Source: an uncultured beta proteobacterium (lineage in GTDB: Bacteria > Pseudomonadota > Gammaproteobacteria > Burkholderiales > Burkholderiaceae_C). From it: 52,711 nt of DNA. Below are positions 1 through 52,711 of the stretch, piece by piece (position 1 is the first letter of the stretch; every line of letters begins with the position of its first letter). The notes beneath the pieces were generated by a model. The model saw nothing but the letters and a program-made list of their open reading frames with translations. It ran no database searches and was not told the origin of the DNA. The DNA is taken from positions 1 through 52,711 of the forward strand of contig CAIVLG010000085.1 of assembly GCA_903906695.1 (NCBI GenBank), in the 5' to 3' direction. The translations under genes and the position numbers were made by a program.

Positions 1-201
1 CGCCTGGCGCTGCTCGGTCAGCGCTGCGAACACCAGTTTTTCCAGCGTCTTCCGCTCCCAACCAGGGATGTCGGCAGAATCAGCTGTTGCGCTTTGGGTT
101 GCTGCACGGCTCGCGTCAGGAGTGGGCGCTGAATCCTGTTTTTGTGCCAGATCAGCTTGCGCAGTGGCAGCCGAAGGCTCTGGATTGTGGGGCTCGTTCA
201 T
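1..201 (-). CDS. sppA: Signal peptide peptidase SppA / S49 family peptidase, N-terminal fragment
   Basis: Only the first 67 codons lie in the window; the gene runs off the left edge. Translated from an ATG at 199-201 it gives a Pro/Ala/Gln-rich acidic tail, then WERKTLEKLVFAALTEQRQA, the cytoplasmic segment that precedes the membrane anchor in betaproteobacterial S49 peptidases. SppA-type enzymes are membrane-bound serine proteases that cut leftover signal peptides; the catalytic Ser-Lys region is outside the window, so the call rests on the N-terminal signature and context. The start lies one base after the stop of the upstream Rieske gene, so the two are almost certainly co-transcribed. The order rluC-HAD-Rieske-sppA is common in Burkholderiales, which supports the name. 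Confidence 0.75.
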   Translation of the reverse strand, partial: MNEPHNPEPSAATAQADLAQKQDSAPTPDASRAATQSATADSADIPGWERKTLEKLVFAALTEQRQA

Positions 202-202
202 G

Positions 203-568
203 TCAGGACTCTAGGGGTTGCAGGTTGGCAGCAGTATGCCAGTAGACCACGCCGTTCAGCTCCGAGGTCTCAATCTTGGTCAAGCCACCGCGACACGGTC
301 CGCTGCGGCAAGCGCCGCTCTGCGGCTGGTAGGTAGCGCCATGGGTCGCACACATCAACCATTGACCGCTGCTGTCAAAAAAGTGATTCGGTAGATAGTC
401 CATCTCCATCGGAATGTGGGCACACCGATTCAGGTAAGCGTAGACCTGCCCCTCGAAACGAATTGCAAATGCCGCACAGACCCTTGCCCCTTGCATGACG
501 CCGAATGGCACAGCCAAGGCACCGTTGATCAATTCAGCGGACTCGCAGAGTTGAATGCGTTGTGTCAT
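203..568 (-). CDS. Rieske [2Fe-2S] domain protein
   Basis: A 121-residue protein made of a single Rieske domain. It has the two cluster-binding boxes, CAH near residue 48 and CATH about 25 residues later, giving the Cys/His pairs that ligate a [2Fe-2S] centre. It has no signal peptide or membrane segment, so it is likely a soluble cytoplasmic ferredoxin-like electron carrier or a regulatory Rieske protein. It resembles the small ferredoxin subunits of dioxygenase and nitrite reductase systems, but no partner reductase or oxygenase is nearby. Its physiological partner cannot be named from sequence. It sits between a HAD phosphatase and sppA in one operon, one base from sppA. Confidence 0.85.
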   Translation of the reverse strand: MTQRIQLCESAELINGALAVPFGVMQGARVCAAFAIRFEGQVYAYLNRCAHIPMEMDYLPNHFFDSSGQWLMCATHGATYQPQSGACRSGPCRGGLTKIETSELNGVVYWHTAANLQPLES

Positions 569-586
569 GCTGCGCGCTGTCTCTGC

Positions 587-1264
587 TCAGGCATGGCGCA
601 AGAGCCAATCGTGCAGCTCGCGCACCGAGTGCGCAATAAACCGGGGCCGCAGTGCATGGAACGCATCGGGCTCATGAGCGCCATAGCTCACGCCGACGCT
701 AGGACAGCCGGCGTTGAGCGCCATCTGCAAATCATGCGTGGTGTCGCCAATCATCAGGGTGCGGTCGACCGTCACGCCAAATTCAGCCATCAACTCCTGC
801 AACATGCGCGGGTTAGGTTTGCTGGCAGTCTCGTCCGCCGTACGGGAGCCGTCGAACAAGCCTTGGAGCTCGGCCGACTGCAGGGCATCATCGAGCCCGG
901 ACCGCGTTTTGCCAGTCGCCACGGTCAGCCAGTGCTGGCGCGATTTCAAATCGTTCAACATGGGCGAAACGCCTTCAAACAGGCTGATGCTGTGCTTGTT
1001 TTCGATGTAGTGATGGCGGTAGCGCGCGCCGAGTTCGGGATAGCGGTCGATCGGTACATCGGGCGCAGCGTGGGCCAGCGCCTGCATCAAGCCCAAGCCA
1101 ATGACATAAGAAGCATCTCGATCGCTGGGTACGACACCGCCCACGTCACGCACCGCATTCTGAATGCAGCGCTGAATCAGGGCGGTCGAATCAAACAGGG
1201 TTCCATCCCAATCAAAGGCAATCAGGTCAAAACGCCGTGAGCGCGACATCTCAGTATGCAACAT
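587..1264 (-). CDS. HAD-IA family phosphatase (phosphoglycolate phosphatase-like)
   Basis: A 225-residue haloacid dehalogenase-fold hydrolase. Motif I is FDWDGTLFDS, with the nucleophile and general-acid aspartates. A later Thr plus Lys in VATGKTRSGL fits motifs II/III, and IGDTTHDLQMA is the acidic motif IV that holds Mg2+. The family hydrolyses small phosphate monoesters; length and cap resemble Gph or pyrophosphatase PpaX-like proteins, but the substrate is not readable from sequence. The ORF overlaps the end of rluC by 14 bases from an ATG at 1264; an alternative ATG at 1249 would start just after the rluC stop and keeps motif I. Translational coupling to rluC is likely either way. Confidence 0.85.
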   Translation of the reverse strand: MLHTEMSRSRRFDLIAFDWDGTLFDSTALIQRCIQNAVRDVGGVVPSDRDASYVIGLGLMQALAHAAPDVPIDRYPELGARYRHHYIENKHSISLFEGVSPMLNDLKSRQHWLTVATGKTRSGLDDALQSAELQGLFDGSRTADETASKPNPRMLQELMAEFGVTVDRTLMIGDTTHDLQMALNAGCPSVGVSYGAHEPDAFHALRPRFIAHSVRELHDWLLRHA

Positions 1265-2288
1265 GATTCACAAATGCTTCCAGCTCAGAGGGTAATGGGG
1301 CCAGCAGAGCCACTCGCTCGCCGCTGGCAGGATGGTCAAACTGCAAGCGCCAGGCGTGCAGAAACATTCTCTTCAGGGCCGGTGCTGACTCGGCGCGCAG
1401 CAAAGCCTTGTTCAATTCGAAATCGCCGTACTTGTCATCTCCCAGAATGGGATGCCCTTCACTGGCCAGGTGGACTCGAATCTGATGCGTGCGCCCGGTC
1501 TTCAGGGTGACTTCCAGCAAGGACAATCCCGCGCCGCTGCTGCCGACCTGTTGTCGCGCTGCCAGCCGCTGCGTTACCTTCACCAGGGTGACCGAGGGCA
1601 TACCGTCCGGATCACCCCGGGCCACCACCTTGACACGGCGTTCACCGTCAGGCAACAGGTACTTGTGCAGAGGCCTGTCCAGCACCTTCCTGTTGGCTGG
1701 CCAGCATCCAGCCACCAAGGCCAGATAAATCTTGCCCGTTTCGCGCTCCCGAAACTGGTTCTGCAGGATCTTCAGGGCGCTTCTCTTCTTGGCAATCAGC
1801 AAAATGCCGCTGGTGTCCCGGTCCAGACGGTGCACCAGTTCCAGAAATTTCGCTTCAGGCCTGGCCATGCGTAACTGCTCGATCACGCCAAAACTCACGC
1901 CCGAACCACCATGAACGGCGACGCCAGAGGGCTTGTCAATGGCAAGCAGATGCTCATCTTCAAACAGAATCGGAAAATTCCTCGCCGGCGCGGCGTGCGA
2001 GGCAGCGATCACCATGGCCTTCGACTTTTCGGCGGCACGCTGAGATATCCGCACCGGCGGCAGACGTACCGCGTCGCCCACTCCGAGCCGAGAATCTGCA
2101 GCGGAGCGCCCCTTGTTGACGCGGACCTCGCCACTGCGAATAATTCGGTAGACGTGCGTCTTGGGAACGCCCTTGAGGTGGCGCAGCAAGAAGTTGTCCA
2201 GGCGCTGCCCGGCACAATCTTCCTCGACAAATACCGTTTTCACTTGGGGCAGCGGCGGAATTGGATTGCCCCCTATAATGTGTTTCAC
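1251..2288 (-). CDS. rluC: 23S rRNA pseudouridine synthase RluC (955/2504/2580)
   Basis: A 345-residue RluA-family pseudouridine synthase that isomerises specific uridines in 23S rRNA. An N-terminal S4 RNA-binding domain (about residues 27-75) precedes the catalytic domain, whose signature HRLDRDTSG at about 153-161 holds the catalytic Asp156. Length and domain order match RluC rather than the S4-less RluA. The start is a GTG at 2286-2288 with no obvious Shine-Dalgarno; no ATG fits better upstream of the S4 domain. It is divergent from rne, the same arrangement as in Escherichia coli, and leads an operon with a HAD phosphatase, a Rieske protein and sppA. Confidence 0.92.
   Translation of the reverse strand: MKHIIGGNPIPPLPQVKTVFVEEDCAGQRLDNFLLRHLKGVPKTHVYRIIRSGEVRVNKGRSAADSRLGVGDAVRLPPVRISQRAAEKSKAMVIAASHAAPARNFPILFEDEHLLAIDKPSGVAVHGGSGVSFGVIEQLRMARPEAKFLELVHRLDRDTSGILLIAKKRSALKILQNQFRERETGKIYLALVAGCWPANRKVLDRPLHKYLLPDGERRVKVVARGDPDGMPSVTLVKVTQRLAARQQVGSSGAGLSLLEVTLKTGRTHQIRVHLASEGHPILGDDKYGDFELNKALLRAESAPALKRMFLHAWRLQFDHPASGERVALLAPLPSELEAFVNHVAY
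2274..2279 (+). promoter_or_regulatory. Candidate -10 element (TATAAT) for rne
   Basis: A perfect TATAAT on the plus strand lies inside the first codons of rluC, facing rne. No good -35 hexamer sits 16-18 bases upstream, so the call is tentative. If it is used, transcription would begin around 2286 and give an rne leader of about 525 nt. Confidence 0.35.
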
Positions 2289-2412
2289 TAGCGATGCGCT
2301 GTAACTAGTTGATTTGGCTGACAGTTAAGTCATGGTTTAGGTGGAGTTTAGTTCACCCGACAGCATCCGCCCCGTTAGTAAGTCGATACCGCCGTTTGCC
2401 AACGCACGCAAA

Positions 2413-2433
2413 CCGCAAGCCAAATGCTTGCGG
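2413..2433 (+). other. Perfect hairpin in rne leader
   Basis: CCGCAAGC and GCTTGCGG pair over 8 bp around a 5-nt loop (CAAAT). No T-tract follows, so it is not an intrinsic terminator. Its position in the rne leader suggests an RNase E recognition or regulatory stem, by analogy with the E. coli rne leader. Confidence 0.5.
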
Positions 2434-2499
2434 TGGCCTACAGAACAGACGGTCAAGACGACGCCTTGAAACACTGATATGGAATACCCCAAGTTGGCA

Positions 2500-2514
2500 G
2501 ACAGATCGTCTGTC
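2500..2514 (+). other. Second hairpin in rne leader
   Basis: GACAGA and TCTGTC pair over 6 bp around a 3-nt loop (TCG). It lies about 300 nt before the rne start codon, with no T-tract. It could be a second structural element of an autoregulatory leader. Confidence 0.35.
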
Positions 2515-2812
2515 GACGGATCGAAGCGAGATGTTTGAGCTGATAAGCCTGATTCACAATTGCCTGCGGCGCGTTTTCGCCCCGCTGATGGGCATGGATC
2601 GGCCTTCGATGCCGGCAGCGTGGGCGCAGCCAGCTATTCATGCAGCAGCGCTGACACGGCCCATGCTTCTCGCTCCCCTCCACGCGCCTACACCAAGACT
2701 TATCACCTGAGTCCTGGTTCTCCGGCAATTCCTCCTCACTTCAAAGCGTCAGTTCCGGTATCAGTAGCTCGTCAAGAGCTGATGTGTTATTTGAATTGAA
2801 GGAACGCTACCC

Positions 2813-5650
2813 ATGAAACGGATGCTAATTAACGCCACGCAGGCTGAAGAACGCCGGCTGGCAATTGTCGACGGACAAAAACTGCTCGACTATGAAATTG
2901 AAATCGAGGGGCGTGAACAGCGCAAGGGCAATATCTACAAGGCCGTCGTGACTCGCGTCGAGCCCTCACTCGAGGCCTGCTTTGTTGATTACGGAGAGGA
3001 CCGTCACGGCTTTTTGCCGTTCAAGGAAATCTCCAGGCAATATTTCCAGCAGGGCGTGCCCGTCAGTCAGGCCCGCATCCAGGATGCCATCCGCGAAGGT
3101 CAGGAAATGCTGGTGCAAGTGGAGAAGGAAGAGCGGGGCAATAAGGGGGCGGCGCTGACTACCTTCGTTTCCTTGGCCGGCCGCTACGTCGTGCTGATGC
3201 CCAACAACCCCCGCGGCGGCGGCGTCTCGCGCCGCATCGAAGGCGAAGATCGCGCCGAGCTCAAGGAAGCGCTGGACCAGCTCGAATACCCCAGCGGCAT
3301 GAGCATCATTGCGCGCACCGCTGGCATTGGCCGCAGTGCGCCGGAGCTGCAGTGGGATTTGAACTACCTGCTCAAGCTCTGGGCGGCGATTGACGGTGCC
3401 GCCAACAGCAGCAAGGGCGCCTTCCTGATCTACCAGGAGTCGAGCCTGGTGATTCGCGCGATCCGCGATTACTTCAACAATGACATCGGCGACATTCTGA
3501 TCGATACCGACGACGTCTATGAACAGGCCCAGCAGTTCATGGCGCATGTCATGCCGGAGCACGCTGCCCGGGTCAAGCGCTACCGCGATGATGCACCGCT
3601 GTTCAGCCGCTTCCAGATCGAGCACCAGATCGAATCAGCTTACGCCCGCACGGTTCAATTGCCCAGCGGCGGTGCGATCGTGATCGACCACACCGAAGCA
3701 CTGGTCAGCGTCGACGTGAATTCTGCGCGCGCCATCAAGGGCGGCGACATCGAAGAAACCGCCACCCGTACCAATCTGGAAGCGGCTGACGAAGTAGCGC
3801 GCCAGATGCGCCTGCGCGATCTGGGCGGACTGATCGTGATCGACTTCATCGACATGGAAGAAAGCCGCAACCGGCGTGACGTGGAGAACCGTCTTCGCGA
3901 CGCGCTGCGGCAGGACCGGGCCCGGGTGCAATTCGGCACCATCAGCAAATTTGGTCTGATGGAAATGAGCCGCCAGCGCCTGCGCCCCGCGCTTTCCGAA
4001 GGCGCCTCTATTCCGTGCCCGCGTTGCGGCGGTTCCGGCCACATCCGCGACACCGAATCGAGCGCTTTGCAGATCCTGCGCATCATTCAAGAAGAATCGC
4101 TGAAGGACAACACCGCCTCGGTGCTGTGCCAGGTGCCGGTTGAAGTTGCCTCCTTCTTGCTCAATGAAAAGCGGGCCGAGATTGCCAAGATTGAGATTAA
4201 GCAGCGCATCAACGTGCTGATGGTGCCCAACAAGACGCTGGAAACGCCGAACTACAAACTCGAGCGTCTGAAGCATGATGACCCGCGTCTGGATAACGTC
4301 GAAGCCAGCTACAAGATGGCGGAAGAAATGGAGGACCCGGTGGCAGTGACGCGTCGCTCGCAGGAACCGACTAATAAACAAAGCCCGATCATCAAAGGGG
4401 TCTTGCCCGATGCACCGGCACCGGCGGCAGTTCCCAAGGCGGAGCCGGTCAGGCCCGTGCATGCAGTGCCGCAAGCCTTGCCAAGGCCGGCTCCAGCAGT
4501 GGTTGCCGAAAAAGGTTTTTTTGGCTGGCTGAAGAAATTGTTTGTCGCGGCCCCCACTCCGGCTGAGCCGGTCAAACCGGTCATTGGCGCGACAAAGGAC
4601 GACAAGCGCGAAGCTCGCACCGGCCGTGATTTGCCGCGCCGTGGCGAAGGTCGCGATGAGGGTCGCCCCGGCCGTGGCGGCCGCAATGAAGCCCGCGGCG
4701 AGGGTCGTGGCGGTCGAGGTGGCCGAGGCGGTCGCCCCGAGCGCGCGGCCCAAGGCCAACGTGAACGGTTTGATGCAGAAGGCAAACCGCTGATGCTGGA
4801 TGCAGGTGCTGACGGCGCACCGGCCGCCGGCACCGGATCGCCTCAGGATTCGACTGCAAGAGCAGAGCAAGCGCAAGACCGCCCGGCCCGCAATGCAGGG
4901 CGCGGTGAGCGCAGCAATCGGGGTGACCGCAATCGCAACGAGCGTCCCGAAGGCTCCGACCCGGGCGGCGCCGCCGAGCGCGCTGAGCGTCGACCGGAGC
5001 GCAGCCGTCGTCCCGACGATAACGCACGCTCCAGCCCCACGAGTACCGAGCCTGGCACCGATGCTGCGAACGGTGCTGAGGAAACAGCAATTCGTGCCGA
5101 GGGTGCGCCAGTGCGCGAAAGGCGACCGCGTGATCGCTACGGGCGTGAGCGGGGTCCTCGTGCGGATCGAGCGGATCAGGGAGATCGTCAGGAACGTCCT
5201 CTCCAGTCCCCGTCAGAGGAAACGCTTGAAGAACCCCGTCGCTCCTATTTCACAGTTGATTCCGAAGCACCTGCCCCCGCCGTCACCACAGCCGCAGCGA
5301 CTGAGCCCGCAACGATGGCGCCGGCAGCGGCAGCACCAGTCCCGGTCATTGGCACGCTTACCACGCCGACAGCAGCGCCGACAAGCGCCAGCGGGATGCC
5401 GAAACTGCGGCCTTTTACTCTGCCGCTGGACGAATTGACCGACGTGGCCCAAAGCTCGGGCTTGATATGGGTGAATTCAAACGCCGAAAAGATTTCGGCG
5501 GTTCAGGCCGCGATTGCCGCCGAGCCCAAGCAAATCCACGTCGCCCGCGAGCGCCCGGCCCCGGTGCATATCGATGCCGGCCCGCTGATCCTGGTGGAGA
5601 CCAAACGCGATCTGCGTAGCATGGAGCTGCCATTCGAAGCGACTCATTAA
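2813..5650 (+). CDS. rne: Ribonuclease E
   Basis: A 945-residue RNase E, the endonuclease that starts mRNA decay and processes rRNA and tRNA precursors. It begins [10 protein letters not shown], has an S1 RNA-binding domain (about residues 35-125), catalytic aspartates at about D301 and D344, and the Zn-link CPRCGG with C402 and C405; these sit two residues off the E. coli numbering. After about residue 530 comes a long disordered scaffold: a FFGWLKKLF amphipathic segment (about 566-578) that probably anchors the enzyme to the inner membrane, Arg/Gly-rich RNA-binding stretches (about 605-780), Ala/Pro linkers, and a compact C-terminal end likely to be a partner-binding microdomain. A GGAA lies before the ATG. 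It is divergent from rluC. Confidence 0.97.
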
Positions 5651-5651
5651 C

Positions 5652-5682
5652 GCAAGGAAATCTTCAACTCCCGTTCCCTTGC
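5652..5682. terminator. Weak hairpin between convergent rne and sulfatase
   Basis: GCAAGG at 5652-5657 can pair with CCTTGC at 5677-5682, extended by AA/TT pairs with a bulge, across a loop of about 15 nt. It lies exactly in the short gap between the rne stop and the sulfatase stop, so it could serve both genes. There is no T-tract on either strand, so termination is uncertain. Confidence 0.25.
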
Positions 5683-7026
5683 TTACCGCTGTGGCATGTC
5701 CTTAGCCGAATATCCCAAACTTACGGTAGCGTCAGGCGGTATGGGCGGCATCGTGGCGTCCCACGCTTCCCAGGCCTGGCGCATCGCCGCCATGCGTGCG
5801 GGTTGATGTGGAGCCAGATTGGCGCGCTCCCGCTCATCGGCCGGAATGTTGAACAGGTAGTCATGCTGATCCACCCTCAGGTATTTCCAGTCGCCATGGC
5901 GCATCGCGCGCTGATTGCGGTGCTTCATGCGCCAATGCAATGGGCGTACAAATTGTTGCCCCGGGTCGCGCAACACAGGCAGCAGTGAAACACCATCCAA
6001 CGGGTAGGCGGGGTCCGCCGGCACACCTGCAATATCGAGCATAGTGGCCGACCAATCCATGGTCATGCAATGCTGTTCGCTGCAACCGCCAGGGGCGATC
6101 ACGGCCGGCCAGTGCGCAATCCACGGCACGCGGATGCCACCTTCGGTCAGGTCCATCTTGCCGCCAACCAGGGGCCAATTGTCCGAGAAGCGTTCGCCGC
6201 CGTTGTCGCTGGTAAAGACAACCAGCGTGTTGTCCGTCAAACCATGGGCCTGCAGTGCTGCCATCAGCTCGCCGATCCCTTGGTCCATGTGGTGGATCAT
6301 GCGCTGGTAGGTGTGAATGTTGCCACCTTGCAAATGGATGATGTTGCTCCTGATCTCCTGCGCCAGTGCGGCGTCATCGCGAGTTTCCCATGGCCAGTGC
6401 GGCGCGGTGTAATGCAGACTCAGGAAGAAGGGTGTACCTGCCTTGGCGCCAGCTGCCATGCGTTGCACGTAGTCCACGGCGTGCTCGGAAATCAAGTCCG
6501 TCAGGTAACCTTCTTCCGCGTGTTCTTCTTCAACGCCTTCATGGCCTCGCCACAGGTCGTGCGCACCAGCGAAATTGCAGTGCGTGAAATAGTCGACTCC
6601 GCCGGCCATGGGACCGAAAAACTCTTCGTAACCGGATTGCAAAGGGCCAAAGCTCAGCGGGTAACCCATATGCCACTTGCCGATCAAGGCCGTGCGGTAG
6701 CCGCCGGCGCGCAATAGGGATGGCAGTGTGGGGTGCTCGGGCGGAAGTCCCAGCGTAGTGCTGCCACGACTTTTGCTGTTGATGGGTTCTTCGGCAGCCC
6801 CGCGCAAGCGGTACTGGTAGCGACCCGTCATCAGTGCAAAGCGCGTGGGCGAACAAACCGGCGCGTTAGAGTAGCCTTGGGTAAACTTGAGGCCGTTGGC
6901 CGCCAGTTGGTCCAGCACCGGTGACACCTCGCCGAACTGGGCCGGACGGCCACCGTAGCATCCGAGGTCGGCAAAGCCGATATCGTCGGACACGATAAAA
7001 ATGATATTCGGCCGTTCATCTGCCAT
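5683..7026 (-). CDS. Type I (formylglycine-dependent) sulfatase / arylsulfatase
   Basis: A sulfatase of about 447 residues in the alkaline-phosphatase superfamily. It has the N-terminal Ca2+-binding aspartates (SDD, residues 13-15) and the sulfatase signature CSPTR at 58-62, whose Cys must be oxidised to formylglycine for catalysis. Later motifs GKWHMG and SDNGG are typical of the family. It hydrolyses sulfate esters; the substrate is not readable. I place the start at the ATG at 7026, preceded by AGAGGG about 8 bases upstream and by the usual MADERPNIIF opening; the frame stays open to an ATG at 7083. There is no clear signal peptide, so it may be cytoplasmic. No formylglycine-generating enzyme lies in the window. 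Confidence 0.88.
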   Translation of the reverse strand: MADERPNIIFIVSDDIGFADLGCYGGRPAQFGEVSPVLDQLAANGLKFTQGYSNAPVCSPTRFALMTGRYQYRLRGAAEEPINSKSRGSTTLGLPPEHPTLPSLLRAGGYRTALIGKWHMGYPLSFGPLQSGYEEFFGPMAGGVDYFTHCNFAGAHDLWRGHEGVEEEHAEEGYLTDLISEHAVDYVQRMAAGAKAGTPFFLSLHYTAPHWPWETRDDAALAQEIRSNIIHLQGGNIHTYQRMIHHMDQGIGELMAALQAHGLTDNTLVVFTSDNGGERFSDNWPLVGGKMDLTEGGIRVPWIAHWPAVIAPGGCSEQHCMTMDWSATMLDIAGVPADPAYPLDGVSLLPVLRDPGQQFVRPLHWRMKHRNQRAMRHGDWKYLRVDQHDYLFNIPADERERANLAPHQPARMAAMRQAWEAWDATMPPIPPDATVSLGYSAKDMPQR

Positions 7027-7212
7027 CAGCAAAGCCCTCTGATTCATGATCTTTACGCGTTGAATCAATGCGGCAATCATCATAGCTGCATCGCCCCAGG
7101 TACAGCGATGAAATGCACTGAGTCGTTAGGCGTAACTGCGAGAGTTTCGGCAAGTGTTATCCTGCCATTTCCATGTTCATCGTGGCGCACACAGGTTAAC
7201 CAGTAGGGCAAC

Positions 7213-7902
7213 ATGAAGGTTCCGAAGATTCGCTCACCTCTGCACAATAGGCTCCTGGCAAAGTTCAAGGTTGCCCGGTGGAGAATGATTGGCAGATCAA
7301 AGCATGTGATCAAGCGGTCCATAGACATCGCTGTGGTGCTTCCTGCGCTGCTTTGCCTGTCGCCACTCTTCATCATTGTTGCGGCATTTATCAAGCTTCA
7401 TGATCGCGGTCCGGTATTGTTCTGGCAACCGCGGGTCGGCAAGGATGGTGTGATCTTTGCGTTCCCGAAGTTCCGTTCGATGGTTGTTAATTCAGAGGCC
7501 ATTAGAGCCAAGTTGCTGGCCGAAAATCAGCATGGTCAAAGTGGCGTCACTTTCAAGATGAAGCGCGATCCACGCATTACGCCCATTGGGCGATTTATCA
7601 GGCGCTTCAGCATTGACGAATTGCCACAACTATGGTGTGTGCTGACAGGCGACATGAGTCTGGTGGGACCACGCCCACCCATCATCAGCGAAGTTGAAAA
7701 ATACACCATGAAGGATCGCTCCAGATTGTCCGTCACGCCAGGTCTGACCAGCATTTGGGCTGTATCGGGCCGTTCAGAAATTCCGTTCCCGCAGCAGGTT
7801 GACATGGACATTGAGTACATACAGCAGCAGAGTGCTTTCAACGATATCAAGCTCCTACTGAAGACAGTGCCGGCCGTCCTGAAAGGCAAGGGCGCGTATT
7901 GA
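7213..7902 (+). CDS. Bacterial sugar transferase (undecaprenyl-phosphate sugar-1-phosphate transferase type)
   Basis: A 229-residue monotopic phosphoglycosyl transferase of the WcaJ/ExoY/PglC fold. It has one hydrophobic N-terminal segment (about residues 36-60, after KRSID), the RVGKDG loop, FKFRSM-like FPKFRSMVVN, the DELPQLW motif and the conserved DMSLVGPRPP. Such enzymes load the first sugar phosphate on undecaprenyl phosphate to start exopolysaccharide or O-antigen repeat units. It lacks the extra N-terminal membrane domain of full-length WcaJ. An AGGG lies before the ATG. It stands alone: no other polysaccharide gene is in the neighbourhood, so its polymer is unknown and it may be an orphan priming enzyme. 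Confidence 0.88.
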   Translation: MKVPKIRSPLHNRLLAKFKVARWRMIGRSKHVIKRSIDIAVVLPALLCLSPLFIIVAAFIKLHDRGPVLFWQPRVGKDGVIFAFPKFRSMVVNSEAIRAKLLAENQHGQSGVTFKMKRDPRITPIGRFIRRFSIDELPQLWCVLTGDMSLVGPRPPIISEVEKYTMKDRSRLSVTPGLTSIWAVSGRSEIPFPQQVDMDIEYIQQQSAFNDIKLLLKTVPAVLKGKGAY

Positions 7903-7932
7903 GCGGTGGGTGGTCAGGATCGAACCTTCACT

Positions 7933-9045
7933 TCAACCCACTACAACCCGATCGCGCCCAGCGTCTTTCGCTTGATACAGCAACGCGTCCGCCCTGGCGA
8001 TGGTCGCGTCAATCGCCTCGCTTGAAACATGCGCGGTCATGCCAGCAGAGAAGGTTACCTGGAGCTTGGGCGCATCGACCCAGTTTTCTGAATTGGCGCA
8101 TCGTTCGCGCAGCCGTTGTGCGACTCCAGTGGCCTCTTCGATGGGTGTACCTGGCAGCACCAGCAAGAATTCTTCACCACCCCATCGGGCAAGGACATCG
8201 CCAGCACGTAGCCCCTGTGAAAGAATCTTTGAGAACTGACGCAATGTTTCATCACCCGCTTGGTGACCCAACGAGTCGTTGACCCTCTTGAAGTAGTCAA
8301 TATCCATCAGGCAGCAGCACAAAGGGGCGGTGGGGCGAAGCGCCTTTCGTTCTTCATGCTTTAACAACTCCATGACATGACGTCGATTGGGTAAACCGGT
8401 GAGCTCGTCATTGGAGGCAAGCTGCCTCACCCTTTCAAGTGCGTGTCTAAGCTCAATCTTTTGCAGATATTGCGCCGATCGGAGCGCGCTCAGTTGTCCC
8501 GCTAGAGTCGCTATGACGGGAAGCACCAGAGCACTCAAAACGAAATTGAAGACTTCGATACGGTACTGAAACACCGATGGTGCGTAATACGAAGAGGCGA
8601 ACATGACGCCTCCCAACGCAGCGACCGCCATCCATCCCAGTCGGCGGCTGTTCTTCGGTGACAGGATAAAGGCGCCAAACACGAGCACCAATGCCAGGAG
8701 CATCGGCATGATGCCGCGAATATCCGGGTTGACGGTGTAGGCCATGGAGATTGCCACTATGGCAAAAAGCATCTGTGACATTGTCAGCGCCGGATCTTTG
8801 TAGCGCAGACTCCACTGACTGCGGATCGCCACATAGGACCCGATGACTCCGATCAATATGAATCCGGACATAGCCAAGGCCTTCGTGCGGTCAGCACTGC
8901 CCTGGACCACAGCGGCGAACTGAACGACCAAGCAAAACAGATACACGCCCCCAGCGATCAAGGATCGGGCAGTTCGGACCCGCAACTTGTGTTCTGTCCC
9001 AAGCAAAAGGTCCACAGTCGACGAAATACTCCTGATGGATGTCAT
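7933..9045 (-). CDS. Membrane diguanylate cyclase (GGDEF domain)
   Basis: A protein of about 370 residues that makes cyclic di-GMP from two GTP. The N-terminal half holds about six hydrophobic segments without a recognised ligand-binding domain. A short linker helix follows, then a GGDEF domain beginning LASNDELTGLPNRRHVMEL, with the active-site motif RWGGEEFLLVLP intact. RAGD precedes the motif by five residues, a plausible RxxD inhibitory I-site, so product inhibition is likely. I prefer the ATG at 9045 (MTSIRSISS); the frame extends to a GTG at 9099. AAGGAG lies about 13 bases before the ATG, slightly far. It is a lone gene and probably senses a membrane or periplasmic cue. Confidence 0.9.
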   Translation of the reverse strand: MTSIRSISSTVDLLLGTEHKLRVRTARSLIAGGVYLFCLVVQFAAVVQGSADRTKALAMSGFILIGVIGSYVAIRSQWSLRYKDPALTMSQMLFAIVAISMAYTVNPDIRGIMPMLLALVLVFGAFILSPKNSRRLGWMAVAALGGVMFASSYYAPSVFQYRIEVFNFVLSALVLPVIATLAGQLSALRSAQYLQKIELRHALERVRQLASNDELTGLPNRRHVMELLKHEERKALRPTAPLCCCLMDIDYFKRVNDSLGHQAGDETLRQFSKILSQGLRAGDVLARWGGEEFLLVLPGTPIEEATGVAQRLRERCANSENWVDAPKLQVTFSAGMTAHVSSEAIDATIARADALLYQAKDAGRDRVVVG

Positions 9046-9169
9046 ACCTTTATCGTGTCTCCTTACCGAATGATATGCGGCATTGCGCTCACCTGTCACT
9101 CGCCAGCATCAAGCTGGCACGACGTGATTCGGTGACACCGCCAAGCTCGGCCATCACAGTTGCGACAGA

Positions 9170-10456
9170 TCAGCTCACTGCCACCTTGGCGGCGTTCTTC
9201 CAGGCCTGGGTGGCGCCGACAAGATCGGCGCGCTGCTCGGCCAACTCGGCCAGGGCCGCCCACGCACTGCGCTGCAAAGCGGCGTTCTGCAGCCTGGGCT
9301 GTGACTGCTTGAGCAACTGTTGCGCCTTGCCCCACAACTGAAGTCGAAGGCAGATGGTCCCCGCCAGGTACTGCAGGATAGCGTCACCGGGACTGGCCAT
9401 CTGCGCCTGCTCGATCCGGGTCAGCCAGGGTGCTTGTTGCTCTACCGAAGCAAGCGCAAAGCCAGTCTCCAGTATCCGGATCAGTTGAACCCGCTGCAAC
9501 TCGGTCAACTCGTCCGGTTTGCTGACCATCCGTTGCCAAACCGGCAGCAACCATCCCAGAGCGGCCTCTACATCACCGTCGAGTTGCAGCATACGCCGGC
9601 AAGCTTCAATCGCCACCTCAGGCGTCGTCCGCTCGGCGGCGTCTAGCTCGTGCCAAACCACTTGCATCTGGTCCCGGTCGTACGCGGTCGCAACGAACTC
9701 CAAGGCCAGAGCGCGTAGCAGTCCCTGCGCCGCAACTTCGGAGAAAGCCCGATGCTTGGCGAGCAAGCGCGCAGTCTCCAAAGCCAGTTTCGGCTGTCGT
9801 GCCAGCCGTGCCGCCTTTAAGCGCAGGCGCAAGGCAATGGTGCGGCGCGAGGCGCCCTGCGAAAGGTCATCGAGCCAGACCAGCGCCCCCGTCGCGTCGT
9901 GGTCCTCGATCGCCCAGTGCGCGGCGCGAAGTTGCACGCCGTCGCGCATCTCCTGAGCATCGCGCCTTGCAGACTGCTCCAGCGCATCGCGAAAGTGGTC
10001 CTCCCGCGCCGCCCGATCTTGCAGCACCTGCGCGCTTTCGGCAGCCAGCAAGTGCGCCAAAGCACGCAAGCGCCCGGAATAGGCCAGCGGCTCGCCCCCG
10101 CCCGCCATCACAGTGTCGCGCGCCAGCACGGCTTCCGCTGCCTTCCTGGAGCGGACAAAACGTCCTGCAATCAAATGCGAAAGAGCGTCGATCAACGCCA
10201 GGTGAATGCTGCGTTCCTGGTGCTGGATGCGCCAGCGCCGCGCCAGCGCCGGCATCGCAAACAGCGCCGTCAGCGTGCGCAAGGCGACGTGCAACAAAAA
10301 GAACAGCAAGGCCAGCAGCAACAGCACCAGATTGAGCGAAAGATCGACCCGGTAGGGAGGCCAGAACAGCGTGATCGTGCCCTGGTTGTTGCCGGCGAAA
10401 AGCGCGATCGCCGCTGCCACGCCAAACAATCCCAGGAACCACAGGGCGGCCCGCAT
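9170..10456 (-). CDS. hemY: HemY-type TPR membrane protein of the heme operon
   Basis: A 428-residue inner-membrane protein with two N-terminal hydrophobic segments (about 1-20 and 40-62), typical of the HemY_N domain, then an alpha-helical TPR-like body. This gammaproteobacterial/betaproteobacterial HemY is not the Bacillus protoporphyrinogen oxidase of the same name; it is thought to organise late heme biosynthesis, but its biochemistry is unsettled. It is the last gene of hemC-hemD-hemX-hemY and starts two bases after the hemX stop, so it is co-transcribed. Confidence 0.88.
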   Translation of the reverse strand: MRAALWFLGLFGVAAAIALFAGNNQGTITLFWPPYRVDLSLNLVLLLLALLFFLLHVALRTLTALFAMPALARRWRIQHQERSIHLALIDALSHLIAGRFVRSRKAAEAVLARDTVMAGGGEPLAYSGRLRALAHLLAAESAQVLQDRAAREDHFRDALEQSARRDAQEMRDGVQLRAAHWAIEDHDATGALVWLDDLSQGASRRTIALRLRLKAARLARQPKLALETARLLAKHRAFSEVAAQGLLRALALEFVATAYDRDQMQVVWHELDAAERTTPEVAIEACRRMLQLDGDVEAALGWLLPVWQRMVSKPDELTELQRVQLIRILETGFALASVEQQAPWLTRIEQAQMASPGDAILQYLAGTICLRLQLWGKAQQLLKQSQPRLQNAALQRSAWAALAELAEQRADLVGATQAWKNAAKVAVS

Positions 10457-10458
10457 CG

Positions 10459-11520
10459 CTAACGCCCGGCAGCCGCGGTCGCCAGCGCCGCCAAGGTTTC
10501 ATCGACACGCGGAATTTGCAAGGACTTCATCTGTGTCTGAACCTGCTGCAACAGTGCAGCAGCGACCTGCGTTTTGCGCGAGCCGGTGTCGAAATACTTA
10601 TTCAATGAAACGGCTGCAGCGGCCAGATCGGCGCGTGACGATTCAAGTTGACGCGCCAGCAGGCCGAGCCGGGCGTTGAGCAGCTTCAGCTTGAAGTTTT
10701 CGCGCAGGAAAAAAGACTGCTCGGGTGACAGCATTGCCGCCTCTGGCTGCTCGATCCGGCTGACGCGCAGCAAGGCGTTGGCCTCATCGCGAACCAGCTC
10801 CAAGGCGCGCAGCCACCAGGTCGGAATCTCTTGCACCGCGCCGCGCTTGGTCGTCGGTGTGACGCGCGCTGTAGCGACTGCATTGGCCAGCACCAATTCG
10901 TCGGCCAGGTGAACCAATTCATCAAGCTTCAGCAAGAGACCCGGTGTATCGCTGACCGAAGCCGACTTGATGCGGTCAATGTCCCTCGCGATTGCCCGTT
11001 GCAAGGGTGTCAGCCGGGGCTGGGCCGCCCTGGAGACGCGCTGATTGGCACTCTTTAAAGCTGCCAGCAGGGGTTCGACACTGCCCGTGAGCTCGGCCTG
11101 CTGCTGTGCCAGGCGAATCGCCGAGTCAATATCGACGACCATATTTTCATCGCGTGAACGCGACAGACTCTGCATCAGTTCTTCGAGCTGGGTTCGCTGC
11201 AGCGCCACCTCGCTCAGGCGCGCATCAAAAACGGCAACGCGTGCCGCCGCCTCGCGTGCCAGTTCCTGCGCCTGTTTGGCAATGGCACGGGCCTCTGTCG
11301 ACTGCGCCGTGGCATCGGCGCTTTGACGTGCCAGTATTTCCTGAATCGAAGACAATTTTTGCCACGACAAGGCGGCGGTCAACAACGCCAGCAAGGCCAC
11401 CACAGCCAAGCCAAAGACAAACCAGCGCGGCAGCGGTCTGGGCATTGCGGGTAAATACCGATCCGCCTCAGACAGCGCCCCGGCCAGAGCAGCTGTTTCG
11501 GCTTCAGGAGCGGGGTTCAT
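10459..11520 (-). CDS. hemX: HemX-type membrane protein (uroporphyrinogen-III C-methyltransferase-like annotation)
   Basis: A 353-residue protein with a short cytoplasmic N-terminus, one transmembrane helix (about residues 32-52), and a long Ala/Gln/Arg-rich coiled-coil (about 55-130) before a helical periplasmic domain. This is the HemX (PF04375) layout. Members are often annotated as uroporphyrin-III C-methyltransferase, but there is no methyltransferase motif here, so that name should not be taken literally. Its start overlaps the end of hemD by 17 bases and hemY follows two bases after its stop, placing it inside the heme operon, probably as a membrane scaffold with HemY. Confidence 0.87.
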   Translation of the reverse strand: MNPAPEAETAALAGALSEADRYLPAMPRPLPRWFVFGLAVVALLALLTAALSWQKLSSIQEILARQSADATAQSTEARAIAKQAQELAREAAARVAVFDARLSEVALQRTQLEELMQSLSRSRDENMVVDIDSAIRLAQQQAELTGSVEPLLAALKSANQRVSRAAQPRLTPLQRAIARDIDRIKSASVSDTPGLLLKLDELVHLADELVLANAVATARVTPTTKRGAVQEIPTWWLRALELVRDEANALLRVSRIEQPEAAMLSPEQSFFLRENFKLKLLNARLGLLARQLESSRADLAAAAVSLNKYFDTGSRKTQVAAALLQQVQTQMKSLQIPRVDETLAALATAAAGR

Positions 11521-12313
11521 CCCACGATTCTAGCGCTGCCACCACATCTGACAGTGTCGGACGGGACTCCAGGACAGCACCAAAACCCGCAGCTCTTGCA
11601 GACGAGGCGATGCGCGCGTGCGTCGCTATGGCACGCGCCTGGAGCCAGCTTTGACCAGGCAAAGAAACCAACAGATTGCGCACCGCCTGCGCACTGCTGA
11701 ACAGCCAGATCGATCCATCGCTGGCGGCATTGCGCGCCAGTTCGCTCTGCGACAGACTGAACACCGGCGCGCGGCGCTGGTAGGCGACGACGAACTCTGC
11801 CTGTGCGCCGCAGGCCAGCACCTGCCGGGCAAACCAGTCGCGTCCACTGCCAGCCGCGGTCTGCCCAGCGTCTGCCTCGTCAGCGCCACGAACGATCAGC
11901 ACCCGTTCGCCTGCATGCACCTGGGGGCCAACAACCTGCCACAAAGCCTCGGAATCAAATTGCGCCGCATCTGCCGGCGGCACATCCAGCCGCTGCGGTG
12001 CGACACCGGCACGCGACAACGCATTGGCAGTGCCCGGACCGGTAGCCCAGGCTCGGCTCCGGATTGCACTCCTTGGGCCCCACAAGGCCGCCACGGACTC
12101 AGTCGAAGCAAAGAAATGATCGACCGCATTGGCACTGACAAACATGACGCCGACATAGTCGCCAATTTGCTGAGCGACGCGCGTCATTTCAGACCGATCG
12201 TCGACCGCCCCCAACTCGATCAGCGGCAGGGCCAGCGCCTGGACGCCGCGCGCCGATAAGTCAGCAACCCAGCGCTGTGCCTCGCGCTCAGGGCGGGTGA
12301 CGATGACGCGCAT
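11504..12313 (-). CDS. hemD: Uroporphyrinogen-III synthase
   Basis: A 269-residue HemD, which cyclises hydroxymethylbilane to uroporphyrinogen III with inversion of ring D. It begins MRVIVTRPEREAQRW, the usual opening, and continues with PLIEL and FVSANAV, which match the conserved N-terminal half. This family is poorly conserved, so position matters: the gene starts two bases after the hemC stop and overlaps hemX by 17 bases. It acts in the cytoplasm directly after HemC. Confidence 0.93.
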   Translation of the reverse strand: MRVIVTRPEREAQRWVADLSARGVQALALPLIELGAVDDRSEMTRVAQQIGDYVGVMFVSANAVDHFFASTESVAALWGPRSAIRSRAWATGPGTANALSRAGVAPQRLDVPPADAAQFDSEALWQVVGPQVHAGERVLIVRGADEADAGQTAAGSGRDWFARQVLACGAQAEFVVAYQRRAPVFSLSQSELARNAASDGSIWLFSSAQAVRNLLVSLPGQSWLQARAIATHARIASSARAAGFGAVLESRPTLSDVVAALESWDEPRS

Positions 12314-12315
12314 GA

Positions 12316-13263
12316 TCAGGCAAGACGGGGCGACTCACCGGGCAGCGGGACTGATCCACCCCTGGCCACCACAAGGGCGCGCAAATCGGTGGCCACACGC
12401 GTTCCCAGCGCGCCGGCGCTGGCCAGATCCGTCACCGCGGCGCTGGCACGCACACTGACCAGTTCCAGATGACCCTCGGGGTCACCCCAAGCCGCATCGA
12501 TGCTCAGAATGCTGGCATCTAACGTGGCAAAGGCCGCCAGCGGCATGGAACAGCTGCCGCCCATGGCACGGCTGACGGCGCGCTCGGCCGACACCGCCAG
12601 CCAGGTGCCCTGATGCGCCAGCGCTGCCAACGCATCGACCACATCCTGGCGCGCACTGATCACCTCAATCCCGAGCGCGCCCTGCCCGGCGGCCGGCAGC
12701 ATTTCGGCCGGCTCAAAAGTGGCACGGATCCGCTCTGCCAGCCCCAGCCTCTTGAGACCAGCTGCCGCCAGCACGATGGCGTCATAAAGTCCGTCGTCGA
12801 GCTTGCGCAAGCGCGTGTCAAGATTGCCGCGCAAAGGCTCGATCCTCAGATCCGGCCGCAGTGCCCTCAGCAGCGCAACACGACGCAAACTTGAACTTCC
12901 GACCAGTGCTCCTTGCGGCAGGCTGGCCAGATCGGCATAGCGGTTGGAAACAAAGGCATCACGCGGGTCCTCGCGCTCCATCACGCAGGCCAGGCTGAAG
13001 CCTTCAGGCAACTCCATCGGCACGTCCTTCAGCGAGTGAACGGCCAGGTCGGCGCGCCCTTCTGACAGCGCCACTTCGAGCTCTTTCACGAACAGGCCCT
13101 TGCCACCGACCTTGCTCAAGGCCCGGTCCAGAATTTGATCGCCCTGTGTTGTCATACCCAGCAGGTTCACCTGGTGGCCCTGTCGCTCCAGCAGCGCTTT
13201 CACATGCTGCGCCTGCCACAGTGCAAGACGGCTTTCGCGAGTTGCTATCGTGAAACTGCTCAT
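12316..13263 (-). CDS. hemC: Hydroxymethylbilane synthase (porphobilinogen deaminase)
   Basis: A 315-residue HemC that polymerises four porphobilinogens to hydroxymethylbilane. The start [20 protein letters not shown] at 13263 is typical; the frame stays open 20 codons upstream to 13323, but that extension lacks conservation. Signatures include HSLKDVP, the conserved [13 protein letters not shown] region, and [12 protein letters not shown], whose Cys binds the dipyrromethane cofactor. It is the first gene of hemCDXY and is divergent from ppc, so the promoters of both must lie in the roughly 60-100 bases between them. Confidence 0.96.
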
Positions 13264-13321
13264 AAACGGTATTTCTTGAAGGTGAGTTGTTGCTAATCCA
13301 GAGCGGACGCGGGATGCTAGC

Positions 13322-16213
13322 ATGGCCTCAGCAGCAATCTTGCGCCCATCCCCTCAAAACACCATGACCAGAATGCCCCGATCCAACTCACTCCCAAGTC
13401 GCCAGGACAATGAGCGCCCGCTGCTGCAAGACATCCGGCTGCTGGGACGCATCCTTGGCGACGTCATACGTGAGCAGGAAGGCGTTGCCGCCTTCGAACT
13501 GATCGAGCAAATCCGCCAGTTGTCGGTGGCTTTCCATCGCGACGCCGACAGAGACGCCGATAAGTCTCTGAAGAAATTGCTGAAAGGTCTCAGCAACGAT
13601 CAAACCGTTAGCGTGATTCGGGCCTTCAGCTACTTCAGTCACCTGGTCAACCTGGCCGAAGACCGGCATCAGATCCGTCGCCGCGCGATCCACGAACGCG
13701 CCGGCGAGGTGCAGCCGGGAAGCATCGAAGCGGCCCTGCTGCGCTGCCGTCAGGCCGGCATCGCCCCCGAGCAGATCGTGGCTACCCTGGAGCGCAGCTT
13801 CGTCTCGCCAGTGCTGACCGCGCATCCGACCGAAGTGCAACGCAAGAGCATTCTGGACGCCGAGCGTGCGATTGCCGAGTTGCTCAGCACTCGGGACGAC
13901 ATCAAAATCAGGGCTGCCCCGGGCAAGCACGAGAAGGACGCGTTGACACCACGCGAGCTGGCCGACAACGAACAGCAGATGCGCGGCCGCATTTCGCAGC
14001 TCTGGCAAACCCGGCTGCTGCGCCTGTCCAAACTGACGGTGGCCGACGAGGTCGAAAACGCCCTGAGCTATTACGAAGCGACGTTCCTGCGTGAAATCCC
14101 GAAGATCTATGCCAACCTGGAGCGTGAGCTCGGCCATCACCCGGTGCACAGCTTTTTGCGGATGGGGCAGTGGATCGGTGGCGACCGCGACGGCAATCCC
14201 AACGTCAACGCGCAAACGCTGGTGTTGGCGCTGCGCCGCCAGGCCGAGGTGGCACTGCGCCACTACCTGACCGAAGTGCATTTGCTCGGTGGCGAGTTGT
14301 CGCTCTCGACACTGCTGGCGAACTGTCTGCCACAGATGCGTCAACTTGCCGAGCAATCGCCCGACCGCAATCCGCACCGCCAGGATGAGCCTTACCGGCG
14401 CGCCCTGATTGGCGTCTATGCGCGGCTCGCAGCCAGCCTGAAAGACCTGACCGGGGGCGAAGCCGCACGCCATGCGGTGGCACCGCAGAATCCCTACGCC
14501 AACGCGCAACAGTTACTGGCCGATCTGCGCACGGTGGAGGCCTCATTGCTTGCGCATCATGGCGCTGCCCTGGTCACGCCCAGATTGCAGAGCCTGATCA
14601 GGGCGATCGAGGTCTTCGGTTTTCATCTGGCCAGCGTGGATTTGCGCCAAAGCTCGGACCAGCATGAAGCCGTGCTGGCCGAACTGTTTGCGACCGCGCG
14701 GCTGGCGCCGGCTTATGCCGAGCTCGATGAACAAGCCAAGCGCAGCCTGCTGCTGGGGTTGCTGAATGACGCGCGGCCACTGCGCGTCCTGGGCGCCGTC
14801 TATTCGGCCAAAACCGTGAGTGAACTCGCCATTTTCGAAACCGCCAAAGTCATGCGCGAGCGCTTTGGCGACGCGGCGATTCGCCACTACATCATCAGCC
14901 ACACCGAGTCCGTCAGCGACCTGCTCGAAGTCCTTCTGCTGCAAAAAGAAGTGGGCCTGATGCAGGGAACCATGGACGCCGATGCGCGTTGCGACCTGAT
15001 TGTGGTGCCGCTGTTTGAGACCATCGCGGACCTGCGCAATGCCGAGCCCATCATGCGCGAGTTCTACGCCCTGCCTGGCGTGCGTGCGCTGGTGCAGCGC
15101 GGCGGTCATGACAAGTACTGCGAACAGGACATCATGCTGGGCTACTCCGACAGTAACAAGGACGGCGGCATCTTCACCAGCAACTGGGAGCTTTACCAGG
15201 CGGAGATCGCGCTGGTAGCGCTTTTCGACGAGTTGAACGGCCCCGACGCTGGACCGACCCAAGCGCTGCGACTACGGATGTTTCACGGCCGCGGTGGCAC
15301 TGTCGGGCGCGGCGGTGGACCGAGCTACCAGGCGATCCTGGCGCAGCCGCCGGGCACCGTGCGCGGCCAGATGCGGCTGACCGAGCAGGGCGAAGTCATC
15401 GGTTCCAAATACGCCAACCCCGAGATCGGTCGACGCAACCTCGAAACCCTGGTCGCCGCCACGCTGGAGGCGACCTTGCTGCAACCGACCAAATCAGCGC
15501 AGCCATCCTTCCACGATGCGGCCTCCGAACTCTCCAGCCACAGCATGGCGGCCTACCGCAAACTGGTCTACGAGACTGCGGGTTTTACCGAGTACTTTTT
15601 TGACTCGACGCCGATCCGTGAAATCGCCGAACTCAACATTGGTTCGCGCCCGGCTTCACGCAAGTCCTCCCAGCGAATCGAAGACCTGCGCGCCATTCCC
15701 TGGGGCTTCAGCTGGGGCCAGTGCCGCCTGACACTGCCCGGCTGGTTCGGCTTTGGTTCTGCGGTGGAACGGTTTCTGCAAAACCAAGGTGGCGCCGGCA
15801 GCAAGGAGCGGTTGAAATTGCTGCAACGCATGTACCGGCAATGGCCCTTCTTCAGCACACTTCTTTCCAACATGGACATGGTGATGGCGAAAAGCGATCT
15901 GACATTGGCCAGACGCTACGCCGAACTGGTTGCCGACGCGCGTTTGCGAAAGAAGATATTCAGCGCAATCGAGCTCGAATGGCATCACACAGCCACCGCA
16001 CTCGGCAGCATCACCGGCGACACGCAGCGCCTGAGCCACAACGCGGTGCTGCAACGCTCAATTCGCCATCGTTTTCCCTATATTGATCCGCTGCATCATC
16101 TGCAAATCGAGCTGGTACGTCGTCACCGAGCCGGCCAGTCCGATGCGCGCATTCAACGCGGCATCCACATCTCGATCAACGGCATTGCCGCCGGGCTCAG
16201 AAACACGGGTTAG
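13322..16213 (+). CDS. ppc: Phosphoenolpyruvate carboxylase
   Basis: A PEP carboxylase of about 963 residues that fixes bicarbonate onto PEP to give oxaloacetate, an anaplerotic step. Visible signatures are [13 protein letters not shown] (catalytic His), [34 protein letters not shown] and the conserved C-terminal NTG that folds into the active site. The ATG at 13322 has a weak GGGA upstream; an ATG at 13364 would remove 14 poorly conserved residues and cannot be excluded. The last 17 bases overlap the end of the convergent response-regulator gene. It is divergent from hemC, a common pairing in Burkholderiales. Confidence 0.97.
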
Positions 16214-16946
16214 CGAGAAGTTCGCGCACTGCCGCAAGTTGGCGCCTTGAGACCAGCAATACCTCATCGATGCCGCTCAGGCGCAAACCCCAGCTCTCAC
16301 CCTCCAGTGCATCATGCTGCTTTTCCAGGGCCCGCACAGCGCGCCGGGCCACCAACGCATTGCGATGAATGCGCAACAGGCGTCCCGGATACCTGGCCTC
16401 GAGTTCGCTAAGAGAGTCCTCCAGCAGGTAACTTCCGGTCAGGGTTCGCAGCGTCACGTATTTGAGTTCAGCCTTCAGATACAACACCTCAGATAAAGGC
16501 ACACGCTCGGTTCGGCCACGCTGCTGGACGATCAGTACCTCTTGCGCCGCTTCATATTCAACCGCGCGTCGCCCTGCCAACAAGCGCTCGGCTTTTTGCA
16601 GCGCCGCCTGCAAGCGTTCGAGTCGCACCGGTTTGGTCAGGTAGTCCAACGCTTCAAGCTCGAACGCCCGCACTGCGTGTTCGGCATGGGCCGTGACAAA
16701 GACAACAGCTGGTGGCTCGGGCAGGGTGCGCAGTGTGCGGGCCAGTGTCAGACCATCGGCGCCGGGCATGTGAATATCGATCAGCGCCAGGTCAAACTTC
16801 TGACGCCGCAGGGACTCGATGGCTTGCGTCGCGTTGGCGGCCTCGGCCTCGACGCTGGCCTCAGGCGCCTTGCAATCGGCCAGCAGGGTTCGTAAACGCG
16901 CTCGCGCCAAAGGCTCGTCGTCCACCAGCAAGAGCTTCAGGCGCAT
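16197..16946 (-). CDS. LytTR-family response regulator (AlgR-like)
   Basis: A 249-residue regulator with an N-terminal receiver domain (about 3-120; acidic pocket DD9-10, phospho-acceptor D57 in [10 protein letters not shown], switch Thr and Lys in VTAHAE and LTKPV) and a C-terminal LytTR DNA-binding domain (about 135-245). This is the AlgR architecture. LytTR regulators often bind direct repeats and control surface structures or exopolysaccharide, but the targets here are unknown. The gene follows the kinase gene by about 20 bases, so the two form one operon. Its 3' end overlaps convergent ppc by 17 bases. Confidence 0.9.
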
Positions 16947-16965
16947 GGCAGAAACTCCACAGCGC

Positions 16966-18003
16966 TCACGCCGGCACCTCGATCCGGACCTGAAAGATAC
17001 CGTCCTTCAAAGTGCTTCGAAACTGGCACTCGACATCGTGCAACAGCTGCAGTCGCTCACGCACATTGCCGAGCGCCAGCCCGCTGCCCGATGCGCCCTG
17101 GCCACCCGGCATGGTGTTGGTCACCTTGATCAGCACGCGGGAACCGCGGCGTTCGGTCGAAATTCTGATTTGCGCTCCTTCTTCACTCGGCTCGACACCG
17201 TGCTTGACGGCATTTTCCAGCAAAGGCTGCAACAGCAGGGGCGGCAATTTGGCGTTGGAAGCAGCCGCGTCGAGCGACCACTCCACGCGGATCCGGTCGC
17301 CAAAACGCACTTGCTCAATCGCCAGATAGCGTTGCGCCAAGACAATTTCATCGGCCAGCGTGACCACCGACGCCGGCTCCAGCAGCGCATGCCGGAATAA
17401 ATCACTCAGGTCTTCCAGCACCGCCTCGGCCTTGGCCGGCTCGGCCCGCACCAGAGCGATCGCCGTGTTCAGGGTATTGAACAAGAAATGGGGTCGGATG
17501 CGCGACTGCAGTTCACCCAGACGAGCCTTTGTTTCTGCCGGCGTCTTGCTGCGCTCACGCAGAACCATGACAGCCACCAGCAGAGCCGCCAACAGGGCGC
17601 CGCTACAGGCGCTGGCCAGCCACGGCATCGGCTCCTGCCAGCCAACCACGACCAGCACGCCGCAAGCACTCAAACCCGCCACCGCGCCAAGCATCACAGC
17701 CGCCATCTGCTGTGCCAACGGATAAAGGCGCTCCAGCAGATTCTTTAGTCCGCAGACCACGACAAGCCAAGCCAAAGTCGCCGGCAGAGCGCCACCAGTC
17801 AGGACTTCCAGGCGGAGCAACCAGTCAGCAAAATTGGACGCACCAAACATCGCACCAAGCGCCAGCACCAGTTCAACGAAAAGCACCGCCCGCAATGCCA
17901 CTCCGATGTGGCAGACGTCAAACAGAAGCGCCGCCGCAGGCGCTGATCTGCCGTGCTCTCCCGCCAGTTCCTGGAAGGCCGATAAAATTTGCAGGTCTTT
18001 CAT
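16966..18003 (-). CDS. AlgZ/LytS-like sensor histidine kinase
   Basis: A 345-residue kinase with four or so N-terminal membrane helices (about 35-145) and a His_kinase (PF06580) domain: [20 protein letters not shown] holds the phosphorylated H172, and [17 protein letters not shown] and [13 protein letters not shown] are the N and G boxes of the ATPase. There is no separate periplasmic sensor, so the signal is probably sensed within the membrane. It is transcribed with the LytTR regulator downstream and is divergent from argH, whose ATG lies 75 bases away. Confidence 0.9.
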
Positions 18004-18078
18004 TCCGATTCGGGGCGTATGCTTGAGGTTGAGACCCGATTATTGATGATCTGTTGCCGCAACCCCCACCGCACCCCC

Positions 18079-19530
18079 ATGACACACAAGCAATTCGACA
18101 ACAAGTCCACGGCCTGGTCGGCCCTGTTTTCCGAGCCCATGAGCGAGCTGGTCAAACGCTATACGTCCAGCGTTCGCTTTGACCAGCGACTGTGGCAGGC
18201 CGACATTGCCGGCTCACTGGCCCACGCCGAAATGCTCATGACGCAAGGGATCATCACGCCCGAAGACTACAGTGCCGTCGAGCGCGGCCTGAAGCTCGTG
18301 GCCGAGGAAATAAAGGCCGGCCAGTTCGACTGGAAGCTTGACCTGGAGGACGTGCACCTGAACATCGAAGCGCGCCTGACGCAGCTGGTCGGTGACGCCG
18401 GCAAGCGCCTGCACACCGGACGCAGCCGCAACGACCAGGTCGCAACCGATGTGCGCCTGTGGTTGCGCGACGAAATTGATTTGATCAGCAGCCGTTTGAG
18501 CGATCTGCAAAAGGCATTGCTCGATGTGGCTGAGAAGAACGTCGAAGTGATCTTGCCGGGCTTCACACACTTGCAGGTGGCGCAACCGGTCAGCTTCGGG
18601 CACCACCTGCTGGCCTATGTGGAAATGTTCAGCCGCGATTACGAGCGCATGGTCGAAGTGCGCCGGCGCACCAACCGGCTTCCGCTCGGCGCCGCCGCGC
18701 TGGCCGGCACCAGCTACCCGCTGGACCGCGAACGCGTCGCACGAACATTGAGAATGGTCGATGAGCAAGGCTTGCCGCAGGTCTGCCAGAACTCGCTGGA
18801 CGCCGTCAGCGACCGCGACTTCGCGATCGAATTCAGCGCCGCCGCCGCGCTTTGCATGGTGCACATCAGCCGTCTGAGCGAAGAGCTGGTGCTGTGGATG
18901 AGCCAGACCTTCGGCTTCGTCAAAATCGCCGACCGCTTCACCACCGGCAGCTCCATCATGCCGCAGAAGAAGAACCCCGACGTGCCGGAACTGGCGCGCG
19001 GCAAGACCGGCCGCGTGGTCGGCCATCTGATGGGGCTAATCACCCTGATGAAGGGACAGCCGCTGGCCTACAACAAGGACAACCAGGAGGACAAGGAGCC
19101 TTTGTTTGACACAGTGGACACCTTGAAGGACACCCTGAGCATCTTCTGCGAGATGGTGGGCGGGCAGGTCAACGCTGAGACCGGCTTCAAGGAAGGCGGC
19201 ATCAGTGTCAACGCCGAGCGCATGGAGAGCGCCGCCCGCAAAGGCTACGCCACCGCCACCGATCTGGCAGACTATCTGGTGCGCAAGGGTCTGGCGTTCC
19301 GCGACGCCCATGAAGTGGTGGCCCAGGCGGTCAAGGCCGCCATCGCCCAGCAACTTGATTTATCGGAACTGCCGCTGCCGGTCTTGCAGCAATTCAATCC
19401 GGCCATCGATCAAGATGTCTACCAAGTGCTGAGCCTGCGCGGTTCGCTCGACGCCCGCAAGGTGCTGGGCGGCACGGCGCCGGAGCAGGTCCGGCTGCAG
19501 ATTGCGCGGCACCGCTCGCGCCTGGCGTGA
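18079..19530 (+). CDS. argH: Argininosuccinate lyase
   Basis: A 483-residue ArgH, cleaving argininosuccinate to arginine and fumarate in the last step of arginine synthesis. The fumarase-superfamily signature [12 protein letters not shown] is at about 290-301; [12 protein letters not shown] and the [13 protein letters not shown] region are also conserved. I start it at the ATG at 18079 ([13 protein letters not shown]); the frame opens 30 codons upstream, but that stretch overlaps the divergent kinase gene start and is not conserved. The end faces the convergent flavoprotein gene across 38 bases without a clear terminator. Confidence 0.97.
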
Positions 19531-19568
19531 GTTGTTTTCAAGCGGCCGCACACAGTCACTTTGCCGGA

Positions 19569-20864
19569 TCAGTCGTTTGGCAGGACAAAAGTCTTGTCCT
19601 TGCGGTCATCGCCCAGGTAAGCCAGCATACCCCGCCCTGCCCTGCTGCCGCTGGCCAGGCAGGCCGTCAGCAGGTAGCCGCCGGTGGGCGCCTCCCAATC
19701 GAGCATTTCGCCGGCGCAAAACACGCCGGGCAGTCGCGCGAGCATCAGGTCTTCATCCATCGCTTCGAACAATACGCCGCCCGCGCTGCTGATGGCTTCA
19801 TCGATCGGGCGTGCGCCGGCCAGGGTGATCGGCAAGGCCTTGATGGCGCGGGCGAGTTGCAGCGGGTCATGGATCTGCTCCTTGCTCAGCAGCTCGTGCA
19901 GGAGCGCGGTCTTGATGCCCTCCAGATGCAGTCGGCTCTTGAGGTGACTGGAGAGCGAGCGCGCTCCGCGCGGATGACGCACCTCGGCCAGCACCCGCTC
20001 GGCGCCCAAATCCGGCAGCAGATCGAGCCGGAATGTGGCCGTGCCCTGCGCCATGATCTCGTCACGCAGCAGGCTCGACGCCGCGTAGATCAGGCTGCCT
20101 TCGACACCGGTTGCGGTAGCCACAAATTCGCCTTTGCGCGCCAAGCGCTGACCTTGCGAATCGGTGAACGCAATCGCCACCGACTTGAACGGCTGACCGG
20201 CAAAGCGGCTGGCGAAATACGGACTCCAGCCGCCCCGGACATCAAAACCGCAATTGGACGGCAGCAGCGGCGCAACCGCCACCCCTCGCGTCTGCAGCCA
20301 GGGAACCCAGGCACCGTCGGAGCCGAGCCGCGCCCAGCTGCCACCGCCGAGCGCCAGCAGCACCGCGTCCGCCTGCGCCTGCAGCTCGCCCTGCGGACTG
20401 TCGAAGCTGAGACTGACGCCGGGCGCAGCGGCTGCCGCGATGACGGCACCTCCGTTCCAGCGATGACGCATGTGAAACTGCACGGCCGGCCCGACAAGCG
20501 GATAGCGCAAGCGGTGCAGCCAGGCGCGCAGCAGCGGCGCAGCCTTCATGTCGACCGGAAAGACGCGGCCCGAGCTGCCGACAAAAGTTTCCACGCCCAG
20601 CCCGGCGGCCCAGGCGCGCAACGCGTCGGCATCAAAATCTTCCAGCAAGGCGGCAATTTGCTGCTGGTGTTTGCCATAGCGCGTGACAAAAATCTGCTTC
20701 GGCTCCGAGTGCGTCAGGTTCAGCCCGCCCTTGCCCGCCAGCAGGAACTTGCGTCCGACCGAGGGCATGGCATCGAACACGTGGACCGCGACGCCGGCAC
20801 CTGATAGCACTTCGGCAGCCATCAGACCGGCCGGGCCGGCGCCCACCACCAGCACCTTCTTCAT
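19569..20864 (-). CDS. NAD(P)/FAD-dependent oxidoreductase (HI0933/BaiN-like, TIGR03862 type)
   Basis: A 431-residue flavoprotein. It opens with the dinucleotide-binding motif VLVVGAGPAGLMAAEVL, followed by VGRKFLLAGKGGLNLTHSEP, the hallmark of the HI0933/YhiN group, and ends with a second FAD motif, VFCAGEMLDWEAPTGGYLL. The biochemical role of most members is not established. The start is the ATG at 20864, with GGAGG seven bases upstream; it overlaps the stop of the AddA-like gene by four bases (ATGA), which implies translational coupling, though a functional link to DNA repair is not known. Confidence 0.9.
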   Translation of the reverse strand: MKKVLVVGAGPAGLMAAEVLSGAGVAVHVFDAMPSVGRKFLLAGKGGLNLTHSEPKQIFVTRYGKHQQQIAALLEDFDADALRAWAAGLGVETFVGSSGRVFPVDMKAAPLLRAWLHRLRYPLVGPAVQFHMRHRWNGGAVIAAAAAPGVSLSFDSPQGELQAQADAVLLALGGGSWARLGSDGAWVPWLQTRGVAVAPLLPSNCGFDVRGGWSPYFASRFAGQPFKSVAIAFTDSQGQRLARKGEFVATATGVEGSLIYAASSLLRDEIMAQGTATFRLDLLPDLGAERVLAEVRHPRGARSLSSHLKSRLHLEGIKTALLHELLSKEQIHDPLQLARAIKALPITLAGARPIDEAISSAGGVLFEAMDEDLMLARLPGVFCAGEMLDWEAPTGGYLLTACLASGSRAGRGMLAYLGDDRKDKTFVLPND

Positions 20865-23800
20865 GTGCCGTCCTCCAGTTCGATGAGTTCGCCTTGCGCG
20901 CTCAGGAACGCCGCCCTGACCACTGCATCCGGGTAGATCGCCTGCACGGCCGAGCGGTAGCCGCGCAGTTGTGCCACAAGTTGCCCCTGCTGCTGCGGTG
21001 CCTGCATCGACTTGTAGTCGAGCACCCACCACTGACCGGCGTGCGCGCCATCGCGGCGTTGCAGCAAGCGATCGATTCTTTGCAATTCACCCTGGTCATG
21101 CATTTCGACTTCATTGGCCGACCAGGCCAGCAACGCCGGGTCCCAGGCCCAGGCCGCGGCGCCTTGCAAGATACGTTGCGCCATGCTGGCCGCACTTGCC
21201 CCCTGCTCGGGTGTGAGTTCGAACTCAAGCGCGGCAGCGAGCGTGTTGGCGTCCGACAGATGACCCCATTCAAGCAGCCGGTGCATCGCCTTGCCGATGC
21301 GGGCATTGAGCGGGTCAGCGTCATCTTGCTCGACAGCAAACGGTTCCTGTTTCAAAGGCGCTGGAGGCAGGGTCTTCAGATCAAACGGCATGCTGCTGCG
21401 TGCTGGCGCTGCATTGGCCGACGGCTCACAGGACGAAGCCGATTCGATCACCAGCGGCTGCAGCAGTTCGGTCTCGCCCAGGCGCTGCCACCAACTGCTT
21501 GCGCTGGCGCGGTAGGGCGCGACGCTGGATACGACCAGTGTCTGGCGAGCCCGCGTGAGGGCCACATACAGGGCGTTGAGTTCTTCGCGTTCTCGCTCCA
21601 GCGTTTCGGCTTCGAGTGTGGCCAGCGCACAGGCTGGTGGATGGCTTTCGCTGGCCAGAAAGACAAACTTCTCGGGCACCCGCGCCTGGCCCGGCCAATC
21701 GACCAGCACGCCCATGGTCTGTGCCCGGTGCTCGGGCGCGTCAGTGTCGAGCAGCAGCACGGTGTCGGCCTCAAGCCCTTTGGCGCCGTGGATGGTGAGC
21801 AGACGCAGCGCCTGCGCATTGACCGCCGCCGGCGCGCGCACACCGCCGGCCTTGAGCGCGCGCACAAAGCCGTAAGGCGTGGCATAGCGTCCACCGGCCA
21901 GTTGCAGCGAAGCGCTCAGCAACGCGCGCAGATTCGCCAGCACCGTCTCCTGCTGGTGCGCCGGCGCCAGCGCACAGAAGCGCGCCAGCACGTCACCATC
22001 GCTGTAGATGGCGTGCAGGGCATCATGCGGCGGCAAGGCGTCAAGCCAGCCTTTCCAGCGCTGCAATTGAGCTGCCACGTTCCTGCCATCCTCGGTCACC
22101 AGACCGACGCCGTGCAACAGATCGAACCAGCTTCGACCCGATTCAATTTGCGCCAGACGCAAATGCACCAGCGCTTCATCACCGAGGTCAAACAGCGGCG
22201 ATTTGAGAACGCGCGCCAGCGACAGATCGTGCTGCGGTGAGACCAGCAGGTCGAGCAGGGCCACCAAGTCCTGCACTTCGCAGCTCGCGACCAAATCAGT
22301 CTTGTCGCCGATCTGCGCCGCAATGCACAGCCGGCGCAGCTCGTCCTGCAAGGGCAGCAAGGCAGCGCGCCGACGTGACAGCACCATGACGTCCGAAGGC
22401 TGCAGTTTGCCGGCCGCCAGGTGCTGCGCAATCCAGGCCGCCGCTTGACGTGCTTCGAGCGTGCGCAGGGTCTCTTCAGCCTGCTCGCGCGGCGTCTGCA
22501 GGCTGTCGCGCCAAAGCCCTTCATCGACTTCGTTCTGTGCGTCATCGGTGACGACTGCTTTTGGCAGGGGGCGTGGAATCACCGGCAGGCAAAAAACGCT
22601 ACCCGCGTGCTCGGAACTGGTGGTGTGAGTGCGGTAGTCGGCATAAGCGCCGCTGTCCATTGCCTGAGTCATCACCGCATTGACCACAGCGATCACTTCG
22701 GGGGCGTTGCGCCGGGTGTGGTCGCAACTCAGCAAGTCACCTTGCAAACCCTCGCGCACAAAGGCCTGCGCCGCCTTGAAGACCTGCGGCTCGGCGCGAC
22801 GAAAGCGGTAAATGCTTTGCTTGGGGTCGCCGACGATGAAGACACTGGGCGCCGAGCCTGCGGCACCTGCATAGCTGCTAAGCCAGCAGCGCAGCGCCTG
22901 CCACTGCAGCGGGTTGGTGTCCTGAAACTCGTCGATCAGCAGGTGCTTGATGCGTGCATCCAGGCGCTCCTGCACCCAGCCCGAGAGCACAGGATCGCCC
23001 AGCAGCACCATGGCGGCGCGTTCCACATCGTTCATGTCAACCCAGCCGTTTTCGCGCTTGATCGCCGCATGGTCCTTGAGCAGCAAGCGACTCAGTCGCG
23101 CCATGCGTTGCTGGTACAACCAGGCCTCGTGTTGCGAGCAGGCCGCCCGCAGGCGCAGCAGCAAGTCCTGCCCCTGGCGCACCAGCTCGATGCCGACCAT
23201 GTTCTCGCTGAACTTGCGCGCCGTGCCCTTGTCGGTCAGCATGGCGGCCAAGGCCGCCGGCAGATCGTTGTTTGAGAGCGCGCTCTGAAGCTCAACGCCT
23301 TTGGCTGCAAACGTTCTGGCGCTGGCCTTAGCCAGAGCCCGCGCGGCGTCGAGCAGGGTTTGCCGGAGTGCCGCCGCCCGCAGACAATCTTGCGGGGCCT
23401 GCAAACCGGCAAACTCGGCGTACTGCTGACTGAAGTGCTGCACCGAATCCTCGACCACGCCGCGGCTATCGGCGAGCGCAAATTCGGTGCGCTTGTCCAG
23501 CGCCGTCTGCAACGCCTTCTCGGCCTGCGCGCGGCCATACTCGAAGACCACCGCCTCAAAATCAGCTCTCCCCTGCGCGTCGGTAAGCAACGTGGCATAA
23601 AAGCGTCGCCACACCAGTCTCTTTGGCTGCTCGTCGTCTTCCAGCAATTCGTAGCTCAGGGGCAATTCGAGTTGCTCCAACAAGGCCAGCGGCGCGCTTC
23701 GCAGCAAGGCGGCAAACCAGCTATGAAAAGTGCGCACCTGCACCGCTCGGCCGCCCTCCAGAAGATCCTGATACAGATTGGCCAGCCGCTCGGCCAATTC

Positions 23801-24145
23801 AGTTGCCGCCGGCTTGTCGCGTTCGATCCGAACACCGCGAAGCTGCAGTTCAGTGATCAGGGTCGCCCGCTCGGCGCCAGCGAACTCGGCCAGCCAATGC
23901 TGCAATCGCTCGCGCATTTCGGCGGCGGCGCGCTTGGTGAAAGTGATGGCCAGAATCTCGTGTGCCTGTGCCCCTTCGAGCAGCGCCCGCACGATGCGCG
24001 ACACCAGTATCCAGGTCTTGCCGGCACCGGCGCAAGCCTCGACCGCCACGCTGCGCCGCGGGTCGCAGGCAATGGCGTAGAAGGCCTCGGCACTGACGCT
24101 GTGGCCGTTGTGCTGGTACGCAGGCTGGGTTTCAGAGTTCGACAT
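20861..24145 (-). CDS. AddA-like UvrD/Rep helicase with C-terminal PD-(D/E)XK nuclease
   Basis: A helicase-nuclease of about 1094 residues. Motif I is ACAGAGKTWIL (about 38-47); ITFTKRAAAEM, LLIDEFQDTNP, VGDPKQSIYRFRRA, TIHGAKGLE and ALTRARQ are the other SF1A motifs in order. The C-terminal part has IGKAMHRLLEWG and WVLDYKSMQ, the His and D-x-K residues of a RecB-type nuclease. With the upstream PD-(D/E)XK protein it forms an AddAB-like complex for processing DNA double-strand ends. I favour the ATG at 24145 (MSNSETQ); the frame extends to a TTG at 24193. A 383-bp gap with REP-like repeats separates it from its partner, and its stop overlaps the next gene (ATGA). Confidence 0.88.
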   Translation of the reverse strand: MSNSETQPAYQHNGHSVSAEAFYAIACDPRRSVAVEACAGAGKTWILVSRIVRALLEGAQAHEILAITFTKRAAAEMRERLQHWLAEFAGAERATLITELQLRGVRIERDKPAATELAERLANLYQDLLEGGRAVQVRTFHSWFAALLRSAPLALLEQLELPLSYELLEDDEQPKRLVWRRFYATLLTDAQGRADFEAVVFEYGRAQAEKALQTALDKRTEFALADSRGVVEDSVQHFSQQYAEFAGLQAPQDCLRAAALRQTLLDAARALAKASARTFAAKGVELQSALSNNDLPAALAAMLTDKGTARKFSENMVGIELVRQGQDLLLRLRAACSQHEAWLYQQRMARLSRLLLKDHAAIKRENGWVDMNDVERAAMVLLGDPVLSGWVQERLDARIKHLLIDEFQDTNPLQWQALRCWLSSYAGAAGSAPSVFIVGDPKQSIYRFRRAEPQVFKAAQAFVREGLQGDLLSCDHTRRNAPEVIAVVNAVMTQAMDSGAYADYRTHTTSSEHAGSVFCLPVIPRPLPKAVVTDDAQNEVDEGLWRDSLQTPREQAEETLRTLEARQAAAWIAQHLAAGKLQPSDVMVLSRRRAALLPLQDELRRLCIAAQIGDKTDLVASCEVQDLVALLDLLVSPQHDLSLARVLKSPLFDLGDEALVHLRLAQIESGRSWFDLLHGVGLVTEDGRNVAAQLQRWKGWLDALPPHDALHAIYSDGDVLARFCALAPAHQQETVLANLRALLSASLQLAGGRYATPYGFVRALKAGGVRAPAAVNAQALRLLTIHGAKGLEADTVLLLDTDAPEHRAQTMGVLVDWPGQARVPEKFVFLASESHPPACALATLEAETLEREREELNALYVALTRARQTLVVSSVAPYRASASSWWQRLGETELLQPLVIESASSCEPSANAAPARSSMPFDLKTLPPAPLKQEPFAVEQDDADPLNARIGKAMHRLLEWGHLSDANTLAAALEFELTPEQGASAASMAQRILQGAAAWAWDPALLAWSANEVEMHDQGELQRIDRLLQRRDGAHAGQWWVLDYKSMQAPQQQGQLVAQLRGYRSAVQAIYPDAVVRAAFLSAQGELIELEDGT

Positions 24146-24203
24146 CTGGTGATCAAGTTCGGTTAGGTGTTGGCTTTTGTGGTGGTCTGCCAATGTTTCC
24201 AGA

Positions 24204-24259
24204 CTCCCCCCCTATCCCCCAGCCCCTTTCCACCCCCCGCTGGGGCGGAAAGGGGAGCC
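24204..24259 (-). repeat. REP-like imperfect palindrome, copy 1
   Basis: A GC-rich palindrome in which CCCCTTTCC pairs with GGAAAGGGG around a C/G-rich centre. It is an inverted, diverged copy of the element at 24445-24499: both share CTMTCCCCC, a central GCYGGGGCGGAA core and a terminal GGGAGCC or GRGGAGCC. The strand shown is arbitrary. It lies in the 383-bp gap 24146-24528 between the AddB-like and AddA-like genes; apart from these two repeats I see nothing recognisable in that gap. Confidence 0.6.
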
Positions 24260-24444
24260 AACAGCCATATTTGGTCATGTGTTTAAACGACACACGTACA
24301 CGTGCCGCTGTGCGTTGTGCAAGACAGAAAAAACTGGGTGACTGCGGTCTTTGAACAGGACAAGCGATTTGTCTCAACTTCAAGAATTCCAACGGTCCAA
24401 ACCTTGCCGATGCACGTCCTAGCTTCAAACACGCGGCCAAATGA

Positions 24445-24499
24445 GGCTCCTCTCTTCCGCCCGGCGGGGCGGGAGAGAGGCGGGGGAGAGTGAGTGGGG
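24445..24499 (+). repeat. REP-like imperfect palindrome, copy 2 (inverted relative to copy 1)
   Basis: CTCTCTTCCGCCC pairs with GGGCGGGAGAGAG around the centre, with a C-rich or G-rich arm outside. Reverse-complemented, it aligns along its length with copy 1. About 185 bp of unassigned sequence separates the two, giving a BIME-like head-to-head pair. It could stall RNA polymerase or protect the mRNA 3' end of the AddB-like gene, which stops at 24529. Confidence 0.6.
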
Positions 24500-24528
24500 G
24501 AAAAATCACAAAATAATCTGCCTTCACA

Positions 24529-27039
24529 TCATTCCCAAAAATCTTTCCGACACAAGCCCCGCGCCGCGCAAAACTCGCACGCTTTCCCCTCCCCCAACGC
24601 CGGCAATGGAACGCCAACCGCGATACGCGCCATGTCTGAAACAATGCCCGCTATCAGTTGATCGCGCAAGTCAACGATGTCGTCTTGCACAAAGCTCCTG
24701 CTGCCGTCTTTTTCGCCGACATTGACATAGGCCGCGCTCAGCGTGTCGTCGCTCAGCAGGGCAGCGTAGAAAGCCAGCTGGCTGTCCTCCTGTGCCGCCT
24801 TGATGCGCTGCGCCGTAATGCCAGGGGCTTCGGTCTTGTAGTCAATCAACAGCGAACTGCCGTCGAGGCACCGATCGATGCGGTCGATCTTGCCGATCAG
24901 CGTCAAGGGTCCCAAGGCAACTTCGCGCCAAGCCTCGGCCTCACAAAAGACGGCGCCAGCCGCTTCGTGTGAGGCCAGCCAGTCCAGATAGCCGGCGCGC
25001 ACGCGCGGCCAGGAAGCGGCAAAGGGCAGGAACTCACTGTCCGACAAGCCCAGGTCCAGCGTGGCCTGGCGCGCGGCAGCATTCAGCAGGTCCTCGCGCT
25101 CGCTGCGATCGGTTGAAGGCGACTGCCGCAGGGCGGAGTGAAAAAGTTTCAGCAGGTGGTGCTGCCAGTTGCCAAAATCACGTTTGCCCAGTTCCAGATC
25201 GAGTTCGTCCGGGGCCTGCAACTTGAGCTGGCGCAAAGCAAAGAAACGATAGGGGCAGCGCCGCAAATCCTCATAGGCGGTACTGGAGAGTCGCTCAATC
25301 GCCACGGCCTCACCCCTTGGCGCCGGCCTGGCGCAGACCTTCTTGCTGATCGGGCGCAACAGGCGCGGGTCGGGCGCCAGTTCGCTCTGGTGCTGCAAGC
25401 GCAGCGCCTGCACAAAGCCGCTCGCCATCACGCGCTCGCCGGCATCGCTCAGGCGCCACAGCACGTCCACATGGGGAAAGTCCAAAGCGTAGTGCCAGCT
25501 TGCTCTGGCGGCCTCGGCCAGTTGCTCGCGCGAAGGCAAGCCAATCAGCTCGCGCAACGCCGGCGTCCACATACCAGACGGCTCGGGTGAAGTGGCAAGG
25601 CCGGTCTCATCGCAGCCCGGCAGCACCAGTGCCGCCAGCGATCGCCCGAGCAACTGAGTCAGAGGCAGAATCACGACCTGGGTCGGACCCGAATGGGCCG
25701 GCGAGAAATTCATACCCTCGAGTGTCTGCTTGGCCCAGGCGGTGAACTGGCTCAGGCTCATGCGCGAGGCGACATCGCTGAATTCGAGTTCTGCACCCGG
25801 GCGCAGACGCAGGGCGTCGAGTACCAGCTGTCCGGCGCGGTCTTGCAGCAATCCGTCCCACTGCCCTGCGCTTTGCAATGCGCTACGCAGATCGCTCAAC
25901 CAAAGGCACAGGCTGCGCGGCGCTTGCAGCGTCTGTCGCAGCACCTCAACACGCCGCACCAGAGCGTCAGCCGGTGGCACCGAGCGCCATTCACGCGAGC
26001 GCAGCCGACGCCAGTCCTGCTCGGCCTGTTGCACTGCCTGAGACTCAAACGCGCTGGCGTTCTTCAGCCAGTCCAGCACGCTGTCGGTGGCCGTATCCCA
26101 GGCACAGGCACTCAGCAGACTCATGAGCGAGGCGGCGGCGCGGGTGGTCGACAACTTCCAGCCGGTTTCGTCTTGCACCGAGACGCCCTGTTCGGCGAGC
26201 ATGGCGTGCACGCGGCGTGTCAACAGGCGGTCCTGCGCCACCAGCGCAACCGGAGTGCGCCCCGCTGCCAGATGCGCCAGTACGCAGGCGGCGGCGCGAT
26301 GCGCCTCGTCCTCGCCATCCTGCGCGGCGTGAAGAGTGAGCTTGCCCAGCGCTGGGCGCCGGCTGCAGCGGATCTCAGGCGCCAGATCGAGCAGCAGGAC
26401 GCGCCCAGGCAGCGCCTGTTGCAAGGCCGGAGTCATCGGTTCGGACTGATAGCCTTGCAGCAGCACCAGCAAATCGGGCGCGGCGAAAAACAGCGCGTCC
26501 GAAGCGTAGTTTGAACTCGCGACCCAGGCCAGCGCAATACGGGCGATGACCGCTTCCGTCGCCAACATCGGTGAATCCAGCGCTGCGGCGAGTCTGAGGC
26601 CCAGATCAGCGCCCCACTGCAGACGCTGGCTCGGCGCCAGCGCTGCGGCGAGCCGGGACAAGCTCCAGGCTGACTCCATCAATCGCGGCGCCAGTGCGTC
26701 CTGCTGCGCTGCCAGGCCGGCGCGCTTGAGCAGCGAGCGGGCGGTCAACAGATCGCGCGCCGCGTCCATGCGCAAATCCTCGGCGCCAGGCACGAAGCCA
26801 CTCAAACTGCGCGACCAGCTCAGGCTGGTCTCAAAGCGCGGCAGGAAATGGACTTGTGTCTGATGCGCTTGCCGGGCCCTGAGCCAGGCGCTGCGGGCTT
26901 GCGGCATCTGCTGGGCAAAGGGCAACAGGACGACGACGCGCGACGGGTGCAACTGGCGCTGAGCGATTTCGACGCCTACGCGTCCCATCACTTGGTCCCA
27001 GGCCAGCTCGACATGATGCTTTGTGGCTATCTCAGTCAT
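24529..27039 (-). CDS. AddB-like PD-(D/E)XK nuclease with Fe-S cluster motif
   Basis: An 836-residue protein. The N-terminal two thirds resemble an inactivated helicase scaffold without a Walker A. The C-terminal third is a RecB-type nuclease: LIGKIDRIDRCLDGSSLLID followed by YKTE gives the catalytic D and D-x-K. RRCPYRFFALRQ and the terminal CEFCAARGLC (C-x2-C-x5-C) supply the four cysteines that hold a 4Fe-4S cluster in AddB and related nucleases. With the AddA-like protein it should resect DNA ends. It is divergent from trxA. Its stop is followed by the REP-like pair. The name AddB is by architecture; betaproteobacterial members are often just called PD-(D/E)XK family nuclease. Confidence 0.85.
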   Translation of the reverse strand: MTEIATKHHVELAWDQVMGRVGVEIAQRQLHPSRVVVLLPFAQQMPQARSAWLRARQAHQTQVHFLPRFETSLSWSRSLSGFVPGAEDLRMDAARDLLTARSLLKRAGLAAQQDALAPRLMESAWSLSRLAAALAPSQRLQWGADLGLRLAAALDSPMLATEAVIARIALAWVASSNYASDALFFAAPDLLVLLQGYQSEPMTPALQQALPGRVLLLDLAPEIRCSRRPALGKLTLHAAQDGEDEAHRAAACVLAHLAAGRTPVALVAQDRLLTRRVHAMLAEQGVSVQDETGWKLSTTRAAASLMSLLSACAWDTATDSVLDWLKNASAFESQAVQQAEQDWRRLRSREWRSVPPADALVRRVEVLRQTLQAPRSLCLWLSDLRSALQSAGQWDGLLQDRAGQLVLDALRLRPGAELEFSDVASRMSLSQFTAWAKQTLEGMNFSPAHSGPTQVVILPLTQLLGRSLAALVLPGCDETGLATSPEPSGMWTPALRELIGLPSREQLAEAARASWHYALDFPHVDVLWRLSDAGERVMASGFVQALRLQHQSELAPDPRLLRPISKKVCARPAPRGEAVAIERLSSTAYEDLRRCPYRFFALRQLKLQAPDELDLELGKRDFGNWQHHLLKLFHSALRQSPSTDRSEREDLLNAAARQATLDLGLSDSEFLPFAASWPRVRAGYLDWLASHEAAGAVFCEAEAWREVALGPLTLIGKIDRIDRCLDGSSLLIDYKTEAPGITAQRIKAAQEDSQLAFYAALLSDDTLSAAYVNVGEKDGSRSFVQDDIVDLRDQLIAGIVSDMARIAVGVPLPALGEGKACEFCAARGLCRKDFWE

Positions 27040-27126
27040 AGCTGAATCCGAATCGACCGCAGGGCTTGGTTTCTGTCACAATTTCCCCACTTTAACTGCA
27101 TGTCCACCACCGCTTGAGGAATTACC

Positions 27127-27459
27127 ATGGCCAGCGAACTTATCAAACATGTGTCAGACGCGTCTTTTGACCAGGATGTACTGCAATCCACTCTGCCGGT
27201 GCTGGTCGATTACTGGGCCGAGTGGTGCGGCCCGTGCAAGATGATTGCCCCGGTACTCGACGAACTGTCAACAAGTTACGAAGGCAAATTGCAAGTGGCC
27301 AAAATGAATGTGGACGAAAACCGCGACATCCCGGCAAAATTCGGCATTCGCGGCATACCGACGCTGATGCTGTTCAAAGGCGGCCAGTTGGCCGCAACCA
27401 AGGTTGGCGCCATGAGCAAGGCGCAGCTGACGGCGTTCATCGATCAGCAAATTGCCTGA
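27127..27459 (+). CDS. trxA: Thioredoxin 1
   Basis: A 110-residue cytoplasmic thioredoxin with the redox centre [10 protein letters not shown] (C34, C37), the buried Asp in LVDYW and the cis-Pro loop GIRGIPTL. It reduces protein disulfides, including those of ribonucleotide reductase, using electrons from thioredoxin reductase. GAGG lies before the ATG. It precedes rho, the same order as in E. coli and most Proteobacteria. Confidence 0.97.
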
Positions 27460-27477
27460 CGGAAACCACATATCAGC

Positions 27478-27504
27478 GTCATGCCGGGCCTGACCCGGTA
27501 TGCC
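27478..27504. repeat. REP-like short palindrome downstream of trxA
   Basis: ATGCCGGG and CCCGGTAT pair around a 5-nt loop CCTGA (one wobble pair), beginning GTC. It strongly resembles the widespread extragenic palindrome that starts GTCATGCCGG in Proteobacteria. It lies 19 bases after the trxA stop and could act in 3'-end stability or termination. Only one copy was noticed in the window. Confidence 0.45.
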
Positions 27505-27657
27505 ATTTCTCAATATTTTCCTGTCATAATCCCCCCAGTTCACCGGCCCCCATCAGGGACGGTTCGAGTTTCCCGCTGAGTATCCTGAGGTCGAAGACGC
27601 CCAGGCGCCTCATTTGAACCCCCCCGTTTTTCGTTCAACTCCCTAGCGAACCATTCC

Positions 27658-28920
27658 ATGCACTTAAACGAACTCAAGGCGCTGCACGTGTCGGAAGTCC
27701 TCAAGCAGGCCGAAGAGCTTGAGATTGAAAACACCGGCCGCATGCGCAAGCAGGAACTGATGTTTGCGATCATCAAGAAGCGCGCCCGCACCGGCGAGCA
27801 GATCATTGCCGATGGCGTGCTGGAAATCCTGCCCGACGGCTTTGGTTTCCTGCGCAGTCCGGACACCAGCTACACCGCTTCGACTGACGACATCTACATC
27901 AGCCCGAGTCAGGTGCGTCGCTTCAATCTGCATACCGGCGACATGATCGAAGGTGAGGTCCGCACGCCCAAAGACGGCGAGCGCTACTTTGCCCTGAACA
28001 AGCTGGACCGGGTCAATGGCGGCGGTCCTGAAGACAACAAGCACAAGGTGATGTTCGAGAACCTGACGCCGCTGTTTCCCAAGGTGCAGATGAAGCTCGA
28101 GCAGGAAATCAAGAGCGACGAGAACATCACCGGGCGCGTCATCGACATCATTGCCCCGATCGGAAAAGGCCAGCGTGCCCTGCTTGTGGCGCCACCCAAG
28201 AGCGGCAAGACCGTGATGATGCAACACATCGCCCACGCCATTGCCGCCAACTATCCGGAAATCCACATGATGGTGCTGCTGGTCGACGAGCGCCCCGAAG
28301 AAGTGACCGAGATGCAGCGCACGGTCAAGGGCGAGGTGATTGCCTCCACTTTTGACGAACCGGCGGCGCGCCATGTGCACGTGGCCGAGATGGTGATCGA
28401 ACGTGCCAAACGACTGGTAGAACTGAAGAAAGACGTGGTGATCCTGCTCGACTCGATCACGCGGCTGGCACGCGCCTACAACAACGTCGTGCCCTCCAGC
28501 GGCAAGGTGCTGACCGGTGGCGTGGATGCCAACGCGCTGCAGCGACCCAAGCGTTTTCTGGGCGCAGCACGCAATGTCGAAGAAGGTGGTTCGCTGACCA
28601 TCATTGCAACCGCCCTGGTGGACACCGGCAGCCGCATGGACGAAGTCATCTTCGAAGAATTCAAGGGCACCGGTAACTCTGAAATCCACCTGGACCGCCG
28701 CCTTTACGAAAAACGTGTCTTCCCCTCGATCCAGCTCAATCGCAGCGGTACGCGCCGGGAAGAGTTGTTGTTGGCACCCGAGATTCTGCAGAAGACCCGC
28801 ATCCTGCGCCAGTTCCTTTACAACATGGACGAAATCGAGGCCATGGAAATGGTGCTCAAGCAGATGAAGGCGACCAAGAACAACAGCGAGTTCTTCGACA
28901 TGATGCGACGCGGTGGTTGA
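27658..28920 (+). CDS. rho: Transcription termination factor Rho
   Basis: A 420-residue hexameric RNA helicase/ATPase that ends transcription at unstructured C-rich sites. An N-terminal helical domain is followed by the cold-shock-like RNA-binding domain ([10 protein letters not shown] and [10 protein letters not shown], about 60-115). The ATPase has Walker A APPKSGKT at 178-185, as in E. coli, Walker [18 protein letters not shown], the Q-loop and R-loop region [23 protein letters not shown] and the arginine finger. The ATG at 27658 follows a C-rich leader of about 200 nt after trxA; rho is often autoregulated through such leaders, but no element is proven here. Confidence 0.98.
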
Positions 28921-29019
28921 TCTATAATCTGCCGCTTTCGCGACAAGTACACCGGGCTTTGAATTGCGCAATGTTTTGCTCAAGGGCCAGATGCGGCTGG
29001 CGCAACTGATGGAGAAGAT

Positions 29020-29277
29020 ATGAAAGAAGGCATTCACCCCAATTACCGCGAAGTCTGTTTTTTGGATTCGTCCAATGGCTTCAAATTCGTGACACGCTCC
29101 TGCGCCTCTGCCAAGGAGAAAATCACCATGGAGGATGGTCGCGAATTGCCCTTGTACAAACTCGACACCTCGAGCGAATCGCACCCGTTCTACACCGGAA
29201 CCCAGAAATCGGTCGATAACATGGGTGGCCGCGTCGAGCGCTTTCGCAACCGTTTTGGTAAAGCTGCCACGAAGTAG
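29020..29277 (+). CDS. rpmE2: 50S ribosomal protein L31, type B
   Basis: An 85-residue L31. The sequence [18 protein letters not shown] and [10 protein letters not shown] are typical; it lacks the CxxC zinc-binding pairs of type A L31 (only isolated Cys residues remain), so it is the zinc-independent type B form. In bacteria with both forms, the type B one replaces type A under zinc limitation; here it lies in the housekeeping rho-rpmE position and may be the only L31. GGAG lies eight bases before the ATG. A terminator follows. Confidence 0.95.
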
Positions 29278-29300
29278 CCCCCGCAAACGCTTCTTGTCTG

Positions 29301-29334
29301 AAAGGCAGCCCGGATTACCGCGCTGTCTTTTTTT
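29301..29334 (+). terminator. Intrinsic terminator of rpmE2
   Basis: AAAGGCAGC and GCTGTCTTT pair over 9 bp with one G-U pair around a 12-nt loop, followed by a T-run. It lies 24 bases after the rpmE2 stop. Its last T directly precedes the ATG of the next gene. Confidence 0.75.
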
Positions 29335-31038
29335 ATGAATCAGTCCACCCCAGCCATCGTCGCACAAGGCGCGGTTCGTCGCCTGCCACGCCTGGCGCTG
29401 CTGCTGTTGTGCGCGGCCTACGTGCTGCCCGGTTTTCTGGGCCGTGATCCATGGAAGAGCGCCGACATGGCGGCCTATGGCTACATGGCCGAATTGGCAC
29501 GCGGTGGCACCGATTGGCTGTCACCGCATTTGATGGGCCTGGCCCCTGACGACGACTCGCTGCTGCCCTATTGGCTCGGCGCCTGGGCCATTCAGTGGGC
29601 ACCCAGCTGGATGGCAAGCGACCTTGCCGCCCGAATTCCCTTCGCTTTTATGCTGATGACAACCCTGTTTGCCATCTGGTACGCCAGCTACTATCTGGCG
29701 CGCAACCCGCAGGCGCAACCGGTTGCCTTTGCCTTCGGCGGCGAGGCACGACCGCCCGACTATGCACGCGCCATGGCCGATGCCAGCCTGCTGGCATTCA
29801 TTGCCTGTTTGGGTCTGGCTCAGCTGTCGCACGAGACCACATCGGCCCTGGCGCAGCTCTGCTTCACATCGCTGCTTTTTTTCACTTTTGCCGCCCTGCC
29901 CTATCGCACGCTGGCACCGGCGCTATGCGCTGTGGTCGGGATGACCGGACTGACACTGTCTGGCGCCCCCTTCATTTCCGCCTTGCTGGGCAGCGGTTGC
30001 ATTCTGGTCTATTTGCTCGACCGCTCGGCCGAATCCGGTTCCGCGCGGCGCAAGATCGGGTGGGCTGTCGGCATCGCGCTGCTGGCTGTGATGCTGGACT
30101 TGCTGGCGCTCTGGCTGAACCTGTGGCACTGGCACATTGAACTGCCCGAGGCCAGCTGGACTGAATGGCGCAGCCTGGGGCGCTTGTTGCTATGGTTCAC
30201 CTGGCCCGCCTGGCCGCTCGTGCTGTGGACCTTGTGGCGCTGGCGTCACCAACTGATTCAAGGTGCGGCACCAAGTCGGCATCTGTCGTTGCCCTTGCTG
30301 TTTTCAGGCCTCGCGGTGGCTGCCACCTTCGGCACCGCAGCAGCTGACCGTTCGCTGCTGCTGGCCCTGCCAGCGCTGGCGGCGCTGGCAGCCTTTGCCC
30401 TGCCCACACTGAAGCGCAGCGTCGCGGCCCTGATTGATTGGTTCACGCTGCTGTTCTTTTCCAGCTGCGCCCTGGTCATCTGGATCATCTGGATCGCATT
30501 GCAGACCGGCGTGCCGAGTCAACCGGCCGCCAACGTCGCACGACTGGCCCCAGGTTTTCAGGACAGCTTCTCCTTGCTGCCGTTTGCACTGGCCTTGATG
30601 GCGACGCTGGCCTGGGCCTGGCTGGTGAAGTGGCGTGCCGGTCGAAACCGCGCGGCAATCTGGAAAAGTCTGGTTCTGCCGGCCGGCGGAGCCGCTCTGT
30701 GCTTTCTCTTGACGATGACACTGTGGTTGCCTGCGCTCAACTTCGCGCGAAGCTATGCGCCGCTGATGCGTCAAATCTCAGCGGTGACTGGAGCGGCCGA
30801 TTGCGTCAAGGTGCACGGTCTGAGCCGCGGCCACATCGCCGCCCTGCGCTGGCACAGCCAACTGGTGGCAGAGCCGGTCGCCACCGAGGACGCATGCCCC
30901 TGGCTGATCGTGAACAAGGAGGCCATGACGACACTGCCCGACAGCGTCGACCTCGCCGACTGGAGTCTGCAAAGCAGCGTGCATCACCCGTCGGACCGGG
31001 ACGAGAATCTGCTGATCTACAAACGCATTGCCAATTGA
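29335..31038 (+). CDS. GT-C family membrane glycosyltransferase (ArnT/PMT-like)
   Basis: A 567-residue integral membrane protein with about ten to twelve hydrophobic segments. After the first segment comes GRDPWKSADMAAYGYMAELA, which carries the acidic residues of the first external loop of lipid-linked-sugar glycosyltransferases (ArnT, PMT, GT39/GT83). Such enzymes move a sugar from undecaprenyl phosphate to lipid A, protein or another acceptor in the periplasm; the acceptor here is unknown. The ATG at 29335 abuts the T-run of the upstream terminator, there is no Shine-Dalgarno, and later Met codons would remove the first membrane helix. The 3' end overlaps convergent phoR by 22 bases. Confidence 0.82.
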   Translation: MNQSTPAIVAQGAVRRLPRLALLLLCAAYVLPGFLGRDPWKSADMAAYGYMAELARGGTDWLSPHLMGLAPDDDSLLPYWLGAWAIQWAPSWMASDLAARIPFAFMLMTTLFAIWYASYYLARNPQAQPVAFAFGGEARPPDYARAMADASLLAFIACLGLAQLSHETTSALAQLCFTSLLFFTFAALPYRTLAPALCAVVGMTGLTLSGAPFISALLGSGCILVYLLDRSAESGSARRKIGWAVGIALLAVMLDLLALWLNLWHWHIELPEASWTEWRSLGRLLLWFTWPAWPLVLWTLWRWRHQLIQGAAPSRHLSLPLLFSGLAVAATFGTAAADRSLLLALPALAALAAFALPTLKRSVAALIDWFTLLFFSSCALVIWIIWIALQTGVPSQPAANVARLAPGFQDSFSLLPFALALMATLAWAWLVKWRAGRNRAAIWKSLVLPAGGAALCFLLTMTLWLPALNFARSYAPLMRQISAVTGAADCVKVHGLSRGHIAALRWHSQLVAEPVATEDACPWLIVNKEAMTTLPDSVDLADWSLQSSVHHPSDRDENLLIYKRIAN

Positions 31039-32402
31039 TCGGCAGAGTTCGCCTGCGCCGCAGAGCTTCTGACGCGCTGCGCCGGAAATGCGATAGCAAA
31101 GACTGAACCCTTGCCGGGCGTGCTGTCGATCTTCAGCGAAGCGCCATGACGTTGCGCCACATGTTTGACGATGGCCAGGCCCAGACCCGTGCCGCCAGTG
31201 TCGCGCGAGCGGCTGTTGTCGACCCGGTAGAAGCGCTCGGTCAGGCGTGGCAGATGCTCAGGCGCGATGCCGGGCCCGCTGTCGGACACCGAGAATTCGG
31301 CCCGCCCGTCCGCTAACAACAGTACCTTGACCCGTACCTCGCCCCCGGCCGGTGTGTAACGAATGGCGTTGCCGACCAGATTGCCCATGGCGCTCAGCAA
31401 CTCGCTGGCGGCACCGGCAACCTCAAGGCCCAACGGGCAATCAAATTGCAGTCTGTGCCGCGGCTCCGACGCCGGATTGATGACTTGAGACAGGGACTGC
31501 GCATCCTGCTCCAGCTGACGCATCAGCGCCGACACTACCAGCCAGTCGGAAGAGCTCGGAGGGGGGCTGCCTTCGAGTCGTGACAGCGTCAGCAGATCAC
31601 TGACCAGGGTCTGCATGCGGTTCGCCTGCCGCGCCATCAGATCCAGGTAGCGTTCGCGCTCGGTCTCGTCCAGCGCACAAGTCTGCATGGTCTCGACAAA
31701 ACCCGCCAGCACCGTCAGCGGCGTTCGTATTTCGTGCGATACATTGGCGATGAAGTCGCGGCGCATGGCGTCGGCCTGCTCCAGCGCCGTCACATCGCGC
31801 GACAACAGCAACAATCGCCCGACACCATAGGGATGGAGTTGAACCGACAATCTGACTGGTCGCAGCGCCGTGTTTTCGCGGCCCGCCATCATCAATTCAC
31901 TCTGATAGTCCCGGGCTGCAAAATAGTTGACAAAGCCCGGATCGCGCACCAGGTTGCCGATGTGCTGCAGCATGTCGCGCTCAGCATCCAGGCCGAAATG
32001 CGTGGCCGCCATCTGGTTGAACCATTCGATGCTGCCCTGCGCGTCGAGCAACACGACTCCATTCGGAGAAGCCTGAAACGCCGAGAGAAAATCCTGCATC
32101 CGATTCTGAATATCGCGCGTTGCCTGCTCGCCTTTGCGAATCAGGCGGCGCACGCGATCCGACACTTCGCCCCACAGACCGGTGCTGATCAACACATCGG
32201 AGAAATCGCCGGCACGCAGCCAGCGCAACACGCGAGCGCCGCGAGCCAGATCAATCAGGAACCAGAGCAGCCCGCCCAGCAGCACGCCAAGCGCAAGCGC
32301 TTCCAGTTCAGTGACCTCGGCATGGGTCGGCGCCGCTGCCAGCCAGGCCAGCAGGCCCGCGACCAGCTCAAAGCATAGAAAGGAAAGGACCCGCCACCAC
32401 AT
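31017..32402 (-). CDS. phoR: Phosphate regulon sensor histidine kinase PhoR
   Basis: A kinase of about 461 residues. Two N-terminal membrane helices (about 5-24 and 36-52) have almost no periplasmic loop, as in PhoR. A PAS domain (about 105-205) precedes the dimerisation box NVSHEIRTPLTVLAGF (phospho-His at about 223) and the ATPase (NAIRYTPAGG, DSGPGIAPEHLPRLTERFYR, GTGLGLAIVKHV). It phosphorylates PhoB when phosphate is scarce, under control of Pst and PhoU. I use the ATG at 32402; a TTG two codons earlier is also possible. It is the last gene of the pst-pho operon and its stop end overlaps the convergent glycosyltransferase gene. Confidence 0.95.
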   Translation of the reverse strand: MWWRVLSFLCFELVAGLLAWLAAAPTHAEVTELEALALGVLLGGLLWFLIDLARGARVLRWLRAGDFSDVLISTGLWGEVSDRVRRLIRKGEQATRDIQNRMQDFLSAFQASPNGVVLLDAQGSIEWFNQMAATHFGLDAERDMLQHIGNLVRDPGFVNYFAARDYQSELMMAGRENTALRPVRLSVQLHPYGVGRLLLLSRDVTALEQADAMRRDFIANVSHEIRTPLTVLAGFVETMQTCALDETERERYLDLMARQANRMQTLVSDLLTLSRLEGSPPPSSSDWLVVSALMRQLEQDAQSLSQVINPASEPRHRLQFDCPLGLEVAGAASELLSAMGNLVGNAIRYTPAGGEVRVKVLLLADGRAEFSVSDSGPGIAPEHLPRLTERFYRVDNSRSRDTGGTGLGLAIVKHVAQRHGASLKIDSTPGKGSVFAIAFPAQRVRSSAAQANSADQLAMRL

Positions 32403-32448
32403 GGTCAAACAGCAAGCAACGCAGTGCTAGACCCAGTGTCAATCAGAG

Positions 32449-33171
32449 TCATGCACTCAGCTGTGACAACACCGGCCGCGCGGATTGCGCCGTCAGCCGG
32501 TAACCGGCGCCGCGTACTGTTTCTATCATTTGACCGGCATCGGCGCCGAGTGCCTCGCGCAAGCGTTTCACGTGCACGTCGACGGTTCGCTCTTCAATGA
32601 AGACGTGATCGCCCCAAACCTTGTCCAACAGCTGGGAGCGGCTGTGAACGCGCTCGGCGTGAGTCATCAGGTAATGCAGCAGCTTGAACTCGGTCGGGCC
32701 CAATTTCAACATCTGCTGCCTGAATGAAACACGGTAGGTTGCCGAATCGAGTGAAAGATCGCTAACGCTGACGACACCGCCGATTTGCTCCGGAGCACGT
32801 CGACGCAGTACGGCACGAATCCTGGCGAGCAGTTCCTTGGTCGAAAAAGGTTTCGCAATGTAATCGTCGGCACCGGCGTCGAGCCCTGCAACGCGGTCCA
32901 TCTCGTCGCTGCGCGCCGTCAGCATGATGATGGGAACGGCCTTGGTGCGGGGATCGGCGCGCCAACGCTTGATCAGCGAGAAGCCGCTCTCACCGGGCAA
33001 CATCCAGTCGAGCAAAATAACGTTCGGCAGCACCGCGTCAAGCTCGCGCTGGGCAGACGCGCTGTCCATCGCCCAGGTCGGGCGAAATCCGTTGTGGCGC
33101 AGGTTGACGGCAATCAGTTCGGCAATGGCGGGCTCGTCTTCGACAATCAGAACACTGGGTTGCTGTCTCAT
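32449..33171 (-). CDS. phoB: Phosphate regulon response regulator PhoB
   Basis: A 240-residue OmpR-type regulator. Receiver: acidic pocket VEDEP, phospho-acceptor D55 in ILLDWMLPG, Thr in MLTARSDE, Lys in YIAKPF. The winged-helix domain (about 135-230) holds the recognition helix VDVHVKRLREALG and the C-terminal hairpin TVRGAGYRL. PhoB dimers bind tandem Pho boxes (7+4+7 layout); such sites occur upstream of pstS, ppk2, the fasciclin gene and phoA in this window. Its ATG overlaps the phoU stop (ATGA). Confidence 0.97.
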   Translation of the reverse strand: MRQQPSVLIVEDEPAIAELIAVNLRHNGFRPTWAMDSASAQRELDAVLPNVILLDWMLPGESGFSLIKRWRADPRTKAVPIIMLTARSDEMDRVAGLDAGADDYIAKPFSTKELLARIRAVLRRRAPEQIGGVVSVSDLSLDSATYRVSFRQQMLKLGPTEFKLLHYLMTHAERVHSRSQLLDKVWGDHVFIEERTVDVHVKRLREALGADAGQMIETVRGAGYRLTAQSARPVLSQLSA

Positions 33172-33869
33172 TTCAATACCGATTCAATCTGCTCAACCGA
33201 GGTATGCCGCACATCGGTGCCCTTGACCACGTAAATAATGAATTCGGCGATGTTCTTGGCGTGGTCGCCGATGCGCTCTATGGCTTTGGCTAGAAAGAGC
33301 AAATCCAGGCTCGGCGAAATCATGCGCGGATCTTCCATCATGTAGGTGACCAGCTTGCGAACAAAGCCGTTGAATTCCTGATCGATCTGATCGTCTTCCT
33401 TCAGGATCAGGACGGCCGCGGTGGTATCAAGGCGGGCAAAAGCATCAAGCGCCTTGCGCAACAGGCCGGCCGCCATATCGGCCGCCACCCTGAGTTCGAG
33501 CGAGGGCAGCGAGCGCGGCGAACCACTTTGAATGATGGAACACACCATGCGCGCGATCTTCTCGGCTTCGTCACCGACCCGCTCCAGGTTGGCGGTGGTT
33601 TTCGAGATCGCCATCAGCAGGCGCAGGTCGCGTGCCGTCGGCTGGCGCCGCGCAATGATGCTGGACAGCTCACGATCAATATCAACCTCCATGCTGTTGA
33701 CGCTGGCCTCGGTGGCGATCACCTGGTTCGCGACCTCGACGCTGAACTGCGACAGCGCATAGATCGCCTGCTGAATCTGCGCTTCAACCAAACCCCCAAG
33801 TTCCATCACCCGGCTTGAGACAGCGCCCAGTTCGCTGTCGAACTGGGTGGAAAGATGTTTATCAGGCAT
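33168..33869 (-). CDS. phoU: Phosphate transport system regulator PhoU
   Basis: A 233-residue all-helical protein of two PhoU repeats; each has the metal-binding consensus, seen as NLERVGDEAEKIARMV and AIERIGDHAKNIAEFI. PhoU links the Pst transporter to PhoR and represses the Pho response when phosphate is plentiful. It lies between pstB (12 bases upstream) and phoB (four-base overlap) in one operon. Confidence 0.97.
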   Translation of the reverse strand: MPDKHLSTQFDSELGAVSSRVMELGGLVEAQIQQAIYALSQFSVEVANQVIATEASVNSMEVDIDRELSSIIARRQPTARDLRLLMAISKTTANLERVGDEAEKIARMVCSIIQSGSPRSLPSLELRVAADMAAGLLRKALDAFARLDTTAAVLILKEDDQIDQEFNGFVRKLVTYMMEDPRMISPSLDLLFLAKAIERIGDHAKNIAEFIIYVVKGTDVRHTSVEQIESVLK

Positions 33870-33881
33870 TTTGCTTCCTCT

Positions 33882-34661
33882 TTATCCGAATCTACCGGTA
33901 ATGTAATCTTCAGTTTCCTTGCGTCCCGGCTTGAAAAACATCTGCTCAGTCGAGCCAAACTCGATCAGGTCGCCGAGGTACATGTAAGCGGTGTAATCGC
34001 TGCAACGCGCAGCCTGCTGCATGTTGTGGGTCACGATCACCACCGTGTAGTCACTCTTGAGCTCTGTAATCAGTTCCTCGATCTTGGCGGTCGATATCGG
34101 GTCCAGCGCCGAGCACGGCTCATCGAGCAGGATAACTTCCGGCTTGATGGCAACGCCGCGGGCGATGCACAGGCGCTGCTGCTGCCCACCCGAGAGACTG
34201 GCGCCGCTCTGGTGCAGTTTATCCTTGACCTCGGTCCATAGCGCCGCTTTTTGCAAAGCCCACTGCACACGCTCTTCCATGTCCGTGGTGCTGAGCGATT
34301 CAAACAACTTGACGCCAAACGACACGTTGTCATAGATCGACATCGGAAATGGCGTCGGTTTCTGAAACACCATGCCGACCTTGGCGCGCAGCAGGGCCAC
34401 GTCCTTTTTACTGGTCAACAAATTTTCTCCATCGAGCATGATTTCACCTTCAGCGCGCTGCTCCGGATAGAGCTCATACATGCGGTTGAAGACACGCAGC
34501 AGGGTCGATTTGCCGCAGCCGGACGGGCCGATGAAAGCCGTCACCTTGTTTTCGGGTATTTCCAGATTAATGTCTTTTAGCGCGTGGAATTTGCCGTAAT
34601 AGAAATCAAGATTCTTGACCGATATCTTGCAGGTCTCAGGCGTGGCGTTGGCATTGTTCAT
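33882..34661 (-). CDS. pstB: Phosphate ABC transporter ATP-binding protein PstB
   Basis: A 259-residue ABC ATPase with Walker [10 protein letters not shown] (45-53), the Q-loop in [19 protein letters not shown], the signature [14 protein letters not shown], Walker [14 protein letters not shown] and the switch His in [28 protein letters not shown] is specific to PstB. It powers phosphate import through PstCA. It follows pstA after 35 bases. Confidence 0.98.
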
Positions 34662-34696
34662 TTTGAAGTGATTCTCAAATCAAGGCGGCAACCGAC

Positions 34697-35575
34697 TCAG
34701 TTCTTGCCGCGTGTCAAAACCCTGGCCAGAATATTCAGACCCAATACCGCCAGCGTGATGATGAACACGCCGGCCCAGGCCAGCTTCTGCCAGTTTTCAT
34801 AAGGGCTCATGGCGAACTTGAAAATTGTCACCGGCAAGCTTGCCATCGGCTCGCTCAGGCTCGAGGTCCAGAACTGGTTGCTCAGTGCGGTGAACAACAA
34901 CGGCGCCGTCTCGCCGGCAATCCGGGCCACCGCCAGCAAAACTCCCGTCACCACCCCTGAGCGCGCCGCTTTCAAGGTGATGCTGATGATGACTTTCCAC
35001 TTGGGTGCGCCCAAGGCATAGGCCGCCTCGCGCAATCCTGAGGGCACCAGTTGCAGCATGTTCTCGGTGGTTCTAATCACCACCGGAATCACGATCAGCG
35101 CCAGCGCCACGACACCGGCGTAGCCAGAGAAGGACTTGAAGCGCGTCACCACCACCGCGTAGACGAAAAGCCCGATCACGATCGACGGCGCCGACAACAG
35201 GATGTCGTTGACAAATCGGGTCGTCGATGCCAGCCAGCCCTGGGTCTCGAACTCGGCCAGATAAATGCCGGCCATGACGCCAATCGGTGTGCCGACCAAG
35301 GTGGCCAGCAAGACCATCAGAAAGGAACCGTAGATGGCGTTGGCCAGACCCCCCGCATCGTTGGGTGGCGGCGTCATCAGGACCAGGGTATCGAGCGTCA
35401 GTCCACCAACGCCGAGCACAATGGTTTCGATCAGGATCCAGAACAGCCAGAACAGCCCGAAGGCCATCGCCAACAGTGACAATGTCAAGGCCACCTGATT
35501 GACCCGCTTGCGATGCGCATAGCGAGCCAGGCGGGAGTGCTCCTGCGCCTGCAGCAACAGTTCACCGGTGCTCAT
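34697..35575 (-). CDS. pstA: Phosphate ABC transporter permease PstA
   Basis: A 292-residue permease with six membrane segments and the BPD EAA-type loop [20 protein letters not shown]. The long hydrophilic N-terminus (about 25 residues) before the first helix is usual for PstA. It pairs with PstC in the inner membrane. Its ATG overlaps the pstC stop by four bases. Confidence 0.97.
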
Positions 35576-36603
35576 GTCTTGGTCCCTTCACCCTTCCTGA
35601 GCTGCGAAAGCAGGACTTTGGACAGGGACAACACCACAAAAGTGATGAAGAACAGCACCAGCCCAAGGTACATCAGCGCGGCCTGGTGCAGCCCTGCGCC
35701 AGCCTCGGCAAACTCATTGGCCAGCGCCGACGTGATGCTGTTGGCGGCCTGAAAAAGGCTCAGCGAATCGAGCTGGTTGAAATTGCCGATCACGAAAGTC
35801 ACCGCCATGGTTTCACCGATGGCACGCCCGAGCCCGAGCATGATGCCGCCTATGACGCCGGCCTTGGTATAGGGCAAAACCACAGTCGAAACCACTTCCC
35901 AGGTGGTGGCGCCCAAGCTGTAGGCCGATTCCTTGAGCGGAGTCGGCGTCACCTCGAACACGTCGCGCATCACCGCCGCGATAAACGGGATGATCATGAT
36001 CGCCAGAATGATGCCAGCCGACAGAATGCCGATACCAACCGGCGGTCCGGACACGAAAGCCCCCAGCACCGGCACCCCGGCAAACATGGCCTGCAGCGGT
36101 TGCTGTACAAAGGTGGACAAGATGGGACTGAACACCAGCAGGCCCCACATGCCATAGACGATTGACGGTATCGCCGCCAGCAATTCAATCGCCGTGCCCA
36201 AAGGCCTTTTTAGCCACGCCGGCGACAACTCGGTCAGAAAGACAGCAATGCCAAAACTCACCGGCACCGCGATCAGCAAAGCAATGATGGACGTCATCAA
36301 GGTGCCGTAAATCATCACCAGCCCGCCAAACTCTTCCTTCACCGGATCCCAAGTGGTGCTGGCCAGAAACCCGAGGCCATACTTGCTGATGGCCGGCCAA
36401 GCGCTGACGGTCAGCGAAACCAGAATCGCCAGCAGCATGCCCAATGTAAACAAGGCCGCAGCTTTGGCCAGCCAGCCGAAGATGCGGTCTGCCATCGGCC
36501 CGGAGCGGGCCGTCTTGACCGGAGGAGGATTGGACATGACGCGTTCTGACGGGCTGGCAGTTTGATAATCAGGAAACTGGTTCGCAAGCAGTGTGGTTGG
36601 CAC
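35572..36603 (-). CDS. pstC: Phosphate ABC transporter permease PstC
   Basis: A 343-residue permease with six or so membrane helices and the coupling loop [21 protein letters not shown] keep the GTG start at 36603 because AAGGAG lies seven bases upstream; the in-frame ATG at 36537 has no ribosome-binding site. The start gives an N-terminal extension of about 22 residues compared with many homologs. It follows pstS after 30 bases and overlaps pstA by four. Confidence 0.95.
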
Positions 36604-36633
36604 CCGATTGCTCCTTTGACAAGGGCTTGATGC

Positions 36634-37677
36634 TTACTTCAGGGCCACTGGCTTGCCCGCTGCATCGACGGTTTGAGCCCAGGCCTTTTCGATTGAGCCG
36701 ATCACGTTGGCAGGCATCGGCACGTAATCCAGATCAGAGGCGATCTTGCCACCGTTTTTGTAAGCCCAGCTAAAGAACTTGAAGGTTTCCGTGGCGTTGG
36801 CTGGCTTATCCTGCTTGAGGTGCATCAGGATGAAGGTTGCAGTCGAAATCGGCCAGGCGGCCTTGCCAGGCTGATCCGTGATCAGCTGATAGAACGATTT
36901 GTTCCAGTCGGCACCGGCAGCAGCCGCTTTGAAAGTCTCGTCATCAGGTGCCACGAAGACGCCGTCCCGGTTCTTCATCAAGGTGTACGTCATCTTGTTC
37001 TGCTTGACGTAGGAATACTCGACATAGCCGATCGAATTGGGCAAACGGTTGACAAACGCCGCTACCCCTTCATTGCCCTTGCCGCCGGCACCGACCGGCC
37101 AGTTCACCGCCGTGCCCTCACCAACCTTGGCCTTCCACTCCGGGTGGACGCGGCTCAGATAGTTGGTAAAGTTGAATGTAGTGCCAGACCCATCGGCGCG
37201 GCGCACCGGCGAAATGGCGACGTCGGGCAAGGCCAGCGTCGGGTTCAGCGCCTTGATCGCGGCGTCATTCCACTTGGTGATCTTGCCCAGGTAAATATCA
37301 CCCAAAACTTGACCGTCAAGCTTCATTTGTCCGGGCGCAATGCCCTTGACGTTGATCACCGGCACGGTGCCACCGATCACCGTCGGGAACTGAAACTGTC
37401 CCTTGGTTTTCAAAACCTCATCGGTCTGAGGCATGTCGGATGCGCCAAAGTCGACGGTCTTGGAGTCGATCTGTTTGATACCGGCACCCGAGCCGACCGA
37501 CTGGTAGTTGACCTTCACGCCAGTGGCTTTGTTGTACTCAGCCGCCCATTTTGCATAGACGGGAGCCGGAAAACTGGCACCGGCACCGGTAATTTCCTGC
37601 GCAGTGGCCAAATTGAAGCCGGACATGGCGAGCACACCGGTGAGACTCATCAAAGAGATTTTGAGACTGATTTTCAT
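36634..37677 (-). CDS. pstS: Phosphate-binding periplasmic protein PstS
   Basis: A 347-residue binding protein with a Sec signal peptide (MKISLKISLMSLTGVLAMSG, cleavage likely after ATAQ or nearby), then the ligand-binding opening ITGAGASFPAPVYAKW. VGSGAGIKQI, DFGASDMP and RRADGSGTTFNFTNYL form the phosphate pocket. It delivers phosphate to PstCAB. The frame extends upstream, but the ATG at 37677 follows AAAGGTG and starts the signal peptide. It is the first and presumably most expressed gene of pstSCAB-phoUBR, behind a Pho box at 37743-37761. Confidence 0.97.
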   Translation of the reverse strand: MKISLKISLMSLTGVLAMSGFNLATAQEITGAGASFPAPVYAKWAAEYNKATGVKVNYQSVGSGAGIKQIDSKTVDFGASDMPQTDEVLKTKGQFQFPTVIGGTVPVINVKGIAPGQMKLDGQVLGDIYLGKITKWNDAAIKALNPTLALPDVAISPVRRADGSGTTFNFTNYLSRVHPEWKAKVGEGTAVNWPVGAGGKGNEGVAAFVNRLPNSIGYVEYSYVKQNKMTYTLMKNRDGVFVAPDDETFKAAAAGADWNKSFYQLITDQPGKAAWPISTATFILMHLKQDKPANATETFKFFSWAYKNGGKIASDLDYVPMPANVIGSIEKAWAQTVDAAGKPVALK

Positions 37678-37714
37678 TGAAACACCTTTTTGCGTTGGAT
37701 GACAAATGACTGGG

Positions 37715-37761
37715 CTATAACGCCCTGACTGTAAGTAGCTTCTATGACATTGATATGACAT
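37715..37761 (-). promoter_or_regulatory. Pho box and -10 of the pstSCAB-phoUBR operon
   Basis: On the minus strand two perfect copies of TGTCATA are separated by 4 bases (TCAA), at 37743-37760, the exact 7+4+7 layout of the PhoB site. Nine bases downstream is TACAGT, a fair -10 element, at the spacing usual for PhoB-activated promoters that lack a good -35. Transcription would run leftward into pstS. Confidence 0.85.
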
Positions 37762-37777
37762 TCTGCCCCCTGGATGA

Positions 37778-37795
37778 CCGTCATACGATTGACAT
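37778..37795 (+). promoter_or_regulatory. Candidate Pho box for ppk2
   Basis: CCGTCAT, ACGA, TTGACAT on the plus strand fit the 7+4+7 Pho-box layout with 6 of 7 and 5 of 7 matches to CTGTCAT. It faces ppk2 and lies 17 bases from the divergent pstS Pho box, so PhoB bound at the two sites could control both directions. Confidence 0.5.
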
Positions 37796-37846
37796 AGAAC
37801 ATACTTATGCTTTTCCCCTGCAAGAAGTTCCACCCCGGAGGTCGGC

Positions 37847-38764
37847 TTGAAGTCAAATGATGATGAATTGGTTCAGCGCATAAGGCGAGAACTGGCTGAC
37901 AGCTACGACGAAGAGTTGGAGCTGGAACTGGAAGATCGCAAGATCGACGAGTTGAACGACAGCACACTGGACACCGGCTCAGACTCCTACAAGCAGAGTC
38001 GTCGCACCTACTTTCGGGAATTGTTCCGGATGCAGGCGGAGCTGGTCAAACTGCAGGACTGGGTCGTCAAGAGCGGGCACAAACTGGTGATTCTGTTTGA
38101 AGGCCGCGATGCAGCCGGCAAGGGCGGCGTGATCAAACGCATCACGCAGCGACTCAATCCGCGGGTCTGCCGCGTAGCCGCCCTGCCAGCCCCGAATGCC
38201 CGCGAGCAGACGCAATGGTATTTCCAGCGCTATGTGGCGCACCTGCCGGGTGCCGGCGAAATTGTGCTGTTCGACCGCAGCTGGTACAACCGGGCCGGTG
38301 TTGAGCGTGTGATGGGCTTTTGTACCGATGAGCAGTATGAAGAATTCTTCCGCTCGGTGCCCGAATTCGAAAAAATGCTGGTTCGCTCGGGCATTCAGCT
38401 CATCAAGTACTGGTTTTCAATCTCCGACGAAGAGCAAAACATCCGCTTCATGGGCCGCATTCACGACCCGCTGAAACAGTGGAAGCTCAGTCCGATGGAC
38501 ATGGAGTCGCGACGCCGCTGGGAAGAGTACACCCGGGCCAAGGAAGTCATGCTGGAGCGAACCCACATCACCGAAGCGCCCTGGTGGGTGGTGCAGGCCG
38601 TGGACAAAAAAAAGGCCAGACTCAACTGCATCCATCACCTGCTCGGTCAAATACCGTACTCGGAAATTGGGCACCCGACGATTGTCTTGCCGCCACGCGA
38701 ACGCCATGAGGACTACGTCCGACACCCGGTGCCGCAGGAGATTGTGGTACCTGAGGTCTTTTGA
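37847..38764 (+). CDS. ppk2: Polyphosphate kinase 2 (PPK2 class I)
   Basis: A 305-residue soluble kinase. The P-loop GRDAAGKGG (86-94), the Walker B-like LFDRSWYNRAG (D143) and the lid RRRWEEYTRAKEVML are the PPK2 hallmarks. PPK2 enzymes use polyphosphate to phosphorylate nucleoside diphosphates or run in reverse. An acidic N-terminal stretch (15-45) precedes the fold, common in class I. The start is a TTG at 37847 with GGAGG six bases upstream; there is no nearby ATG. It is divergent from pstS and has its own candidate Pho box, so it is probably induced by phosphate starvation. Confidence 0.95.
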   Translation: MKSNDDELVQRIRRELADSYDEELELELEDRKIDELNDSTLDTGSDSYKQSRRTYFRELFRMQAELVKLQDWVVKSGHKLVILFEGRDAAGKGGVIKRITQRLNPRVCRVAALPAPNAREQTQWYFQRYVAHLPGAGEIVLFDRSWYNRAGVERVMGFCTDEQYEEFFRSVPEFEKMLVRSGIQLIKYWFSISDEEQNIRFMGRIHDPLKQWKLSPMDMESRRRWEEYTRAKEVMLERTHITEAPWWVVQAVDKKKARLNCIHHLLGQIPYSEIGHPTIVLPPRERHEDYVRHPVPQEIVVPEVF

Positions 38765-38774
38765 GAGCAAGCCA

Positions 38775-38807
38775 GAGTCACCAAGCCGTCACGAAGACGT
38801 CACAAAG
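38775..38807 (+). promoter_or_regulatory. Three-unit 11-bp tandem operator upstream of the fasciclin gene (Pho-box-like)
   Basis: GAGTCAC, CCGTCAC and ACGTCAC occur in a row, each followed by CAAG, GAAG or AAAG, giving perfect 11-bp spacing. This is the 7+4 phasing of PhoB half-sites (consensus CTGTCAT) and places all three on one face of the helix. It lies about 40 bases before the fasciclin ATG. PhoB is the best candidate, but another OmpR-family regulator is possible. Confidence 0.6.
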
Positions 38808-38847
38808 AATAAGTACGCTCAACCTTTACTAACCAGGAGAAGTTTCC

Positions 38848-39330
38848 ATGTTCAATCGCCGCTTTGTCAGCCTTGCCCTCGTCGCGCTCGCCATGTCTGG
38901 TTGCGCCTCCGTGCCCACCCCGGTGTCGATCGCAGACAACATCGCCAAGAACCCGTCCTTGACTACGCTGAACACCTTGCTCAACCAGGCCGGTCTGTCC
39001 GCTACGCTGCAGGGCAGCGGTCCGTTCACCGTCTTCGCACCCAGCGATGAAGCGTTCAAGGCGGTACCGGCCAAAACCATGGACGACCTGGCCAAGCATT
39101 CCGACAAGCTGAAGGACGTTCTGACTTTTCACGTTATCGCCGGCAAGCTGAACGCTGCCGACGTCAAGAACTCTTCCGTCAAGACGCTCAACGGCGCCGA
39201 AGTGGCTCTGTCCAAGGCCGGAGAATTTGTCACCATCGACGCCGCCGTGGTCCAGAGCGCCGACATCCAGGCCACCAATGGTGTCATCCATATCATCGAC
39301 ACGGTCCTGATTCCACCGCCAAAAAAGTAA
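38848..39330 (+). CDS. Fasciclin (FAS1) domain lipoprotein
   Basis: A 160-residue protein with a lipoprotein signal peptide ending in the lipobox AMSGC (Cys19), then a single FAS1 domain with the conserved boxes GPFTVFAPSDEAF (H1) and LTFHVIAGKL, and NGVIHIIDTVLIPP (H2). FAS1 domains bind surfaces or other proteins; bacterial single-domain forms are secreted or outer-membrane lipoproteins of unclear function. GGAG lies before the ATG. It sits between ppk2 and ppx behind a Pho-box-like array, which suggests phosphate control. Confidence 0.92.
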   Translation: MFNRRFVSLALVALAMSGCASVPTPVSIADNIAKNPSLTTLNTLLNQAGLSATLQGSGPFTVFAPSDEAFKAVPAKTMDDLAKHSDKLKDVLTFHVIAGKLNAADVKNSSVKTLNGAEVALSKAGEFVTIDAAVVQSADIQATNGVIHIIDTVLIPPPKK

Positions 39331-39391
39331 ATCGGGGGCGGATGGGGTTCGGATGCTATGCTGAACCCCAAGATACAGGAATACACCGCCG

Positions 39392-40897
39392 ATGCAAGAT
39401 GGAACTCGCCTGGCTGCTGTGGATTTGGGATCCAACAGTTTTCGCCTTGAAATTGGACGCATTGAACACGACCAGTTTTACCGCACCGAATATCTGAAGG
39501 AGACCGTGCGCCAAGGCGGCGGGCTCGATGAAGAACGCAAGCTGACGCAAGAAGCCATGCAGCGTGGCTGGGATTGTCTGGCGCGCTTTGGCGAGCGTCT
39601 GGCCGGCTTCAGCGGCAGCGAAGTCAGTGCCGTTGCCACGCAAACCCTGCGTGAAGCGCGCAACCGCGACGAGTTTCTGCACAAAGCCAACGAGGTGCTT
39701 GGGTTCCCGATTGATGTCATCTCGGGCCGGGAAGAAGCGCGACTGATTTACCAGGGCGTCGCTACGGCACTGGTGCCAAGCAACGAACATCGTCTGGTCG
39801 TTGACATCGGTGGGCGCTCTACCGAACTCATTCTGGGGCAAGGCTGGAAGCCGAAATTGATGGAGTCCTATCGGGTCGGCAGCATCACCTGGTCGACCCG
39901 TTATTTTCCCGACAATCTGTTCAGCAGACATGCCTTTCAAATGGCCGAGATCGCCGCCAAGGCAGTGCTCGATGAGGCCGTTAACGCCTACCGACGCGAT
40001 GCCTGGGACCTGGCCTATGGCTCGGCCGGAACAGTCGGTGCAGTAGGCGACGTGCTGATCGCGGCCGGCTGGCCGACAGACCGCGTCAGTCGTGATGGAT
40101 TGGACTGGCTGCAGGACCGGTTGATCAGCGCGCAAAGCGCCGACCGCATCCGCCTGGCCGGCTTGAAAGACGACCGGCGCACCCTGATCGGCGGCGGCCT
40201 GAGCATCTTGCGCGCGGTCTTCGATCTGCTGCAGATCGATGAAATGCAACTGGCCAGCGGCGGTCTGCGCCATGGCCTGCTGTACAACCTGATAGGCAGT
40301 ACTTCAGACCACGTCGATGTGCGCGACAAGTCGGTTCATCGCCTCGCAACAAAATTCAGCACCGACGCGGTTCATGGCCTGCGGGTCAGCAAAGTGGCCC
40401 TCCATCTGTTTGCGCAACTGCAATCGAATATGGCAGGCGCCCTGCGGAAAAACGAACGCCCCGCTCGCAAGCTGAGCTGGGCCGCCCAACTGCACGAGAT
40501 CGGCAGCCGGATCTCGCACAGCGACTACCATAAACACGGCGCCTACATTCTCGACAATTCGGATGCCATGGGTTTTTCCCTGTCGGAACTGCACCGGCTC
40601 AGCCAATTGGTGCTGGGACACCGGGGCAAGCTGCGTAAACTGGAAGTCGACTTTGAAGACGAAGAGTTCATCCAGCAGTTGCTGTCCTTGCGTCTGGCAG
40701 TGATTTTGTGTCACGCCCGGCGTGACCCCGACTTGAATGGCCTGCAACTCAAGCGTGTCACTGAGCACGACAAGAGCTTCGCCTTCAGCTACCGGACGCG
40801 CTGGGCTCAGAGCTATCCCCAATCCACCCATTTGCTACATGAAGAGGTGCTGGCATGGCAGAAGACGCCGTGGGCTCTTGCCCTTGCCAGTTACTGA
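39392..40897 (+). CDS. ppx: Exopolyphosphatase (Ppx/GppA family)
   Basis: A 501-residue sugar-kinase-fold phosphatase. It opens LAAVDLGSNSFRLEIGRIE (phosphate 1 loop); HRLVVDIGGRSTELILGQ is the second phosphate loop, and SGREEARLIYQGV is conserved. The C-terminal half is the HD-like helical domain (HEIGSRISHSDYHKHGAYI). It releases phosphate from polyphosphate ends or hydrolyses pppGpp. With ppk2 and the pst operon it forms a polyphosphate/phosphate module. The last 113 bases overlap the convergent EAL-GGDEF gene; the C-terminal LLHEEVLAWQ motif of Ppx lies in the overlap, so the gene does extend that far. Confidence 0.95.
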   Translation: MQDGTRLAAVDLGSNSFRLEIGRIEHDQFYRTEYLKETVRQGGGLDEERKLTQEAMQRGWDCLARFGERLAGFSGSEVSAVATQTLREARNRDEFLHKANEVLGFPIDVISGREEARLIYQGVATALVPSNEHRLVVDIGGRSTELILGQGWKPKLMESYRVGSITWSTRYFPDNLFSRHAFQMAEIAAKAVLDEAVNAYRRDAWDLAYGSAGTVGAVGDVLIAAGWPTDRVSRDGLDWLQDRLISAQSADRIRLAGLKDDRRTLIGGGLSILRAVFDLLQIDEMQLASGGLRHGLLYNLIGSTSDHVDVRDKSVHRLATKFSTDAVHGLRVSKVALHLFAQLQSNMAGALRKNERPARKLSWAAQLHEIGSRISHSDYHKHGAYILDNSDAMGFSLSELHRLSQLVLGHRGKLRKLEVDFEDEEFIQQLLSLRLAVILCHARRDPDLNGLQLKRVTEHDKSFAFSYRTRWAQSYPQSTHLLHEEVLAWQKTPWALALASY

Positions 40898-42755
40898 CAT
40901 CCGAACGGTCCAGTACCAGCAAGCCGACACCCTGGGTCTTGGCCTCGTGCTTGGCCCGCGCGGCGACGGAGGCCACCTGCTCTGCATTCGAGAATCTGTG
41001 GTGATCAATTTTGACTGCGCCTATCGACAGGGTCGTGAGCGGAAAAAACCTTGAAACTCCATGTCGATCCTCCGCTTGAATGCCGCCAGCCTGGCGCGCT
41101 GACAGGTCAAACAATTCAACTGCGCGTTCGGCAAACTCAGTGACAATGTTCTGGCACTGCAAGCGCCAGTCGGCGCTCTGATAGAGGATGATGAAATCGT
41201 CACCGCCCACATGCCCGACAAAATCACGCAGCGGGTCACAATGCCGGGCGATCAGCCTGGCAGCCAGGCGAATCATTTCATCGCCGCGCCAATAACCATA
41301 CTGGTCGTTGAAGGGCTTGAAATTGTTCAAGTCGGCATAGCAGGCGACAAAGTCAACGTCGCTTGCCAGCAAGCGCTCGATGTGCTGGCTGATGGGAATA
41401 TTGCCGGGTAGGAAGGTGAGCGGATTGGCATGGCGCGCTGCCTCGATACGTGTCTCAGTGACGGATCGAACCAGTTGTTCTCCGGTACCCAAGCCCACGT
41501 AGCGCCCGTTTTCAGTCACGATAAAGCCGTCCGTGAGATAACGCTGGTCATCGGATGTGAGGATGCCGATCAACTCATCCACATTGTGGTTGCGCTCAAT
41601 CACGCGGGCCTCAAGGTTGGCATGCACCAGGCACGACCTTCTGCCCCATATTTCCCGGTAGTACAACTTGCTGTATTCGTTCAGAAAATTTGCGCGGTTG
41701 ATGATGCCGACCGGTCGTGTGCCGTCGACCACCGCCACGGCGTGAAGCGTTCTGTGGTTGAAAAACAGCACTGCCAATTCGTCGTTGCTTGTGGACATAC
41801 CGACTGCTGGCGCCTCCAGTACCGCAACACGGCTCAGAGCGCTGATCTGCGATACCCTTCGCAACTCGGGAAACACTGAGACCCTACTATCGCGCATCAC
41901 ATCCAGCGCCCTGGCCTCAATCTGCTCACGCGGCAACGGGGCCGGTCGTCCCAGAAAATAGCCTTGCCCGTACTCAATGCCAATATCTCGCAGGACGCGT
42001 AAGTCTTCTTCGGTCTCGATGCCCTCGGCGACCAGTGAGGTACCAAAGATTGCAGCAATTTGCTGCAGCGCCTGAATGGTCTTGAGTTTGTCGGCGTGCT
42101 GACTGATGTTCCGGGTGAAATACTTGTCGATCTTGACGATCTCCGGCATCAGTTGCGACCACAGTCTCAGACTCGACCGGCCATCGCCAAAGTCGTCCAG
42201 GGCCAGTGCCACCCCGGCCGAGCGTATCTCCTGCACGACGCGCGCCAGATCGTCCATGTCGGTGACCCGCTCGTATTCCGTAATCTCGAACACCAGCTTG
42301 CGTGGCAGTACACCCAATCCATTGATCAAATCGATCAGTTCGACGCGGCCGTACCGTCTTACAACCGCCACCAGCACCTGGGCACTGATATTGACAAACA
42401 GGCGACCTGATTCAGTCAGATTGCCCCAACGCTCAAGGGCTGCGATGACACAATGACATTCGAACTCAAAGTTCAGACTTTCCTGGGTCGCCGCCGACAA
42501 AAGCGCATCCGGCCTGTGAAAGACAGTGTTTTGGGGACCCCGGATCAGAGCCTCATGCGAGTAAATGGAGTTGTCGCGCAATGAAACAATCGGCTGATAG
42601 ACTGGGTAGAGCGCTTTGCGCCGCATCAAATCGGCCAGCGCTCCCCGCCCTCGCCTCGCTGCGCCATAAGGCAGCTTGACGCCGTGAGCCCCATCAGTCA
42701 GGACAAGACCACCGACAGGTGAGTGAAGCTCGGCCACCAATCTTGTCACGCTCAT
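40785..42755 (-). CDS. EAL-CBS-GGDEF cyclic-di-GMP protein
   Basis: A 656-residue soluble protein with unusual order: EAL domain first (about 45-285), then a CBS-pair-like sensor region (about 305-440), then a GGDEF domain (about 460-600). The EAL part has EALIRG (68-71), ITEYE, DDFG, VKIDK, EGIETEED and GQGYFLGRP, so phosphodiesterase activity is likely. The GGDEF motif is GGDDF (517-521), a variant that can be active; no RxxD I-site precedes it. CBS pairs bind adenine nucleotides, so the protein may link energy state to c-di-GMP. The last roughly 38 residues are low-complexity and overlap ppx; the domain ends near VLDRSDVS. Confidence 0.9.
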   Translation of the reverse strand: MSVTRLVAELHSPVGGLVLTDGAHGVKLPYGAARRGRGALADLMRRKALYPVYQPIVSLRDNSIYSHEALIRGPQNTVFHRPDALLSAATQESLNFEFECHCVIAALERWGNLTESGRLFVNISAQVLVAVVRRYGRVELIDLINGLGVLPRKLVFEITEYERVTDMDDLARVVQEIRSAGVALALDDFGDGRSSLRLWSQLMPEIVKIDKYFTRNISQHADKLKTIQALQQIAAIFGTSLVAEGIETEEDLRVLRDIGIEYGQGYFLGRPAPLPREQIEARALDVMRDSRVSVFPELRRVSQISALSRVAVLEAPAVGMSTSNDELAVLFFNHRTLHAVAVVDGTRPVGIINRANFLNEYSKLYYREIWGRRSCLVHANLEARVIERNHNVDELIGILTSDDQRYLTDGFIVTENGRYVGLGTGEQLVRSVTETRIEAARHANPLTFLPGNIPISQHIERLLASDVDFVACYADLNNFKPFNDQYGYWRGDEMIRLAARLIARHCDPLRDFVGHVGGDDFIILYQSADWRLQCQNIVTEFAERAVELFDLSARQAGGIQAEDRHGVSRFFPLTTLSIGAVKIDHHRFSNAEQVASVAARAKHEAKTQGVGLLVLDRSDVSNWQGQEPTASSAMPAPLHVANGWIGDSSEPSASGS

Positions 42756-42866
42756 TTAATGCCAAAGGTCTAGAATTGCTCGCTTCAGTCTAGGAGCGCG
42801 CAATGACGCTGGCGTGACAGGCCCATGTCGGGTCAATCACCAGGACCCGCTTGAAAGCAGACAGAC

Positions 42867-42895
42867 TTGACTGCCTGTCATAAAAATAATATAAA
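42867..42895 (+). promoter_or_regulatory. Sigma-70 promoter of the RHH/H1-like gene
   Basis: TTGACT (42867-42872), a 17-bp spacer and TATAAA (42890-42895) make a strong sigma-70 promoter within an unusually A/T-rich stretch. Transcription would start near 42903, about 25 bases before the ATG at 42929. A single Pho half-site, CTGTCAT, lies in the spacer without a partner at 11 bp. Confidence 0.75.
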
Positions 42896-42928
42896 CTATA
42901 TACCTCGTTAAATGAAAGGAAATCCAGC

Positions 42929-43378
42929 ATGGTCACTACCGTAAATACAAGCAAGACGGCCACGCCGACCAAGGCGGCGGTCCCCGCAAAGCTTGAAGCA
43001 ATGCCAGCCGCGACCTCGACTGCCTCCAAGGCAAAGCGACAGGCCGTTGCCAAGAAGGTGCTTGCCAAGACAGCCATCAAGAAAGCCGCCAAGCCTTCGG
43101 CCAAGGCCAGTGTCAGCGCAACGGTCACGCCAAAATCCGTAAAACCTTTGAAAGAAAAGAAACCAAAGCTGGTGCGCGACAGCTTCACGATGCCGAAGGC
43201 CGAGTATGTCGTTATCGACGAGCTCAAGACGCGCGCTGGCAAACTGTCCAGTCCGATCAAGAAGAGCGAACTGCTGCGGGCCGGTATCAAGGCCCTGGCA
43301 GCGATGGCCGACAGCGCATTTCTCGCCGCACTCAAGGCGGTGCCGACAATCAAGACCGGGCGTCCGGCCAAAGTCTGA
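42929..43378 (+). CDS. Small basic protein: histone-H1-like Lys/Ala tail plus ribbon-helix-helix-like domain
   Basis: A 149-residue very basic protein. Residues about 1-78 are almost only Ala, Lys, Thr, Val, Ser and Pro, like the bacterial H1-like nucleoid proteins. Residues about 80-135 are ordered: VRDSFTMPKAEYVVIDELKT, then GKLSSPIKKSELLRAGIKAL, which fit a strand and two helices of a ribbon-helix-helix DNA-binding domain. It has AAGGAAA before the ATG and a strong promoter. I infer a sequence-specific or nucleoid-associated DNA-binding protein; I recognise no characterised member. It stands alone between two minus-strand genes. Similar proteins appear to be frequent in Burkholderiales. 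Confidence 0.75.
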   Translation: MVTTVNTSKTATPTKAAVPAKLEAMPAATSTASKAKRQAVAKKVLAKTAIKKAAKPSAKASVSATVTPKSVKPLKEKKPKLVRDSFTMPKAEYVVIDELKTRAGKLSSPIKKSELLRAGIKALAAMADSAFLAALKAVPTIKTGRPAKV

Positions 43379-43424
43379 TTGAGTTCGGCGCAACGCTGAT
43401 GGGCTTGCGTCACGCTCGGCGGTT

Positions 43425-44666
43425 TCAGCTCGAAACCAGCCCTTCAGCAATCGGGCGTCTGAAGACCAGCCAGGCTGGCAGCATGCCCACCAGCGCGCCG
43501 CAGAGTATCAGGCCAGCCAGCAACGCGCCCTCTGCAGCCCCCAGGCGCACCGGCATGGCAAAACCGATCTGGGACTGCATCCAGTAAGACAAGGCATTGG
43601 AGCCGAACCAGCCCAGCGCCAAGCCGATCGCGGCACCGCCGACGATCAGCAGAACGACTTCGATCCATACCACGCAGAAGACATAGAAGCGGCTGGCACC
43701 GATCGCTCTGAGCACGGCAAACTGACGCCGGCGCGCCAAAAAACCCACCAGCAACGCCATCAGCACGGCAGCCACCACCAGCACCTGCGTCATGATCGCA
43801 AGCAAGGACATCAGGTCGCGAACGTTGCCCAAGGTCAGGTACAGATCGTTGAGCACTTCGGCCGGAAACAGCGCGACGCTGCGGGCGTTGCGAAACTGCC
43901 CGCGCAATCGGTAGGCAGCGGCCACCGAATCGGGTTTGATCGCAATCGCCGGAACGCCGGACAGATGGCCAGCATCCCACGGTGGGCCGATAAGCTGTTT
44001 GTCATCCGTCGCGTGTCCAAGTGACAGGCCATGCACGTTCCAGACATCTTCGACCGGCACCAGAATCGCCGTGTCCCAGATATTCTGGCGTGCCGGCAGA
44101 CGTCCCACCACGGTGTAGTGAATCGCGTCGTGCGCTGGATCGGCGCGCCTGTCTTCATCGTCCGGGGCACGGTGCAGTCCGTGCTCCGGACTGAAAATCG
44201 CACCGATCGCCAGGTCCACGCCGGCACCCACAACGGCTTCACCGCGCTTCTCAAAGACTCGCCCCTCGACGGGCAGCAGGGTGCCGCCGCGAGTAGCAAA
44301 GTCCGCTATCGTTCCGATGATGGAATGCCCTTGCCAGTTGTCTCCGAAGGCAATCGGCGCGGCGTATCTCACGCCGGGGGCGACACTGGCTTTGGCCAAC
44401 ACGTCGGCGTCGAGCAAGGCAATCGCCTGCGCTCGCAGGTAGACCGAAGTCAGTACCAGTTGCGTGGGGCTGCCCGGGGCGCCGACCAGTAAGTCGAAAT
44501 CGTCGGCGGCACGGGCACTGCCTTGGCGCAACGCCCGCTCCTGCGAAATCACCGCAATGCCGGTAGCAACCGAGACCGCAACCAGCATCATGGTCACCCA
44601 CACCAGCAGGCGGTTGCGGCGCAAGTCGGCCCTGACCAAAGGAAAAGGGTTGAAGCGCGGCATCAT
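43425..44666 (-). CDS. FtsX-type ABC transporter permease
   Basis: A permease of about 413 residues with the MacB/LolE topology: one N-terminal membrane helix (after RADLRRNRLLVWVTMML), a large periplasmic domain (about 40-285) and three C-terminal helices, with the FtsX box FLARRRQFAVLRAIGASRFY. The periplasmic part has FDLLVGAPGSPTQLVLTSVYL and APIAFGDNW, which place it with the permeases that travel with DUF3299 proteins. The ATG at 44666 overlaps the ATPase stop (ATGA); the frame stays open to an ATG at 44672 and further to 44714. Last gene of the phoA operon. Substrate is unproven. Confidence 0.85.
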   Translation of the reverse strand: MMPRFNPFPLVRADLRRNRLLVWVTMMLVAVSVATGIAVISQERALRQGSARAADDFDLLVGAPGSPTQLVLTSVYLRAQAIALLDADVLAKASVAPGVRYAAPIAFGDNWQGHSIIGTIADFATRGGTLLPVEGRVFEKRGEAVVGAGVDLAIGAIFSPEHGLHRAPDDEDRRADPAHDAIHYTVVGRLPARQNIWDTAILVPVEDVWNVHGLSLGHATDDKQLIGPPWDAGHLSGVPAIAIKPDSVAAAYRLRGQFRNARSVALFPAEVLNDLYLTLGNVRDLMSLLAIMTQVLVVAAVLMALLVGFLARRRQFAVLRAIGASRFYVFCVVWIEVVLLIVGGAAIGLALGWFGSNALSYWMQSQIGFAMPVRLGAAEGALLAGLILCGALVGMLPAWLVFRRPIAEGLVSS

Positions 44667-45352
44667 GGCCATCGGGCGGCATGCTGCAGCACACCGTCTT
44701 GCAGTGTCATGCAACAGTCCATGCTGGAGAGCAATTCCGGCTCATGCGAGATCACGATCAGGGTAGCGCCCTGCGACTTCACCAGATTCAGCAGCAGCGC
44801 GCCGATCTGGTGCCGGTGATCGGGGTCCAGACTTGCGGTCGGTTCATCGGCCATCACGATCGTCGGTTGCAGCAGCAAGGCCCTCGCCAGTGCCACTCTT
44901 TGGCGCTCACCGCGTGACAGCAAGGCAGCCAGCCGATCGAACGCAGTGATACCGACCGCAGCCAGCAAATCGCGGGCACGCTGGCGCACTGCAGCTGCGG
45001 GTTTCCAATGGTCGAAATAGGTCGGCAACAGCACGTTGTCGAGCGCACTGAGCCCGTCAACCAGATGAAAGTCCTGAAACACGAGCCCCAGTTGCTCATG
45101 GCGCCAGCGCCCCACGGCATCGTCGGCCAGCGCGCAGATGTCGGTGTCGCCCCAGAAGATCTGTCCGGCGGTGGGTTTTGCGATGCCGGCCAGGCAGTGA
45201 AACAGCGTGGTCTTGCCGGCCCCCGACACGCCGCGGATGCCCAGGCTGGCGCCCTCTGACAATTCGAGTGAGGGCAAAGCAAAAAGAGGTTTCTCCTGCC
45301 CGGCGAACTGCAACACCAGTTCATGCACGCGCAAATCACCCCTGAGCTTCAC
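44663..45352 (-). CDS. ABC transporter ATP-binding protein (MacB/LolD-like)
   Basis: A 229-residue ATPase: Walker A GVSGAGKTT (about 42-50), Q-loop LGLVFQDFHLV, signature LSRGERQRVALARAL (a variant of LSGGE), Walker [14 protein letters not shown] and switch His in VISHEPE. Its family partners FtsX-type permeases, here the next gene, with a four-base stop/start overlap. It also overlaps the DUF3299-like gene upstream by four bases, so all three are translated together. Confidence 0.93.
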   Translation of the reverse strand: MKLRGDLRVHELVLQFAGQEKPLFALPSLELSEGASLGIRGVSGAGKTTLFHCLAGIAKPTAGQIFWGDTDICALADDAVGRWRHEQLGLVFQDFHLVDGLSALDNVLLPTYFDHWKPAAAVRQRARDLLAAVGITAFDRLAALLSRGERQRVALARALLLQPTIVMADEPTASLDPDHRHQIGALLLNLVKSQGATLIVISHEPELLSSMDCCMTLQDGVLQHAARWP

Positions 45353-45825
45353 AGCTTGGAGACCTCTGCATCGACAATGCGAACCTGACTGACAAAGCCG
45401 GACTGCGGGTCGGTCCAGGAGCCCATTTCCAGCTTACCAGCCACTTCGATGCGTTGGGAGAAGCTGACCGGGCCGAGCACGCCTTTGAGGTAAATCACCA
45501 CGATGTCCACCGGCCACTCGGCATCCGATGAGCAGAACGGGCAGACCGCCACCGGCTCGCGCGTCAACACAAAGAACTTGCTCTCGGGCTTGATCGGCGG
45601 CGCCATGTAGCCGCGCATGCGAATGCTTCTTCCCTTGAGCAGTTTGGCGCGCTCGGAATATTGAATCCCGAGCACGCCGACCGATTTGTAGAGCGTATCA
45701 AAGCTCAGCAGCGTATCCAGACTCACCTCGCCTGCGGCCTCGCTGCGGGCGGCCCAGAACAGCAGCGGCGTAAATAAAAAAGTCCGGCGAAGGCATTCGC
45801 CGGACCCAAGTCTGATCAAGGACAT
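45349..45825 (-). CDS. DUF3299-like exported protein
   Basis: A 158-residue protein with a probable signal peptide (RRTFLFTPLLFWAARSEA) and an OB-like domain: LKGRSIRMRGYMAPPIKPE, then FFVLTREPVAVCPFCSSDAE (C95, C98), and FSQRIEVAGKLEMGS. This layout follows DUF3299, with CPFC where others have a Cys-His-Pro stretch; the two Cys may bind metal. DUF3299 proteins are typically neighbours of FtsX-type ABC transporters, as here. The ATG shares one base with the phoA stop (TAATG). Its first codons contain a strong intrinsic terminator (45771-45805). A later GTG in GEVSLD would drop the signal peptide, so the start is not fully certain. Confidence 0.7.
   Translation of the reverse strand: MSLIRLGSGECLRRTFLFTPLLFWAARSEAAGEVSLDTLLSFDTLYKSVGVLGIQYSERAKLLKGRSIRMRGYMAPPIKPESKFFVLTREPVAVCPFCSSDAEWPVDIVVIYLKGVLGPVSFSQRIEVAGKLEMGSWTDPQSGFVSQVRIVDAEVSKL
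45771..45805 (-). terminator. Strong intrinsic terminator after phoA, inside the DUF3299-like ORF
   Basis: On the minus strand GTCCGGCGAA and TTCGCCGGAC form a perfect 10-bp stem around a 4-nt loop, followed by TTTTTTATTTA. This is a textbook rho-independent terminator 20 bases after the phoA stop. It overlaps the codons for about residues 7-18 of the next ORF, so phoA transcripts should mostly end here and the ABC genes should depend on read-through. Confidence 0.85.
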
Positions 45826-47615
45826 TACTTCTTGTTTGCTTTCGGAATTGCGCCCTGCTGCGGCGCCAAAGCCAAGGCTTCAGCCATGATGCGGAACAAC
45901 TCGCTGTTTTCCATCTGGCCGTGCACTTTTTGCGCACCCGGTCCAACGGCCGTCAGAATCACGTCGTCGCCCGAATGAACGCCGCTGTTGGAGGCGCGCG
46001 CACCCTTGTTCGGCAGATTGCCTTCGCGCAGCACGGCTCCGGGAACGTCCTTGTATCTTTCGTTGGCGACCATAACACCGTCGGCACTGCGAATCGTCGG
46101 AACAAACTCGCCATCCATAAAGGGCCTGTAAGTGTCGTAGTGATCAGGGTAGGCGCCAAAGGTCAGGCGCAACCGGCGCGAGACATCCACCTTGTTCGGG
46201 TAGCCCTCGGCATCAGGTGCCGGATAGTTGGGAAAGCCGGCCTGCTCGTAGACGCCGACCTTGTTGCGCATCTCGACCCCGGGCTCGTCGTCGTTGACCG
46301 TGCCGATCACACTGACCGCGTGCGAGTGGTCCGACGTCACCAGAATCAGGGTATTGTTGCCATGCGCCTTGGCCCAGTCCTTGGCCTGCTTCACCGCAGC
46401 GTCGAGCATGATGGTGTCGTAGATGGAGCGCTCCGGGTCCAGTGAATGCGAGTACTTGTCGATGCGTGCGCTCTCGACCATCAACACAAAGCCGTTCTTG
46501 TTGCGCGACAGAATCTTCAGCGCCGCGGCCATCTCTTCGGGCACATCGGGCTGGTCCGGGAATTTGGCTACCGAGCCCTTTTTCAGGAACTTCAGGTCCA
46601 GCGCACCATCGACATTACCGGTGTTGTAAAGCCCCAGCAGCTTGGTCGTTTTTGCGTCGTCGACGGCGGCCAGCATCTCCGACTTGGTGATCGCAATGCG
46701 GTAATCGGCTTGCTTGAAGCGATCGATGTAATCGACCTCGTCGCTGCGCTTGGAACCTGCGGTTGACTTGGGCAAGAAGTTGGGTGAGCCGCCGCCCATC
46801 ATGACGTCGATCTTGCTGTCGTAAAACATCTTGACGATGTCGTTGAAGTCGGAGCGTCGGCGCGTGTGCGCCACCATGGCGGCCGGCGTCGCATCTTCGA
46901 TTTCGGAGTTGGTAACAGCGCCAACGGCCATGCCGCGTCGCTTGGCCAGTTCGGTAATGGTCTCGACTTTCGGGTGATCGAGTGTGTTGGCCGCACGTGA
47001 GCAGTAAACGCCCAGCGCGTTGACGCAGGACTTGTGGCCGGTGGTGTAGGCATGCGCTGCGTTGGCGGAGTCGGTGATGATGGAGTCAGTGCCCTGCGTC
47101 GTCAGCAAAGCCATGTAGGGCATATCGTCGAGCGCCAGCTTGCCAGTGTATTTACCGCCCTCGATGCTCCGGGACAGGATGCGCGCGGCCGTGCGGTGGC
47201 CGATCGAAAAGCCGTCGCCAACGAAAAGAATCACGTTTTTCGCCACGCGCTTGGCCGGCGTGGCATAGACGCTCCAGTTCACGGACTTGCTGGTCTTGCC
47301 GTCACTGGCGGTCACGGTGTACGACCCCGGCCTGCCCAGGCTGGCATCACGCAGCAGCAGGCTCGACACTTCCTTGCCGTCTTCACGGGCCAGCAACTCG
47401 GCCGACTTGCCCAGCACCTTGCTGTAATCCTGCCCGTTGATGGTGACCTTGATCTGCGCCGGATCGACCACGCTGTCGAATTCCACCTTGAAGTCAAAGT
47501 GCGAACCGGAAAGGATGTCGGCGCGGGTCAGCGGGAAGATGGTCTGAGCGGCACAGGTGGCCGAAAACACTGCGGCACAAAAGGCCACGGTGACGGAAGC
47601 GGTCTTGAAACGCAT
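45825..47615 (-). CDS. Alkaline phosphatase (PhoA superfamily)
   Basis: A 596-residue secreted enzyme. A Sec signal peptide (MRFKTASVTVAFCAAVFSAT, cleavage near CAA-Q) is followed by an Ig-like N-terminal domain (about 25-118) and the catalytic domain: LFVGDGFS (D134, metal), TDSANAAHAYTTGHKS with nucleophile S183, VESARIDKYSH and LVTSDHSHA for metal ligands. It releases phosphate from phosphomonoesters in the periplasm or outside. It is longer than E. coli PhoA because of the N-terminal domain, so I give no symbol. A Pho box and -10 lie upstream, a terminator downstream, and the next gene starts on its stop codon. Confidence 0.93.
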   Translation of the reverse strand: MRFKTASVTVAFCAAVFSATCAAQTIFPLTRADILSGSHFDFKVEFDSVVDPAQIKVTINGQDYSKVLGKSAELLAREDGKEVSSLLLRDASLGRPGSYTVTASDGKTSKSVNWSVYATPAKRVAKNVILFVGDGFSIGHRTAARILSRSIEGGKYTGKLALDDMPYMALLTTQGTDSIITDSANAAHAYTTGHKSCVNALGVYCSRAANTLDHPKVETITELAKRRGMAVGAVTNSEIEDATPAAMVAHTRRRSDFNDIVKMFYDSKIDVMMGGGSPNFLPKSTAGSKRSDEVDYIDRFKQADYRIAITKSEMLAAVDDAKTTKLLGLYNTGNVDGALDLKFLKKGSVAKFPDQPDVPEEMAAALKILSRNKNGFVLMVESARIDKYSHSLDPERSIYDTIMLDAAVKQAKDWAKAHGNNTLILVTSDHSHAVSVIGTVNDDEPGVEMRNKVGVYEQAGFPNYPAPDAEGYPNKVDVSRRLRLTFGAYPDHYDTYRPFMDGEFVPTIRSADGVMVANERYKDVPGAVLREGNLPNKGARASNSGVHSGDDVILTAVGPGAQKVHGQMENSELFRIMAEALALAPQQGAIPKANKK

Positions 47616-47646
47616 GGCGTAGGTCCGTAGTTGATGGAACCGAGCC

Positions 47647-47680
47647 AGTCTAGTGGGTTGGTGTGAACCAATTGTGACAG
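47647..47680 (-). promoter_or_regulatory. Pho box and -10 upstream of the alkaline phosphatase gene
   Basis: On the minus strand CTGTCAC, AATT, GGTTCAC (47663-47680) has the 7+4+7 Pho-box layout; the first half matches 6 of 7, the second is weak. TAGACT, a fair -10 element, lies 10 bases after it, the same geometry as at pstS. Confidence 0.55.
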
Positions 47681-47723
47681 TTTCGGGACAATTCGGCGTT
47701 CACCGTCAGGGCCCGGGGCAGCC

Positions 47724-47749
47724 GCCCTGTCAGGGCGCGTACTTGGCAA
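47724..47749 (-). repeat. 26-bp direct repeat, left copy (end of the restriction-modification insert)
   Basis: This 26-bp sequence is identical and in the same orientation to 50543-50568. It holds the palindrome GCCCTGTCAGGGC and the reverse complement of codons for AKYAP-stop, the C-terminus of the hexapeptide transferase. It therefore is a displaced copy of that gene's 3' end, separated from it by the restriction-modification genes. It starts 5 bases after the restriction gene's stop. Confidence 0.9.
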
Positions 47750-47754
47750 TCAGG

Positions 47755-48852
47755 TCATTGCCCTGGAGTGCAATCGGCAGTCCTCAGACTTGACAAGTGA
47801 ACCAGAAGATCAGGTTCTGTCCTGAACCACACGTACGAGTTATAGGCAAGCTGGCTGAAGTTCTTCTTGAATGGCGCGGCATCCCGGTCTTCATAGGCCG
47901 TGACAAAGGTGACGTGAGACAAAGGGATTCGTGATCGCTCAATCAGTTGAATGAGTGCTTCTCGACGCGCTTCTGTGATCGGTCCATCTGTTGCCACCAC
48001 TTCACAAAAAACGAATTTCACGGGCCTGGCCATGTCCGCCAGGATGACATCCGGTAACTCGGCATTCAGATCGAACCGAAGTCCTACCGTTGCAGCCAGT
48101 TCAACGAATTGCGGATACGATTTCTTGTCCGAAGCACTCAGCCAAAGAACTTCCGGTGCCTCAAGGTGCTTTTGTGCGTACTGCTCGATAACGTCTTTGG
48201 CAATGAGCGCGGATGGCCCGGCTGAAACACGTAAGCGTGCACCGTCGGGCATCTCGATGAATACATCACCTTCTCTTCTCTGAATCCCGCCGGCTCGAAG
48301 CGCCATTCTCTGAAGCGTGCCTGCATCAAGCGCTGCTGTGCGCCACTTCGCAATGGCCTGATCAAGCGCTCGCCCCTTGAGTCCGAAGTCAAATAACGCG
48401 GCAAAATCTTTATCAAGGTACCAGATTGGCGTGCTGGAGGTCACTGCAACACCAGCTTGCTTGTGCGCAATGCCCAAACGAAGCATGGTGTTGCGCATCA
48501 GGTCATCACGAATGGATTCCCTACTGTTGTCGGCATACCAGCGCCGTCCAAGAGGACGGAACCCTGGTTTGCCAGCGTCCCTGCGCCACTGCACACGCTC
48601 GTTCTGAGAAGTCTTTTCTTCTTGCTCGCCAGTAAAAAAATAGACGTGGCTTGGCCGCAGACAGTGGCCGCTGCCTTCAATAAAATCGCCGTAGAGAAAT
48701 ACATAGACCACACGGACCGCCATGCTCCCCACCAGGATGCGCCGATCAGCGAAGGCTTCTGGAAATATTCGCTTAAGGCGCTCCTGAACCTCCTTGAGCG
48801 GCACGAGCGCCTGCATACCGCGGTCAACCAAAGTCGTGATTGTTTTACGCAT
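47755..48852 (-). CDS. Type II restriction endonuclease, PstI/BsuBI family
   Basis: A 365-residue protein matching the BsuBI/PstI restriction family. The C-terminal third has VLWLSASDKKSYPQ, then LNAELPDVILAD (PD at 267-268) and FVFCEVVATDGPI (E284), the PD-(D/E)XK-like core of PstI. PstI and BsuBI cut CTGCAG; this member may or may not keep that site. It lies downstream of its methyltransferase and overlaps it by 8 bases, so the modification enzyme is made first. Lower GC than the flanks and a 26-bp direct repeat around the pair point to horizontal acquisition. Confidence 0.9.
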   Translation of the reverse strand: MRKTITTLVDRGMQALVPLKEVQERLKRIFPEAFADRRILVGSMAVRVVYVFLYGDFIEGSGHCLRPSHVYFFTGEQEEKTSQNERVQWRRDAGKPGFRPLGRRWYADNSRESIRDDLMRNTMLRLGIAHKQAGVAVTSSTPIWYLDKDFAALFDFGLKGRALDQAIAKWRTAALDAGTLQRMALRAGGIQRREGDVFIEMPDGARLRVSAGPSALIAKDVIEQYAQKHLEAPEVLWLSASDKKSYPQFVELAATVGLRFDLNAELPDVILADMARPVKFVFCEVVATDGPITEARREALIQLIERSRIPLSHVTFVTAYEDRDAAPFKKNFSQLAYNSYVWFRTEPDLLVHLSSLRTADCTPGQ

Positions 48853-50374
48853 GGAGTGAGTCTACCGCTCGCTCCAATGAAAAGGGTAAACCGAGCACTT
48901 GCGCGACCACTTCGTCAATCACCTCTGGCGACGAACGGGGTTTCAAGATGGCGCCAATCTCTTCCAACTCGGTCATGGAGGGAAGTGGCAATAGCCGCAA
49001 GTCGGAGGCGTTGACCTGCGTGTGACCGCTGACCGCCTGAAAATATTCACTGACACTCTGAGTATTCAAAAACGCCGCGAGCCCAGCCACCTCTTTAGCC
49101 GACATGGCGCCACCCGGTCGACTGATGTAATTCAGATGGTTTTCGATGCCTACAAAAGAACCGGGCAAGTCTGCGAAATAGGGCGCCGCCGTCACCCGTC
49201 GCGCATCTTCTTTTGGACTGAACCGGCGCAAGATAACCATCGGTTCGTTTTTCAACAGCATCCATGCGTTTTGCACGCGAACAGAAATGTGCTCTCGCTT
49301 CTTCTTGATGGGCCACTCGATGGCCATCGACTTGACATGCTGCAGCCACAGCAGCGGTACAGAATCAACCGCCACTTCATGCCGCAGAAAAGCCGCAGCA
49401 CGAAATGCCACCACGGGCCCGGTCGAAACCTTGAGACCATGGCTGGCAAAGGTGTTGGTCAACCTCGAAGATACCCCACTCTTTTCAGGAGACGGCAAAC
49501 GAATGACCCTCGCACTCAAGGAACTCACCAAAAGTGACGGCGCCACGTGCTGAACCTGCGCCGTGTCCAAATCATCCGCGCCGTAGCTGGTGCTGAGCGC
49601 GATGGGCCCTTCTTGAGCGAGCGCCGTACCCCAGATGATGGCCGCCTCCTGAAGCACTTCATCTCCGGAAAAGTGAGCACACCGACTGTCGAATACGTGG
49701 ATACCGTCAAGCCTGAGATGCGCCAGAAGGTGACGGCGCACAGCCGAAAAATAGGGACCGCTCATCCACGAACGTGGCGTGATAAAGCAATACCTGCCAC
49801 CGGTGCGCAACAAGCCGCAACACGCTGCCATGAACAAACCATAAATGTTGGGCTGTCCCCAGACCGAGTAGGAATGCGCTGTGACACGAGGATCGAGTTT
49901 GCCCAGCTTGAAATAAGGAGGGTTGCTCATGACGAGGTCGACCAATGGCTTTTGTTCACGGGCAGTAGCCGATAGAAGAAAATCTTCATTGGCAACGACA
50001 TAGTCAAGATCGACCCCCTGCGCGGTGCATTTCACTTTGAGAGAATCGCACACGTATCGCAGGCCGGGGATCAGTCGCACATCAATCTCATAGAGCAGCA
50101 GTTCTATCCTACGCGGGGTATCCGCTGATCCGAGCAGAGCATCAACGGCTGTTGCTGCGAGGACGCCAGAGCCGGCCGCCGGCTCAAGTATCCTGACGGT
50201 AGCGGCGCCCAACCCCTGTACCGCACGCCGCGCCATGAACTCCGCGATTGCCGGTGGCGTCATGTACTGCCCTAAGGCTTTTTGCTCGGTCTTTGTGATT
50301 GAGCGGGATGCCGCAATGCCATTGACATAGGCATGGTTGGCGCTGTCGGCATGCGATGGAAATTCGAAGAGCAT
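48845..50374 (-). CDS. Type II N6-adenine DNA methyltransferase (PstI/BsuBI/Eco57I-like)
   Basis: A 509-residue gamma-type adenine methyltransferase: QKALGQYMTPPAIAEFMARR (motif X), ILEPAAGSG (motif I, 62-70, AdoMet), YEID (motif II), MSNPPYF (motif IV, 149-155, catalytic). The C-terminal half is the target-recognition region. With the overlapping restriction gene it forms a complete type II system; if specificity follows PstI it would methylate the A of CTGCAG. The ATG at 50374 has no Shine-Dalgarno, but a sigma-70-like promoter with an overlapping inverted repeat lies about 25-55 bases upstream. GC is visibly lower than in the flanking phn and phoA genes. Confidence 0.92.
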   Translation of the reverse strand: MLFEFPSHADSANHAYVNGIAASRSITKTEQKALGQYMTPPAIAEFMARRAVQGLGAATVRILEPAAGSGVLAATAVDALLGSADTPRRIELLLYEIDVRLIPGLRYVCDSLKVKCTAQGVDLDYVVANEDFLLSATAREQKPLVDLVMSNPPYFKLGKLDPRVTAHSYSVWGQPNIYGLFMAACCGLLRTGGRYCFITPRSWMSGPYFSAVRRHLLAHLRLDGIHVFDSRCAHFSGDEVLQEAAIIWGTALAQEGPIALSTSYGADDLDTAQVQHVAPSLLVSSLSARVIRLPSPEKSGVSSRLTNTFASHGLKVSTGPVVAFRAAAFLRHEVAVDSVPLLWLQHVKSMAIEWPIKKKREHISVRVQNAWMLLKNEPMVILRRFSPKEDARRVTAAPYFADLPGSFVGIENHLNYISRPGGAMSAKEVAGLAAFLNTQSVSEYFQAVSGHTQVNASDLRLLPLPSMTELEEIGAILKPRSSPEVIDEVVAQVLGLPFSLERAVDSLHA

Positions 50375-50399
50375 GGTTTTGAATTACGTCAGTTGCCAT

Positions 50400-50429
50400 T
50401 ACTGTACAAATTAACAGTAGACTTGGCAA
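50400..50429 (-). promoter_or_regulatory. Methyltransferase promoter with overlapping palindromic operator
   Basis: Minus strand: TTGCCA (-35, 50424-50429), a 17-bp spacer, TACAGT (-10, 50401-50406). An inverted repeat TACTGT-N8-ACAGTA (50400-50419) covers the -10 and half the spacer, a position that would block RNA polymerase. It may be an autoregulatory site for the methyltransferase or a host regulator. A second palindrome, TGCCAATTGGCA, is at 50459-50470. Confidence 0.6.
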
Positions 50430-50542
50430 GCAAAAAAAGCATCCGCAAGGAAAAGCGCTGCCAATTGGCAACATTTCCCCGATGGGTGGTGTTCAATTGT
50501 TTTGCCGGCAACGCCATGCAGCTTGCGATCAACGATAAACAA

Positions 50543-50568
50543 GCCCTGTCAGGGCGCGTACTTGGCAA
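50543..50568 (-). repeat. 26-bp direct repeat, right copy (3' end of the hexapeptide transferase gene)
   Basis: Identical to 47724-47749 in the same orientation. Here the sequence is the native 3' end of the transferase gene: its last codons, stop and the trailing palindrome GCCCTGACAGGGC, which may act as the gene's terminator. The two copies bound a 2.8-kb segment that carries only the restriction-modification pair and its promoter. Confidence 0.9.
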
Positions 50569-51196
50569 GAAAAGTACGCAAATCCTTGAAATCCGCCATC
50601 CGCTCGGTCAGCGTCTCATGATCCCAGTCCCACCAGGCGGTGGCTTCAATGGCCTCGGCGATCGCCCTCGGAAAACGTTGGCGTAGCACTTTGGCCGCCA
50701 CACCGCCGACGATGGCGTAGGCTGGAACGTCCCTGGTCACCACCGAGTTGGAGCCCACCACGGCACCATTGCCAATGCGCACGCCCGGCATGATGACAGC
50801 ACCATGACCAATCCAGGTGTCATGGCCAATCACCACACGCTGCCGACGACGCCAGGCAAAGTAGTCAGCGTCATCATCTTTCGCCATGCCGTACATTTTG
50901 CGCCGGTACATGAAGTGGTGCAGCGTCGGCCGCTCCATCGGGTGAAAGCCCGGGTTGATCCGCACCATGGCAGCGATATTGGCGAACTTGCCGATGTCTG
51001 CCGACATCAGGTCACAGCCGCTGCCGAGGTAGGAATAGTCGTCCAGCAAACAGTCTTCCATTCGCGACAGCTCTCCAACCTGGGTAAAGCGGCCGAAGCG
51101 GCAGTCGCGCACAACGGCGCTTGCCGCCAAGGTCGGGCTCAGGCCGAGTTGAACGGCAGGCGGAAGGTTGTAGGACTCGATGTGGGTATGACGCAT
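50549..51196 (-). CDS. Phosphonate-operon hexapeptide-repeat acyltransferase
   Basis: A 215-residue left-handed beta-helix protein of the xenobiotic/chloramphenicol acetyltransferase type, with hexapeptide turns such as [36 protein letters not shown] and [23 protein letters not shown]. It resembles the phosphonate-metabolism transferase family that lies beside C-P lyase genes (TIGR03308 type). It probably acetylates a phosphonate or related compound, but the substrate is unknown. It follows phnM by 24 bases. The stop lies within the 26-bp repeat that bounds the restriction-modification insert; the gene itself is intact. Confidence 0.88.
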
Positions 51197-51220
51197 GGCA
51201 TGCCTGTTGATGCAATGGTT

Positions 51221-52363
51221 TCAATAGACCCGCTTGCCGGCGACCCAGGTCTCCATCACCGTAGGCATGCCAGCGCGGTTCATGCGCACCCGCAGCAGGT
51301 CAGCACGCTGTCCCACCGACAGTTCGCCACGGTCTTGCAGGCCAATGGCACGGGCCGGGTTGCGTGTCACCGTTCTTACCGCCTTGGGCAGCGTCCACTG
51401 TGCCAGATGACCCAGCATGAAGACGGCGAGCAACAGACTGGAGGGAACGTAGTCGGACGAAAAGATGTCCAACAGATCGGCCTGCGCCAATTCGGCGGCA
51501 GATACGTTGCCCGAGTGCGAGCCGCCTTTGACCAGGTTGGGCCCGCCCATGATGATGGCCATGCCGGCCTCGCGCGCAGCCTGCGCTGCGGCCAGTGTGG
51601 TTGGAAATTCGGACATGACTATGCCCTCTTCAACTGCTTGAAGCACGTCTGTTACCAGCGTGTCATCATGGCTGGCTAGCGGAAGACCTCGTGCCCTGCC
51701 GGCCTCCACAATGGCCTGACGATGCGGCACCGCATAGGCCTGCTGGTCGGCCTTGCGCTGCGCAATCATGGCATCAAACACTTCGTCACTGAAACGCTCA
51801 TTGCGCTCGGCGTAGCGGCGATAGCTCTTCAAGTTGCGCCATTGGCGCTGCCCCGGCGTGTGATCCATCACGCTGACCAGTTTCAGCAAGGGGTCATCAG
51901 CATACTGGTTGAATACTTCAAGAATGTCGGGGACCGAGATTTCACAGCGCAGATGCAGCAGGTGATCGATGCGCAACAACCCTTCGTCGCGGCATTGATG
52001 CAAGGCGGCAATCGAGGTGTGCTGGGTCTGCGCCCGCGCACCGCCCTGATCCAGGTCGCCGATGACCACTGAATCAAGCACTGTGGTAATGCCGGCGGCC
52101 GCGCATTGCGCGTCATGCACCACCATGGCGGAATGTGCGTTCCACAATACGCCGGGCCGCGGGGCCAGGTGCTTCTCCAGGTTGTCGGTGTGCAACTCCA
52201 CCAGGCCCGGCAGCAGCCAGTCGCCCGCCCAGTCCTCGGCATCAACGACCGAGGCAGGACCCGTGGCGATGGAACGAATGAGTCCGTCTTCCATTACCAG
52301 GCTGCCGGTGAACTCTTCGTCGTTCGTCACGATAACGGCGTTTTGAATGATGCGTCGAGTCAT
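51221..52363 (-). CDS. phnM: Alpha-D-ribose 1-methylphosphonate 5-triphosphate diphosphatase PhnM
   Basis: A 380-residue amidohydrolase-fold enzyme of the C-P lyase pathway that removes pyrophosphate from ribose 1-methylphosphonate 5-triphosphate. Features include the metal-binding [18 protein letters not shown] near residue 56, HNATLHD-like [19 protein letters not shown] and [18 protein letters not shown]. It overlaps phnL by four bases (ATGA), so the two are co-translated. The rest of the phn operon lies to the right, outside the window. Confidence 0.95.
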
Positions 52364-52711
52364 GTTGTGCTTCCCTGTGTGTGTGCTACCGTTTTGCCGT
52401 AGTGCTCGACGTTCAATGAGCGCGTAGCCACCGCTTCACGCACTTCGTCGTCATGGAAGATGCCCACGACGGCGCTGCCCTGCTCACGCGCTGCGCGAAT
52501 CAGGTCCACCACCACACGCCGGTTATCGGCATCGAGCGAGGCGGTCGGCTCGTCCAGCAGCAGGACCGCCGACGCGGTGATCATGCCGTGCGCGATATTG
52601 ACGCGCTGCTGCTCACCGCCGGAAAACGTGGCCGGTGGCAAATGCCATAAATGCTCCTGCAGGTTCAATCTCTGCAACCATTGCGCGGCCCTCAAGCGTG
52701 CCTCGTCGGCA
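52360..52711 (-). CDS. phnL: Phosphonate C-P lyase system protein PhnL, C-terminal fragment
   Basis: The last 117 or so codons of an ABC-type ATPase; the N-terminus and Walker A are beyond the right edge. Visible are the signature [16 protein letters not shown], Walker [13 protein letters not shown] and the switch His in [19 protein letters not shown]. PhnL is part of the C-P lyase core machinery together with PhnG-K. Identity rests on these motifs and on phnM following with a four-base overlap. Confidence 0.9.

Follow-up and report, generated by a model that had tools for sequence, protein, structure and literature searches.

How did a restriction-modification pair come to lie between two identical 26-bp sequences, one of them at the end of a phosphonate gene? 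The window, i.e. the whole 52,711-bp stretch of DNA analysed here, had been read in a preliminary description as carrying an insertion at that gene end. The history proposed below, for which we put the chances at about even, is that the pair resided at the 3' end of the transferase gene, that the repeat was a later scar, and that the operon is probably controlled by LexA.

The pair and its flanking repeat

The features of the locus are as follows; G078 is the second carrier of the pair, described below.

45825..47615, minus strand: alkaline phosphatase gene (phoA), downstream of the left repeat copy
47724..47749, plus strand: left repeat copy, with the minus-strand sequence TTGCCAAGTACGCGCCCTGACAGGGC
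47755..48852, minus strand: BsuBI/PstI-type restriction endonuclease, 365 aa, with PF06616 and PF17728
48845..50374, minus strand: N6-adenine DNA methyltransferase, 509 aa, with PF07669 and PF02384, called MTase_II by PADLOC
50375..50542, minus strand: transferase-methyltransferase intergenic region, of which the G078 homologue has diverged except around the operator
50543..50568, plus strand: right repeat copy, covering the last codons and the stop of the transferase, with 2 mismatches in the G078 equivalent
50543-50555: 13-bp palindrome GCCCTGTCAGGGC, within the right repeat copy
50549..51196, minus strand: phosphonate-metabolism hexapeptide transferase (TIGR03308)

The same-orientation repeat that had been described was confirmed as exact, 47724-47749 matching 50543-50568 at 26/26 bases on the same strand, with the two copies 2819 bp apart (start to start). 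A scan of the 52,711-bp window found no other exact direct repeat that reached 18 bp, and the chance expectation of exact 26-mer pairs was about 1e-6 under an i.i.d. model. With up to three mismatches allowed, the 26-mer had two sites in the window's own 4.42-Mb genome, and among 89 genus genomes it occurred only in the window (two sites) and in G078 (one site, 2 mismatches). The edge of the left copy was only a few bp from the endonuclease stop.

Between the repeats lay two co-oriented genes that overlapped by 8 bp. The endonuclease matched PF06616 (E 1.5e-33, 115.8 bits, cut-off 27) and PF17728 (E 1.2e-15, 58 bits, cut-off 27), and SdaI (2ixs, E 1.2e-14) was the only solved chain that it matched at E up to 0.1. 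The methyltransferase scored 48 bits with PF07669 (cut-off 25.3) and 26.5 bits with PF02384 (cut-off 20.4), and its alignment contained an SNPPY stretch, which we take to be motif IV. It is presumably cognate to the adjoining endonuclease.

Both endonuclease domains, an adjacent amino-methyltransferase and overlapping genes are also the make-up of BsuBI/PstI-family type II systems. The same two gene types were paired on the Hydrogenophaga pseudoflava plasmid pDSM1084 and in two further genomes, G581 and G605. The GC content was 0.546 between the repeats (47750-50542), compared with 0.603 (45000-47723) and 0.612 (50569-52711) on the two sides. The claimed content, a PstI/BsuBI-like endonuclease and a methyltransferase with lower GC, was thus borne out by the domains and the GC values. 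So was the lack of a recombinase: none was recognised between the repeats, where the pair made up the only sizeable genes, and none was found among the two pair genes and the four tested neighbours.

A bare pair, flanked by direct repeats and with no recombinase recognised, resembles insertions with target duplication. By such a route, the transferase and phoA genes would once have been adjacent, and the pair would have been inserted at the transferase end, duplicating a 26-bp target. Restriction-modification genes were reportedly found inserted in this way by Nobusato et al. (2000) and Furuta et al. (2010). The process is described for such genes in the portions available of PMC3031569, PMC1643837 and PMC3874152, and in that of the last the duplications are either long (~100 bp) or short, in units with imperfect terminal inverted repeats. 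The window repeat, in contrast, was 26 bp long. The two 440-bp borders of the window pair shared no exact inverted repeat of at least 10 bp, and those of G078 or of four more distant pair loci shared no exact direct repeat of at least 11 bp.

The same pair in a second Rhodoferax species

The second Rhodoferax species, G078 (MAG STA_46), carried the same pair (89/88% amino acid identity). It lay at the same point behind that transferase, whose stop was again followed by CAGGGC. Window positions 47788-51618 aligned with G078 as one block at 82%, which included TGA-CAGGGC-T.GTTT. The left repeat copy was absent from G078, whose single 26-mer match, with the 2 mismatches, was at the transferase end, and phoA was 12 kb away from the pair and the transferase.

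The end of the G078 endonuclease gene adjoined a 147-bp remnant of the end of a DeoR-type gene. The left border of the pair is itself rearranged there, and an old left copy could have been lost.

Two short segments flank the left copy in the window:

47713..47723, minus strand: 11-bp spacer, separating the left copy from the phoA leader conserved in G006
47750..47787, minus strand: 38-bp segment, from the end of the G078 homology to the left copy

The 38-bp segment coded for the last 10 codons and the stop of the window's endonuclease. No source for it was found in the window's own genome, in which a second match existed for the 26 bp only.

In G006, which had no endonuclease match, the transferase and phoA were on one contig, about 15 kb apart and in the same order, and its homology with the phoA leader of the window started 11 bp past the left copy. 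The DNA between the two genes was unlike at the nucleotide level in G006 and G078. In G089, the two genes were on separate contigs, with about 106 kb downstream of the transferase free of phoA. Because of these unlike intervals and separate contigs, the linkage of the two genes is not general.

By an empty site we mean a single 26-bp copy, with the transferase TGA-CAGGGC-GGCTGCCCCGG followed straight away by the phoA leader. The 19 other transferase-bearing genomes of the genus showed none in the first 110 nt past the stop, nor any transferase-phoA junction there; the window's own species was represented by a single genome. On the phoA side, the gene was present in 15 of the 89 genomes, the window's own included. 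The leader was read in G090, G006, G089, G094, G085, G091, G003, G096, G078, G014 and G095; G054, G004 and G016 were left out, the matches in G054 and G016 lacking the 5' end of the gene. The transferase-phoA junction that had been proposed as the native site, and the single-copy empty site that had been proposed as a check in relatives, were thus both missing at the transferase ends, and phoA in G078 was far from the pair.

The hexamer CAGGGC followed the transferase stop in the window and G078 only, and in none (0/18) of the pair-free transferase-bearing genomes of the genus. The hexamer thus belongs with the pair. For this reason the right copy as a whole is more than the native transferase end that it had been taken for: it does hold the last codons, the stop and the short palindrome, but its final CAGGGC is shared only with the other pair-bearing genome. 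Since the left copy contains this pair-linked hexamer, it seems to be a copy of the transferase-pair junction. That the 26 bp mark an insertion into an existing transferase-phoA junction was not supported, because G078 has the pair without the left copy and because of the hexamer.

These results bear directly on target duplication. The exact direct repeat so near to the endonuclease stop speaks for it, and the sporadic occurrence, low GC and low synonymous divergence (pS, below) of the pair agree with it. On the other hand, there was no empty site within 110 nt of the stop in the 19 genomes, the sister species had the pair at the same point with no flanking copy, and the hexamer of the left copy was otherwise found only beside the pair. 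We consider this origin rather unlikely.

Site-specific integration, with the 26-bp copies as att-like sites and an integrase acting in trans, would fit a target at a gene 3' end with a palindrome, restored by the insertion, and the presence of the pair at the same point in two lineages. However, no recombinase was recognised between the repeats, the 26-mer was found nowhere else in the window's own genome and the 89 genus genomes except at the G078 transferase end, and it had no exact match in viral contigs. The stretches around the two copies also folded no better than shuffles (z 0.31 and 0.20), and G078 had no left site. This origin appears highly improbable.

The joint between the endonuclease gene and phoA might also be a misjoin at the 26-bp repeat. 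The genome is in 289 contigs, and exact repeats can produce assembly misjoins. However, late assembly steps normally work with k-mers longer than 26 bp, and G078 independently has the transferase-pair junction, though not the endonuclease-phoA joint. We regard such an artefact as very doubtful.

Transfer of the pair and order of events

Near-full-length close homologs of the pair were present in 2 of the 89 genus genomes, and a search of genome_contigs for endonuclease relatives yielded one locus, that of G078. Among 399 genomes of the order, 11 including the window's own had an endonuclease match at E up to 1e-8 (best other 39%); among 399 of the family, 3 including its own did so at E up to 1e-30 (the others at 57% and 46%). 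Phages gave two weak partial endonuclease matches and plasmids 171 methyltransferase records, all below 60% (best 49%), in collections from which the records closest to the window may be missing. Of the 78 pattern-matching stretches in viral contigs, none was confirmed as an endonuclease relative. The search that had been proposed, for the repeat and the pair at other 3' ends, showed the pair at the same 3' end in G078, and the 26-mer, with up to three mismatches, at no other 3' end in the 89 genus genomes.

The two genes of the pair had pS values of 0.351 and 0.353 between the window and G078, ranks 2 and 3 of 34 orthologs. The other 32 had a mean of 0.508 (sd 0.069), which put the pair at a z of only -2.3; its divergence was lower than that of 31 of these 32, and one gene was lower still. 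The sample comprised the window and 20 stretches of its own genome against 60 G078 stretches and the G078 locus, after removal of ORFs below 150 aa, coverage below 80%, identity below 65%, and rows with pN not below pS. The last 27 codons of the transferase had a pair-like pS of 0.34, over 17.7 sites only, compared with 0.50-0.59 elsewhere in the gene.

In the transferase tree (17 of 20 rows; G098, G096 and G100 left out), the window grouped with G016, G089 and G006 and not with G078, at a support of 92/90, which is moderate and under the program's star level. The endonuclease had no match in any of these three genomes. The lower synonymous divergence of the pair than of the other orthologs suggests that it moved between lineages. 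The earlier view of a sporadic, lower-GC and probably horizontally moved pair was supported by the 2/89 carriers, the low pS and the transferase tree.

The pair and the junction appear to have moved together, as would be expected if a donor transferase end and the pair had recombined into the recipient by homology, the far end being joined illegitimately with duplication of 26 bp. The pair-like pS of the last 27 codons agrees with this, and such a process is described, in the available portion of PMC3240628, for E. coli and for three species with natural competence. However, it predicts the recipient's own end or flank in the left copy, which instead had the pair-linked hexamer and was identical to the right copy. 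We consider this route improbable.

In the history that we favour, at least two Rhodoferax species have the PstI/SdaI-like type II operon at the 3' end of their phn hexapeptide transferase gene. In passing between lineages, the operon would have carried along the transferase-methyltransferase junction, i.e. CAGGGC, the intergenic DNA and possibly the last transferase codons. Later, in the window's lineage only, a rearrangement would have set phoA beside the endonuclease gene. It was probably a deletion, with loss of the intervening DNA, since 12-15 kb separate the transferase and phoA in the two relatives that have both on one contig.

The new joint would have kept a 26-bp copy of the transferase-pair junction, which would be either filler copied by template switching or what remains of a tandem duplication of junction and pair. 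The left copy is best read as a younger copy of this junction and not as the footprint of a target duplication; if the junction was copied at the later rearrangement, the repeat would be a secondary scar, and neither a site-specific nor a target-duplicating insertion would have made it. We infer this order of events, the window's species being represented by a single genome.

The identity of the copies bears on their age. The Ks of the pair between the window and G078 was 0.474. If half of it fell on the window branch and the copies were neutral, P(26/26) would be about 0.002, a rough value as the right copy is partly coding. This suggested that the two pairs had split before the duplication took place. 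Clean repeats on both sides of a restriction-modification pair thus need not be a record of its insertion, and one relative at a useful distance changes how such a repeat is read.

A LexA-type operator at the promoter of the pair

The promoter region of the pair contained one more feature:

50400..50419, minus strand: perfect LexA-type operator TACTGTTAATTTGTACAGTA, which overlaps a promoter-like -10 of the methyltransferase-endonuclease operon

It matched TACTGT-N8-ACAGTA at 12/12 arm bases and was identical in G078 at 20/20 bases. The core CTGT-N8-ACAG was present within 250 nt upstream of imuA at 10 of 14 same-genus loci (9/13 without G078; seven imuA loci outside the genus were left out), compared with 3/4260 control windows. 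The imuA operon also holds imuB and dnaE2. The window operon thus has the same core near its start codon as LexA/SOS operons such as imuA, but the genes under it are a type II restriction-modification pair. The operator likewise sets the pair apart from BsuBI/PstI-family systems; the four more distant pair loci (L158, L165, L166 and L167) had no CTGT-N8-ACAG.

With up to one mismatch allowed, the 12-base pattern had 1 site in the window's own genome, compared with 13 for the reversed control, and 3 compared with 6 in G078. Being rarer genome-wide than its control, the pattern is no evidence by its mere presence. SOS control is likely because of the operator's overlap with the predicted promoter, its identity in G078 and its resemblance to the imuA operators of the genus. 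The imuA of the window's own genome had no perfect core within 250 nt. A lexA gene (TIGR00498 over cut-off) was found in 5/5 genomes searched, the window's own included. One-mismatch operator cores were also seen at lexA, in a count made without a control.

LexA probably represses the operon, and DNA damage probably induces it. As to the combined proposition, that LexA directly controls a type II operon that was carried from species to species as a passenger, fixed to a phosphonate gene's 3' end, the case for and against seems balanced. In the available portion of the 2013 review of restriction-modification regulation, LexA comes up in two connections only, toxin-antitoxin genes and the general SOS response, and symE is given as LexA-regulated (PMC3874152). 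No LexA-controlled type II system was among the literature matches listed.

If the operator works, the pair would be a type II system under SOS control. LexA would be cleaved upon DNA damage, upon phage infection or when the endonuclease itself cuts, and methyltransferase and endonuclease would rise together. Restriction would then be coupled to the SOS response, and the pair would gain a feedback loop. A damage-inducible nuclease with its own protector would raise the question of how cells avoid cutting themselves during SOS.

BsuBI/PstI-type systems are expected to recognise CTGCAG or a related site. The palindrome CTGCAG was observed 181 times in 307 kb of the window's own genome, with 215 expected (rank 26 of 64 palindromes), and 409 times in 1.23 Mb of G078, with 680 expected (rank 7). 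It was also sparse in the pair-free G009 and G022 together, with 6 sites in 33 kb and 24.7 expected.

Repeat and restriction-modification pair

The following features were placed on the window.

45825-47615, minus strand, phoA (alkaline phosphatase gene)
47724-47749, left copy of the 26-bp direct repeat
47755-48852, minus strand, BsuBI/PstI-type endonuclease
48845-50374, minus strand, N6-adenine methyltransferase
50400-50419, predicted LexA-type operator
50543-50568, right copy, overlapping the transferase end
50549-51196, minus strand, phosphonate-metabolism hexapeptide transferase (TIGR03308)

The two copies matched exactly and were co-oriented. They were the sole exact direct repeat of at least 18 bp in the window, in which about 1e-6 exact 26-mer pairs were expected under an i.i.d. 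model. Only these two sites were found in the 4.42-Mb own genome, even when 3 mismatches were allowed. The genes between the copies encode a BsuBI/PstI-family endonuclease and an N6-adenine methyltransferase and overlap by 8 bp. The pair is bordered by the genes for the TIGR03308 transferase and PhnM at one end and by that for the alkaline phosphatase at the other. The GC content of the interval was 0.546, versus 0.603 and 0.612 in the flanks. A 26-bp direct repeat around a lower-GC pair, as proposed in the preliminary description, was borne out.

The pair in relatives and its probable movement

Close, near-full-length endonuclease homologs were present in 2 of the 89 genus genomes, the own genome and G078 (Rhodoferax MAG, isolate STA_46), which the scan of genome_contigs gave as the nearest relative. 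Four further genomes gave partial, distant matches. The G078 proteins were 89% and 88% identical to those of the window, and their genes lay directly behind the same transferase. Window positions 47788-51618 aligned to G078 as a single block, which took in the transferase stop, the hexamer CAGGGC after it, the intergenic DNA and the methyltransferase promoter.

Synonymous difference between the window and G078 was 0.351 for the methyltransferase and 0.353 for the endonuclease, against a mean of 0.508 (sd 0.069) for 32 further orthologs, from a sample that covered part of each genome. The two genes ranked second and third lowest of the 34. In the transferase tree, the window grouped with G016, G089 and G006 (support 92/90, without the program's star), none of which gave an endonuclease match; G078 was placed elsewhere. 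The low synonymous difference and this tree moderately favoured horizontal movement of the pair together with its transferase junction. The last 27 transferase codons (pS 0.34, few sites) fitted joint movement.

The phnM-like gene adjoining the transferase in G078 (L059:5419-6576) was 47% identical to the window's phnM, and those of four pair-free relatives were 81-85% identical; phnM was possibly replaced within the G078 phn operon. A related pair also occurred on Hydrogenophaga pseudoflava plasmid pDSM1084 (L158:3908-7460), near relaxase and MobC genes and immediately followed by another N-6 DNA methylase gene.

Origin of the repeat

Long target duplication by restriction-modification genes has been described (PMC3031569, PMC1643837, PMC3874152), and the preliminary description read the repeat as the footprint of an inserted bare pair. 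The pair did look mobile, but the footprint was not the best reading of the repeat. The pair followed the transferase in 2 of 20 transferase-bearing genus genomes, and CAGGGC followed the transferase stop in none of the 18 pair-free ones. This indicated that CAGGGC goes with the pair. No second 26-mer was found in G078. The anticipated empty transferase-phoA site was not seen either: in none of the 18 was the phoA leader reached in the 110 nt that follow the transferase stop. Since the left copy contains the pair-linked CAGGGC, it more likely derives from the junction of transferase and pair than from a native transferase flank.

The Ks of the pair (window versus G078) was 0.474. If half of it fell on the window's branch and the copies were neutral, the probability of 26/26 identity would be about 0.002, a rough estimate, as part of the right copy is coding sequence. 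This suggested that the duplication took place after the two pairs had diverged.

On the phoA side, 11 bp separate the left copy from the phoA leader that is conserved in G006, and no source was found for a 38-bp stretch beside the left copy. Transferase and phoA of G006, a genome that gave no endonuclease match, lay on one contig in the same order, about 15 kb apart. In G089 they were on different contigs, with phoA absent from about 106 kb downstream of the transferase, so their linkage is not general. In G078, phoA was 12 kb from the pair. These facts would be accounted for by a single rearrangement that joined phoA to the endonuclease end and left 26 bp of copied junction sequence there. 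Tandem duplication of junction and pair, followed by deletion, would account for the facts equally well.

On the side away from the transferase, the G078 endonuclease abutted a remnant of 147 bp. It shares 93% identity with the 3' end of a gene some 8 kb off, labelled DeoR-type from reading of the ORF. The G078 segment from phoA to the pair also holds an endonuclease/exonuclease/phosphatase-like gene, flanked by two direct copies (352 bp, 87%; L058:13957-14308 and 15308-15659) of the end of a transporter-permease gene (labels from reading of the ORFs). Repeat and remnant suggested a tandemly duplicated, decayed uptake operon.

Predicted LexA-type operator

A perfect LexA-type operator, TACTGTTAATTTGTACAGTA, was predicted in the gap that separates the transferase gene from the methyltransferase start. 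For most beta- and gammaproteobacteria, CTGT-N8-ACAG is given as the LexA box (PMC3108266). The operator was identical in G078, in which the intergenic DNA nearer the transferase was clearly more diverged. It overlapped a promoter-like -10 of the restriction-modification operon; promoter-like matches in the region were no commoner than in shuffles (2 versus 1.7). Against the operator, finding one 16-bp core in 52 kb is by itself nothing unusual; its strength comes from the match of 12/12 arm bases, from its position at the promoter and from being conserved.

G078 had just one other perfect site, upstream of imuA (NF033429, above cut-off); a third, with one mismatch, was at C23 (L162). The CTGT-N8-ACAG core occurred within 250 nt of imuA in 10 of 14 same-genus loci (7 loci outside the genus were left out), or 9 of 13 without G078, which had been found by the pattern itself. 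As a control, 3 of 4260 stretches of 280 nt in G078 had the core. The 5 lexA promoters examined all had near-matches CTGG-N8-ACAG (no control count). Against the operator, the 12-base pattern was not enriched genome-wide in either genome, being rarer than its reversed control (1 versus 13 sites in the own genome, 3 versus 6 in G078). Nor was a CTGT-N8-ACAG box found at the four distant pair loci.

From these sequence features, SOS control of the pair through the predicted operator is probable. LexA or SOS control of a type II restriction-modification system did not appear in the titles or abstract starts among the matches listed from open-licence full text. This probable control is directly testable and is the more interesting feature.

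Also against it, no perfect core was found within 250 nt of the own genome's imuA. Upstream of position 1306 in L168 it carries ACTGGATATCCATCCAGT where relatives have CTGT-N8-ACAG. The LexA motif of the own genome may be shifting to CTGG.
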